Of a stretch of DNA of 42,688 nucleotides, positions 1 to 42,688 are shown piece by piece. Location: positions 1-42,688 of the forward strand of contig ONQS01000019.1 of assembly GCA_900320055.1 (NCBI GenBank), given 5' to 3'. Each line of letters opens with the position of its first letter. The first letter of the stretch is position 1. This stretch comes from an uncultured Prevotellaceae bacterium (GTDB taxonomy: Bacteria; Bacteroidota; Bacteroidia; Bacteroidales; Muribaculaceae). The notes under the pieces were generated by a model. It ran no database searches. It had not been told where the DNA came from and saw only the letters and a list, made by a program, of their open reading frames with translations. Both the position numbers and the translations under genes were made by a program.

Positions 1-2
1 TG

Positions 3-84
3 TGCGCCTGATAGGACTCGAACCTACACAACCGGAGTTACCAGATCCTAAGTCTGGCGCGTCTACCAATTTCGCCACAGGCGC
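3..84 (-). tRNA. tRNA-Leu (anticodon UAG)
   Basis: On the minus strand the segment folds as a class II tRNA. The acceptor stem GCGCCTG pairs with CAGGCGC, the discriminator is A, the T loop reads GGTTCGAGTCC, and a short variable arm is present. The anticodon stem CCAGA/TCTGG encloses loop CTTAGGA, which puts UAG at positions 34-36 and so reads leucine CUA codons. CCA is not encoded. A TACCTTTG -7 box lies about 90 bases upstream. Confidence 0.95.
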
Positions 85-172
85 GGGCGTTGCTTGCTGC
101 GTGGATGGGCTACAACCTGGAAAATCAAATAACTGTCTGCTTTCCGTTGGGCTTGCGCCATCGTTGCGGGTG

Positions 173-180
173 CAAAGGTA
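173..180 (-). promoter_or_regulatory. Bacteroidota -7 box for tRNA-Leu
   Basis: The minus strand reads TACCTTTG, an exact match to the Bacteroidota -7 consensus TAnnTTTG. It faces tRNA-Leu and predicts a start near 166, giving a leader of about 80 bases. No clear -33 TTTG is visible; an A-rich stretch lies just upstream. Confidence 0.7.
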
Positions 181-191
181 GTGTTTTTTTG

Positions 192-211
192 GTTAACTGT
201 TGATAGTTAAC
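192..211. other. Small perfect hairpin between xseB and the tRNA-Leu promoter
   Basis: GTTAACT and AGTTAAC form a 7-bp perfect stem around a 6-base loop. On the minus strand it is followed by C and seven A, not T, so it is not a standard intrinsic terminator for xseB. It sits immediately upstream of the tRNA-Leu promoter and could end xseB transcription or act on that promoter. Confidence 0.4.
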
Positions 212-261
212 GGTGAATTGTTTTAGCGATGCGGTCGATTTTTTTCGGCCGAAGATGACAA

Positions 262-474
262 TTAAGCGTTGTTGGCCTGAATGTCGGCGAGGATTTGCTT
301 GAGTTGCTCGTCGGCAGCGGTGAGTTTCTTGCGGCAGATGTCGAGCAACTGCTTGCTGCGCCGTGTGTATTCGCTCAGGTTGTCGATGCTGCACTGGGGG
401 TCCTGCATCTTCTGTACCAGTTGTTCCAGTTCGGTCACGGCTTGTGTATAGGTCATCTCGTTGGTCTGTTCCAT
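262..474 (-). CDS. xseB: Exodeoxyribonuclease VII small subunit XseB
   Basis: This 70-residue acidic helical protein has the XseB pattern: a TYTQAVTELEQLVQKMQ start and an alternating coiled-coil-like helix later with SEYTRRSKQLLDICRKKL. XseB binds the large subunit XseA to make the ATP-independent exonuclease VII, which degrades single-stranded DNA in both directions during repair. The length is normal for the family. It follows xseA on the same strand after 33 bases made of the 7-bp repeat, and is probably the last gene of the M48-DUF3256-xseA-xseB operon. The start ATG at 474 lies just beyond the repeat. Confidence 0.93.
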   Translation of the reverse strand: MEQTNEMTYTQAVTELEQLVQKMQDPQCSIDNLSEYTRRSKQLLDICRKKLTAADEQLKQILADIQANNA

Positions 475-480
475 GTATTC

Positions 481-513
481 TAGTTGTTAGTTTTTAGTTT
501 TTAGTTTTTAGTT
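481..513 (-). repeat. Heptamer repeat array between xseA and xseB
   Basis: Read along the minus (coding) strand, this is a run of ACTAAAA units followed by ACTAACA, about four to five 7-base units. The TAA stop of xseA (508-510) is inside the array. It belongs to the same repeat family as the arrays near 4441, 20043, 39051 and 40397. Confidence 0.8.
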
Positions 514-1839
514 GATGGTGGCCTGGGCGGCATCGGCGGCAAACTGCAAGGTGACGTTGTCGCCAGGGCGTAATTGTGTGGCGGATGTGACACACTTGCC
601 TGCTATGGTCACCAGCGAGTAGCCTCGTTGCAGGGTGTTGGCTGGCGAGAGCAGGCGGGCCTTGTCGTCGAGCGCTTGCAGGCGCTGCTGCTCACGTTGC
701 AGGGCCCGTGCCACAGAGTCTCCCATGCGCTCCACGGCGCGATCGAGGCGTGTCCGCTGGGTGACAATCACGTTGTTGGCAGCATAGGGGATGTTTGTGG
801 TCAGATTGTCCAGGCGGATGCGGTTGGTGTCGATGATGCGGCGGGCTGTGGCAGGAATCATGGTGGTGAAGTAGGCCAAGTGCTCCTTGGCTTGGCTCAC
901 GGTGTCGCGCACGGCGCCGACAAGGGTATCCTGCAAGTCGTCGAGATGCCCCAGTGCCGCAGCACCGCTCTGGATCAGCAACTCGGCAGCGGCCGTTGGG
1001 GTCTTGACCCTCCGTGAGGCCACATAGTCCAGCACGGTCACGTCACGCTCGTGGCCGATGCCGACGATGACGGGCAGCGGGAATTGGGCCACAGTGGAGG
1101 CCAACTCGTAGTTGTCGAACGAGTTGAGGTCGGACGTTGCCCCACCCCCACGGATGATGACCACGCAGTCGAACAGGTCGAGATGGCGGTTGATGCTGTC
1201 AAGTGCACGCAGCACGGTGGGCACGGTCTGCGCTCCCTGCATCACGGCACTGAACAGGCAGGTATAGAACTGCAAGCCATAGGGATTGCCCCGCAACTGG
1301 TTCATGAAGTCACCATAACCTGCGGCACCCGCGGCCGACACGACAGCGATGCGCTGCGGCACTGCGGGCCAAGGCAACTGCTGGTTCATGTCGATGATGC
1401 CCTCGGCGGTCAGTCGATTGAGGATTTCCTGGCGCTGGCGGGCCATATCGCCTAGGGTGTATTCCGGGTTGATGTCGTTGATAATGACCTTGATGCCGAA
1501 CAGGCGATGGAATGTGGCGGTGACATTGACCAGCACCTTCATACCCGTTGACAGTACCTGCCCGGTAGCCTCCTTGAACTTGTAGTACAATCGTGAGTAA
1601 TTGCTTGCCCAGATGGCAGCGCCCACCTTGGCGATCGTCTCCCCATTGGCATCTTTCTCGATCAGTTCGGTATAGCAATGCCCGCTGCGGTTCAAGCGCA
1701 GGTCGCTGGTCTCGGCAATGACCCACTGGTTTTGCAGGATAGCCTCACCGCTGATGAGCCGCTCGATGCGCGCGTTATAGGCGCTCAGGGTCATTCCCTG
1801 GGGTTGCTGCTGGGCATTATGTGGCAAATCGTTACTCAC
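508..1839 (-). CDS. xseA: Exodeoxyribonuclease VII large subunit XseA
   Basis: This 443-residue protein has the XseA layout: an N-terminal OB-fold (about residues 15-115), then the catalytic domain with IAVVSAAGAAGYGDF, CVVIIRGGGATSDLNSFD and VIVGIGHERDVTVLDYVA, and then a long helical segment that binds XseB. Only the N-terminal extension is unusual, because MSNDLPHNAQQQPQG precedes MTLSAYNARIERL, where the family often starts. Residue M16 is therefore an alternative start. The annotated ATG overlaps the end of the DUF3256 gene by four bases (ATGA type), which suggests coupled translation and supports the longer form. It acts in the cytoplasm in DNA repair. Confidence 0.95.
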   Translation of the reverse strand: MSNDLPHNAQQQPQGMTLSAYNARIERLISGEAILQNQWVIAETSDLRLNRSGHCYTELIEKDANGETIAKVGAAIWASNYSRLYYKFKEATGQVLSTGMKVLVNVTATFHRLFGIKVIINDINPEYTLGDMARQRQEILNRLTAEGIIDMNQQLPWPAVPQRIAVVSAAGAAGYGDFMNQLRGNPYGLQFYTCLFSAVMQGAQTVPTVLRALDSINRHLDLFDCVVIIRGGGATSDLNSFDNYELASTVAQFPLPVIVGIGHERDVTVLDYVASRRVKTPTAAAELLIQSGAAALGHLDDLQDTLVGAVRDTVSQAKEHLAYFTTMIPATARRIIDTNRIRLDNLTTNIPYAANNVIVTQRTRLDRAVERMGDSVARALQREQQRLQALDDKARLLSPANTLQRGYSLVTIAGKCVTSATQLRPGDNVTLQFAADAAQATIN

Positions 1840-2474
1840 TTGGCCGGTTTGATTTTCAGTCCATTGAAACTAAACGTAAGGGATGGCTTCAGGTAGGGCG
1901 CGAAACGCTCATACTCGCTCTTGACTAGGAAGCGCTCGAGGCCGTGAGTGGCTTCGATGACATCATGCTTCTCCCCCTTGAAGGCGAGCGCTATCAGCGG
2001 GAAAATCATGGCATCCTGCAAGTCGGCCCGCAGTTCGCCCGGCATCTTGCCGACGATGAAGTCGTCGATTGTGGGCATCGAGAACAAGCGGTTGCTGACG
2101 TATTGCTGCCAGTGGTTGTTCCACTGAGTGAGGCGGCTATCGGGCACGGGAGTCCTCACCGTCTCGATTACGGTGATCACCGTGTCCTTGCCCACCATCC
2201 TCATCAGCATTTCGACGTCACGGCTAGCGCTGGTCTGCACCTTGATGTAGGTGCTGTCCAAGGCAAGCAGACGGCTCTCGCCCGCCAGATTGTTCTGCAT
2301 GGCGACCGACTGGCCACTGTTGTAGTAATCCACCAAATCGAGGCGCGCGGTGCGAGTGAGCAAGGGGAAAACCGTCCCTGGCTCACTGGCAAAGAAGTCG
2401 GCAATAGTGCGCGCCATCCCTGTCGATGGCATCAACACCATCGACAGGATGACGATGCTATAGAGGAGTCTCAT
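1836..2474 (-). CDS. DUF3256 family secreted protein
   Basis: This 212-residue protein starts with a signal peptide (MRLLYSIVILSMVLMPSTGMA) and then a globular domain with IADFFASEPGTVFPLLTRTARLDLVDYY. I recognise that pattern as DUF3256, a family confined to Bacteroidales and without known function. It is probably periplasmic or exposed at the cell surface. The gene starts one base after the M48 protease stop codon and overlaps xseA by four bases, so the three are almost certainly co-transcribed and possibly translationally coupled. The coupling to DNA-repair genes may only be positional. Confidence 0.75.
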   Translation of the reverse strand: MRLLYSIVILSMVLMPSTGMARTIADFFASEPGTVFPLLTRTARLDLVDYYNSGQSVAMQNNLAGESRLLALDSTYIKVQTSASRDVEMLMRMVGKDTVITVIETVRTPVPDSRLTQWNNHWQQYVSNRLFSMPTIDDFIVGKMPGELRADLQDAMIFPLIALAFKGEKHDVIEATHGLERFLVKSEYERFAPYLKPSLTFSFNGLKIKPAK

Positions 2475-3275
2475 TTATTTGGCGCCGTACTGCTTCTTGA
2501 CCTCAGGCAGCCACTTCAGGATGTCGGCAATGCGGGTCTCGTGGCTGGGGTGCGAACTCATAAATTCGGGCACGCTGCTCGACGAGGAAGCCTGCATCTT
2601 CTGCCAGAAGGTGACAGCCACATCAGGATTGTAACCAGCGATGGTCATCAGCACCAGTCCCATCTTGTCGGCCTCACTCTCGTGCTTGCGGGAGAAGGGC
2701 TGCATCACGCCATACTGTGCACCCAGGCCATAAACCTGCTGGGCAATCTGCTGGGTGGCGGCGCTCTTGCCGCTCGTTAAGATACCGATAGCGTTAGCAC
2801 CATACTGGGCGAGCACTTGCTGACTCATGCGCTCATTGCTATGCTTGGCAACTGCGTGAGCCACCTCGTGACCAATAACCACAGCCAACTCATCGTCGCT
2901 GCTGACGAGGTTCATGATGCCCTCATAGACCACGATTTTGCCACCAGGCATGCACCAGGCATTGATCTCATCGCTCTTGACCAGGTTAAACTCCCATGCG
3001 AAGTTCTGTATTTCGCTCTCCAGGCCTGCATACCTGAGATAGGCCTCGGTTGCGGCCGCGATACGCTGTCCCACACGGGTTACCTGTGCGCTCTTGGTCT
3101 TCTGGGTGGAAATGGTAGCCGACTGCATGAAACTTGCGTACTGCTGAAGGCTAGCCTGAAGCACCTCGCTATCACTGACCAGATTTAACTGCTTGCGGCC
3201 CGTGATAGGAACCGAGCCACAACTGGTGAGCAGCATCGCTGCTACAGCCAGCATTGCGATAATTTTTTTCATCAT
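2475..3275 (-). CDS. M48 family metallopeptidase lipoprotein (LoiP/BepA-like)
   Basis: This 266-residue protein has a lipoprotein signal with lipobox LLTSC (C19) and then an M48 catalytic domain. The zinc motif HEVAHAVAKH lies near residue 134, and the third ligand is in SRKHESEADKMGLVLM near residue 195. Proteases of this kind (E. coli LoiP and BepA) cleave or quality-control misfolded outer-membrane proteins. The lipid anchor places this one at the periplasmic face of a membrane. It is the first gene of an operon with DUF3256, xseA and xseB, and a TATATTTG -7 box sits 21 bases upstream of the start. Two ATG codons stand in tandem (3275 and 3272); either could be used. Confidence 0.93.
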   Translation of the reverse strand: MMKKIIAMLAVAAMLLTSCGSVPITGRKQLNLVSDSEVLQASLQQYASFMQSATISTQKTKSAQVTRVGQRIAAATEAYLRYAGLESEIQNFAWEFNLVKSDEINAWCMPGGKIVVYEGIMNLVSSDDELAVVIGHEVAHAVAKHSNERMSQQVLAQYGANAIGILTSGKSAATQQIAQQVYGLGAQYGVMQPFSRKHESEADKMGLVLMTIAGYNPDVAVTFWQKMQASSSSSVPEFMSSHPSHETRIADILKWLPEVKKQYGAK

Positions 3276-3295
3276 TGATTAAATGTTGGTGAAAA

Positions 3296-3303
3296 CAAAT
3301 ATA
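3296..3303 (-). promoter_or_regulatory. -7 box for the M48-DUF3256-xseAB operon
   Basis: The minus strand reads TATATTTG, matching TAnnTTTG. A start near 3289 would give a leader of about 15 bases before the M48 ATG. It lies in the 59-base AT-rich gap after mrp. Confidence 0.65.
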
Positions 3304-3334
3304 ACATATACGGATTATTCCTTTCTGCACCTCA

Positions 3335-4438
3335 TCAATGGGTCTGCACCACCTCGGTGGGCGGCAGAGACTGGTTGCGGCGGTCGATGGCGTCCATCAC
3401 ACGCGTTGCCAGTTGCTTGAAAGCCGCGCCACTGACGTCGTTGACCCTCACAACGGGCTGCCCATCGTCACTGCCCTTGCATATGCTGGCCACCAGAGGA
3501 ATCTGCCCCAGCAGTTCCACGCCCAGCGTCTCGGCCAGTTGCTTGCCACCGTCATGACCGAAGATGAAATACTTCTCGTCGGGATGAGAGGCAGGCGTGA
3601 ACCACGACATGTTCTCGACGATGCCGAGCACTGGCACTCCCACATGCTCGCCCATAAACATGCTGATACCCTTGCGAGCATCGGCCAGCGCCACCTGCTG
3701 CGGCGTTGTGACCACGATGGCTCCCGTGATGGGGAGTGTCTGCACCAGTGTCAGATGGATGTCGCTGGTGCCAGGGGGCAAATCAATCACAAAGTAGTCC
3801 AACTCGCCCCAATCGGCCTCGTTGATGAGTTGACGCAAGGCATTGCTGGCCATGGCGCCACGCCACAAGATGGCTTTTTCCTTATCGACCAGAAAACCGA
3901 GAGAAAGCATCTTCACACCATATTTCTCGAGGGGGATAATCAGGTTTTTGCCCTCCACCTCGTGCATATAGAGTTGCTCGTCTTCTGCGCCAAACATCTT
4001 GGGCATGGACGGACCGAAGATGTCGGCATCAAGCAAACCCACGCGGTAGCCCTGCATAGCCAGAGCCACAGCCAGGTTGCAGGCTACGGTCGACTTGCCC
4101 ACGCCACCCTTGCCCGAACTCACGGCAATGATGTTCTTCACACCAGGTAACGGCTTCTCGATCTTGCGCACGGGGTTGTCCTTGGCAGTCTTGACCGCAA
4201 TGTTACCCTTGATGTCCACTTCACTGCCCACATGGGCCAGAATGGCTGCCTCGGCAGCCTTCACGACACTCTTGATGAAGGGGTCGGTAGGTTTCTCAAA
4301 GGTCAAGGAGAAACTCACATGGTTGCCATCGATGCGTATGTCATCATTTACCATGCCCATGTCCACGATGTCGCGACCCGTTCCAGGATATCGCACAGTG
4401 CGCAGGGCATCCAGCACCAGATTAGGATAAATCGTCAT
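3335..4438 (-). CDS. Mrp/ApbC-type iron-sulfur carrier P-loop ATPase
   Basis: This 367-residue protein has an N-terminal MIP18/DUF59 domain (residues about 1-85) and then an Mrp/NBP35 ATPase domain. The deviant Walker A reads SSGKGGVGKSTVACNLA, followed by GLLDADIFGPSMPKMFG and the Walker B-like DYFVIDLPPGTSD. Such proteins bind and transfer Fe-S clusters. The CxxC pair found in E. coli Mrp after ENMS is absent here: the segment reads ENMSWFTPASHPDEKYFIFG. I believe this is usual in Bacteroidetes homologues. The gene is downstream of trmB, separated only by the heptamer array, and no clear promoter is seen in between, so it may be read through from trmB. Confidence 0.93.
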   Translation of the reverse strand: MTIYPNLVLDALRTVRYPGTGRDIVDMGMVNDDIRIDGNHVSFSLTFEKPTDPFIKSVVKAAEAAILAHVGSEVDIKGNIAVKTAKDNPVRKIEKPLPGVKNIIAVSSGKGGVGKSTVACNLAVALAMQGYRVGLLDADIFGPSMPKMFGAEDEQLYMHEVEGKNLIIPLEKYGVKMLSLGFLVDKEKAILWRGAMASNALRQLINEADWGELDYFVIDLPPGTSDIHLTLVQTLPITGAIVVTTPQQVALADARKGISMFMGEHVGVPVLGIVENMSWFTPASHPDEKYFIFGHDGGKQLAETLGVELLGQIPLVASICKGSDDGQPVVRVNDVSGAAFKQLATRVMDAIDRRNQSLPPTEVVQTH

Positions 4439-4440
4439 AT

Positions 4441-4544
4441 ATAATTAGTTTTTAGTTGTTAGTCCTTAGTTGTTAGTTGTTAGTTGTTAGTTGTTAGTTG
4501 TTAGTTGCTAGTTGTTAGTTGCTAGTTGGTCGTTGGTCGTTGGT
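4441..4544 (-). repeat. Heptamer repeat array between trmB and mrp
   Basis: On the minus strand this is about 14 units of 7 bases: three CGACCAA units, then mixed CTAGCAA and CTAACAA units, ending in ACTAAAA. It starts inside trmB, where the CGACCAA units encode the last residues and CTAGCAA supplies the TAG stop at 4522-4524. It then fills the whole gap to mrp. Confidence 0.9.
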
Positions 4545-5316
4545 CGTTTTCGTCATCGGGCATGAGTTGCGGCATCTGGATGTAGCCTCGGTTGTAACTG
4601 CGATAGGTGTCGGGCTCGATATCGATATCAGGCTCCACCAGTTCCACGCCATGAGGCAGTGCAAAGCGGATGTACTTGATGGTCAGTCCGCGCTGCAGCC
4701 ACTGCATCTCGTAATGGGTCTTGATATCAAGTATGTCATCGGCCAAGCCGCTGGCATACAGGTCGTCGGTATCGGCTTCGACAGGCAGTTTGTTTTCCTG
4801 TACCAGCGCATGAGTGTAGGTGTACAGGAAAGGGCTGTCGGTCTTCAGGTGTACCAGACCGCCATCACACAGGATGTTGCGATAGTTGTCCAGAAACCGG
4901 GTGGAGGTAAGTCGCTTGTTCACCTTCTTCATCTGCGGGTCAGGGAAAGTGATCCATATCTCGGCAACCTCGTCGGGAGCAAACATACGGTCGATCAACT
5001 CGATGCTCGTGCGCAGAAACGCCACGTTGGGCAAGGCCAGGTCGGTTGCCATCCGCGCGCCGGTCCACATGCGGGCACCCTTGATGTCCACCCCGATGTA
5101 GTTCTTATTGGGGAATCGCTGAGCCAATCCCACTGCATACTCACCCTTGCCACATCCCAGTTCCAGCACGATGGGATTATCGTTGTTGAAGTATTGCTGA
5201 TGCCACTTGCCGCGCATGGGGCATCCCCCCTGCTGCATCACGACAGCAAAGGGGAACTGGAACACGCACTGCATGCGCTCCATGTCGGCAAACTTCTTGA
5301 GTTTATTCTTACCCAT
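4522..5316 (-). CDS. trmB: tRNA (guanine-N7-)-methyltransferase TrmB
   Basis: This 264-residue Rossmann-fold methyltransferase has the SAM-binding motif [16 protein letters not shown], the acidic GVDIKG after the second strand, and the family signature [21 protein letters not shown]. It methylates G46 in the variable loop of tRNAs, using S-adenosylmethionine. The last residues (NDQRPTTN) are encoded by degenerate heptamer units, so the C-terminal tail has been extended or replaced by the repeat; it lies outside the catalytic core. The gene starts 11 bases after the LRR protein stop, with no promoter between them, so it may be transcribed from the LRR gene's promoter. Confidence 0.95.
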
Positions 5317-5327
5317 GCATCAATGCT

Positions 5328-7304
5328 TCACTTAATGGCAATCTTATAACTCTTGCCGTCGACCACCACGACATAGAATCCGGGCTCCATTGCATAGCGG
5401 TTGACGCCAGCATCGAGGGAGAGGTCGCGCGTGACGCCATTGATCGAAGCCACCTGGGCAACTCCCGCATCGCGGCAGTCGACACACAGGTATCGGCCCT
5501 CGGTCCAAACGCGGGCGGTATTGGTCATCAGGTCATTCACTCCGCTGGTGGAAGTCACGCGAGCCACGCAGTCGGCCAGATGCCAAGCCACGTTGTCGTT
5601 ATCAGAGAGCACGATGTTGGTGAGCGTGAGGTGGCTCTCGCTCTCGAGGGTGGCTTCGGCACGCACGGTGATGTAGAGCACCACCTCGTCCTCGCCATTG
5701 CCAAACATCTGCTTGCGTGGCGAATAGGTCATCGTGCGTGACGTGGCAGCATCCATTTGGCAGGTCTCGCTCACGTGGTCCTTGACGGCCTCTGCCTTGA
5801 CAAGCGTCAAGCCATTGGGCAAGACGATGTCGCATTGCAGCGCATTGTAGCGCTGAGCCCTGTTCAGTTTCACACCGAGTGTACGCTGCTCGCCCGGCAT
5901 AATGGACAGGTCATCGAGTTGCAACAGGTCATCGGTGTTCACTTCTGCATTCATCATCTTCACACCGAGGATAATGGCAATATCGGCATTGATATCGGCG
6001 ACATTGACCTCACCATCCTCGTTGACATCGGCCCGTCGCATCCAATCGTCATCAGCAGGATGGCCCAGGATGATGCTCACGATAGCGTTGACATCGGCAA
6101 TGTTGACCTCGCCGTCGCCATTGACGTCACCCAAAACCCAACCAGCGTCGTCCAGCATGAAGTTCTTCCACTGGTTGGCGGCCTGGTAGAGTTCCTTGGA
6201 CTCTTCAGGGACCGTGAGAGGAATGCGCGACTGTTTCACACCAGCCCACACGTTGCTGCCCAGCGCGGGCACCTCCACGGCATTGCTGGTAAGTGCCTTC
6301 ATGCCTGTCATGCCAGCCATAGCGCGCGTGCCCAGCCAGGTAAGCGTAGCCGGCAGTTCCACTACCGAGAGTTTGTCGGCATTATACATAACATAATCGC
6401 CCATTGACTCGGTACCGCTGATCGACAAGGTGCCCGTCAGGCCAGTTCCGGCCAGCAGATAGTCGTTGAGAGTCGTCAACTTATCGCTTAGGCGAATGCT
6501 GGCAAGGCTCTTGTCATACAAGAACGCGCCATCGCCCAGACTTGTCACGCTAGCGGGCAAGACCACCTTGGTGACAGGAGTCTCAACCATCACCCAATCT
6601 CCCAATTCGGCCAGATTTTTGTTGCCAGAGAGGTCAAGTGTCTTCAAGCCGGTGCCCGCCAGCGAGCGCTCACCCAGCGAGCGGATCGAGGCACCAAGGC
6701 TTACATTGGTCAGCGACGGGCAATCCATCAGCGCCGCTGCATCCAGCCTGCGCAAATGGCTCGACGACTCGACGGTGAAATCGGTGAGCGCGCTACAGCG
6801 CATAAAGGCACCGCAGCCCACCGTCTCGACCTTGGCAGGAATCGTCACCGCCTTGATCGACTCGCATCCAGCAAAGGCAAAATCGGCGATGCTGTCGAGG
6901 TTCGCCGGCAACGTGATTTCGGTCAACTTATCACACCCTGCAAAAGCGGCCCGACCGATTGTCAGCAAGCCCGAAGGCAACTTGACGCTTGTCAGTCCCA
7001 TGTCGGCCAAGCAGGCCACGGGGAGTTCGTTTGCCGCAAAAATCTGCTGCAGATAATGGCGTTCAGTGGTAGTGCATGACGTTACCTCCACACCGCTCAG
7101 ATCGAGGGAGGTGAGGAGATGCAAGTTGCCGCTAATAAAATATAAATCGCTAGCATTTATCGTACCTGTGACAGTCAGGCTAGTAACATCCAAGTCCTTG
7201 ACATTCTGCGACAGCATGCCCGCTGTGTTTCTCACATCAAGGGCCAGGGCATGTAATGTGATCAGCGATAAAAACGCGATGATAATAATATATTTCCTGC
7301 TCAT
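5328..7304 (-). CDS. Secreted BspA-type LRR protein with dockerin pair and cohesin-like region
   Basis: The protein is 658 residues from the ATG at 7304. A longer start at 7319 exists, but the paralogue downstream aligns with the shorter one. After a signal peptide come repeated LRR_5/BspA units (for example AFAGCDKLTEITLPANLDSIADFAFAG in part, about residues 60-370). Next is a dockerin type I pair with calcium-loop motifs GDVNGDGEVNIADV and ADVNEDGEVNVADI (about 390-448), then a beta-rich region that looks cohesin-like (LSIMPGEQRTLGVKL to about 590). The C-terminus, with MEPGFYVVVVDGKSYKIAIK, resembles a type IX secretion sorting signal. BspA proteins bind host or bacterial surface ligands. 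The ligand here cannot be read from sequence. Confidence 0.85.
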   Translation of the reverse strand: MSRKYIIIIAFLSLITLHALALDVRNTAGMLSQNVKDLDVTSLTVTGTINASDLYFISGNLHLLTSLDLSGVEVTSCTTTERHYLQQIFAANELPVACLADMGLTSVKLPSGLLTIGRAAFAGCDKLTEITLPANLDSIADFAFAGCESIKAVTIPAKVETVGCGAFMRCSALTDFTVESSSHLRRLDAAALMDCPSLTNVSLGASIRSLGERSLAGTGLKTLDLSGNKNLAELGDWVMVETPVTKVVLPASVTSLGDGAFLYDKSLASIRLSDKLTTLNDYLLAGTGLTGTLSISGTESMGDYVMYNADKLSVVELPATLTWLGTRAMAGMTGMKALTSNAVEVPALGSNVWAGVKQSRIPLTVPEESKELYQAANQWKNFMLDDAGWVLGDVNGDGEVNIADVNAIVSIILGHPADDDWMRRADVNEDGEVNVADINADIAIILGVKMMNAEVNTDDLLQLDDLSIMPGEQRTLGVKLNRAQRYNALQCDIVLPNGLTLVKAEAVKDHVSETCQMDAATSRTMTYSPRKQMFGNGEDEVVLYITVRAEATLESESHLTLTNIVLSDNDNVAWHLADCVARVTSTSGVNDLMTNTARVWTEGRYLCVDCRDAGVAQVASINGVTRDLSLDAGVNRYAMEPGFYVVVVDGKSYKIAIK

Positions 7305-7333
7305 AATTCCTATTGTCATATATGTTCGAACTG

Positions 7334-7341
7334 CAAATTTA
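7334..7341 (-). promoter_or_regulatory. -7 box for the first LRR-dockerin gene
   Basis: The minus strand reads TAAATTTG. A start near 7328 leaves about 8 bases to the ATG at 7319 and about 23 to the ATG at 7304, which favours the inner start. Confidence 0.65.
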
Positions 7342-7449
7342 AGTCAATTTCCCGAAAAGATAGCGACTTTTAACAAAAAATGCATGATGCTCTCGCGATT
7401 TAGTCTGTAGCGCGCCGCCATGGCCAAATCATTAAATAAAACAATAAGA

Positions 7450-7482
7450 GAAACCAGGCACATGCGCGCATGGCCTGGTTTC
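7450..7482 (-). terminator. Intrinsic terminator after the second LRR-dockerin gene
   Basis: GAAACCAGGC and GCCTGGTTTC form a perfect 10-bp stem. Inside it, CATGCG/CGCATG continues the stem around one unpaired base. On the minus strand it is followed by TCTTATTGTTTTATTT. It lies 31 bases beyond the stop codon at 7513. Confidence 0.8.
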
Positions 7483-7512
7483 ACCTCATCTCTTTTCGGT
7501 TATCGTCGCCGA

Positions 7513-9603
7513 TTATCTGATGACTTTGTTCACCGCTGTAGTGCCATCGGTGTAAGTGGTCACCACGATATTGATGCCGTCGAAGGGCGAGTCGCTCTGC
7601 TGACCTGCGACATTGATGTAGCGCACGGTCGCGATCTCACGGCCCTCAACAATCTTCTCGACTCCCGAACCGTCGTTGACACGAGCCATCGCATCACCAG
7701 CCATATAGGTCTCGTGCTGCAGGGTCACCAGTTCAACATTGGCCAGAGCCACCTCGGCGCCATCGGGAGAGAAGTCATCGTCAGCCTCGACAATCAGCCT
7801 CATCACATGGCCCTCGCTGCCAGCATAGGGATCCATCTGCATCGACGCTCCGATGATGGTGTACAGGCAAGGATCATCCTGATGTGCCATAGAATAGTAG
7901 TCATGGGCCGCGCCACGGTCCACACCTTTGACGCCCACAAGCCTCAAGCCCTGCGGCAAAACCAGTTCACACTGCAACGCGGTGTAGATGTGCTCGGTGT
8001 TGTTCAGTGCCACGTCGACATTGATCGTCTCTCCAGCCTTGATTGTGATGGGAGTGAGCGACAATGCGTCGCTGGTGACCACACACTGCTCTGCAACCAG
8101 AGCGCGGATGCGCGAGAGAGACCTGCTGGAGGTGTCGCTCAGCAACATGTCGATCAGGGCCGTCACGTCGCTGATGTTGATCACACCATCGCCATTGATG
8201 TCGGCCGGTTTCAAATAGGAGCCTCCGCTATCAGACAGCAACATGTCGATCAGGCTGGTCACGTCACTGATGTTGACCACGCCATCGCCATTGACGTCAC
8301 CCAACAGGTAGTCATCCTCGGCGTCGAAGAAGAATTCCATCCACTGGTCGGCGGCTTTATACAGAACAGCGCTCTCGTTGTCGGGCACGATCAGCGGAAT
8401 CGAGTGCTGATCTAATCCGGCCCATACCTCCTCGCCCAATTCCGGCACATCGGAGGCAGCAGTCTTGAGCACGGCCATGCCGGTCATACCAGCCATCGCA
8501 CGATCGCCCAGATAAGTCAACGTTGCCGGCAGGACCATGGTGTCGATGGGAGCGCTCACGTTATAGAGGGCATAGGCGCCTACGCGGGCAACCCCCTTCT
8601 TGAGCAGGGTGCTGGCATTGAGCATGCCATCGCCAGCAAACGTGTAATCCTCGATAAGCGCAATGGTGCGTCCCTGGCTGGGGGCCATCGAGCCGCCACG
8701 GCCACCGCCGTGGTTATGTCCCAGCCCTGGCAGGCTGACACTGGTCAGCAGCGGGTTGTGGGACAATGCGCCCTCGCCCAGCACGGTCATACCGTCGGCA
8801 AGTTGGATGGCAGACAATTGAGTCTGAGCCAATGCCCAAGCGCCAATAGTGCCGAGCCTGGACTGGCCTGTCAGATCGATGCTTGACAAGCCCGAGTTGA
8901 TGAAGGCCTCGTCATCGATGCGCGTCAAGCGGCAAGCGGGATCCATATTGATGGCGCTCAATGCCTTGCAGCCGTTAAACACGCCCTTGAAGACGTACTC
9001 AACGTTGCTGCCCAGATTGACCTCGCTAAGCGCGACATCGCCCAGAAACGCGAAATCACCCACATACTTGCTATCGATATCGGCACGCGTGAGCGACTCG
9101 CATCTCGAGAACACGCCCTTGCCCATGTGTGACACAGCCGACGTGAGCGTAACGCTGGTCAATCCCGAACCCGAGAAGGCATAATCGTCGATAAACGTGA
9201 CCGACTCCGGAATCGTCACCGTGGCCAACCGGTCACAGCCGGCAAAAGCGGCATAACCAATCACCTGAACCGTAGCGGGCAGGCTGACCGACGTGATCTT
9301 TTTGCCGAAAAAGGCCGTGCGGGGTATTTCATTTCCACCATAGTGCGTTACTGTGCCATAGAGCGCCAGCCCTTTTTCATAGGGGACTATGGTGACCTGG
9401 CTCAGATCCACAGCCGTAAGTTCCGTCAGCGTCTCGCTGATGAACAAGAAGTCGCTGGCGTCCATCGTGCCCGTCACCGTCAACTGCGTGATGGAGTGAT
9501 CCGGCACCAGGCTCGAGAGCGAGCCTGCCGTGTTCTGGACTGTAATCGCATGGCCTGCTAGCGTACAGGCTACTACTGCAATCAGCATCAATAGGTTGCG
9601 CAT
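7513..9603 (-). CDS. Secreted BspA-type LRR protein with dockerin pair and cohesin-like region (paralogue)
   Basis: This 696-residue protein has the same layout as its neighbour at 5328-7304. A signal peptide (MRNLLMLIAVVACTLAGHA) is followed by LRR_5 units from about 80 to 410 with patterns such as AAFAGCDRLATVTIPESV. A dockerin pair (GDVNGDGVVNISDV and ADINGDGVINISDV, about 432-485) and a cohesin-like beta region (LTPITIKAGETINVDVAL, about 510-640) come next. A C-terminal segment with GINIVVTTYTDGT resembles a T9SS type A sorting domain. Stretches such as RAMAGMTGM are shared with the neighbour, so the two arose by tandem duplication. It has its own promoter and terminator. Confidence 0.85.
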   Translation of the reverse strand: MRNLLMLIAVVACTLAGHAITVQNTAGSLSSLVPDHSITQLTVTGTMDASDFLFISETLTELTAVDLSQVTIVPYEKGLALYGTVTHYGGNEIPRTAFFGKKITSVSLPATVQVIGYAAFAGCDRLATVTIPESVTFIDDYAFSGSGLTSVTLTSAVSHMGKGVFSRCESLTRADIDSKYVGDFAFLGDVALSEVNLGSNVEYVFKGVFNGCKALSAINMDPACRLTRIDDEAFINSGLSSIDLTGQSRLGTIGAWALAQTQLSAIQLADGMTVLGEGALSHNPLLTSVSLPGLGHNHGGGRGGSMAPSQGRTIALIEDYTFAGDGMLNASTLLKKGVARVGAYALYNVSAPIDTMVLPATLTYLGDRAMAGMTGMAVLKTAASDVPELGEEVWAGLDQHSIPLIVPDNESAVLYKAADQWMEFFFDAEDDYLLGDVNGDGVVNISDVTSLIDMLLSDSGGSYLKPADINGDGVINISDVTALIDMLLSDTSSRSLSRIRALVAEQCVVTSDALSLTPITIKAGETINVDVALNNTEHIYTALQCELVLPQGLRLVGVKGVDRGAAHDYYSMAHQDDPCLYTIIGASMQMDPYAGSEGHVMRLIVEADDDFSPDGAEVALANVELVTLQHETYMAGDAMARVNDGSGVEKIVEGREIATVRYINVAGQQSDSPFDGINIVVTTYTDGTTAVNKVIR

Positions 9604-9653
9604 ATCGTTGTTGTATTTGTTCTGTATTGTAGTGGTTAATCGCGTTTAACTCG

Positions 9654-9661
9654 CAAATGTA
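9654..9661 (-). promoter_or_regulatory. -7 box for the second LRR-dockerin gene
   Basis: The minus strand reads TACATTTG, a match to TAnnTTTG, about 50 bases upstream of the ATG at 9603. It diverges from the promoter of the VWA/tubulin-like operon across the 9604-9878 gap. Confidence 0.65.
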
Positions 9662-9796
9662 CACATTATTTCTTGACGCGCTATTCGTTTTAACTATTTT
9701 TTAGTGTTTGGCCAGTAGTGGCATGTCACCGATTGTGCAATGCGTGCTATCACCGGCCTATCAAAAACCCGGAATCTAACACTTTTTAACACGGGA

Positions 9797-9830
9797 TTTG
9801 GCCTTAAGTGGGGAAACGGCACTAAATTTG
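9797..9830 (+). promoter_or_regulatory. Promoter of the VWA/tubulin-like/Hsp70-like operon
   Basis: TTTG at 9797-9800 (-33) and TAAATTTG at 9823-9830 (-7) are 22 bases apart and fit the Bacteroidota promoter. The predicted start is near 9837, leaving about 42 bases to the ATG at 9879. This rules out the longer in-frame TTG start at 9798, which lies in the promoter. Confidence 0.75.
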
Positions 9831-9878
9831 CATAATTTATGGGATACTCCCCCAAACGGGGATTTCATAACATCAACC

Positions 9879-11354
9879 ATGACGAAGAAAAACAGAAATT
9901 TACGACGTTTTCTAACACTATTGCCCATGTGGCTGGTGTGCCTGGCTATGCTGTCAGGGCTGCTGGCCTGCGGAGGCCACGGCGGTCTGGAAAAGGCCGT
10001 GCGCGGAGTGCTTGTGAGTGGCGACACGACACGACAGGCTTATGACTCGTTGTGCTCGATAGTGACCGATAACCCAGACCGCTACAGCGACCTGCTCACG
10101 CCCGAGGGCACCATCGACCATAGTCGCATGGCTGCGCTGATTGATGAGATCGGCTCGGCGCTGCGCCCGCCCATGCATTGGGACACACGCCCCTATGGCG
10201 GGGCTCGCGACCTGTCGCTGACCATCTACTTTGAGCGCAGTGGTTCGATGGTTCCGTATGACTCCCGAGGGGGCGACGGCCGCCTCAAGAAGGCCGTCAA
10301 CGACCTGATCAACCATTTCCCTGCGGGCAGCAAGGTAGACATCAATATCGTGAACGACGGTATCTATCCCTACCAGCACACCGTGGACGAATTCCTCAAG
10401 GACCGTGACATCTACCAGAGCACCGCTGGCATCGGTGACGCAAGTTACACCGATTTCCAATTGATTTTCAACAAGATACTTGAGGCCCAGAAGCCAGGCA
10501 ACGTGAGTGTGCTGGTCAGCGACCTCATCTACTCGCCTGAGGACACCCGCGGTGTGAGTCTGGACAAGATCTTCAACGAGGAGAACAGCCTCGCCACCCG
10601 AGTGTTTGCCCGCTACAAGGGCAAGAGCGTGGTCGTGCAGCAATTTATGGGAGACTATAGCGGCAAGTATTACCCCTATAACAACGTACCCATCGAGTAC
10701 CACGGCAAGCGCCCCTTCTACCTGATGATTATCGCCGATAGTGAGGTAATGAACCAACTGGCTCAGGACAAGCGATATAGCGGTGTGCTGGATGCCGCTG
10801 GCATTCGCAACAGTTTCCGATTTAACCAGGCATCGAGCGACATCCAGTGCCAAGTCTTGCCCGAGTGGAAAGACAATGCAGGCCGCTTCCGTGTGAAGCA
10901 TGGCGACGGCATCGTCCTGACCCGGTGTGAAGGCGACCGCCAGACGGGCAAACTGTGCTTCTCGATGGCCGCCAACCTGAGCAGTCTGATGAAGGATGAC
11001 GCCCTGCTGACCGACGCCGGCAACTATGATGTCAAGAGTGTGGACGGCTACACCCTCACCGTGCAGCCCATCGACCAGAGCATGGTTACCGCCAACAACA
11101 AGGACTACCTCGAGGGGATGACCCACATCTTCACCCTACTAGGGGACTTCAAGAGCCCGCGCGATGAGATACGGATTGCCCTGCGCAACGAGTTGCCCGC
11201 CTGGATCCACCAGTCGTCGAGCCAAAGCGACATCGACACCAGCGGCTCGTTTGCGACCACGACGCTGGGCCTCGAGCAACTGCTGGGCGGCATGTTCGAA
11301 GCCATGCAGGGAAGCCATGCCCTGTTTGAAATCGACATCCAATTGCAGCATTGA
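9879..11354 (+). CDS. Lipoprotein with VWA-like domain
   Basis: The protein is 491 residues from the ATG at 9879. The N-terminus is basic and then hydrophobic, ending in lipobox LLAC (C31), so it is an envelope lipoprotein. From about residue 112 there is a von Willebrand A-like fold: LTIYFERSGSM carries a MIDAS-like ExSxS (E119, S121, S123), T191 lies in ASYTDFQ, and D215 is in LVSDLIYS. The canonical first aspartate is replaced by glutamate, so metal binding may be altered. The C-terminal half (about 280-491) is unrecognised. It is the first gene of a six-gene same-strand cluster with a tubulin-like and an Hsp70-like protein, and is likely its sensor or substrate-binding part on the far side of the membrane. 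Confidence 0.75.
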   Translation: MTKKNRNLRRFLTLLPMWLVCLAMLSGLLACGGHGGLEKAVRGVLVSGDTTRQAYDSLCSIVTDNPDRYSDLLTPEGTIDHSRMAALIDEIGSALRPPMHWDTRPYGGARDLSLTIYFERSGSMVPYDSRGGDGRLKKAVNDLINHFPAGSKVDINIVNDGIYPYQHTVDEFLKDRDIYQSTAGIGDASYTDFQLIFNKILEAQKPGNVSVLVSDLIYSPEDTRGVSLDKIFNEENSLATRVFARYKGKSVVVQQFMGDYSGKYYPYNNVPIEYHGKRPFYLMIIADSEVMNQLAQDKRYSGVLDAAGIRNSFRFNQASSDIQCQVLPEWKDNAGRFRVKHGDGIVLTRCEGDRQTGKLCFSMAANLSSLMKDDALLTDAGNYDVKSVDGYTLTVQPIDQSMVTANNKDYLEGMTHIFTLLGDFKSPRDEIRIALRNELPAWIHQSSSQSDIDTSGSFATTTLGLEQLLGGMFEAMQGSHALFEIDIQLQH

Positions 11355-11404
11355 CCTAGCGAGATTCCATAACCACTCCTACTACTGACGAGAACTGAAC
11401 AATT

Positions 11405-11860
11405 ATGAAACAGATCACATATTTAATTGCTGGCATCGTCGTGACCGTGATATTCTTTATCTTGAGTTGCAGCGACGGTTTCAACATCTATGAGCAAATG
11501 TACTTTAATCAGGGTTACAACGACAAGATGTTCAACTTGGACATGTATCCCGTGATTGCAGCCATCACCATCCTCATCGCATGGGGCGGCGCAGCCATCT
11601 ACTATTATGCCATCAACTCGGTGAAATTTGACCGCTGGTATCACTGGCTGGCAGTGATGGCCGTCGTGATCGTGCTGGCTCCCGTCGCCTGCTATGTGTA
11701 TAACGACACGGTGTTTGCCAACAATGGGCTGGCCTATGTGGGCGAGTCCATCCAATTCGAGATGCAGACGGTGCTGTTTGCAGCCGTACTCTACATTGTG
11801 GCATCCTTCTCGATGCGCTGGTGGAGTAGTAACTGTCGCCACACGCCGCTGCCTCAGTAA
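11405..11860 (+). CDS. Small integral membrane protein, about four helices
   Basis: This 151-residue protein has hydrophobic segments at about 6-24, 49-70, 82-101 and 122-140, and short polar loops (for example YEQMYFNQGYNDKMFNLDMYP). I recognise no family. It lies 50 bases after the VWA-like lipoprotein and 72 bases before the tubulin-like gene on the same strand, with no promoter evident in either gap. It is probably the membrane partner linking the lipoprotein to the cytoplasmic NTPases; that role is inferred from position only. Confidence 0.75.
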   Translation: MKQITYLIAGIVVTVIFFILSCSDGFNIYEQMYFNQGYNDKMFNLDMYPVIAAITILIAWGGAAIYYYAINSVKFDRWYHWLAVMAVVIVLAPVACYVYNDTVFANNGLAYVGESIQFEMQTVLFAAVLYIVASFSMRWWSSNCRHTPLPQ

Positions 11861-11932
11861 GGCCCCAGGCGTTATGGCTCAGGCATCGGGATGCCAACTA
11901 ACAAGTAAAAAATGCAACAAAAAGACTGAAAT

Positions 11933-13456
11933 ATGAGACTATTCCTATTTGCCATCGGTGGCACCGGGTCGAGAGTGCTCAAATCACTGCTGATGCTCTC
12001 GGCGGCAGGCGTGCGCCCGCTCGACGAGAACGGCAAGCCCGTGAAGGACCTGGAGATTGTGCCCGTCATTATCGACCCGCACAAGGCCAACGAGGACCTG
12101 AAGCGCACCGAGGCCCTGCTCAACGATTACCGCGACATCAGGCGCCGGCTCTATGGCAACGACCCCAACGCCGAGGGCTTCTTTGCCAACCGCATCGTGA
12201 CGCTGCGCGAGATCATGAGCAACACCAGCGTGACACTGGGCGACACGTTCATCTTCAATCTAGGAGCGGTGGAAAATGCCAAGTTCCGCGAGTTTATCGG
12301 TTATGACACGATGAATGAGGCCAACCAGGCATTAACCTCACTGCTGTTTGCCAACTACCAGTTGGAGAATAAGATGAACATCGGATTTGTGGGCAGTCCC
12401 AACATCGGCAGTGTGGCACTCAACGAGGTCAAGGACAGCAACGAGGTCAAAGCCTTCAGCAACGTTTTCCGTCAGGGAGACCGCATCTTCTTTATCAGTT
12501 CCATCTTTGGTGGCACCGGTGCTGCAGGATTTCCGATTATGGTCAAGAACATACGTCAAGCAGCCAATCTCGAGGGTATCGAGAACCGCGACGCCCTGAG
12601 CCGCGCCCCTATCGGCGGTCTGACCGTGCTGCCCTATTTCACGCTAGAGGGCAACAAGCACGATCAGCGCATCGCTACCAGCGACTTTATCGTCAAGACG
12701 CAGAGTGCGCTGTACTACTATAAGAACACGCTCACAGGTGCCAACGACAGCAATGTGAACAGCATTTACTATCTGGGCGATCAGGTCAGGAGCAAGCCCT
12801 ACCTGTATGACCCAGGCGAGCACGGTCAGCGCAACAATGCCCACCTGATCGAACTCATCGGAGCCTTGGCACCCCTCGATTTTGCAGGCGTGCCCGATAG
12901 CAAACTCACCGATCAGGATGGCTACCCATTGCCTACCACGGCCTATGAGTATGCCCTGGCCAAGGACGAATTGAGCATCAACTTCCTGTCGCTGGGCCGC
13001 CGCACTCGCCAACTCATCTATGAACCCATGAGCAAGTTCCACCTGCTGTTTTTGTTCCTCACCACGGGATTCAAAAACATCATCGGGCAGGGCTTTACCG
13101 AAGACTCGCCCAAGATCAAGAGCGACTTTCTCGTATCGCAGTTCTACCGCACGCTGGTGGACCAGTTCATGCTGGGGTATGCCCAATGGCTCACCGAGAT
13201 GAACGACAACATGCGCAGCGTAGCGCTGTTCAAGCCCGGCGAGGTCGACATGGCTCATGCCATCGAGGGCGTGGGTGTAAAAAAACGCCTGCTAGGACAC
13301 TACAAGGTCGACAACGACGTGCTCAAGGCCGAGATGAACAAACTGAGCAAGAATAATCCAAAATACAGCGACCACTCGGTTGAATACAAATTGTTGGACT
13401 TGTTTAACCAGGCAGCCCACAACGTGTTTGTGGAACGGTACGAAAACATCAACTAA
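11933..13456 (+). CDS. Tubulin/FtsZ-like GTPase family protein (Tubulin_2-like)
   Basis: This 507-residue protein begins MRLFLFAIGGTGSRVLKSL, a nucleotide-binding start like that of FtsZ/tubulin. At residues 193-199 it has GGTGAAG, within FFISSIFGGTGAAGFPIMV, which matches the tubulin signature GGGTGS/AG. The spacing of about 180 residues between the two motifs is longer than in FtsZ (about 80-100), as expected for divergent tubulin-like families. It is not the cell-division FtsZ. The C-terminal 200 residues are helical and unrecognised. Its neighbours are a VWA-like lipoprotein and an Hsp70/actin-like ATPase, so I infer a cytoskeletal or membrane-remodelling role. Polymerisation is not established. 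Confidence 0.75.
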   Translation: MRLFLFAIGGTGSRVLKSLLMLSAAGVRPLDENGKPVKDLEIVPVIIDPHKANEDLKRTEALLNDYRDIRRRLYGNDPNAEGFFANRIVTLREIMSNTSVTLGDTFIFNLGAVENAKFREFIGYDTMNEANQALTSLLFANYQLENKMNIGFVGSPNIGSVALNEVKDSNEVKAFSNVFRQGDRIFFISSIFGGTGAAGFPIMVKNIRQAANLEGIENRDALSRAPIGGLTVLPYFTLEGNKHDQRIATSDFIVKTQSALYYYKNTLTGANDSNVNSIYYLGDQVRSKPYLYDPGEHGQRNNAHLIELIGALAPLDFAGVPDSKLTDQDGYPLPTTAYEYALAKDELSINFLSLGRRTRQLIYEPMSKFHLLFLFLTTGFKNIIGQGFTEDSPKIKSDFLVSQFYRTLVDQFMLGYAQWLTEMNDNMRSVALFKPGEVDMAHAIEGVGVKKRLLGHYKVDNDVLKAEMNKLSKNNPKYSDHSVEYKLLDLFNQAAHNVFVERYENIN

Positions 13457-13483
13457 GGGTCAAAGCACTACTACTAGAAACAT

Positions 13484-16400
13484 ATGAGCGAGATATTATC
13501 CTATAGCAACAATACGACCAAAAACGGCGAGGAGGACTGGATAGCACATTCCCCCTATACCGACGATGACATCGCACGCATCAAGGATCCTGACGGAGGT
13601 CTGAGCGAAAACCCGCGCACGGCCATCCCCAGCCCGCTGGCCCAACTGGACCTGGTCAAGAACGCATTCAAGCAACTGGCCAACGACCGCCTGAGAGGCG
13701 CCCGCATGAACGAGCGCCTGGTATCCAATGCCCTCGACGTGGCCCAACTGTTCTTTGACTACGAGAACCACAAGGACTACCTGCGCATCATCCGCTGGAA
13801 CCGCGAGGAGTGCATCGATCAGTTGAAGGCCAATCCGCAGCACCGCCTCTATGGCGAGACGCTCGACCTGTTTCTGCGCAGCGACAAGGTTTACAACTTC
13901 GACCTGCTCAAGGACTGGTACATCATCATGTGGGACCGCCAGGTGCTTGGCGGCACATCACCCGCGTCGGTCGTAATGGCAGCGCCCGCTCTGGGCACCA
14001 TCGACGCCATCAAGGTGGAGCAAGGCGTCAGCCTGTTTGGCGAAACCCGCCACTTGTGGCAGCGCGACGAGGATTTTGTCTGCTACATGTACCTGCTGAT
14101 GAACGCCTACCCCACCCTGCGCCTGCACTGCGGTGAAGTGTATGCCTACATGCAGAAAAATCTCGAGCCCTTGCGCGCCAATCGTCCCGATCTGTACCGC
14201 CGCATCACCACCATTATCCCCAATCTGGATGCTCTGGACGAGGGCCGAGCCAGCACGGTGCTGGAGCAACTGGAGCACACCTACGACCCCTTTGGCGGAG
14301 GCATCGACGTGAGTGTGCTGGGTGCCCGTTTCTATCACAAGCGCGTGCGTGACATCCGCACATCGGCCAGCGAGAGCGACTTTGTCATCTCTCCCAGCCT
14401 GCCGCAACACGAGGGCGAACTGCCATTGGTGCTGGTGAGCGGCTTTAACGGCAGTGTGGAGCACTTCAGATACATCGACAAGGAATGGGACAGCGCAACC
14501 CAGGTGTTTGCCGGCAAGGTCCCGCTGAGCGACCGCAAACTGCCAGACACTTCCATCCAGTATCCATTTGTCACCACCGACGATTTCCTGACCGACACGC
14601 TGGTGAGGCTTGACAGTGGCTGCGTGATCGATACCGACCACTTCTTTGACGGCAATCTTAAGCCCCGCACGCCACAGCCCACTTGCGGCTACCTGCTGCC
14701 CCTGAAGCCCCTGCTGTTCACCTATTTCGACACAGAGTATCTCAAGGGGACCATTGCCGGCCGCCATGTGATGGACATTGAGGAATTTGCCGACGGCAGC
14801 GTGATGGTGACCCTGCGCATCCGCGTCCAGAAGGGAGAAAACCGTTACATCGAGTTGTCCCGCAAATATTTCCCCATCAACGACCACACCTGGACATTTG
14901 ACGAGCGCCGCGGTACGGGCCGCGTGCTGAACGCCACATTGTCCACATCGGTCTTCCCGTTTGTCAAGACCGACATCAACGACGACTACACCGTGGAACT
15001 GTTCACTATGATCGAGAATGGCGGTGCCACACTGCGTTTCTTCAAAAACGGCATCAGCACAGATCGGCTCAACGTCAGAGACGCGATGCGTTCCCAGTCG
15101 GGCTACAGCACCACCTATTATGACGTGGATGGCTCTTGGGACTATATGGAGGTCAACATCCAGAACCATCTGGGACGCTCCAGCGGCGTAATCATCCCCC
15201 ACTGGAAACCTTATGTCCCCAGCGCCAAGGAACTGATCTTTGCCGTGGACTTTGGCACGACCAACACCCATGTGGAGTGGGCCGAGCGCGGCCAGCCATC
15301 GCAACCGTTCACCTTTGAATATGGCTCTGGACAAGTGCTGGTGGCCTCATTGCACAAGCCCCGATCGCTGGAATATGCCGAACAGGTGCAACGCGTCGAG
15401 TTTGTGCCGCGCGAGATAGACAATGTGTATGGATTCCCGCTCCGCTCCACCCTGGCGCGCAACGAGAATAGCGGCGTGGGGTGCAACCTGTTCAGCGACG
15501 TGAATATCCCGTTCCTGTATGAGAGACGCTACTTCCATGGCTATGACGTGATGACCAACCTCAAGTGGAAGGGAGACACCGAGATGGCCAAGGCCTTTCT
15601 GCGCGAACTCACCCTGCTCATCAAGGCCAAAGCCCTGCTCGAGCATGCCGACCTGCGTCACGTCGAGGTGGTCTACTTCTACCCCGTGAGCATGGGCGGT
15701 GCCAACCGCGATATGCTGGAGCGTGCATGGAGCGAACTGTTCAACACCTACATCGGCGGTGACAGTGACCATCTGCGCTCCTATCCCGAGAGTCTGGCTC
15801 CCGCCTACTACTACAGCGGAGCCGAGGTGGCCGGCAGCAGTTACGTGTCGATCGACATCGGCGGCGGCACTTGTGATACTGTCATCTACCAGCCCACCAG
15901 CGACCGCATGAGCAGCGAGCCCGTGGCCATATCCTCGTTCCGCTTTGCCGGCAACGCCATCTTTGGTGACGGCTTCACCGACAAGGACGCCGACAACAAC
16001 CCGCTGCTGCAGCACTACACCCGCTACTTCAAGCAACTCATCGAGAACGACAAGGGTAATGGTATCGCCTATCTGGGCAGCATTCTGGACGACATCATGG
16101 CCCAGAAACGCAGCGAGGACATCAATGCCTTCCTCTTCTCGATCGAGAATGTGGAGGAACTGCGCACGCTGCGCGAGATTGACCGCAACCTGTACAGTTA
16201 CAACGCGCTCTTGCGCAACGACAGCCAGCGGCGTCTCATCTTTATGTACTTCTACTCTGCCATCATCTACTATATCGCCCAGGCGATGAAGCAGCGTGAC
16301 TATGAGATGCCCAAGCAAATCTACTTCTCGGGCACAGGCAGCAAGATATTAAACATCTTGGGATCCCAGAGCCGCATCACCATGCTCTCGCAGATGATTA

Positions 16401-16927
16401 TCGAGCAAGTGTATGGCAAGCACTACAACGAGACCTTCGAGATCAAGCAGGAAATCAAGTGCCCCAAGCAGATCACCTGCCGCGGCGGCATCCGTCTCGA
16501 AAACCGTCGTCTCGAAGGCCAGGCCGACGTGGCCCACTACAACGCCACCAGTGTCAAGCGCATGCGCTACTGTTGCTCTATGCTGGGTCAGGACGACCTG
16601 ACCATGTCCCAGATCGAGTCTATCGAAGTGCGCGAGCGCCTAGTGGAGAAGGTGCAGGAGTTCAACCGCTTCTTCATCAACCTGTGCGACGCGACCGTCA
16701 AGGACGAATTCGGCATCGAGAACAACATACTAGCCCTGTTCGAGAGCGTGCTGGGCGACAATCTGGCCAACTATCTGACCGCTGGCATCAACGCCTTCCT
16801 GAAGGGCCGTTACAACGCCACCGATGTGATCGAGGACGTACCATTCTTCTATCCCATCATCGGCGTGATCCGCCACAATCTGCTCAAGAACATGCGCAAC
16901 GACGTCATCAGCAAGTTTAACCAATAA
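13484..16927 (+). CDS. Giant Hsp70/actin-like ATPase protein (possibly SrfB-related)
   Basis: This 1147-residue protein has two halves. Residues 1 to about 580 are an unrecognised region with helical start and later beta-rich stretches. From about 585 there is an actin/Hsp70/sugar-kinase ATPase fold with all three signature loops: phosphate 1 FAVDFGTTNTH (D589), phosphate 2 SIDIGGGTCDTVIY (D791) and adenosine motif IYFSGTGSKIL (G950-S953). The size and arrangement recall SrfB-type proteins, but I cannot confirm that family. The conserved loops suggest that it binds and hydrolyses ATP. It lies 27 bases after the tubulin-like gene and 22 before the adaptor gene, so the three are very likely co-expressed and may form one complex. 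Confidence 0.8.
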   Translation: MSEILSYSNNTTKNGEEDWIAHSPYTDDDIARIKDPDGGLSENPRTAIPSPLAQLDLVKNAFKQLANDRLRGARMNERLVSNALDVAQLFFDYENHKDYLRIIRWNREECIDQLKANPQHRLYGETLDLFLRSDKVYNFDLLKDWYIIMWDRQVLGGTSPASVVMAAPALGTIDAIKVEQGVSLFGETRHLWQRDEDFVCYMYLLMNAYPTLRLHCGEVYAYMQKNLEPLRANRPDLYRRITTIIPNLDALDEGRASTVLEQLEHTYDPFGGGIDVSVLGARFYHKRVRDIRTSASESDFVISPSLPQHEGELPLVLVSGFNGSVEHFRYIDKEWDSATQVFAGKVPLSDRKLPDTSIQYPFVTTDDFLTDTLVRLDSGCVIDTDHFFDGNLKPRTPQPTCGYLLPLKPLLFTYFDTEYLKGTIAGRHVMDIEEFADGSVMVTLRIRVQKGENRYIELSRKYFPINDHTWTFDERRGTGRVLNATLSTSVFPFVKTDINDDYTVELFTMIENGGATLRFFKNGISTDRLNVRDAMRSQSGYSTTYYDVDGSWDYMEVNIQNHLGRSSGVIIPHWKPYVPSAKELIFAVDFGTTNTHVEWAERGQPSQPFTFEYGSGQVLVASLHKPRSLEYAEQVQRVEFVPREIDNVYGFPLRSTLARNENSGVGCNLFSDVNIPFLYERRYFHGYDVMTNLKWKGDTEMAKAFLRELTLLIKAKALLEHADLRHVEVVYFYPVSMGGANRDMLERAWSELFNTYIGGDSDHLRSYPESLAPAYYYSGAEVAGSSYVSIDIGGGTCDTVIYQPTSDRMSSEPVAISSFRFAGNAIFGDGFTDKDADNNPLLQHYTRYFKQLIENDKGNGIAYLGSILDDIMAQKRSEDINAFLFSIENVEELRTLREIDRNLYSYNALLRNDSQRRLIFMYFYSAIIYYIAQAMKQRDYEMPKQIYFSGTGSKILNILGSQSRITMLSQMIIEQVYGKHYNETFEIKQEIKCPKQITCRGGIRLENRRLEGQADVAHYNATSVKRMRYCCSMLGQDDLTMSQIESIEVRERLVEKVQEFNRFFINLCDATVKDEFGIENNILALFESVLGDNLANYLTAGINAFLKGRYNATDVIEDVPFFYPIIGVIRHNLLKNMRNDVISKFNQ

Positions 16928-16949
16928 AGATATTCTCTAATTAGAAATT

Positions 16950-18113
16950 ATGACACGTCTAACTTTACTCATGGCAGCCATCATCTGCCTCGCCACCTCG
17001 GCACTGGCGCAGATTTCCGAGAATCAGACCCTGTCCACATCATTATGGAAGCAGGGCATTGCCCGTTGTGCCCACTACACGGCTTACGCCAAGGGATTTG
17101 CCAAGCGCTCAGACGAGATGCTCAGACGATTCCCTCAGGGCTATACGCTTGACGACCTGAACGAGGTCTATGACAACCAAGGTGCTAAGTGGGAAAAAAT
17201 CTACGACGAGTTCAAGCAGGAAGAGGGCAAATCAGGCAGCATCGCCGACCTCAAGGAACTGGTAACGCCTCAGATCTGGAAACTCGTTGAACCCGACTTC
17301 AACGCCTTTATCACCGACCATCCCGACATGGCACAGGAAGCCCCTGCTCCCGAGGCCACCGATGGTGAGGCTCAAGAGGGCGAACAAGGCGATAAGGCCC
17401 AGGCTAACGAGGGCGAAGCCAACGCAGCCAAGCCTGCAAGCAGCCTGCCCAGCCTTCCCGCTTGCCCTGCCAATCTGCCTCTGTGGCTGAGCATCATCGG
17501 CCTGCTGTTGGGCCTGTGGGCTCTGCTCAACTCTCTGAGCAACCGTGGCAAGATCAAGGAAATGCGCCGCAATTTTGCCCGTGAAATTGACCGCACCAAC
17601 GCCAACCTGCAGGAGTTCTCGACCGATGCCGCCGACCAGATGCGCGCATTGTCCATCAGGCTGACCGGCAAGGCCGTACGTATGCAGGAGCCTGTTGCCG
17701 ACGACTTAGCGGCCATCAATGATGACGTGCAAGTCGCTGACGAGGAAACAGCGGCCACCGACGGTGATGTTGCCCCTATCGCTGCCGATGATGAGGTGCT
17801 CAACCTCTTCATGAGCAAGCCCGATGACAACGACGACTTCACCCGCGTGAGTGACACGTTTGAGCCCGGCAATTCCATCTTTGTGCTCACCACCCTCGAT
17901 GGACAGCACGGCACCTTTGAGGTCATCGACAAGCCCGAAGTGCACCAGTTTGCCTTGATGATGCCTGCCGAGAACCTGATGCGCGCCTGCTCCGGCAACG
18001 CCATCCAGATTCCCAGCGGTAACCGCATCGTGACCGACCGCGCCGGTGAGGCCGAGTATGTCGACGGCCGCTGGCACGTTGTCGTAAAGGCCATCATCCA
18101 CTACGAGGGCTAA
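16950..18113 (+). CDS. Membrane-anchored adaptor protein with signal peptide and central helix
   Basis: This 387-residue protein starts with a signal peptide (cleavage after ALA, about residue 20). An alpha-helical region to about 125 is followed by an acidic Ala/Glu/Pro linker and one strong membrane helix at about 175-196 (LWLSIIGLLLGLWALLNSL). Beyond it lie a basic stretch with MRRNFAREIDRTNANLQEF and a second domain at about 290-387. The layout implies an outside domain, one membrane crossing and a cytoplasmic domain, and so a link between envelope and cytoplasmic partners. I recognise no family. It follows the Hsp70-like gene by 22 bases and belongs to the same cluster. Confidence 0.75.
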   Translation: MTRLTLLMAAIICLATSALAQISENQTLSTSLWKQGIARCAHYTAYAKGFAKRSDEMLRRFPQGYTLDDLNEVYDNQGAKWEKIYDEFKQEEGKSGSIADLKELVTPQIWKLVEPDFNAFITDHPDMAQEAPAPEATDGEAQEGEQGDKAQANEGEANAAKPASSLPSLPACPANLPLWLSIIGLLLGLWALLNSLSNRGKIKEMRRNFAREIDRTNANLQEFSTDAADQMRALSIRLTGKAVRMQEPVADDLAAINDDVQVADEETAATDGDVAPIAADDEVLNLFMSKPDDNDDFTRVSDTFEPGNSIFVLTTLDGQHGTFEVIDKPEVHQFALMMPAENLMRACSGNAIQIPSGNRIVTDRAGEAEYVDGRWHVVVKAIIHYEG

Positions 18114-18129
18114 TCACACCACCATCAAC

Positions 18130-18214
18130 AGTTAATAGAGAATAGTTGCAAGGTCTGTTGGCCACTGCCACTTATCAGATGCTGCGACTGGCGCCCAACT
18201 ATTCTCTATTAACT
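18130..18214. repeat. 19-bp perfect inverted repeat inside the operon
   Basis: The arms at 18130-18148 (AGTTAATAGAGAATAGTTG) and 18196-18214 are perfect reverse complements separated by 47 bases. No T-run follows, so it is not a normal terminator. The right arm has a 7-base periodicity (AACTATT, CTCTATT, AACTTTA) reminiscent of the heptamer arrays elsewhere in the window. It ends 13 bases before the zinc-ribbon gene and could act in processing or attenuation, or be a remnant of a small mobile repeat. Confidence 0.75.
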
Positions 18215-18227
18215 TTATCACCGAATT

Positions 18228-18722
18228 ATGCGCTGGACTTGTCCCAAATGCGGTAAGAAACTCGACGTCAGCAATGAGCAACTCATCGCTGGCGACGGCG
18301 TGATTGTGTGCCCGCAGTGCCTGCTGCAGGCACATCAGCCCATCCCCACAACGCGTGTCACCGCACGGGCCGACAAGACCGCCACCACCTCATCCGCCCC
18401 CAAGCGCACACCGCAACGGAGCATCAACTTTGACAGTGAGACTCCGCCAGAGTACCACCCCAGCACTCCTCCCGTCCATAAGAATCGCATGAAGCAGGCT
18501 TCCGCATCATATCATTATACCGGGCTCACCGGCAAGGGAGCCACCACGGCCCAAAACCAACCTAATGGCAAGAAAAAATCCAGCAGCAAGCGGAGGAAAA
18601 AGAAGAAAGCCAATGCCGATGGCATGAGTGCCCTGGGATGCCTGGGGCGCACGATTGTTTTCACGCTGGTGCTGTTTGCCGCCTATATCTTCTTCGGCCT
18701 CCTGCTCGAAGCCATGCAGTAA
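18228..18722 (+). CDS. Tail-anchored zinc-ribbon protein
   Basis: This 164-residue protein has an N-terminal zinc ribbon (CPKCGKK at residues 5-11 and CPQC near 28, four cysteines). A long Ser/Thr/Pro-rich disordered linker and a very basic run (KKKSSSKRRKKKKA, about 117-130) follow. A C-terminal membrane helix (TIVFTLVLFAAYIFFGLLLEA) ends almost at the last residue. The layout fits a membrane-tethered cytoplasmic adaptor, with the basic run at the inner leaflet. I infer it is the last gene of the cluster, although the inverted repeat before it could separate its expression. No specific function can be assigned. Confidence 0.75.
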   Translation: MRWTCPKCGKKLDVSNEQLIAGDGVIVCPQCLLQAHQPIPTTRVTARADKTATTSSAPKRTPQRSINFDSETPPEYHPSTPPVHKNRMKQASASYHYTGLTGKGATTAQNQPNGKKKSSSKRRKKKKANADGMSALGCLGRTIVFTLVLFAAYIFFGLLLEAMQ

Positions 18723-18893
18723 TCATCGATTATTCCCCATCTTACCGGCTTTTTCCGTCCTGCTTTCAGCATTAGGGGCAGCGCAACTCCTATCCCTGCG
18801 CCATCCGAGCCTCAAACAAGGTTGGGCGTCGGACCCAAGCGCCTGCAAGAACAAAAAAATGGATAAATCCTTTTTTTTATCTGCGGGTTGCAG

Positions 18894-18901
18894 TAACTTT
18901 G
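18894..18901 (+). promoter_or_regulatory. -7 box upstream of the DUF4491 gene
   Basis: TAACTTTG matches TAnnTTTG in the 239-base gap after the zinc-ribbon gene. A start near 18908 gives a leader of about 54 bases. It marks a new transcription unit after the VWA/tubulin-like cluster. Confidence 0.65.
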
Positions 18902-18961
18902 CAGGACTTTTGAGCCAGCCTGTTAATCAGGTCCTGGCATGCGGCATAATCACATAACGAA

Positions 18962-19294
18962 ATGATGAGTTTTCTATCTACATATCACCTGCAAGGCCTT
19001 GTGCTGGGCCTATGCTCGTTTTTGATCATCGGCATCTTCCACCCACTTGTCATCAAGGGTGAGTACCACTTTGGACAACGTTTCAAGTGGTTCTTCCTGC
19101 TGCTGGGCATCCTGCTATGCTTAGGGTCCCTGCTCGTTGACGGCATGATGCTATCATCGCTGATGGGCGTTGGCGCCTTCTCGAGTTTCTGGGGCATCAA
19201 GGAGATGGGAGAGCAGCAGCAGCGCGTTCGCAAGGGTTGGTTCCCACGCAACCCCAAGCGCACCTATCCGTGGGACGCAGACAACAAGGATTGA
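18962..19294 (+). CDS. DUF4491 family membrane protein
   Basis: This 110-residue protein has three hydrophobic segments (about 9-27, 42-60, 63-78) and then a conserved soluble tail with EQQQRVRKGWFPRNPKR. The start LQGLVLGLCSFLIIGIFHPLVIKGEY and this tail are what I remember of DUF4491, a Bacteroidales membrane family of unknown function. Two ATG codons stand in tandem (18962 and 18965). It has its own promoter and precedes trmD by 73 bases. Confidence 0.8.
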   Translation: MMSFLSTYHLQGLVLGLCSFLIIGIFHPLVIKGEYHFGQRFKWFFLLLGILLCLGSLLVDGMMLSSLMGVGAFSSFWGIKEMGEQQQRVRKGWFPRNPKRTYPWDADNKD

Positions 19295-19367
19295 GATACT
19301 GGCACGCGTCACATCCGTGTCCGTCCATTCCAACGCGATGAAGTAGCAACAAACAACTGATAACCAC

Positions 19368-20045
19368 ATGAGAATAGATATACTGACCGTCATGCCCGAC
19401 GCACTCGAGTCGCCGCTGCACACGTCCATTCTGCAACGCGCCCAAGACAAGGGGCTGGTGGAAATACACGTGCACAACCTGCGGGACTGGAGCCTGCGCA
19501 AGCACCGCAAAGTGGACGATTACCCCTTTGGCGGCGAGGCCGGCATGGTCATGCAGATTGAGCCCGTGTGGCGCTGCATGGAGGAGTTGAAGAGCCAACG
19601 AGAGTATGACGAGATCATCTTCACCTCACCCGATGGCGAACAACTCGACCAGCCCATGGCCAATGCCCTGTCGCTCAAAGAGAACATCATGATCCTGTGT
19701 GGCCATTACAAGGGTGTGGACTATCGCATACGCGAGCACCTGATCACCAAGGAGATCACCATCGGCGACTATGTGCTCACCGGCGGCGAACTGCCAGCGG
19801 CTGTCATCGCCGACGCTGTGGTGCGGCTGCTGCCTGGAGCCATCGGCGATGAGCAGAGCGCCCTGAGCGACTCATTTCAGGATGGACTGATCGAGGCACC
19901 GGTCTATACCCGGCCCGAAGTGTTCAACGGCTGGCACGTGCCTGAGATTCTGCTCAGCGGCCATCAGGCCAAGATCGCGGAGTGGAAGATGCAGATGTCG
20001 CTGGAACGCACGCGCCGCTTGCGTCCCAATCTGCTCAAGGACTAA
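19368..20045 (+). CDS. trmD: tRNA (guanine-N1-)-methyltransferase TrmD
   Basis: This 225-residue SPOUT methyltransferase makes m1G37 next to the anticodon of tRNAs reading CNN codons, which prevents frameshifting. Visible family features are [16 protein letters not shown] at the start, [17 protein letters not shown], the trefoil-knot SAM site [17 protein letters not shown] with [13 protein letters not shown], and the C-terminal [20 protein letters not shown]. The length is normal. The stop TAA lies at the start of a heptamer array that fills the gap to the FtsB-like gene, so the two are probably co-transcribed. Confidence 0.97.
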
Positions 20046-20090
20046 AAACTAACAACTAACAACTAAAGACTAAAGACTAACAACTAAAAA
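20043..20090 (+). repeat. Heptamer repeat array between trmD and the FtsB-like gene
   Basis: About seven 7-base units in the coding sense: CTAACAA, CTAAAGA and CTAAAAA variants. The trmD stop codon TAA is the first part of the array, and the next gene's ATG follows two bases after it. Confidence 0.85.
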
Positions 20091-20091
20091 T

Positions 20092-20400
20092 ATGGCTCTC
20101 TTCAACATACAACGTCCCAAATGGATTCCGCGGTGGCTCAATATCCCACTGCTCATTTTCGTAGCGTTTGTGGTCGTGTTGCTCTTCTTCGGCGACAATA
20201 ACTACATGCGCATCAGCAAGTACCGCTCACAGATCAATGACCTGAAGAGTCAGATTCAGAACAACGAGGACTCGGCTGCCATGTATGACGCTAAGGTCAA
20301 CGAACTCAACACCGACAACGAGTCACTCGAACGCCTCGTGCGCGAGAAATATGGCATGAAGCGTACCAACGAGGAAGTATTTATCACAGACATACCCTGA
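20092..20400 (+). CDS. FtsB/DivIC-type septum formation initiator
   Basis: This 102-residue bitopic protein has a short cytoplasmic N-terminus, one membrane helix (about 17-37, NIPLLIFVAFVVVLLFFGD) and a periplasmic coiled coil (ISKYRSQINDLKSQIQ and on). It ends with the family-typical LERLVREKYGMKRTNEEVF. It would act with FtsL and FtsQ homologues in activating septal wall synthesis. It sits between trmD and a four-helix membrane protein, 6 bases from the latter. The low sequence conservation of this family means the assignment rests on layout and the end motif. Confidence 0.88.
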   Translation: MALFNIQRPKWIPRWLNIPLLIFVAFVVVLLFFGDNNYMRISKYRSQINDLKSQIQNNEDSAAMYDAKVNELNTDNESLERLVREKYGMKRTNEEVFITDIP

Positions 20401-20406
20401 TCCCTT

Positions 20407-20778
20407 ATGACTCAAAGAGAAAACGCCACCAGGCTCCAACTGTCTGGCCTATTAGTGCTCATCGGGCTGCTTGCCATGACCGTGATGGCAGTGATGCCCT
20501 TGCTTAACATCATCCACGAATGGATGAAGTGGGTGTTTGCCATCGGCGCAGTAACGGTACTGGCAGGCCGCATCATCGGCGCCTACAATGGCCCGCAGTT
20601 GCGCGTCAAGCGCTTGCATCGCATCCTGATCTCGAGCGCCATCCTGTATTGCGCAAGCGCCCTGATGATGTTTCTCTCCCGCGGCACCAACGATTGGATA
20701 GCCCTGCTGCTGGCAGGCCTGATGGTGCAGATCTACGCCACGTGGATGATAGAACGCGAAAACAAGAAAACGGAGTAA
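20407..20778 (+). CDS. Conserved four-helix membrane protein
   Basis: This 123-residue protein has about four hydrophobic helices (11-33, 40-58, 74-90, 97-114) and short charged loops and tail. I recognise no domain. The start is 6 bases after the FtsB-like gene, so they are probably translated from one message. I recall similar small membrane proteins next to the septum initiator in Bacteroides, which would suggest an envelope role, but that is weak support. Confidence 0.75.
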   Translation: MTQRENATRLQLSGLLVLIGLLAMTVMAVMPLLNIIHEWMKWVFAIGAVTVLAGRIIGAYNGPQLRVKRLHRILISSAILYCASALMMFLSRGTNDWIALLLAGLMVQIYATWMIERENKKTE

Positions 20779-20804
20779 TAACTACAAGTAAACGAGAAAT
20801 TTAT

Positions 20805-20835
20805 TTTGCAGTTAGCAATAGTTTTGATAATTTTG
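20805..20835 (+). promoter_or_regulatory. Promoter of coaX and the envelope genes after it
   Basis: TTTG at 20805-20808 and TAATTTTG at 20828-20835 are 19 bases apart, the usual Bacteroidota spacing. The predicted start is near 20841, only one or two bases before the ATG at 20843, so the message may be leaderless. Confidence 0.75.
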
Positions 20836-20842
20836 CGGGTTA

Positions 20843-21610
20843 ATGAAAGGTAATCTCACAATCGACAACGGAAACACCTCAGTCAAGGTGGCTTTCTTTA
20901 TCGGCACGCAAGTGGTTGCGACCAATCGGTTTACACGTCGCGACACTCGCCTGCTGGAACGCTTTATCAGCACCTACAAACCCAATAGCGCCATCGTGTG
21001 CACCACAGCCAGCGCGTCGTCCAGCCAGCGCATTTTCCAGGTGCTGGAACAACGCTTGCCGCAAGTGACGCACCTCACCCACGAGACGCCGCTCCCCATC
21101 CGTCTGGGTTACGACACACCCGAAACGCTAGGTCGGGACCGTATCGCCACCGCTGTCGGGGCTTGGACCATCGCACAGCGGCTCGATAACGCCTGCGACG
21201 TGCTCGTCATCGACGCCGGCACAGCGGTCACCTACGACATTATCAAGAGCGACGGCTGCTTTGTGGGCGGCAATATCGCGCCCGGACTGGGGCTGCGCTT
21301 CAAGTCGCTGCACGAGCACACGGGCCAACTGCCCCTGATCAGTGCCGATGGCAATACGCCCGTGGTCGGTTACGATACCGAAACAGCCATCCGCAGTGGC
21401 GTGGTGCTGGGACTGCTTGGAGAAATCAAGTGCTATATTTCCGATCTGAAACTCTCGCATCCCAATCTGATGGTGTTTATCACCGGCGGTGACGGCAAGT
21501 TACTGCACTCCCACCTCGCCGATGACAGCATAATCTTTTACGAAAATCTGGCGGCTGAAGGACTCAACCGCATACAATTATACAACCAAGCCAATGAGAA
21601 TCAACTATAG
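20843..21610 (+). CDS. coaX: Type III pantothenate kinase CoaX
   Basis: This 255-residue ASKHA-fold kinase phosphorylates pantothenate in the first step of coenzyme A synthesis. It has the phosphate-1 motif LTIDNGNTSVKVAFF (D8), the catalytic aspartate in LVIDAGTAVTYDI (D124), the substrate and dimer motif GGNIAPGLGLRFKSLHEHTGQLP in part, and the adenosine motif VFITGGDG. The last 17 bases overlap the outer-membrane protein gene in another frame. Translation probably begins at the very 5' end of the mRNA. Confidence 0.95.
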   Translation: MKGNLTIDNGNTSVKVAFFIGTQVVATNRFTRRDTRLLERFISTYKPNSAIVCTTASASSSQRIFQVLEQRLPQVTHLTHETPLPIRLGYDTPETLGRDRIATAVGAWTIAQRLDNACDVLVIDAGTAVTYDIIKSDGCFVGGNIAPGLGLRFKSLHEHTGQLPLISADGNTPVVGYDTETAIRSGVVLGLLGEIKCYISDLKLSHPNLMVFITGGDGKLLHSHLADDSIIFYENLAAEGLNRIQLYNQANENQL

Positions 21611-22835
21611 AATCATTCTGGTCACACTTGCTATTGCCCTGTGCAGCGTTTTGTCTCAAGCGCAGATCGTGACTTCGCCATACTCCAAGATGGGTTATGG
21701 CATGCTCAGCGACAACGTGTCGAGCATCCAGCGATCGATGGGCGGTGTGGGGTATGCTATGAGAGGTGGACGCATCATCAATGTGATGAACCCTGCCTCC
21801 TATGCCCATGTCGATTCGCTTACTTTTCTCTGGGATGTGGGCATCGACCTGACCAACCTCTGGAGCAAGGAAAACGGCAACAAGGGATACAATTTGGGAG
21901 GTGGACTCGACTATCTGACGGGGCACTTCAAGTTGGCCAAGGGTCTGGGAGCAGCATTTGGCTTGCTGCCCTACTCCTCGGTAGGCTATTCCTATGGCGG
22001 AGAGATTGAGGGCGGCAGCGAGGCTCGTAGCGGCAGTGGCGGCTTCAACCAGTTGTTTATCGGTGTGGGCTATGAGCCCATCAAGAATCTGAGCGTGGGT
22101 CTGAACTTCGCCTACCTGTTTGGCTCGACCACCAACACGACTCAAGTCTCGTCCACCTCGTCCAGTTTCTTCACCCGTAACATGAAGATCCGTGACTGGA
22201 ACGCCCAAGTGGGCCTCCAGTTCAGCCAACCCATCGCAGGTGGCCGCGACATGATCACCCTGGGCGCGACTTACCAGCCCAAGAAGTCCTTCCATGGCAA
22301 TGCCTGGGGAACCAGTTACGACAGCCAGGACAGCAAGGTGGACACGATCGGCTACACCTCGATGAGCGGCAAGTATGAGCAGCCTGCGTCGATCGGCGTG
22401 GGATTGAGTTACACGGTGAATCGACGCCTCACCATCGAGGCCGACTACACTTACCAGAAGTGGAGTGGTGCCAAATATCAGCCCATCACTGGATTTGAGT
22501 CACAGTCCATGCAGTTTGACGACCGCTGGAAAATGGCAGCCGGTGTCCAGTACACGCCCAACAAGCGCGGCAGTTACTTTGGGGCGATGTCGTTCCGCGC
22601 GGGAGCGTTCTATAACCACGACTACATGAATTATAGCGGTAACAACGTGCGCGACTATGGAGCAAGCATTGGTGTCGGCCTGCCCGCACCCAATGGCAAG
22701 ACCACCGTCAATCTGGGCCTGGAGTGGAGGCACCGCGAGACCTCGCCCGTGCACCTGATCACCGAGAACTACCTCAACATCACCCTTGGGGTGAACTTCA
22801 ACGAGATGTGGTTCTGGAAGAGCCGCATCCGCTAA
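21594..22835 (+). CDS. Outer-membrane beta-barrel protein (FadL/PorV-like fold)
   Basis: This 413-residue protein has a signal peptide ending SQAQ (about residue 24). It is then rich in alternating beta strands with aromatic girdles and glycine turns, such as YSYGGEIEGGSEARSGSGG and LNFAYLFGSTTNTTQ, and it ends in a strand-like region. The start SPYSKMGYGML and QRSMGGVGYAM resemble Bacteroidales outer-membrane transport-type barrels. The substrate is unknown. The start lies inside the end of coaX and the stop is 6 bases before lptC, so the three genes form one unit. Confidence 0.8.
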   Translation: MRINYRIILVTLAIALCSVLSQAQIVTSPYSKMGYGMLSDNVSSIQRSMGGVGYAMRGGRIINVMNPASYAHVDSLTFLWDVGIDLTNLWSKENGNKGYNLGGGLDYLTGHFKLAKGLGAAFGLLPYSSVGYSYGGEIEGGSEARSGSGGFNQLFIGVGYEPIKNLSVGLNFAYLFGSTTNTTQVSSTSSSFFTRNMKIRDWNAQVGLQFSQPIAGGRDMITLGATYQPKKSFHGNAWGTSYDSQDSKVDTIGYTSMSGKYEQPASIGVGLSYTVNRRLTIEADYTYQKWSGAKYQPITGFESQSMQFDDRWKMAAGVQYTPNKRGSYFGAMSFRAGAFYNHDYMNYSGNNVRDYGASIGVGLPAPNGKTTVNLGLEWRHRETSPVHLITENYLNITLGVNFNEMWFWKSRIR

Positions 22836-22841
22836 TCCACC

Positions 22842-23444
22842 GTGAGACAACTGCTTCACATATCCTCTGTCGCTATCCTGCTGCTGATGTGTGTCACGGC
22901 ATGTCAGGACGATGGGACGACCGTTGTGAGCCATCCCACCAACCCCGAAACCGTCCCCACCATGGCGACTCGGGACGTGGAAACCGTCATCAGCGACTCG
23001 GGGCACACCCGCTATCGCATCACAGCCAAGGTGTGGAACATGTTTGAGGAAGCCAAAAAGCCCCACTGGACATTTCCCGAGGGCGTGAAATGTGAAGAAC
23101 TGGACAACCGCTACCAGATGGTGTCGGCCATCCAGTGCGACTCGGCATACTTCGACAAAATCACGTCGCTGTGGACACTCACGGGACATGTGCGCATCAA
23201 CAATGTGAGTGGCGACGTGGTGCTTACCGACCAACTGATGTGGGACCAGAACGCTCACAAACTCTATAGCGACGCCTTTATCCACATCGAGAAACAGGGC
23301 CGCATCATCGAGGGCTACGGCTATGAGTCCAACGAGCGGCTCACAACCTACCAGTTGCGTCAAGTCGAAGCCATCTTCCCGATCGACGAGAGCCGCATGC
23401 CACATCCAGGAAGCGGCAACGCCTCGCCACGCGCCATGCAGTGA
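22842..23444 (+). CDS. lptC: LptC family LPS-export protein
   Basis: This 200-residue protein starts at GTG and has a lipoprotein-like signal with VTAC at residue 21. The following beta-rich domain has the LptC pattern: VETVISDSGHTRYRITAK, YMVSAIQCDSAYFDK-type strands, LTGHVRINNVSGDVVLTDQLMWD in part, and SNERLTTYQLRQ. LptC passes lipopolysaccharide from the LptB2FG transporter to LptA. E. coli LptC has a membrane helix instead; in Bacteroidota a lipoprotein form is common. It sits directly downstream of the outer-membrane barrel gene. Confidence 0.88.
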   Translation: MRQLLHISSVAILLLMCVTACQDDGTTVVSHPTNPETVPTMATRDVETVISDSGHTRYRITAKVWNMFEEAKKPHWTFPEGVKCEELDNRYQMVSAIQCDSAYFDKITSLWTLTGHVRINNVSGDVVLTDQLMWDQNAHKLYSDAFIHIEKQGRIIEGYGYESNERLTTYQLRQVEAIFPIDESRMPHPGSGNASPRAMQ

Positions 23445-23505
23445 ACACTGGCGGCTATGGCCATCAGATTAAGCATATAACTAACACGATATATCGCATA
23501 TAATT

Positions 23506-24795
23506 TTGGATCCAAGTTACTCATCACCGCTGATAATCGCCCTGATCGCATTGCTATGCTCGGCTTTCTTCTCGGGCATGGAAATCGCCTTTGTGTCGTC
23601 CAACAAGGTGCGTGCCGAGATTGAAATGGCCCGTGGCGGCATCATCAACCGCATCCTGAACATCTATTACAGCAACCGCGAGATGCTCATCTCGACACTG
23701 CTCATCGGCAACAATATCGCCAACATCGTCTACTCGATGGCTATGGCCAAGTTGCTGACCATACCCTTGCAGGCCTATATCAGCAATCCGGCCCTGCTGC
23801 TTCTGACTCAGACCGTGATCGCCACGCTGATCATTCTCATCTTTGGCGAGTTTGTGCCCAAAACCATCTTCCGCATCAATCCCAACGCATCGTTGCGCAC
23901 AGCCTCCATCCCCCTATACATGATCTACTGTGTGCTCTATCCCATCTCTCGCTTTACCGAGTGGCTGTCGGCATTGCTCATGAAACTGTTTGGCATCAAG
24001 ATCAACTCCACACGGGTGAGACTGCTCACTGTCGACGAACTCGACGCCTACCTGCAAGAGAATATCGACAAGCGCGAGGATGAGAACAAGACCGTCGAGA
24101 GGGAGGTTAAAATCTTTGAGAACGCATTAGACTTCAGCGATACCAGGCTGCGAGACTGCATGGTGCCGCGCAACGAGATTGTCGCCGTCGACGTGGAAGA
24201 CACGACCCGCGACGACCTGGTTAAACTCTTCACCCAATCGGGGTTGTCCAAGATTGTGGTGTACAAAGAGAGCATCGATGATGTGATCGGCTTTATCCAG
24301 GTGAGCGAACTGTTTGTCACCACAGTGGACTGGAAAACACGCCTCAAGCCTGTGCTCTTTGCCCCTGAGACTCTGCTCGCGCGCAAGATGATGCAGCAAC
24401 TCATGGACGAGAAACGCTCAATGGCCATCGTTATCGACGAGTTTGGCGGCACGAGCGGTATGGTAACCCTCGAGGACTTGGTCGAGGAGATTTTTGGCGA
24501 GATCGAGGATGAGCATGACCGCAACCGCCTCATCGCACGCCAACTGTCGGAAACGAGTTACGAATTCTCGGGGCGCATGGAGATTGAGGAAATCAACGAG
24601 CGCTTCCACCTCGATATCCCCGAGAGCGACGACTACCAAACCATTGCCGGCTACCTGCTTGACGAGAACGAAGCCATCCCCAATGTGGGCGAAGTGTTTG
24701 ACTTGCCTCCCTACCGCTTCACCATCGAGCGTAAAACCGCTGCCCGTATCGAACTTATCAGGGTTGACATCCTTGACGAGGAAGACAAGAAATAG
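23506..24795 (+). CDS. CNNM/CBS/CorC family membrane protein (hemolysin C-like)
   Basis: This 429-residue protein has an N-terminal CNNM/DUF21 membrane domain (SAFFSGMEIAFVSSNKVRAE, about 1-185, three or four helices). Two CBS domains (about 205-325, with MVPRNEIVAVDVEDT and MAIVIDEFGGTSGMVTLEDL) and a CorC_HlyC domain (about 345-425) follow. Members are linked to magnesium or other ion export; the old name hemolysin is misleading. No ATG fits; the TTG at 23506 gives the expected N-terminal length. The same bases also read TAATTTTG (23501-23508), a -7-like box, so the start is uncertain if that box is used. It is 61 bases from lptC. Confidence 0.9.
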   Translation: MDPSYSSPLIIALIALLCSAFFSGMEIAFVSSNKVRAEIEMARGGIINRILNIYYSNREMLISTLLIGNNIANIVYSMAMAKLLTIPLQAYISNPALLLLTQTVIATLIILIFGEFVPKTIFRINPNASLRTASIPLYMIYCVLYPISRFTEWLSALLMKLFGIKINSTRVRLLTVDELDAYLQENIDKREDENKTVEREVKIFENALDFSDTRLRDCMVPRNEIVAVDVEDTTRDDLVKLFTQSGLSKIVVYKESIDDVIGFIQVSELFVTTVDWKTRLKPVLFAPETLLARKMMQQLMDEKRSMAIVIDEFGGTSGMVTLEDLVEEIFGEIEDEHDRNRLIARQLSETSYEFSGRMEIEEINERFHLDIPESDDYQTIAGYLLDENEAIPNVGEVFDLPPYRFTIERKTAARIELIRVDILDEEDKK

Positions 24796-24857
24796 CCACC
24801 ACTAGATCGGTATTTACTCAAGAAAAAAGACATTTTGGTCAAAAAAACGACAAAATA

Positions 24858-24890
24858 TTTGCAAGATTGAACTCTTTTGCACTATCTTTG
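24858..24890 (+). promoter_or_regulatory. Promoter of tRNA-Asp
   Basis: TTTG at 24858-24861 and TATCTTTG at 24883-24890 are 21 bases apart. The predicted start is near 24897, about 20 bases before the tRNA. Confidence 0.8.
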
Positions 24891-24917
24891 CACCGCATTT
24901 CGCCAGAAATGTGACCA

Positions 24918-24994
24918 GGTGTGTTAGTTCAGTTGGTTAGAATACCTGCCTGTCACGCAGGGGGTCGCGTGTTCGAGTCACGTACACACCGCCA
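24918..24994 (+). tRNA. tRNA-Asp (anticodon GUC)
   Basis: The acceptor stem GGTGTGT pairs with ACACACC, the discriminator is G, and CCA is encoded at 24992-24994. The anticodon stem CCTGC/GCAGG encloses CTGTCAC, giving GUC. The T arm contains GTTCGAGTC. The other two tRNAs in this window lack an encoded CCA. Confidence 0.96.
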
Positions 24995-24997
24995 CAA

Positions 24998-25030
24998 GGG
25001 AGATATCCGCAAGGGTGTCTCCCGTTGTTT
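24998..25030 (+). terminator. Intrinsic terminator of tRNA-Asp
   Basis: GGGAGATATCC pairs with GGGTGTCTCCC (11 bp with two G-T pairs) around loop GCAA. The stem is followed by GTTGTTTTTTATTT. It starts three bases after the encoded CCA. Confidence 0.88.
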
Positions 25031-25177
25031 TTTATTTCACACCATCACACACTCACCATGTCATGAAAAACCCACTCATCCCCCACCTTTTATCGGGTGA
25101 GCCCAACAAGATTACCGACAACTACCAATTTTTTTAAAAAAAATGGTTTTTCCTTACCCTTTTAATAAAAATATATC
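25031..25177. other. AT-rich gap before the Omp28-dockerin gene
   Basis: No gene is visible here. The only structure is a near-palindrome around 25125-25153, ACCA then T-rich and A-rich halves then TGGT, just upstream of the -7 box at 25178. Its AT-rich character could serve as an upstream promoter element. Confidence 0.4.
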
Positions 25178-25185
25178 TAAATTTG
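25178..25185 (+). promoter_or_regulatory. -7 box for the Omp28-dockerin gene
   Basis: TAAATTTG matches TAnnTTTG. The start near 25192 gives a long leader of about 113 bases, which holds a hairpin at 25205-25233. Confidence 0.7.
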
Positions 25186-25204
25186 CAATCGCTACAATGA
25201 TTCT

Positions 25205-25233
25205 GACGTTTTTAATGTCATTTAAAAACCGTC
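25205..25233 (+). other. Hairpin in the 5' leader of the Omp28-dockerin gene
   Basis: GACGTTTTTAA pairs with TTAAAAACCGTC except for one bulged C, around a 6-base loop. It lies about 13 bases after the predicted transcription start. It may stabilise the message or be a regulatory element; it has no match to a riboswitch I know. Confidence 0.45.
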
Positions 25234-25304
25234 AATTAACCTAGCCCAGACATTTACTATTCAGAAATTTCAAGTATTAATAACCTATCATAAATTATCT
25301 CTTT

Positions 25305-27137
25305 ATGAAAAAATTCTTATTACTCATGATGGCGGCCATGCTTTTGCCCATGGCAGCCCAAGCCTTGACCCTAGAACCCAATCAGCGCCTTATGGGTCAT
25401 TACACTACCGACGACCTGAACACAGCAGGTTGGGGTAAAAGTTTCATGACCGGAATAAACATTATCGGTACCGACATCACTCCCGAGGAACTTGCCATGT
25501 TCCAGGGCAGTAAGATTGTGGCCTTCCGTGTAGGTCTGGCCGAATCCGCACCCGTCTCGCGCGTGTTTGTGATTCCTGTTGATGAGAAAGGCAACCTGGT
25601 AAACGATGAGATGGTAGAATGGCAGTGCGAAGTGTCAGCCCAAGGGTGGAACATGATCGAATTGGCTACTCCCTACGAGATCAACCTGCCCGACAACTAT
25701 AGCCTCAGAATCGGCTTTGACTATGATCAAGTGAGCAGAACCTCCAAGCCCGTCTCGGCTGTGAAAGTGGGCACCATCTACCCCACCTATCACTTCAGAA
25801 ACAACATCTGGGCAAACATGGGTGTCAACACCACCGGCAACTTGAGTCTGCAGTGCATCACCGAGAGTGACAACTATCCCGAATTCATCGTTCGCCTTGC
25901 CGACTTGACTTGCCGCAGCAATGTCAAGGTGGGTGACGACTTGGCATTCTCATTCACGGCACGCAACTTGGGCGCTGGCGCATTAAACGCTGGCGATGTG
26001 ACATTTGATGCATCGATCGATGGCGCATACCAGAAGACCTTCAGCAATGCCGAAAGCCTGGGCTTCGACAACATCTTCGTCAGCGACAAGGTCAACACCG
26101 AAGGTTTGACTGAAGGCTCGCACACACTGACCGTCACCCTGAATACCATCAAGGGCCAGGCCGTAGCGAACCCTGTAACGATGACGGCCACGTTCAACGT
26201 CTTCTACAATGGATTCTCGCGCCAGAAGCGCCTCGTAGAGCAATTCACCTCCACCGGTTGCACCTACTGCCCGCAGGGCTCGGCCAACATCCAGAACCTA
26301 TGCAACATGCGCGACGATATCGCTTGGATTTCTATCCATGAGAACATGGGTAACCAAGATCCCTTCAGGACTGCTCAGACCGACTCCATCACTAATATGG
26401 AGGGTATCGATGGATTCCCCGAGGCCACATTTGACCGCACTGCAGGCATCTCAAGTGACAACAACTCTATTTATGCTATTATTACCGCCCTCCCCGCATC
26501 GACCATGAGCACCTTCCTGGATAAAGTTGCCGAGGTACCGTCATGGGCAACCGTCAATATCAACAGCACCTATGACGAGGGTACCCGCCAGGCTGTCATC
26601 ACCATCGATGGCGAACTGGTTCCCAACTATGAGGACTTTATGGGCACTGACAGCAGGCTCACCGTCTATATCACCGAGGATGGCCTCGTAGCGCCACAAG
26701 TGAGTGGCGGCAATGACTATGTTCACAACAATGTGTTGCGTCAGGCGCTGGTTTCGGTCAAGGGTGTCGCTCTCAACAAGACCGGCAATACCTACCGCAA
26801 CGAGTTCACCGTTGACATTCCCACAACATGGAAGTCCGAGAACCTGAATGTGGTGGCCTTTGTCAGCCGCCCGCTTCGCTCCAACGCATTGACCGACCTC
26901 AATGTCACTAATGCCAACAAGCGCAAACTCGGCGAGTATGACGAAGTGACCGTAACCAAGGGTGACGTCAATGGCGACAACATCGTCAATATCGACGACG
27001 TGACCGAGATGATCGACTGCCTGCTCAAGGGCACTCCCGCTAGTGAAGGCGCCGACTGCAATGGTGACGGCATCGTCAATATCGATGACGTGACCGCACT
27101 GATCGACTACCTGCTCAAGGGCACTTGGAGCAACTGA
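25305..27137 (+). CDS. Secreted Omp28-type thioredoxin-fold protein with dockerin pair
   Basis: This 610-residue protein has a signal peptide (cleavage after AQA, about 20), an N-terminal beta-rich region (about 25-200) and an Ig-like region (200-305). An Omp28-like thioredoxin-fold domain follows, beginning KRLVEQFTSTGCTYCPQG, with CxxC at C319/C322 and FPEATFDRT. It ends in two dockerin type I motifs (GDVNGDNIVNIDDV near 554 and CNGDGIVNIDDV near 585). Omp28 is a surface protein of Porphyromonas; its role is unsettled, though adhesion has been suggested. The protein ends just after the dockerin, unlike the LRR proteins. It has its own promoter, leader and terminator. Confidence 0.85.
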   Translation: MKKFLLLMMAAMLLPMAAQALTLEPNQRLMGHYTTDDLNTAGWGKSFMTGINIIGTDITPEELAMFQGSKIVAFRVGLAESAPVSRVFVIPVDEKGNLVNDEMVEWQCEVSAQGWNMIELATPYEINLPDNYSLRIGFDYDQVSRTSKPVSAVKVGTIYPTYHFRNNIWANMGVNTTGNLSLQCITESDNYPEFIVRLADLTCRSNVKVGDDLAFSFTARNLGAGALNAGDVTFDASIDGAYQKTFSNAESLGFDNIFVSDKVNTEGLTEGSHTLTVTLNTIKGQAVANPVTMTATFNVFYNGFSRQKRLVEQFTSTGCTYCPQGSANIQNLCNMRDDIAWISIHENMGNQDPFRTAQTDSITNMEGIDGFPEATFDRTAGISSDNNSIYAIITALPASTMSTFLDKVAEVPSWATVNINSTYDEGTRQAVITIDGELVPNYEDFMGTDSRLTVYITEDGLVAPQVSGGNDYVHNNVLRQALVSVKGVALNKTGNTYRNEFTVDIPTTWKSENLNVVAFVSRPLRSNALTDLNVTNANKRKLGEYDEVTVTKGDVNGDNIVNIDDVTEMIDCLLKGTPASEGADCNGDGIVNIDDVTALIDYLLKGTWSN

Positions 27138-27176
27138 TTGCAGAGGTAACAGCCCCCTGTTATCTTGACTAAATGA

Positions 27177-27209
27177 GAGCGGGACCCGTGATTGCAGCGG
27201 GTTCCGCTC
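27177..27209 (+). terminator. Hairpin terminator after the Omp28-dockerin gene
   Basis: GAGCGGGACCCG pairs with CGGGTTCCGCTC (12 bp, one G-T pair) around a 9-base loop, 39 bases after the stop. Only a weak T-run (TTGTGCTGT) follows. Confidence 0.65.
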
Positions 27210-27308
27210 TTGTGCTGTCAGTTTAGGAGACAAGCAGGGCAAGCCCTATGTTTGCACCGTCAAAGTCGAGCATAGGGCCTGTCTTTCTATAAACCGATAA
27301 AACGACAA

Positions 27309-27344
27309 CGGGATTAAGCCCCATCAGACCGTGGCTTAGTCCCG
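27309..27344 (-). terminator. Hairpin terminator after tRNA-Pro
   Basis: CGGGATTAAGCC pairs with GGCTTAGTCCCG (12 bp, one G-T pair) around a 12-base loop. On the minus strand the stem is followed by TTGTCGTTTTATC. It lies about 40 bases beyond the 3' end of tRNA-Pro. Confidence 0.65.
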
Positions 27345-27383
27345 CTGCTTGTTGCAACAATGAGTGTGTGTCTTATCGTTTTG

Positions 27384-27458
27384 TCGGGGTACCTGGATTC
27401 GAACCAGGGACTTCCTGCTCCCAAAGCAGGCGCGCTAACCGGACTGCGCTACACCCCG
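27384..27458 (-). tRNA. tRNA-Pro (anticodon UGG)
   Basis: On the minus strand the acceptor stem CGGGGTG pairs with TACCCCG, the discriminator is A, and CCA is not encoded. The anticodon stem CCTGC/GCAGG encloses TTTGGGA, giving UGG. The T arm has GGTTCGAATCC. Confidence 0.96.
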
Positions 27459-27478
27459 AACTCTCGTTTTGAGCGGTG

Positions 27479-27508
27479 CAAAGGTACACTTTTTTTTAGA
27501 TATGGCAA
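27479..27508 (-). promoter_or_regulatory. Promoter of tRNA-Pro
   Basis: On the minus strand TTG (27506-27508) and TACCTTTG (27479-27486) are 19 bases apart, with an A-rich spacer. The predicted start is near 27472, about 14 bases before the tRNA. Confidence 0.8.
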
Positions 27509-27571
27509 GTCAATGAGGGTGATTTTCATATTTTTTTGACCTAAAGGGATTCATTTGTGACGGGAATGTAG

Positions 27572-27579
27572 TAACTTTG
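27572..27579 (+). promoter_or_regulatory. -7 box for aspS
   Basis: TAACTTTG matches TAnnTTTG. An in-frame TTG within this box (27577) extends the aspS reading frame, but it cannot be the start if this promoter is used. The leader to the ATG at 27634 is about 48 bases. Confidence 0.7.
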
Positions 27580-27633
27580 TATGTTTTAAACGACAATAAC
27601 GATACAACAACCCTAACAATACAAGATCCAACA

Positions 27634-29415
27634 ATGTACAGAACCAAGACAAACGGCGAACTTCGCTTGGCCAATGTGGGCGAAGTCGTGACTCTGGCAG
27701 GCTGGGTTCAGCGCACCCGCAAGATGGGCGGCATGACCTTCGTTGACCTGCGTGACCGCTATGGCATCACTCAAATCGTGTTTAACAACGAGGTGGATGC
27801 CGACCTGTGTGAACAAGCCAACCATCTGGGCCGCGAATACGTGATTCAGATCGAGGGCACCGTTGCTGAGCGTTCGAGCAAGAATGCCAACCTGCCCACT
27901 GGCGAGATTGAGATCATCGCCAGCAAACTCAATATCTTGAGCGAGAGCATCACGCCGCCATTCACCATCGAGGACAACACCGACGGCGGTGACGACCTGC
28001 GAATGAAATACCGCTATCTGGACTTGCGACGCAATGCTGTGCGCCGCAATCTGGAATTGCGCCACGACATGGCCATCCTCATCCGCAACTACCTTGATGA
28101 CAAGGGTTTCCTCGAGGTCGAGACACCTATCCTGATTGGTTCTACGCCTGAGGGCGCACGCGACTTTATCGTCCCTTCCCGCATGAATCCCGGCCAATTC
28201 TACGCTCTGCCCCAGAGCCCGCAGACCCTGAAGCAGTTGCTCATGGTTGCCGGATTTGACCGTTACTTCCAGATTGCCAAGTGCTTCCGCGACGAGGACC
28301 TGCGCGCCGACCGTCAGCCCGAATTCACCCAGATCGACTGTGAGATGAGTTTTGTGGACCAGGAAGACGTCATCGACATCTTTGAGGGTCTGGCCCGCCA
28401 CCTGTTCAAGAAGGTACGCGGAGTGGATCTGCCCGAAAAGTTGGAGCAGATGACGTGGCACGATGCCATGCGCCTGTATGGCAGCGACAAGCCCGACCGC
28501 CGCTTCGGCATGACCTTTGTCGAGGTGGACGATGTGCTCAAGGGTACCGGCACCTTCCCCGTATTTAACGAGGCCAACTACATTGGCGCCATCTGCGCAC
28601 CCGGTTGTGCCGACTATACCCGCAAGCAACTTGACGGACTGGTCGACTTTGTGAAGCGTCCCCAGGTGGGCGCTAAGGGCTTGGTATACGTCAAGTTCAA
28701 TGCCGACGGCACCGTCAAGAGCAGCATCGACAAGTTCTATGAGCCCGCCGTATGGCAGCGCCTCAAGGAGAAGATGGGTGCCAACGATGGCGACTTGGTG
28801 CTCATCATGAGTGGCGACAATGCCAACAAGACGCGCGTGCAATTGTGCACACTGCGTCTGGAAATGGGCGACCGTCTGGGGCTCAGGGACAAGAACAAGT
28901 TTGAGTGCTTGTGGATCATCGACTTCCCGCTGTTTGAGTGGAGCGATGAGGAGCAGCGCCTGATGGCCACTCACCATCCGTTCACGATGCCCAACCCCGA
29001 CGATATTCCCTTGCTGGATGAGCATCCCGAGAGGGTACGCGCCAAGGCCTATGACTTTGTGTGCAACGGCATCGAAGTGGGCGGCGGTAGCCTGCGTATC
29101 CACGATGGCAAACTGCAGGCCAAGATGTTCGACATCCTGGGCTTCACCCCTGAGCGCGCCATGGCCCAGTTCGGATTCCTGATCAATGCCTTCAAGTATG
29201 GTGCACCTCCCCATGCTGGACTGGCCTTCGGATTTGACCGCTTCGTGTCGATCATGGCTGGCCTGGACAGCATCCGCGACTGCATCGCCTTCCCCAAGAA
29301 CAACAGCGGCCGCGACGTCATGCTCGACGCCCCCAGCCCTGTAGACCAGAGCCAACTCGACGAACTCTACATCGACGTGGACCGCGAGCGCCTCAAGGCC
29401 GAGAACAAGGCATAA
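27634..29415 (+). CDS. aspS: Aspartyl-tRNA synthetase
   Basis: The protein is 593 residues from the ATG at 27634. This bacterial-type class II synthetase charges tRNA-Asp. Seen in order: an N-terminal OB-fold anticodon-binding domain ([23 protein letters not shown] in part, about 15-105), class II motif 2 [18 protein letters not shown], the GAD insertion (about 285-410) and motif 3 [15 protein letters not shown] near the end. The length fits the bacterial family. I chose the ATG because the only upstream in-frame start is a TTG inside the -7 box, and because family members begin near [10 protein letters not shown]. Confidence 0.96.
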
Positions 29416-29457
29416 ATTCCTTATCCAGACAGACAACTACAAGTTAGTTTCCGGCAT

Positions 29458-29492
29458 GAGTTCCTGACCGCAAAGGCAAGGGCCAGGAACTC
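29458..29492. other. Hairpin between aspS and the Nif3-like gene
   Basis: GAGTTCCTG and CAGGAACTC form a 9-bp perfect stem with a 17-base loop. No T-run follows. It may be a weak terminator for aspS or a structured leader for the next gene, which starts 24 bases later. Confidence 0.45.
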
Positions 29493-29515
29493 AGAGCCAG
29501 AAATGGTCACCCGAT

Positions 29516-30316
29516 ATGAAGATACGAGAAATCACCGACGCCATCGAGCGATATGCTCCCCTGCGCCTGCAGGAGGATTGGGACAATGCTGGCATCCAAG
29601 TGGGCAATGCCGACGATGACATCACTGGAGTGCTACTGTGCACCGACCCCACCGAAACCGTTATCGCCGAAGCCATCGACCGCGGCTTCAACTTGGTCAT
29701 TTCCCATCATCCGCTCATCTTCCATGGCCTGAAAAAGATTATGGGCCGCACCCCAGTGGAGCGTGCCGTGGCCATGGCCATCAAGCACGACATCACCGTC
29801 TATAGCGCCCACACCAATATGGATAGCGCCTGGCAAGGCGTGTCGTTCCGCATGGCCGAGAAAATCGGCATGACCGATGTGGAATTTCTCGACGGCAGCC
29901 CGGTAGACCCCTATGGTGCACACGACAGCGCCACTGCCGGCTGCGGCGTTATCGGCAATATCGAGGAGGCACCAGCCCGGGTAATACTCGAGAAGGTAAA
30001 AGAAGCCTTTGAGGTGGGCGCCGTGCGCTACAGCGGCGATGCCGACCGCATGGTTTCGCGCGTGGCCCTGTGTGGCGGCGCCGGCGGTTTCCTCCTCGGC
30101 AAGGCAGCAAGTCTGGGAGCCCAACTCTATGTCACGGCCGATATGCGCTACCACGACTTCCTGGACTGGCATCAGCGCATCGTCGTGGCAGATATCGGAC
30201 ACTATGAGAGCGAACATTACACAAAAGAGATTTTTTTAGAGATTATTCGCAAAAAAAATCCTACCTTTGCAGTCGCTTTCGCAAAAAACGAAATCAACCA
30301 AGTAAATTATTTATAA
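29516..30316 (+). CDS. Nif3-like dinuclear metal-centre protein
   Basis: This 266-residue protein has the Nif3/YbgI (DUF34) fold. Metal-ligand motifs are visible: LVISHHPLIFHG (two His, about residue 63), VYSAHTNMDSAW, and near the end DIGHYESEHY. Members form hexameric rings with two metals per site; the reaction is not settled. This is the short form (like E. coli YbgI, 247 residues), without the extra middle domain seen in many Gram-positive and some Bacteroidota members. The last 20 codons overlap a TACCTTTG box that probably drives the next gene. That gene starts 11 bases later. Confidence 0.92.
   Translation: MKIREITDAIERYAPLRLQEDWDNAGIQVGNADDDITGVLLCTDPTETVIAEAIDRGFNLVISHHPLIFHGLKKIMGRTPVERAVAMAIKHDITVYSAHTNMDSAWQGVSFRMAEKIGMTDVEFLDGSPVDPYGAHDSATAGCGVIGNIEEAPARVILEKVKEAFEVGAVRYSGDADRMVSRVALCGGAGGFLLGKAASLGAQLYVTADMRYHDFLDWHQRIVVADIGHYESEHYTKEIFLEIIRKKNPTFAVAFAKNEINQVNYL
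30262..30269 (+). promoter_or_regulatory. -7 box inside the 3' end of the Nif3-like gene
   Basis: TACCTTTG matches TAnnTTTG and is preceded by an A-rich run. It lies in the Nif3-like coding region, 59 bases before the ATG of the zinc-ribbon gene. The predicted start near 30276 gives a 52-base leader. Confidence 0.6.
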
Positions 30317-30327
30317 ATCAAAAGGTT

Positions 30328-31098
30328 ATGGCAACAACAAAGAAAGAACTCACTGTTGAAGAAAAACTCAAAGCGCTCTACGACCTGCAGCAGAAACTGT
30401 CGGAAATCGACGCCATCAAGACCCTGAGAGGCGAGTTGCCCCAGGAAGTGCAAGACCTGGAAGACGAAATCGCCGGCCTGCACACCCGTGCAGCCAAGTA
30501 TCAGGAAGAGATTGCAGCACAGAAGGACGAGATTGCCCGCAACCGCGAGATCAAGGAGCAGTCACAGGCCATGATCGAGAAATACTCGGCCGACCAAGAC
30601 AATGTGCGCAACAACCGTGAGTATGACTACCTGACCAAGGAGATTGAATACCAGAGTCTGAACATCGAACTCGCCGAGAAGAAGATGAACGAGGCTGCAC
30701 GCAAAGCCGATGCCCTCAAAGCCGAAATCGAGAAGGCCAACGAGATGTGCACCGACCGTGAGCACGCCCTCGAGGAGAAAAAGAGCGAGTTGAACGAGAT
30801 CGTCTCTGAAAACAAGCAGAAAGAGGAGACTCTGCGCGAAAAGGCCAAGAAGCAGGAAAACAAGATTGAAGAGCGCCTGCTCACCGCCTTTAAGCGCATC
30901 CGCAAGAACACCCGCAATGGCCTGGGCGTCGTTGTCGTTCAGCGCAACGCCTGCGGCGGATGCTTCAACCGCATCCCTGCCCAGCGACAGATGGAAATCA
31001 AGATGCACAAGAAGATCATCGTCTGTGAGTACTGCGGCCGAATCCTCATCGATCCCGAACTGGTAGGCATCGCTCCCGAAGAGGCCAAGAACAAATAA
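30328..31098 (+). CDS. Coiled-coil protein with C4-type zinc ribbon (CT398/HP0958-like)
   Basis: This 256-residue protein has a long antiparallel coiled coil (about residues 5-195, rich in E, K, A with heptad-like spacing). A four-cysteine zinc ribbon follows: CGGC near 209 and CEYCGR near 232, with FNRIPAQRQMEIK between them. This is the zf-RING_7/C4-type zinc ribbon family (Chlamydia CT398, Helicobacter HP0958). Known members bind RpoN or secretion ATPases or FlhA-like parts; no role can be assigned here. It follows the Nif3-like gene by 11 bases, a pairing I have seen in other bacteria. A strong terminator lies 94 bases downstream. Confidence 0.9.
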   Translation: MATTKKELTVEEKLKALYDLQQKLSEIDAIKTLRGELPQEVQDLEDEIAGLHTRAAKYQEEIAAQKDEIARNREIKEQSQAMIEKYSADQDNVRNNREYDYLTKEIEYQSLNIELAEKKMNEAARKADALKAEIEKANEMCTDREHALEEKKSELNEIVSENKQKEETLREKAKKQENKIEERLLTAFKRIRKNTRNGLGVVVVQRNACGGCFNRIPAQRQMEIKMHKKIIVCEYCGRILIDPELVGIAPEEAKNK

Positions 31099-31191
31099 TT
31101 CTAGAGCACAGTAATACCCTCTCTAGAGTGTGATAGTGGGCTGGGACCCAGAGGCACCCCCTTAGTATCGGGCACCACCACTACAAGACAC

Positions 31192-31238
31192 CGCAATGGC
31201 AACAAGCCCACATGTGGCAAGTTGCCATTGCGTTTTTA
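31192..31238 (+). terminator. Intrinsic terminator after the zinc-ribbon gene
   Basis: CGCAATGGCAAC (31192-31203) pairs perfectly with GTTGCCATTGCG (31221-31232), 12 bp, followed by TTTTTATC. The region 31099-31423 holds no other gene that I can support. Confidence 0.88.
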
Positions 31239-31423
31239 TCTATAGCCCTATGGCATGACTACGATAAGCAATTCACGGCTCACCCGACATCAGCCATCAA
31301 GGCCTCAGACCTTATGGCTGCTGTCACTCGTTCTCTGCTGATACCGATTCGGCGCCGAGCGATCATAAGATATGTTAATAACTTTTTTGAGGCAAAAACT
31401 AGGTGGGAGTGGAGGGAAATCAG

Positions 31424-31431
31424 TAACTTTG
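31424..31431 (+). promoter_or_regulatory. -7 box for tdk
   Basis: TAACTTTG matches TAnnTTTG. A start near 31438 leaves about 62 bases to the tdk ATG and excludes the longer in-frame extension from 31212, which runs through the terminator upstream. Confidence 0.7.
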
Positions 31432-31499
31432 TTGTCGGCCTTGTTGCCGTAGGCACAAGGGTTATATCGATCTGCAACAGAGGACTTTATCTTGACACT

Positions 31500-32129
31500 A
31501 TGAACAGAGTAGGTAAACTATACTTCAGATATGGCACTATGGGGTCGGCCAAGACCGCCATGCTGCTCACCCAAGCCTATAACTTTGAGGAGCGCGGCAT
31601 GCAATACCTGTGCATGAAGCCCATCATCGACGACCGCGAGAATGACAACGTGATCCGCTCGCGCATCGGCATCGAGCGCAAGTGCTCGTGGATTTATCCC
31701 GAGAGCGACTTATACGAAATGCTCAAACAGATGTTTGACAAGACACAAGTGGTCAAGGATTGGATCCTTATCGACGAGGCACAATTCCTGTCGGCTCACC
31801 AGATCGACCAACTGGCGCGCATCGTCGACGACTATGGCGTGAACGTGGTGTGCTACGGATTACGGACCGACTTCCAGTCACACATGTTTGAGGGCTCAAG
31901 GCGCCTGTTTGAACTGGCCGACACCATCGAGGAGATTAAGTCGACCTGCTCCTGTGGCCGCAAGACCATCATCAACGCGCGCATCGACTCGACCGGCAAC
32001 ATCGTCACCGACGGCAACCAGGTCGAAATAGGCGGTGACGACAAGTATGTGTCGCTATGCCGCCGCTGCTGGCGCAATCGTCGCATCGAGAGCACCAGCC
32101 GCAACGCCATCAAGTTTGATGGTGAATAG
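31500..32129 (+). CDS. tdk: Thymidine kinase (type II)
   Basis: The protein is 209 residues from the ATG at 31500. It phosphorylates thymidine for salvage of pyrimidines. The P-loop is GTMGSAKT (residues 12-19), a variant of the usual GPMFSGKT. The Walker B-like DWILIDEAQFLS carries the catalytic Glu, and the lid domain has zinc cysteines CSCGRK and CRRC. The lasso region near YVSLCRRCW is intact. The reading frame extends upstream to 31212, but that part crosses the terminator and promoter and is not coding. Confidence 0.93.
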   Translation: MNRVGKLYFRYGTMGSAKTAMLLTQAYNFEERGMQYLCMKPIIDDRENDNVIRSRIGIERKCSWIYPESDLYEMLKQMFDKTQVVKDWILIDEAQFLSAHQIDQLARIVDDYGVNVVCYGLRTDFQSHMFEGSRRLFELADTIEEIKSTCSCGRKTIINARIDSTGNIVTDGNQVEIGGDDKYVSLCRRCWRNRRIESTSRNAIKFDGE

Positions 32130-32158
32130 GCGCACTTGTCGGCTGCACCTACCCGCAA

Positions 32159-32500
32159 TCAATTCTTGGACGGGAAGAAGAGATGCAGCATCCAACTCAC
32201 CAGCGTGAGCACAATGCTGAAGCCTAATGCCCACCAGAAACTTTCCACCTCAAAGTGAGGCCCAATCAACCATGAGCACAGCATCACCATCAGGGCATTG
32301 ATTACAAAGGTGAACAGGCCCAATGTGAGCAGATTGATCGGCAAGGCAAACAACTTGACCAACGGGCGGATCCATGAGTTGATAAAGCCCAGCACGACGG
32401 CAACAATCACGGCCCACCACCAGGGCTCTACCGTGACGCCATCGAGTGTGAGTGCCGTGATCAGTACGGCGAGTGTCGAAATAATCAGTCTTGTAATCAT
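32159..32500 (-). CDS. Phage holin family 4 / YvlD-like membrane protein
   Basis: This 113-residue protein has four hydrophobic helices: MITRLIISTLAVLITALTL in part, WWWAVIVAVVLGFINSWIRP, LLTLGLFTFVINALMVML and ALGFSIVLTLVSWMLHLFF. The pattern FINSWIRPLVKLFALPINLLTLGLF in part is typical of the mycobacteriophage-holin-like YvlD family (PF04020). In bacteria this is a chromosomal envelope protein, not a sign of a prophage, and there are no phage genes nearby. It converges with tdk, 29 bases apart. Confidence 0.88.
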   Translation of the reverse strand: MITRLIISTLAVLITALTLDGVTVEPWWWAVIVAVVLGFINSWIRPLVKLFALPINLLTLGLFTFVINALMVMLCSWLIGPHFEVESFWWALGFSIVLTLVSWMLHLFFPSKN

Positions 32501-32568
32501 AATAATAATCTATGTCTGTCCTATTTATTAATAATGTGATTTCAAGCGCAAGCATCTAATTGCCACGC

Positions 32569-32576
32569 TAAAGGTA
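32569..32576 (-). promoter_or_regulatory. Near-consensus -7 box for the YvlD-like gene
   Basis: On the minus strand TACCTTTA departs from TAnnTTTG only in the last base. A TTTTG lies about 23 bases upstream of it. The leader to the ATG at 32500 would be about 60 bases. Confidence 0.5.
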
Positions 32577-32715
32577 CGTTATTTTTAGAAAACAGCCATC
32601 AAAATCCTTGCCAGATTTCGGCCTAACGCGTTTTTTTTACTTCATTTTAGAGGGCATCCATGCCCATAACATAGGGCCGTGGCGGATCATTGCGCAAATG
32701 AGCGGGGCTTCTGGC

Positions 32716-33012
32716 TCGACTTGCACAAATGTTGGATAAATCTGGCGGCGTCTCAACAATACTCAAATAAATTTGGTATTGTGTTCGACTTGCACAAATG
32801 TTGGATAAATCTGGCGGCGTCTCAACAATACTCAAATAAATTTGGTATTGTGTTCGACTTGCACAAATGTTGGATAAATTTAGCGGCGTCTCAACAATAC
32901 TCAAATAAATTTGGTATTGTGTTCGACTTGCACAAATGTTGGATAAATTTGGCGGCGTCTCAACAATACTCAAATAAATTTGGTATTGTGTTCGACTTGC
33001 ACAAATTTTGAG
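32716..33012 (+). repeat. 69-bp tandem repeat array upstream of the YitT-family gene
   Basis: Four full 69-base units start at 32716, 32785, 32854 and 32923, and a diverged fifth begins at 32992. The units are nearly identical; the only differences I see are in one short stretch (AAATCTGGCGG, AAATTTAGCGG, AAATTTGGCGG). Each contains TAAATTTG at unit position 53 (32768, 32837, 32906, 32975). Each also has a second TAnnTTTG-like site at unit position 22: TAAATCTG in units 1 and 2, TAAATTTA in unit 3, TAAATTTG in unit 4. At the matching place in the fifth unit lies TAATTTTG (33013), the likely true promoter. The unit is 23 codons long, so both strands stay open, which is an artefact. Confidence 0.93.
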
Positions 33013-33020
33013 TAATTTTG
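33013..33020 (+). promoter_or_regulatory. -7 box for the YitT-family gene
   Basis: TAATTTTG lies at the position homologous to the second box of each 69-bp unit, exactly 69 bases after the box of unit 4. The start near 33026 leaves about 22 bases to the ATG at 33048. Confidence 0.75.
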
Positions 33021-33047
33021 CGGCCTAAAACGGGACATATCGCTATT

Positions 33048-33971
33048 ATGACAGACACAACTAGAAAATACTTCAACCTGGCGCAGGACTATGTGATGAT
33101 CACTTTCGGCCTGCTGTGTTACGCTTTTGGTTTCACCGCGTTTATCCTTCCCGAGAAAATCGTGATTGGCAGTGTGACGGGTCTGTCGTCGCTCATCCAC
33201 TTCTGGCTGGGATGGAACGTGGCCATCACTTACTATGTCATCAACATCATCCTGCTATGCATTGCCTTCCACAGCGTGGGCAAGCAGTTTGTGCTGCGCA
33301 CGGTCATCGGAGCCACAATCGCGACCATCATGATCGGTGTGCTGCAGCCCATGTTCTCAACGCCTATCATCGAGCAACAGACGTTTATGAACGTCATTCT
33401 GGGCGCAGTGCTGTGTGGTTTCGGCCTAGGCATCGTGTTTACTCATAACGGCAGCACGGGCGGCACCGACATCATCGCCGCGATGGTGGCCAAGTACAGC
33501 ACCGTGTCGTTTGGGCGCACGATGATGTACTGCGACGTGCTGATTATCTGCTCGTCCTATCTGCTGTTCCACTCGATTGATAAGATCGTGTATGGTCTTA
33601 TCTTCATGGTCATCTACTCTGTGGCCGCCGACCGTGTCATCAACAATACCCGCCAGAGCGTTCAGTTCCTAATCATCAGCAAGAAGTGGAAAGAGATTGC
33701 CGATAACATCATCCAGGAGGCCCACAGGGGCTGTACCATCCTGGAAGGAACCGGCTGGTACACAAAGGATCACGTCAAAATCGTGATGGTGATGTGCCGC
33801 AAGCATGAGAGCGTCAACATCTTCCGCATCATCAAGGAGACCGATCGCGAGGCCATCATCACCCAGAGCAATGTCAATGGCGTGTATGGCACTGGCTTTG
33901 ATGAACTTAAGGTGCGTATCAAGAAAAACCGTGAGCATCATGACCACAACGAACAGGCAACCAATGCTTGA
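33048..33971 (+). CDS. YitT family membrane protein (DUF161 and DUF2179)
   Basis: The protein is 307 residues from the ATG at 33048; an upstream TTG at 33018 lies in the -7 box. It has five or six membrane helices with the YitT pattern FGFTAFILPEKIVIGSVTGLSSLI in part and GLGIVFTHNGSTGGTDIIA. A cytoplasmic C-terminal DUF2179 domain follows (about 220-295, HRGCTILEGTGWYTKDHVKIVM in part). The transported substrate of the family is not established. The promoter lies at the end of a 69-bp tandem array, so expression may vary with copy number. Confidence 0.92.
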   Translation: MTDTTRKYFNLAQDYVMITFGLLCYAFGFTAFILPEKIVIGSVTGLSSLIHFWLGWNVAITYYVINIILLCIAFHSVGKQFVLRTVIGATIATIMIGVLQPMFSTPIIEQQTFMNVILGAVLCGFGLGIVFTHNGSTGGTDIIAAMVAKYSTVSFGRTMMYCDVLIICSSYLLFHSIDKIVYGLIFMVIYSVAADRVINNTRQSVQFLIISKKWKEIADNIIQEAHRGCTILEGTGWYTKDHVKIVMVMCRKHESVNIFRIIKETDREAIITQSNVNGVYGTGFDELKVRIKKNREHHDHNEQATNA

Positions 33972-34029
33972 ATAGGACAAAACTTACAGGAATAAATCAC
34001 TTCCCTGTTTTTCATAACAAAATAAAAAT

Positions 34030-34063
34030 TTTTAGGCATGAGATGTTAATTTCATGCCTAAAA
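34030..34063 (+). terminator. Hairpin terminator after the YitT-family gene
   Basis: TTTTAGGCATGA pairs perfectly with TCATGCCTAAAA (12 bp, 10-base loop), followed by TTGTATATTTT. It lies 58 bases after the stop and upstream of the next promoter. Confidence 0.75.
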
Positions 34064-34086
34064 TTGTATATTTTAAAAAAAAATCA

Positions 34087-34094
34087 TATTTTTG
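34087..34094 (+). promoter_or_regulatory. -7 box for the C10 protease gene
   Basis: TATTTTTG matches TAnnTTTG and lies 24 bases after the hairpin. The leader to the ATG at 34179 would be about 78 bases. Confidence 0.65.
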
Positions 34095-34178
34095 CACGCT
34101 TTTCAATTTATAACAGTGGTATTAAAGCAATCGCTTACGTATAACTACCACCCTCTAATAACATTAACAAGATAAGAG

Positions 34179-37100
34179 ATGAGAAATTTTACATTTTTGG
34201 CGACCATCTGGCTTGCTTTGGTAGCAGCCGCATCGCCGGTGACACCTGACCAGGCCCTGAAAGTGGCCAATCAGTTCATGTCACAACACCGTGCTGGTGT
34301 CACACTGAAGGCCTCTCCCATAAGTAAATCCACCAAGATGATGGCTGGCGGTCATGCCACGACCACCCAGGCAGACTATTACATTTTCAACTCCTATAAC
34401 AACCAGGGCTACGTCATCGTATCAGGAGATGATCGCACGACTCAAGTGCTGGGCTATAGCGATAGTGGCAATTTTGATCCTGACCATGTGCCTGTCAACA
34501 TGCAGGAATGGCTCGACAGTTATGCTCGCCAGATTGAGTCGCTCGACATGCTGGGCATCACTGCGGGAGCCAATGCACCGCGTCCCACCCGCAACAGCAT
34601 CTCGCCGCTGATCACTAGCCACTGGGACCAGGCAGGCCCCTACTGGAATCATTGTCCGGAATTTATGGACATCGATGAGAATGGAGACACCGTGGGCGAA
34701 CTCGCCTACACAGGTTGCGTCGCCACCTCAATGGCCCAGATCATGAACTACTACAAGCATCCGCAGCGTTGCACCCAGATTATCCCCTCCTACATCGTCA
34801 CCTTCTACTGGCAAGAGGAATATGGCGCATTCGAGACGGATCCCCTGGATCCCATCTTCTTTGACTGGGACAACATGCGCGACAACTACACCGGCGCCGA
34901 GACTGATGCCGAGAAGGACGCCGTGGCATGGCTCATGCTCTATGCCGGATCGGCCGCTCGCATGCAGTATGGCGTCAACGCCTCGAGCACCAGCGACCCC
35001 TATATCCCCACCGCCCTGAACGACTACTTCAACTACGATGCCAAACTGGTGTATCGCAGCGACTATGATCAACAGGAGTGGGAAGAAATGATCTATCAGG
35101 AACTGGCCGCAGGCCGTCCCATGATCTACAACGGCCGTGCCGGCAGTGGCGGCGGTCATTCGTTTGTGTGCGACGGCTATGCCTATGGCGATTACTATCA
35201 CATCAACTGGGGATGGGGTGGCTTAGGCGATGGCTACTTTGTGCTGTCGGTGCTCAACCCCTATGCAGGTGGTATCGGTGCCGCATCAAGCAGCGAGGGC
35301 TATAACATCGACCAGACGGCTATCATCGGCATTATGCCCGGTTATAGCGGTGTCCCCGTCGAGGAAGACCACCGCCTGACAGTCTTCAACATGTACTACA
35401 CTGGCACACGCACCTTTGAGCGCAGCGAGGATGGCTCATTCAAGTTGAATAAGCGCCGCTACATCAAGGTGACCGGCGAGGACCACATCAACGACGGCAC
35501 TAAGTATCTGCGCGGCATCGCCCTGTATGACAACCAGGATAACTTCATCGATATTATCGCCCAGACCTACTACGGCTCAAGTTATATCTCCATCACCGAC
35601 AGTTGGCCCGAGACTCAGAGTTCCGTATCCTATCCGTTTGGCCAGGGTCTTCCCAATGGCACCTACAAGATCAAACCGGTGTGCAGCATTCCCGGCAGCA
35701 ACGTTTGGGACCCCATGATCGACAGCGACCGCTTTTACGTCGAAGCCACCATCAACGGTGATTGGGTTACCTTGACCGACCATCCTATCGTCGATCTTGA
35801 GGCCATCAACTTTGAATTTACCGGTGGTGAAAAAGTCGGCAGCGCAGAGCAATGCCACGTCACGGTCAAGAACAAGAGCAATGACCGCTTCAGCGGACGC
35901 CTCTTCCTCTTTGTCGACAACGAGAACATCGATGAGTATGGTGAGTACACAACCGTGGTCGAGACGGAGATTCCCGCTGGCGGAACCAAGGTGGTCACCT
36001 TCAACTTCACCCCGCAGAACGCTGGTACCAAGAGCGCCCACCTGGGTATCCACGACACCACGTGGGATGGGGCTATTCCCGGCACAGGCAGCGTCAACAT
36101 TGCCGGATCGGTAACATACCCGATGAACCTCACCGTAGACATCAATGCCATCGGAGCCAGCGAGGATATGGTGATCTATGACAGTTACATCAAGTTCAAG
36201 GTCGATGTCACCAACCATAACACCGAGGGCGAGTACAACCGATACATCCTGGCACCCCTGTTTATCGTCGATAACAATAGGGGCGAGATGGTGACTTATC
36301 TGAGCCGCAACGTGAACATTCCTGCCGGAGAGACCCAGACCTTCTACTTCGAGTTTGACAATCTGGCATTCGGTTCGGTCTACGCGCTCAACATCTACGG
36401 CCGCAACGAGAACGACTCCACCAAGAATCTTGTTCCTCCCGGTGGATCAAAATTCTACACCATCGATCATGGTATGGTGGTATGGAATGGTGATGGCACC
36501 CGCACCGGATACAAACCCTTTAACGGCATTACCGTTCCCGAAGAGGCTGCTGCCGTGAGCCTTGAAAACCTCGGCCTGACCTCGATTGTCCCCAACAACA
36601 ACCCCAACACGCTGTACTATATAGGCAATGCTGATGCCATCCCCGCAGGCCTTGACGGTAAGAATGTCATCAAGAACCATGTGGCTCAGGGCGACATCAC
36701 CCTCAAGCATGGCTACAACTATTACGCTCCGTTCCGCTTCTCGGCCAGCCATATCAGTTATGAGCGCACCTTCACCCGTGGTCGCCACGCTGGCCAGCGT
36801 GGCGGTTGGAACACGATGGTACTGCCCTTTGAGGCCACAAGCGTCACCGCCGACGGCGCCAAGATCGACTGGATGCACAGCAAGAACGACACCAAGCGCT
36901 TGTGGATCTGCAACTTCGATATGGAGGAAGATAGCGTTGATGAGGCCAAACTCCGCGCAGAATATGTGGGTGAGACCCTTATGGCCAATGTGCCCTACTT
37001 TGTTGCTCCCTACGATGGGACCAATGGCACCGACATGCGTGACAAGGCCTTTGTCTTCAATGCCGATAACGTCCTCATCAAGCCAAATCCCTCGGCCATC

Positions 37101-37481
37101 ACCAGCGGCACCTATCACATGACGGTTGGTGAATTTGTCCAGAAGAATATCCAGGATGCCTACTTCCTCAATGCCGAGGGCAGTTACTTTGTCAAGGCAG
37201 CGAGCGGCACGGTGCGCGCCTTTGAAGCCTATGCCGACAATGTGCGTCCCAGCACTGCGACCCAATTCCAGATTGTCCTTGACGAGAACAGCGAGGGTGC
37301 TATCCAAGGCGACGTGGACATGGATGGTGAAGTGACCATCTCCGACGTCACCTGCCTGATCGACTACCTGCTCAGTGGCAAAGCCTCATCCATCAACCTC
37401 GACGTGGCCGATAGCAATGGCGACGGTGAAATCAATATCAACGATGTGACGTCGCTGATCGACTATCTGCTCATGCATTGA
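34179..37481 (+). CDS. Secreted C10 (streptopain-like) cysteine protease with dockerin pair
   Basis: This 1100-residue protein has a signal peptide and a propeptide of the Spi/I69 type (about 20-125, with ADYYIFNSYNNQGYVIVSGDD in part). The C10 catalytic domain has Cys180 in YTGCVATSMAQIMNYY, His327 in GGGHSFVCDGYAYGD and the NWGWGG motif after it. About 640 residues of beta-rich repeats follow (390-1035, function unknown), then two dockerin motifs (GDVDMDGEVTISDV and ADSNGDGEININDV) at the very end. Family members include SpeB and Prevotella interpain, which degrade host proteins. The propeptide, catalytic pair and glycine-rich loop all look intact, so an active zymogen is likely. Confidence 0.9.
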   Translation: MRNFTFLATIWLALVAAASPVTPDQALKVANQFMSQHRAGVTLKASPISKSTKMMAGGHATTTQADYYIFNSYNNQGYVIVSGDDRTTQVLGYSDSGNFDPDHVPVNMQEWLDSYARQIESLDMLGITAGANAPRPTRNSISPLITSHWDQAGPYWNHCPEFMDIDENGDTVGELAYTGCVATSMAQIMNYYKHPQRCTQIIPSYIVTFYWQEEYGAFETDPLDPIFFDWDNMRDNYTGAETDAEKDAVAWLMLYAGSAARMQYGVNASSTSDPYIPTALNDYFNYDAKLVYRSDYDQQEWEEMIYQELAAGRPMIYNGRAGSGGGHSFVCDGYAYGDYYHINWGWGGLGDGYFVLSVLNPYAGGIGAASSSEGYNIDQTAIIGIMPGYSGVPVEEDHRLTVFNMYYTGTRTFERSEDGSFKLNKRRYIKVTGEDHINDGTKYLRGIALYDNQDNFIDIIAQTYYGSSYISITDSWPETQSSVSYPFGQGLPNGTYKIKPVCSIPGSNVWDPMIDSDRFYVEATINGDWVTLTDHPIVDLEAINFEFTGGEKVGSAEQCHVTVKNKSNDRFSGRLFLFVDNENIDEYGEYTTVVETEIPAGGTKVVTFNFTPQNAGTKSAHLGIHDTTWDGAIPGTGSVNIAGSVTYPMNLTVDINAIGASEDMVIYDSYIKFKVDVTNHNTEGEYNRYILAPLFIVDNNRGEMVTYLSRNVNIPAGETQTFYFEFDNLAFGSVYALNIYGRNENDSTKNLVPPGGSKFYTIDHGMVVWNGDGTRTGYKPFNGITVPEEAAAVSLENLGLTSIVPNNNPNTLYYIGNADAIPAGLDGKNVIKNHVAQGDITLKHGYNYYAPFRFSASHISYERTFTRGRHAGQRGGWNTMVLPFEATSVTADGAKIDWMHSKNDTKRLWICNFDMEEDSVDEAKLRAEYVGETLMANVPYFVAPYDGTNGTDMRDKAFVFNADNVLIKPNPSAITSGTYHMTVGEFVQKNIQDAYFLNAEGSYFVKAASGTVRAFEAYADNVRPSTATQFQIVLDENSEGAIQGDVDMDGEVTISDVTCLIDYLLSGKASSINLDVADSNGDGEININDVTSLIDYLLMH

Positions 37482-37540
37482 TGCAGATTGGCAGCAATCG
37501 ATCATAATTCCAGAAGAGTAGTAATTATCCAACCTTTCAT

Positions 37541-37584
37541 ATAATGAAGGACGCGCCCACTATGATGGACGCGTCCTTCATTAT
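37541..37584. terminator. Bidirectional terminator between convergent genes
   Basis: ATAATGAAGGACGCG (37541-37555) and CGCGTCCTTCATTAT (37570-37584) form a 15-bp perfect stem around a 14-base loop. It lies 59 bases after the C10 protease stop and 48 bases beyond the MBOAT stop, so it can serve both. Confidence 0.8.
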
Positions 37585-37632
37585 GTATCCTTGAGGCTGA
37601 GCAAGGCAGACCTGCACAATAGCGCAAGATCG

Positions 37633-39030
37633 TTAAAACTGGAAATAGATGAATTGCGCGCTCCGGTCCAGGCTGGCCATGGCAATACCAGCCAGCAATC
37701 CCCAGTAGATGATCCATCTCATCACCGTGGGCAGCGGTAGCCGCATGATGGGAAATTCCTGGCGACGCCCGACCCACTCGATAATGAAGAATGGGACGAT
37801 GTACAATATCGGTTGTCCATAAGCGGGACATTGGCTCCAAGAGCCGTTGATCATCACGTCACAGATTTGACCCAGATGGGTGATACCGTCGGCACGAAAT
37901 GCGATAAACACCATCGCAAACAGAAAGAACGTCAGCAAGCAGCGGGGCAGGTCACGCCACGAGGCATGCTCGCTCATCTGACGACGAGGCAACACCACAT
38001 AGGGTAACAACAGCAATCCGTTGACCAGGCCCCAGATGACAAACGTCCAGTCAGCACCATGCCACAATCCCGACAGCGAGAAGACGATCATGACGTTGAA
38101 CGCAGTGCGCCACTTGCCGCAGCGCGAACCTCCCAGCGGAAAATATACGTATAGGCGAAACCATGTCATCAACGAGATGTGCCAGCGTTGCCACAACTCC
38201 TTCATGTTGCGGGAGAAGAACGGATAGCAGAAGTTGGGCTGCAACCTGATGTTGAGCAAGCGGGCCGAGCCTATGGCGATGTCGCTATAACCTGAGAAGT
38301 CGGCATAAATCTGTACGGCAAACAGGATTCCGGCCCAAATCATGCTGGGAGCGCCATAGTCATAAGGGTTGCGCAACAACTGGTCGACATAGTAGCCCAT
38401 GCTATCGGCCACGATGACCTTCTTGGCGAGACCCCACAGTATCTGGCGCATACCCACCACTGCCGTGTCGTAGTCAAACTCCTTTCTTCTCAAGAACTGA
38501 GGCAGCAGATGGGTGGCGCGTTCGATAGGTCCGGCCACCAACTGGGGAAAGAATGCGATGTATACGGCAAAGGCCACCACGTCGCGCGTTGGCTTGGCAT
38601 CGCCGCGATACACATCGAGCGTGTAACTGATGGCTTGGAAGGTATAGAACGAGATACCCACCGGCAACAGGATGTGTAACGTGGGCCAATCGGGATTGAT
38701 GCCAAACAGGCCCAGCAGGTGCACAAAACTGCCACGCAGGAAGTTCAGATACTTGAACACACACAGGATGCCCAGATTCAGAACCACATTACCAGCGGCC
38801 CACGCCCTATCGTGACCCGAGCGGTCGCCTCGCATCATCAATGCCGTGCCATAGGTAGACAATGTCGTGAGTATAATCAGCCCCAGCATGCGCCAGTTCC
38901 ACCAGCCATAAAACACGTAACTCGCCGCCAACAGGAACAGGTTTTGCCACTTGAGGTGATTTCGAAGCCCCCAGTATAGAAAAAACACCAGAGGCAGAAA
39001 CAAAGCATATGTGTAAGTGTCGAATTGCAT
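37633..39030 (-). CDS. MBOAT family O-acyltransferase (AlgI/DltB-like)
   Basis: This 465-residue multi-pass membrane protein has about ten helices. Family motifs are LPVGISFYTFQAISYTLDVYRG in part, VYIAFFPQLVAGPIERA, YADFSGYSDIAIGSARLL, RNMKELWQRWHISLMTWFRLYVYFPLGG in part and the catalytic histidine in SGLWHGADWTFVIWG. Such proteins move acyl groups across the membrane to polysaccharide or teichoic-acid-like acceptors. The usual periplasmic partner (AlgX/AlgJ or SGNH type) is not beside it, so the acceptor cannot be told. It starts almost directly after its -7 box. It converges with the C10 protease gene. Confidence 0.92.
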   Translation of the reverse strand: MQFDTYTYALFLPLVFFLYWGLRNHLKWQNLFLLAASYVFYGWWNWRMLGLIILTTLSTYGTALMMRGDRSGHDRAWAAGNVVLNLGILCVFKYLNFLRGSFVHLLGLFGINPDWPTLHILLPVGISFYTFQAISYTLDVYRGDAKPTRDVVAFAVYIAFFPQLVAGPIERATHLLPQFLRRKEFDYDTAVVGMRQILWGLAKKVIVADSMGYYVDQLLRNPYDYGAPSMIWAGILFAVQIYADFSGYSDIAIGSARLLNIRLQPNFCYPFFSRNMKELWQRWHISLMTWFRLYVYFPLGGSRCGKWRTAFNVMIVFSLSGLWHGADWTFVIWGLVNGLLLLPYVVLPRRQMSEHASWRDLPRCLLTFFLFAMVFIAFRADGITHLGQICDVMINGSWSQCPAYGQPILYIVPFFIIEWVGRRQEFPIMRLPLPTVMRWIIYWGLLAGIAMASLDRSAQFIYFQF

Positions 39031-39040
39031 TTCTCGTTCG

Positions 39041-39048
39041 CAAAGGTA
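39041..39048 (-). promoter_or_regulatory. -7 box for the MBOAT gene
   Basis: On the minus strand TACCTTTG ends 10 bases before the ATG at 39030. With the usual start about six bases after the box, the leader is about five bases, so the message may be nearly leaderless. Confidence 0.7.
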
Positions 39049-39050
39049 AT

Positions 39051-39197
39051 AAATAGTTGTTAGTTGTTAGTTTTTGGTTGTTAGTTTTTGATTGTGGTTT
39101 TTAGTTGTTAGGTCTTAGTTGTTAGTTGTTAGTTGTTAGTTGTTAGTTCTTAGGTCTTAGGTCTTAGTTTTTGGTTCTTAGGTCTTAGTTTTTGGAG
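39051..39197 (-). repeat. Long heptamer repeat array upstream of the MBOAT gene
   Basis: About 20 units of 7 bases in the MBOAT sense: ACTAACA, ACTAAGA, CCTAAGA and CCAAAAA variants. This is the longest array in the window and the only one not between tandem genes; it lies between divergent genes, upstream of the MBOAT -7 box. Confidence 0.85.
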
Positions 39198-39258
39198 GGC
39201 AGGCGCCAATGTGCCATGTGACTGCCAATCGGCACGGTTCTTGCTTGAATGATGAGCG

Positions 39259-40401
39259 ATGTTTATCTACACCCATACCCAAGTCGAAGGCAGCGAGTCG
39301 CAACTAGTGGCTGGCCGCATCGATGATGTGATGAAACCGACATTCGGCGACAGACCTGGAGCCAACGGGCATCAGGCTACAGGGCCAAGGCTCAGCGCCA
39401 GAATGCTTCAGGAATATGAGGCTGCCCGCCAAGCAATGGTCAATGGCATTGTCACCGATGAGATGGTGCAACTGGTGGACTTGGGCAATTATGGCGTGGG
39501 ACTGAACGTGAAAGCGCCCTGTGGACTGACATTATGTCATACCGTCCAAGGCAATGCCGTGAGTGCTGCCATCGACATCGAGGAGATGCACTACCACCAG
39601 CGGTGGACAGGCGCACCCATGGAAGTCATCGACCGCAGCCACATCGTGGAGTCGTCAATGGCATTCCTGGACCATGCCGAGCAATGGCGCGAAGTCATCG
39701 CCGAGGCCTTCAAGGCCGACAGCAAGGGCGTGAAAATGCGCAACATGGCCTTGAACAACATGGATGCCTACCTGAAGCGATACTTCGACAATACGGGCAT
39801 CACCTACTACTTCGACAAGCGCCATGCCGACGGCCACAAGGCCCGCCTGCTCGTGCGCCTCAATGCCTACAAGACATTGGACCTGCCCATTCCTCACGAC
39901 AACTTCATCAATCATCTGGATCTGGTCAAGCCCCACATGGTGGAGTTTGCCTACATGGCCCGGGATGGCCGCTTCGTGGTGCGAGGCGAGGTGCGCGACG
40001 ATTGGCAGACAGCGCCCGCCGCCGATGCCCACCAGCAAGCCGTTGAGCCTGCCAAGCGAGGCATCAAGGGATGGCTGCAACGCCTGATGAACGGCAGCGA
40101 CGCACCTGTCACCGAGTATCCCAAGTCGCCACTGCAGCAACGGGTTGACAAGTGCTTTGAGGGCAAGCCCTACCGCTACCACCTCACCGAGGATGAGGAA
40201 GAAGGGAAACGGCAACTCCACATCGGCCTGAACAAGGGTCTGGCGATGATCATCGACCTGAATCAGGGTGGAGACATCGAGGCACGCATCCAGCACGACA
40301 TGACTTACCTGCCACGGCTGGCCGAACTCGCCCGGCTGTTCCCCTATCGACTGACTGGCCCGCGCCACAAGGTCGAATGGATTACCGCCAACAAAAACTA
40401 A
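39259..40401 (+). CDS. Unknown protein preceding a MoxR/VWA pair
   Basis: This 380-residue soluble protein has no signal peptide or membrane helix. It is a mix of helices and strands, with an N-terminal half to about 255, a Lys/Arg-rich linker (AKRGIKGWLQRLMNG) and a C-terminal domain to 380 with YRYHLTEDEEEGKRQLHIG. I recognise no family. Its gene is 24 bases upstream of the MoxR gene on the same strand, with only heptamer sequence in the gap, so it is likely a third component of that module. No TAnnTTTG promoter is clear upstream. Confidence 0.8.
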   Translation: MFIYTHTQVEGSESQLVAGRIDDVMKPTFGDRPGANGHQATGPRLSARMLQEYEAARQAMVNGIVTDEMVQLVDLGNYGVGLNVKAPCGLTLCHTVQGNAVSAAIDIEEMHYHQRWTGAPMEVIDRSHIVESSMAFLDHAEQWREVIAEAFKADSKGVKMRNMALNNMDAYLKRYFDNTGITYYFDKRHADGHKARLLVRLNAYKTLDLPIPHDNFINHLDLVKPHMVEFAYMARDGRFVVRGEVRDDWQTAPAADAHQQAVEPAKRGIKGWLQRLMNGSDAPVTEYPKSPLQQRVDKCFEGKPYRYHLTEDEEEGKRQLHIGLNKGLAMIIDLNQGGDIEARIQHDMTYLPRLAELARLFPYRLTGPRHKVEWITANKN

Positions 40402-40422
40402 CAACCAAGAACTAACAACTCA
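40397..40422 (+). repeat. Short heptamer repeat between the unknown gene and moxR
   Basis: The sense strand reads ACTAACA, ACCAAGA, ACTAACA and a partial unit. The TAA stop of the upstream gene (40399-40401) is inside, and the moxR ATG follows three bases after. Confidence 0.75.
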
Positions 40423-40425
40423 ATA

Positions 40426-41496
40426 ATGGCTATCACCATCAACACCGGCGACCTCAAGACCATTCTCGAGACCACGCCATCGACACAAAACATCCTGCTC
40501 GTGGGCAAGCACGGCATCGGTAAGAGTGAAATCATCACCCGTCACTTCGAGGACCAGGGCATTCCCGTCATTGCCTTGTTCCTGGGACAGATGAGTGACC
40601 CAGGCGACCTGATCGGCTTACCCAACAAGGACGAAGCCACAGGCAAGACCGAATTTATGCCCCCCTACTGGTTCCCCACCGACGACAAGCCCGTGGTGCT
40701 CTTCCTCGACGAGATGAACCGCGCCCGTCCCGAGATTCTCCAATCGGTCATGGACCTGTCGCTCAACCGCAAACTGGCAGGGCGTTCGCTTCCCGCTGGC
40801 AGCCGTGTGATTGCGGCCGTCAACGATGGTGAGGAGTATCAACTGACGGATTTGGACCCAGCACTGGTGTCGCGATTTAACGTCTATTTCTTCTCCCCCA
40901 CTGTGGGCGAATGGCTCTTCTGGGCCAAGCAACACGGCATCGACCAGCGCGTGGTCACCTTCATCGAGGAGCATCCCGACGAACTCGAGAAGAATGTTGA
41001 CATCAACAAGGGCACCTTCGACAAGACGCCCGACCGTCGTGCCTGGGTCCGCGTATCGGGCATGCTGCAGGCCAGCGGCAATATCACCGACATGAATCGG
41101 CTGGCCAAAATGATCACCGGCATCATCGGTGCCCGCTCGGCATCAATGTTTATACAATCCCTCAACCAGTCGCGCATGCTCACCGCCCGCGAGGTGCTCC
41201 ACGACTTTGTCGCCTGCCAGAACGAACTGTCCACCTACACCATGCCACAGATCGCCATCATCAATGAGGGCATCTATCAGACGCTGGAACTCGGTGTGAA
41301 CAGCCAGGAGACCGAGGCCGTGGGAAACAATCTCGTGCGCTACATCCGCTGGATGCTCAGCAACAGCCGTCAAGAGGCCATCGCACACTTCGCCTCGTTC
41401 TTTGAGAACGCGACCTACCCCAATGCCAACGCCTTTATCATGATCGACTGTCGTGAGGCATTGGCCTTAATCAACCAGATGATCAGCGACCTGTGA
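40426..41496 (+). CDS. MoxR-type AAA+ ATPase
   Basis: This 356-residue AAA+ protein has Walker A GKHGIGKS (residues 27-34), Walker B VVLFLDEMNRA (D95, E96), sensor-like VIAAVNDGEEYQL and an arginine-finger-type DPALVSRFNVYF. This is the MoxR pattern; MoxR ATPases act as chaperones that load metals or assemble complexes together with VWA proteins. Its stop codon overlaps the start of the VWA gene by one base (TGATG), so the pair is translationally coupled, as in many MoxR-VWA systems. Confidence 0.93.
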   Translation: MAITINTGDLKTILETTPSTQNILLVGKHGIGKSEIITRHFEDQGIPVIALFLGQMSDPGDLIGLPNKDEATGKTEFMPPYWFPTDDKPVVLFLDEMNRARPEILQSVMDLSLNRKLAGRSLPAGSRVIAAVNDGEEYQLTDLDPALVSRFNVYFFSPTVGEWLFWAKQHGIDQRVVTFIEEHPDELEKNVDINKGTFDKTPDRRAWVRVSGMLQASGNITDMNRLAKMITGIIGARSASMFIQSLNQSRMLTAREVLHDFVACQNELSTYTMPQIAIINEGIYQTLELGVNSQETEAVGNNLVRYIRWMLSNSRQEAIAHFASFFENATYPNANAFIMIDCREALALINQMISDL

Positions 41497-42688
41497 TGAC
41501 CGTAGGCCAGCGCATAAAGTCCCTCTCGCAGGATTGGTTCCTGACAGAACCGCTCCTATTTGCCGTGTTGTGCACCCATGCCATCAAGCGTAACGACAAC
41601 ATGGGATGCGACATGCGGTGTGGCAAGGGCATCATCGAGTTTAACCCCGACCGTCTGGAGCACCTCGATGATAAGCAGTTGGCTCTCCGTCTCAAGGCCG
41701 AAGTGGTGCGCATCATCCTCAAGCATCCCTACCAGCGCCAACCTTACAACCCGCGACGCGACGTCATGCGGCTGTCGAGCGACCTCACCCTGTGTGATAA
41801 CCTTGAGGGCATGGACTCCATCGGTCTGGAACCGCCCACCATCTTCGACATCCCACGCGACCAGGCTTTTGAACAATACTACTCACTTATGGCAGGGCAG
41901 GTGACTCAATTCGAGCAGAATGCCGATAGTGACGGCATTCCCATAGACATGAACATGCCTGGCAACGGACAGGGCGATGCCGACAGTGACCAGGTCACCG
42001 ACAGTCTGCTCCAAGCCGATGCCGGGGCTTCGCTTTGGGACGAGGACGAACTGATGAGTGAGCGGGTCAACCACGAGATCGAAACCGCTCAGCGCTGCAA
42101 CCAGTGGGGATCACTCAGTGGCGACCTCAAGGCTCTTATCGAGAGTACGCTGGTGAGCAAGCAGAACTTCCGTGCCATCCTCAGCCAGTTCCGCGCCAGC
42201 ATCCTCAGTGCCAAGCGCCACCTCACACGCATGCGCCCCAACCGCCGCTACGGCTTCGACGCCATGGGTAGCCAGTATGCCTACAGCACCTGCCTGCTTG
42301 TCGCCGTCGACGTCAGCGGCAGTGTACCCGACGAGGACATACAACGGTTTCTTGCCGTCATCAACCGCTTCTTTAAGCAGGGCATTGAGCGCATCGAGGT
42401 CATCGAGTTTGACAGCCACATCACCACACCAGAGCCCCTGCTGCTCAAGCAGGCCACACGCAGCATCCGCGTGACCGGCCGTGGCGGCACCAATTTCCAG
42501 CCCGCTATCGACTACTATTACCAGAACGAGCAATACGACGGCCTGGTATTCCTCACCGACGGCTACGCCCCCACTCCCAAGGTGCCCGACGACAAGCGCC
42601 ACAAGCCCATCGCCTGGATCCTCACCACGCAGGGCGGCAACGAGGCTAACCTCAAGCCCATAGGCCCCGTGGTCCGCATCACCGGCCT
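41496..42688 (+). CDS. VWA protein with degenerate metallopeptidase-like N-terminus (DUF2201 type), 3' end beyond window
   Basis: The frame is open from the ATG at 41496 to the window edge (397 codons seen, no stop). The N-terminal part resembles the DUF2201 putative metallopeptidase domain, but the expected HExxH reads AEVVR (A68, E69, R72), so it is probably inactive. An acidic linker (about 145-185) and a helical part precede a VWA domain with an intact MIDAS: D272, S274 and S276 in VAVDVSGSV, T332 in GGTNF and D355 in FLTDGY. It is the natural partner of the MoxR ATPase, with which it overlaps by one base. Confidence 0.9.
   Translation, partial: MTVGQRIKSLSQDWFLTEPLLFAVLCTHAIKRNDNMGCDMRCGKGIIEFNPDRLEHLDDKQLALRLKAEVVRIILKHPYQRQPYNPRRDVMRLSSDLTLCDNLEGMDSIGLEPPTIFDIPRDQAFEQYYSLMAGQVTQFEQNADSDGIPIDMNMPGNGQGDADSDQVTDSLLQADAGASLWDEDELMSERVNHEIETAQRCNQWGSLSGDLKALIESTLVSKQNFRAILSQFRASILSAKRHLTRMRPNRRYGFDAMGSQYAYSTCLLVAVDVSGSVPDEDIQRFLAVINRFFKQGIERIEVIEFDSHITTPEPLLLKQATRSIRVTGRGGTNFQPAIDYYYQNEQYDGLVFLTDGYAPTPKVPDDKRHKPIAWILTTQGGNEANLKPIGPVVRITG

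Follow-up and report, generated by a model that had tools for sequence, protein, structure and literature searches.

What kind of system is encoded by six same-strand genes (A to F), in which putative relatives of tubulin and of actin/Hsp70 are set among a lipoprotein and membrane proteins? The genes span positions 9879-18722 of the window (the whole analyzed stretch of 42,688 nucleotides), and all six frames reported by the first-pass annotation are present and open (Table 1). The longest frame of gene A opens at TTG 9798; its start is likely ATG 9879, after which come a signal sequence and a lipobox whose Cys is invariant. Upstream, TTTG and TAAATTTG fit the Bacteroides promoter consensus and form a candidate promoter; that the six genes share one promoter, as the first-pass annotation has it, is putative.

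Table 1. Positions of the operon features in the window.
Feature	Position	Strand	Evidence
Candidate operon promoter	9797..9830	+	TTTG 9797-9800, TAAATTTG 9823-9830
Gene A: lipoprotein, VWA/MIDAS-like domain	9879..11354	+	lipobox Cys, motif alignments
Gene B: small membrane protein (151 aa)	11405..11860	+	hydropathy, synteny, distant members
Gene C: tubulin/FtsZ-superfamily protein (507 aa), by profile	11933..13456	+	Pfam, PDB profile match, motifs
Gene D: protein with actin/Hsp70-like ATPase motifs (1147 aa)	13484..16927	+	PDB profile match, motifs
Gene E: signal sequence, single membrane helix; putative adaptor	16950..18113	+	hydropathy, blastp cluster
Gene F: N-terminal zinc ribbon, C-terminal membrane anchor	18228..18722	+	Pfam Zn_ribbon_4, hydropathy
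Inverted repeat with 16-base arms (two), in the E-F interval	18133..18211		sequence

Similarities of the encoded proteins

The GGTGAAG motif that had led to the reading of gene C as tubulin/FtsZ-like is confirmed at residues 193-199, overlapping FGGTGA at 192-197, and GGTGSR is found at 9-14. The GTP-site signature GGGTG[ST]G (T4) and the glycine loop (T1) are present in a variant form (N-terminal GG[TS]G.R plus FGGTG[AS]), whose core residues are invariant in 32 members; Phe replaces the first Gly of the classical motif, and the nucleotide-site residues are largely invariant. Pfam Tubulin matches 28 of these 32 diverse members (E<=0.01, best 3.1e-9) and Tubulin_2 matches 23, while the window protein by itself gives E 0.022 with Tubulin and fails the cut-off. 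The narrow profiles A1, A2 and A3 showed no significant match in PDB, and the wider profiles A6 and A7 were needed; the best match of A7, the wide profile of gene C, is the Tubulin/FtsZ GTPase 3zid (E 0.006). At the profile level only, these data support membership of gene C in the tubulin/FtsZ superfamily. FtsZ proper was rejected as an assignment, the window member giving weak matches only.

In gene D, the three actin/Hsp70 loops noticed earlier are indeed present (DFGTTN at 589-594, DIGGGTCD at 791-798, SGTGS at 949-953). The phosphate 1, phosphate 2 and adenosine motifs occur throughout 32 members, with D589, G591, N594, D791, G793, G794, D798 and G950 invariant; they begin about residue 585 and are preceded by approximately 580 N-terminal residues. 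The profile of these members (A6) matches MreB (4.8e-6) and Hsp70 (7e-5) in PDB, and the 60 matches listed, of 134, are all MreB, actin or Hsp70. The narrower profile A2 gave no significant match in PDB, and the window protein has none in Pfam. The wide profile supports, again at that level only, membership in the actin/Hsp70 superfamily. Two closer assignments were rejected: standard Hsp70 (PF00012 matches 0 of 32 members, and its search of the window's own genome is silent at D) and SrfB (PF07520 matches one of 32, at 0.011).

Gene A had been described as a lipoprotein with a VWA-like fold, and both the lipobox Cys and a MIDAS-like motif are kept. In 35 aligned nearer relatives the Cys and ERSGSM...TDF...D are invariant, including the Thr and the third Asp of the MIDAS pattern DxSxS...T...D, the first part of which reads ExSxS in the window and DxSxS in several distant members. 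In a wider set of 33, invariance is limited to S122 and D216, and most retain [DE]xSxS. Comparison with 45 VWA stretches by hhalign yields E 6e-4 (controls 0.06-0.6), yet a probability of 28%, and with the narrow profile A3 it fails (0.24); Pfam VWA_2 matches one of 33 members, and the wide profile A8 has no VWA match in PDB. Gene A appears to be a MIDAS-bearing, VWA-like lipoprotein, with profiles pointing weakly to VWA.

Gene B is a membrane protein, as expected, but of the four helices previously ascribed to it a simple hydropathy scan shows three clearly and a fourth possibly. One helix is seen in gene E, the N-terminal segment of which is predicted to lie outside and the C-terminal half in the cytoplasm. 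Its blastp cluster extends over 66 loci, 8 of the 37 distant ones among them. Gene F matches Pfam Zn_ribbon_4 with E 1e-4, under the cut-off of that family, and the zinc-ribbon proteins form two blastp clusters (31 and 10 loci). E and F are conserved less than C and D.

The superfamilies of C and D, as well as the plasmid-borne copies described below, would suit filaments that shape or divide the cell or partition DNA, anchored in the membrane by A, B and E. However, the conserved neighbors encode lipoproteins and other membrane proteins, roughly half of D falls outside the ATPase motifs, and Makarova and Koonin (PMC2875224) argue that FtsZ-like families occur alongside true FtsZ, which makes a role in cell division unlikely. 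We consider a cytoskeletal or segregation role improbable.

Gene order and distribution

Synteny was studied in 80 kept relatives, the counts for A, B and D being limited to loci with room for the neighbor. The neighborhood survey called for by the first-pass annotation bears out the grouping: A and B lie in order upstream of C in 73 of 75 loci, D is found downstream of C within 700 bases in 69 of 73, and tblastn places E after D in 62 of 69. In seven loci, six of them Prevotella-type, E was not found by tblastn; by blastp clustering, a short E-like ORF joins the E cluster in L080, L081, L082, L084 and L088, and no ORF does so in L062 and L089. The lower conservation of E and F might suggest six unrelated genes brought together by local expression. 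Still, the core order recurs in other families, in other classes and on cyanobacterial plasmids, and this synteny refutes chance neighborhood for A-B-C-D, the order of which is conserved beyond it; for the locus as a whole we give such an explanation almost no credence.

Gene C is present in 80 of 81 genomes of the genus (39 of 39 good ones), in 35 of 149 genomes of a family sample (25 of them outside the genus) and in 12 of 395 genomes of the phylum, the window's own genome counted. The core is also found in other classes of the phylum and on Picosynechococcus plasmids, and distant members of gene B were recovered among the relatives. The earlier interpretation is supported in part: the superfamily assignments of C and D (at profile level), the MIDAS lipoprotein and the synteny have support, while the proposal of a distinct Bacteroidales version does not, the system being wider than that order. 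Some copies share an adjoining integrase and common flanks, relaxases are found beside some, and one copy sits on a prophage-like contig. A phage collection contained no relative of gene C, and a plasmid search with gene D of L116 gave no match.

Motor-like pair and predicted envelope enzymes in relatives

The earlier picture was incomplete, because the most telling parts, a ZorA/ZorB-like pair and interchangeable predicted envelope enzymes, are found in related operons and not in the window. In 12 of the 37 loci from outside the genus, the core is joined by a MotA/MotB pair that resembles ZorA/ZorB; three further distant loci show the ZorA-like gene alone, and for L113 the ZorB gene is just beyond the locus edge. 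In an independent check with PADLOC, four of four ZorB-like proteins match ZorB (7.7e-11 to 1e-16), while just two of five ZorA-like proteins reach an E value below 1e-4 with ZorA; all matches of the pair to Pfam MotB_plug, OmpA and MotA_ExbB are under the curated cut-offs. The membrane Asp of ZorB is kept in 11 of 12 proteins, the twelfth (L111) being a fragment. Strong ZorB matches (E<1e-50) occur in five of 395 genomes, every one with gene C, although four of the five fed rows into the profile and G363 alone is independent. Distances of motor and core correlate (r 0.84 for 11 loci, r 0.80 for 9 loci; 0 of 5000 permutations each), a co-inheritance that cannot separate gain from loss. No ZorA or ZorB match is present in the window, and the ZorB profile, which matches elsewhere, is silent in its genome (93% complete); the window operon thus represents a branch of the family that has no motor.

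A trypsin-like gene is found in 8 of 37 distant loci, and a retropepsin-like gene in 3 of 37 distant loci and 5 of 80 relatives. A thermonuclease gene is co-directional with the operon in L107 and lies on the opposite strand in L112. TerD genes (PF02342) occur in the distant C-D loci L116, L147, L148 and L150, with no match to the TerD profile at the window or in the related loci L117 and L145.

PADLOC gave no match for the six window proteins. Applied to 88 of the 122 flanking ORFs chosen from 140 eligible ones, it found 56 families at E<=1e-10; of the 25 families listed, none matches more than two ORFs, and several look generic (kinase, regulator). As no clear island is seen across these 88 ORFs, an argument from defense islands was rejected.

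Housekeeping in envelope maintenance is quite possible, though we lean against it: the NTPase pair would organize lipoproteins, peptidoglycan or outer-membrane proteins in remodeling or quality control, and the proteases would serve quality control instead of being weapons. Near-universal presence in the genus and the stronger conservation of C than of E and F in near relatives are consistent with envelope upkeep, which also suits proteases and peptidoglycan-type motors and accords with the membrane remodeling predicted in PMC2875224. The patchy occurrence elsewhere, the mobile carriage and the nuclease within one co-directional run speak against it.

Known systems and the proposed machine

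One close counterpart is the FtsZl1/VWA system, a predicted membrane-remodeling system (Makarova and Koonin 2010, PMC2875224), and the resemblance suggested by the first-pass annotation is supported. Both have a divergent tubulin-superfamily protein adjoining a VWA protein (VWA-like here) and proteins of the membrane, both include cases with an OmpA-family partner, and both are patchily distributed; moreover, Tubulin_2, shared by most gene C members, is linked to FtsZl1/VWA-type proteins in PMC9871819. FtsZl1 is characterized by an FtsZ-like domain at the N terminus, a long coiled coil and a helical domain at the C terminus. The differences are the length of gene C (507 aa, about half of the 1051 in the FtsZl1 type protein), the giant actin/Hsp70-like partner (Hsp70 and DnaK have no occurrences in the main text of PMC2875224) and the OmpA-type protein, which here, where present, is ZorB-like and pairs with a MotA-like protein. 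The P-loop GTPase that is part of FtsZl1/VWA and DO-GTPase operons is absent as a motif set from the neighbors in the distant loci: a motif search of 420 ORFs (at least 120 aa) in these 37 loci found two carriers of all three motifs, both gene D.

GTPase-centric conflict systems (Kaur et al. 2020, PMC7159879) likewise combine proteins of the tubulin, HSP70 and VWA families (VWA-like here) with membrane components and a varying set of effectors, trypsin among them. An overview passage there groups GTPases, tubulin and HSP70 in a single class, while a detailed section treats the tubulin and HSP70 themes as non-overlapping, the former being restricted to firmicutes and actinobacteria. Here, C and D are adjacent in nearly all loci and the motif search of the distant loci found no GTPase. 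The likeness to Zorya (PMC11890865), compared on ZorA and ZorB, is in the relatives; the window lacks both, and the partners here are tubulin- and actin-like. Similarly, the likeness to Ter-type clusters is confined to the four TerD-bearing loci and does not extend to the window. A search of open-licence literature found no paper uniting this core with a motor. The continuation of the operon into a motor pair in some relatives, co-varying with the core, is new here.

The conserved core comprises A (VWA-like lipoprotein), B (membrane protein), C (tubulin superfamily), D (actin/Hsp70 superfamily) and E (single-pass). Its order, the fold profiles of C and D and the invariance of their nucleotide-site residues (in C largely so) favor an NTPase machine that would span the envelope and belong to a modular family, most likely acting in response to envelope attack or stress, a reading that we hold with about even confidence; the machine is probably a stress or conflict device. 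Motor co-variation, swapped enzymes and mobile carriage count for a modular machine. Against it count the weak VWA similarity, the sub-cut-off Pfam matches of the motor, the lack of a PADLOC match or island and of ZorB in the window genome, and the presence of gene C in almost the entire genus, which resembles a core function more than a defense gene.

According to topology, A would face the periplasm, B and E would span the inner membrane, and in the cytoplasm C and D would assemble in an NTP-dependent manner and dock on E and B; hydrolysis or force generation by C and D is putative, as judged from sequence. A might bind a ligand in a metal-dependent manner, or sense damage, and thereby alter the NTP state of C and D via B and E, and the assembled complex would then activate an envelope module. 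To judge from relatives, this may be a ZorA/ZorB-like ion-driven motor or envelope-placed hydrolases (trypsin-like, retropepsin-like, thermonuclease); in the window lineage, where the motor is absent and the zinc-ribbon membrane protein F ends the operon, F may take this place. The response would be to envelope attack or stress, phages and mobile DNA included, and the system may have spread as accessory cargo before being fixed in the genus.

A bolder version, which we regard as rather unlikely, is an undescribed trans-envelope class in which a tubulin-superfamily GTPase, an actin/Hsp70-superfamily ATPase, ancestrally a ZorAB-type ion-driven rotary motor, and a VWA lipoprotein switch interchangeable envelope proteases or nucleases; it would travel as mobile cargo for immunity or stress and have become fixed in a rumen genus once the motor was lost. 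If true, tubulin and actin folds would be united in one machine, with a rotary motor in relatives, and the unexplained FtsZ-like/VWA operons of 2010 would gain a testable shape: an outside sensor, two inside nucleotide switches and exchangeable envelope enzymes. The window operon would be a natural motor-less variant for asking what the motor contributes.

A separate observation concerns the interval between E and F: in the relative L020, a retropepsin-like gene lies between these two genes, an interval that holds the inverted repeat in the window.

Gene order and predicted folds

Genes A to F, described in the first-pass annotation as six same-strand genes, do indeed all lie on the plus strand within 9879-18722, with spacings of 22-72 bases from A-B through D-E and of 114 bases for E-F. 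Downstream of the operon are a DUF4491 gene and a gene which, from its sequence, we take to be trmD. Upstream, of the two BspA-like proteins, only the one nearer to the operon was scanned, and it matches LRR_5 (7e-40) and Dockerin (5e-11). For the perfect inverted repeat between E and F, the window contains two exact matches (expected, 0.00), and a 13-base portion of it is found once apiece in six further loci.

Coordinates of the operon genes and adjacent features in the window
Feature	Position	Strand	Description
BspA-like leucine-rich-repeat protein	5328-7319	-	upstream of operon
BspA-like leucine-rich-repeat protein	7513-9603	-	upstream of operon
A	9879-11354	+	lipoprotein, first of six co-directional genes
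B	11405-11860	+	small membrane protein
C	11933-13456	+	tubulin-like
D	13484-16927	+	actin/Hsp70-like
E	16950-18113	+	signal sequence, then membrane helix further on
Inverted repeat, first arm	18133-18148		16 bases, between E and F
Inverted repeat, second arm	18196-18211		16 bases, between E and F
F	18228-18722	+	zinc ribbon and tail anchor

None of the six window proteins has a match above the curated cut-off, or an otherwise convincing one, in Pfam, NCBIfam, PADLOC or PHROGs, the match of window C alone to Pfam Tubulin (E 0.022) being a hint at most. A set of 32 diverse members of C supports the predicted tubulin/FtsZ-like fold, with 28 matches to Pfam Tubulin, 23 to Tubulin_2 and conserved glycine loops. 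In D, the residues of the phosphate and adenosine motifs are invariant in 32 members, and the broad profile of D matches PDB structures of MreB (4.8e-6), the actin family and Hsp70, the best 60 of 134 matches all being MreB, actin or Hsp70 structures; both results agree with the putative actin/Hsp70 loops noted earlier. The narrow profile of D has no significant match in PDB, and about 580 N-terminal residues carry no assigned domain. In three distant loci a second D-like protein is encoded upstream of the core, i.e. genes A-E (L143:43-3234, D profile 1e-68; L139:1-3384, 1e-10; L142:935-4420, 2e-11).

As to the VWA-like fold proposed for A, the lipoprotein keeps [DE]xSxS and the remaining MIDAS residues, and when its profile is compared with 45 VWA stretches all three motifs align in order (E 6e-4), but the match probability is 28%, six controls gave 0.06 to 0.6, and the narrow profile of A gave 0.24. 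B, annotated as a four-helix membrane protein, has three clear helices, and F has the zinc ribbon and tail anchor noted for it.

Conservation and prevalence of the core

Scanning named genomes for C gave 129 relatives, of which 80 were kept (48-96% identity to window C). The genes stay together in related genomes: A and B are upstream of C, in order, in 73 of the 75 loci having room, D begins at most 700 bases after C in 69/73 loci having room, and E was found after D by tblastn in 62/69. Among the exceptions, D is at a greater distance from C in L053 and L075, no D was seen in L066 and L074, and neither L074 nor L075 gave a match to A. In L062 and six Prevotella-type loci tblastn missed E; blastp clustering retrieved an E-like ORF in L080, L081, L082, L084 and L088, and none in L062 and L089. 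In the 36 nearest loci, identity to the window is 89-96% for C, 89-95% for D and 61-78% for E.

C is present in 80 of the 81 genomes of the window's genus, in 35/149 genomes of a sample of the family (25 belong to other genera, and some score weakly) and in 12/395 genomes of the phylum sample, the window's own genome being counted each time; D, searched with a single-sequence query, is present in 6/198 genomes of the order sample. The genus probably takes in Candidatus Sodaliphilus, because the match positions in two sampled genomes (G619 and G630) are identical to those of L059 and L065.

A ZorAB-like motor and predicted envelope enzymes in related loci

The distant set comprises 37 loci outside the genus (17 + 20), scanned in six frames with ZorA-like and ZorB-like profiles built from matches within these same loci. 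Both genes occur in 12/37 loci, and a ZorA-like gene without a ZorB-like one in three more: in L113 the ZorB gene sits just past the edge of the fetched stretch, and in L136 and L137 the ORFs are short. Independent support comes from the PADLOC ZorB models, which match all four ZorB-like proteins tested (7.7e-11 to 1e-16). The ZorA models match L106 (1.5e-11), L119 (2.6e-5) and L103 (just 0.027), with no match to the proteins of L107 and L112; Pfam matches of the pair to MotB_plug, OmpA and MotA_ExbB are all under their cut-offs. Each of the five strong ZorB-family matches among the 395 genomes sampled falls in a genome that holds C; four of these genomes contributed rows to the profile, G363 alone being independent, and 13 weaker matches are in genomes without C.

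Pairwise distances of motor and core are correlated (ZorA, r 0.84, 11 loci; ZorB, r 0.80, 9 loci; 0/5000 permutations in each case), with L113, L134 and L141 removed as near-duplicates and L111 having no D. As motor loci occur on either side of a deep fork in the core tree and none is found in the window clade, their distribution is consistent with an ancient motor lost several times, though the tree, with its long branches and with L131 placed differently by the two trees, does not tell gain from loss. No publication on the combination of the core with a ZorAB-like motor was found in searches of an open-licence library.

Further enzymes sit downstream of related cores. Trypsin-like proteins occur in 8/37 loci (Pfam 1.3e-23 for L103); read by eye, those of L103, L107, L135 and L139 have a lipoprotein signal, the one of L108, about 5 kb past D, has none, and those of L132 and L134 have uncertain starts. 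Retropepsin-like proteins occur in L105 (4.5e-6 to the ApRick protease), L110 and L111 of the distant set, and in L020, L080, L081, L082 and L088 of the 80 kept relatives; all six that were read (all except L020 and L082) have lipoprotein signals. Thermonuclease-like lipoproteins are co-directional with the operon in L107 and on the opposite strand in L112 (2.5e-16). TerD genes lie beside L116, L147, L148 and L150, and the ORFs tested next to the related loci L117 and L145 show no TerD match. A MinD/ParA-like ORF, with KGGVGR near its start (by eye), follows the operon in L108 (10487-12199).

Predicted role and mobile carriage

The simplest account of the operon is a predicted trans-envelope machine, in which a sensor-like lipoprotein would be situated outside, membrane links would join it to two nucleotide switches in the cytoplasm, and the envelope module would be exchangeable. 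Makarova and Koonin 2010 (PMC2875224) described FtsZ-like proteins whose partners are VWA, GTPase and OmpA proteins, with a predicted role in membrane remodelling, and Bacteroides caccae is named in an alignment legend there. In contrast to those systems, a motif search among the neighbours in the 37 distant loci found no P-loop GTPase motif set. Kaur et al. 2020 (PMC7159879) described GTPase systems with tubulin and HSP70 parts, united in an overview passage and non-overlapping in the detailed section.

From the mobility, patchiness and swapped enzymes we infer a conflict or stress role. Two findings point the other way: the operon is fixed in the genus, and its flanks show no clear defence island. 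Housekeeping is nearly as likely a role. As for mobility, two operon types from two genera, the motor type of L132 and the distant type of L145, have nearly identical integrases and flanks: the adjoining integrases are 96% identical, and seven flanking genes, integrase counted, are held in common at 80-98% identity. Relaxases are encoded close to L140 and L147, and on Picosynechococcus plasmids A, C and D keep their order, an ORF without a match standing where B would be. Among the three loci from viral contigs, L203 has A-E (L203:815-8113), and L204 and L205 have A-D plus the motor pair. A gene near the A-E of L203 matches Flavobacterium phages; of the genes flanking L203, one matches 19 phage records and another matches none.
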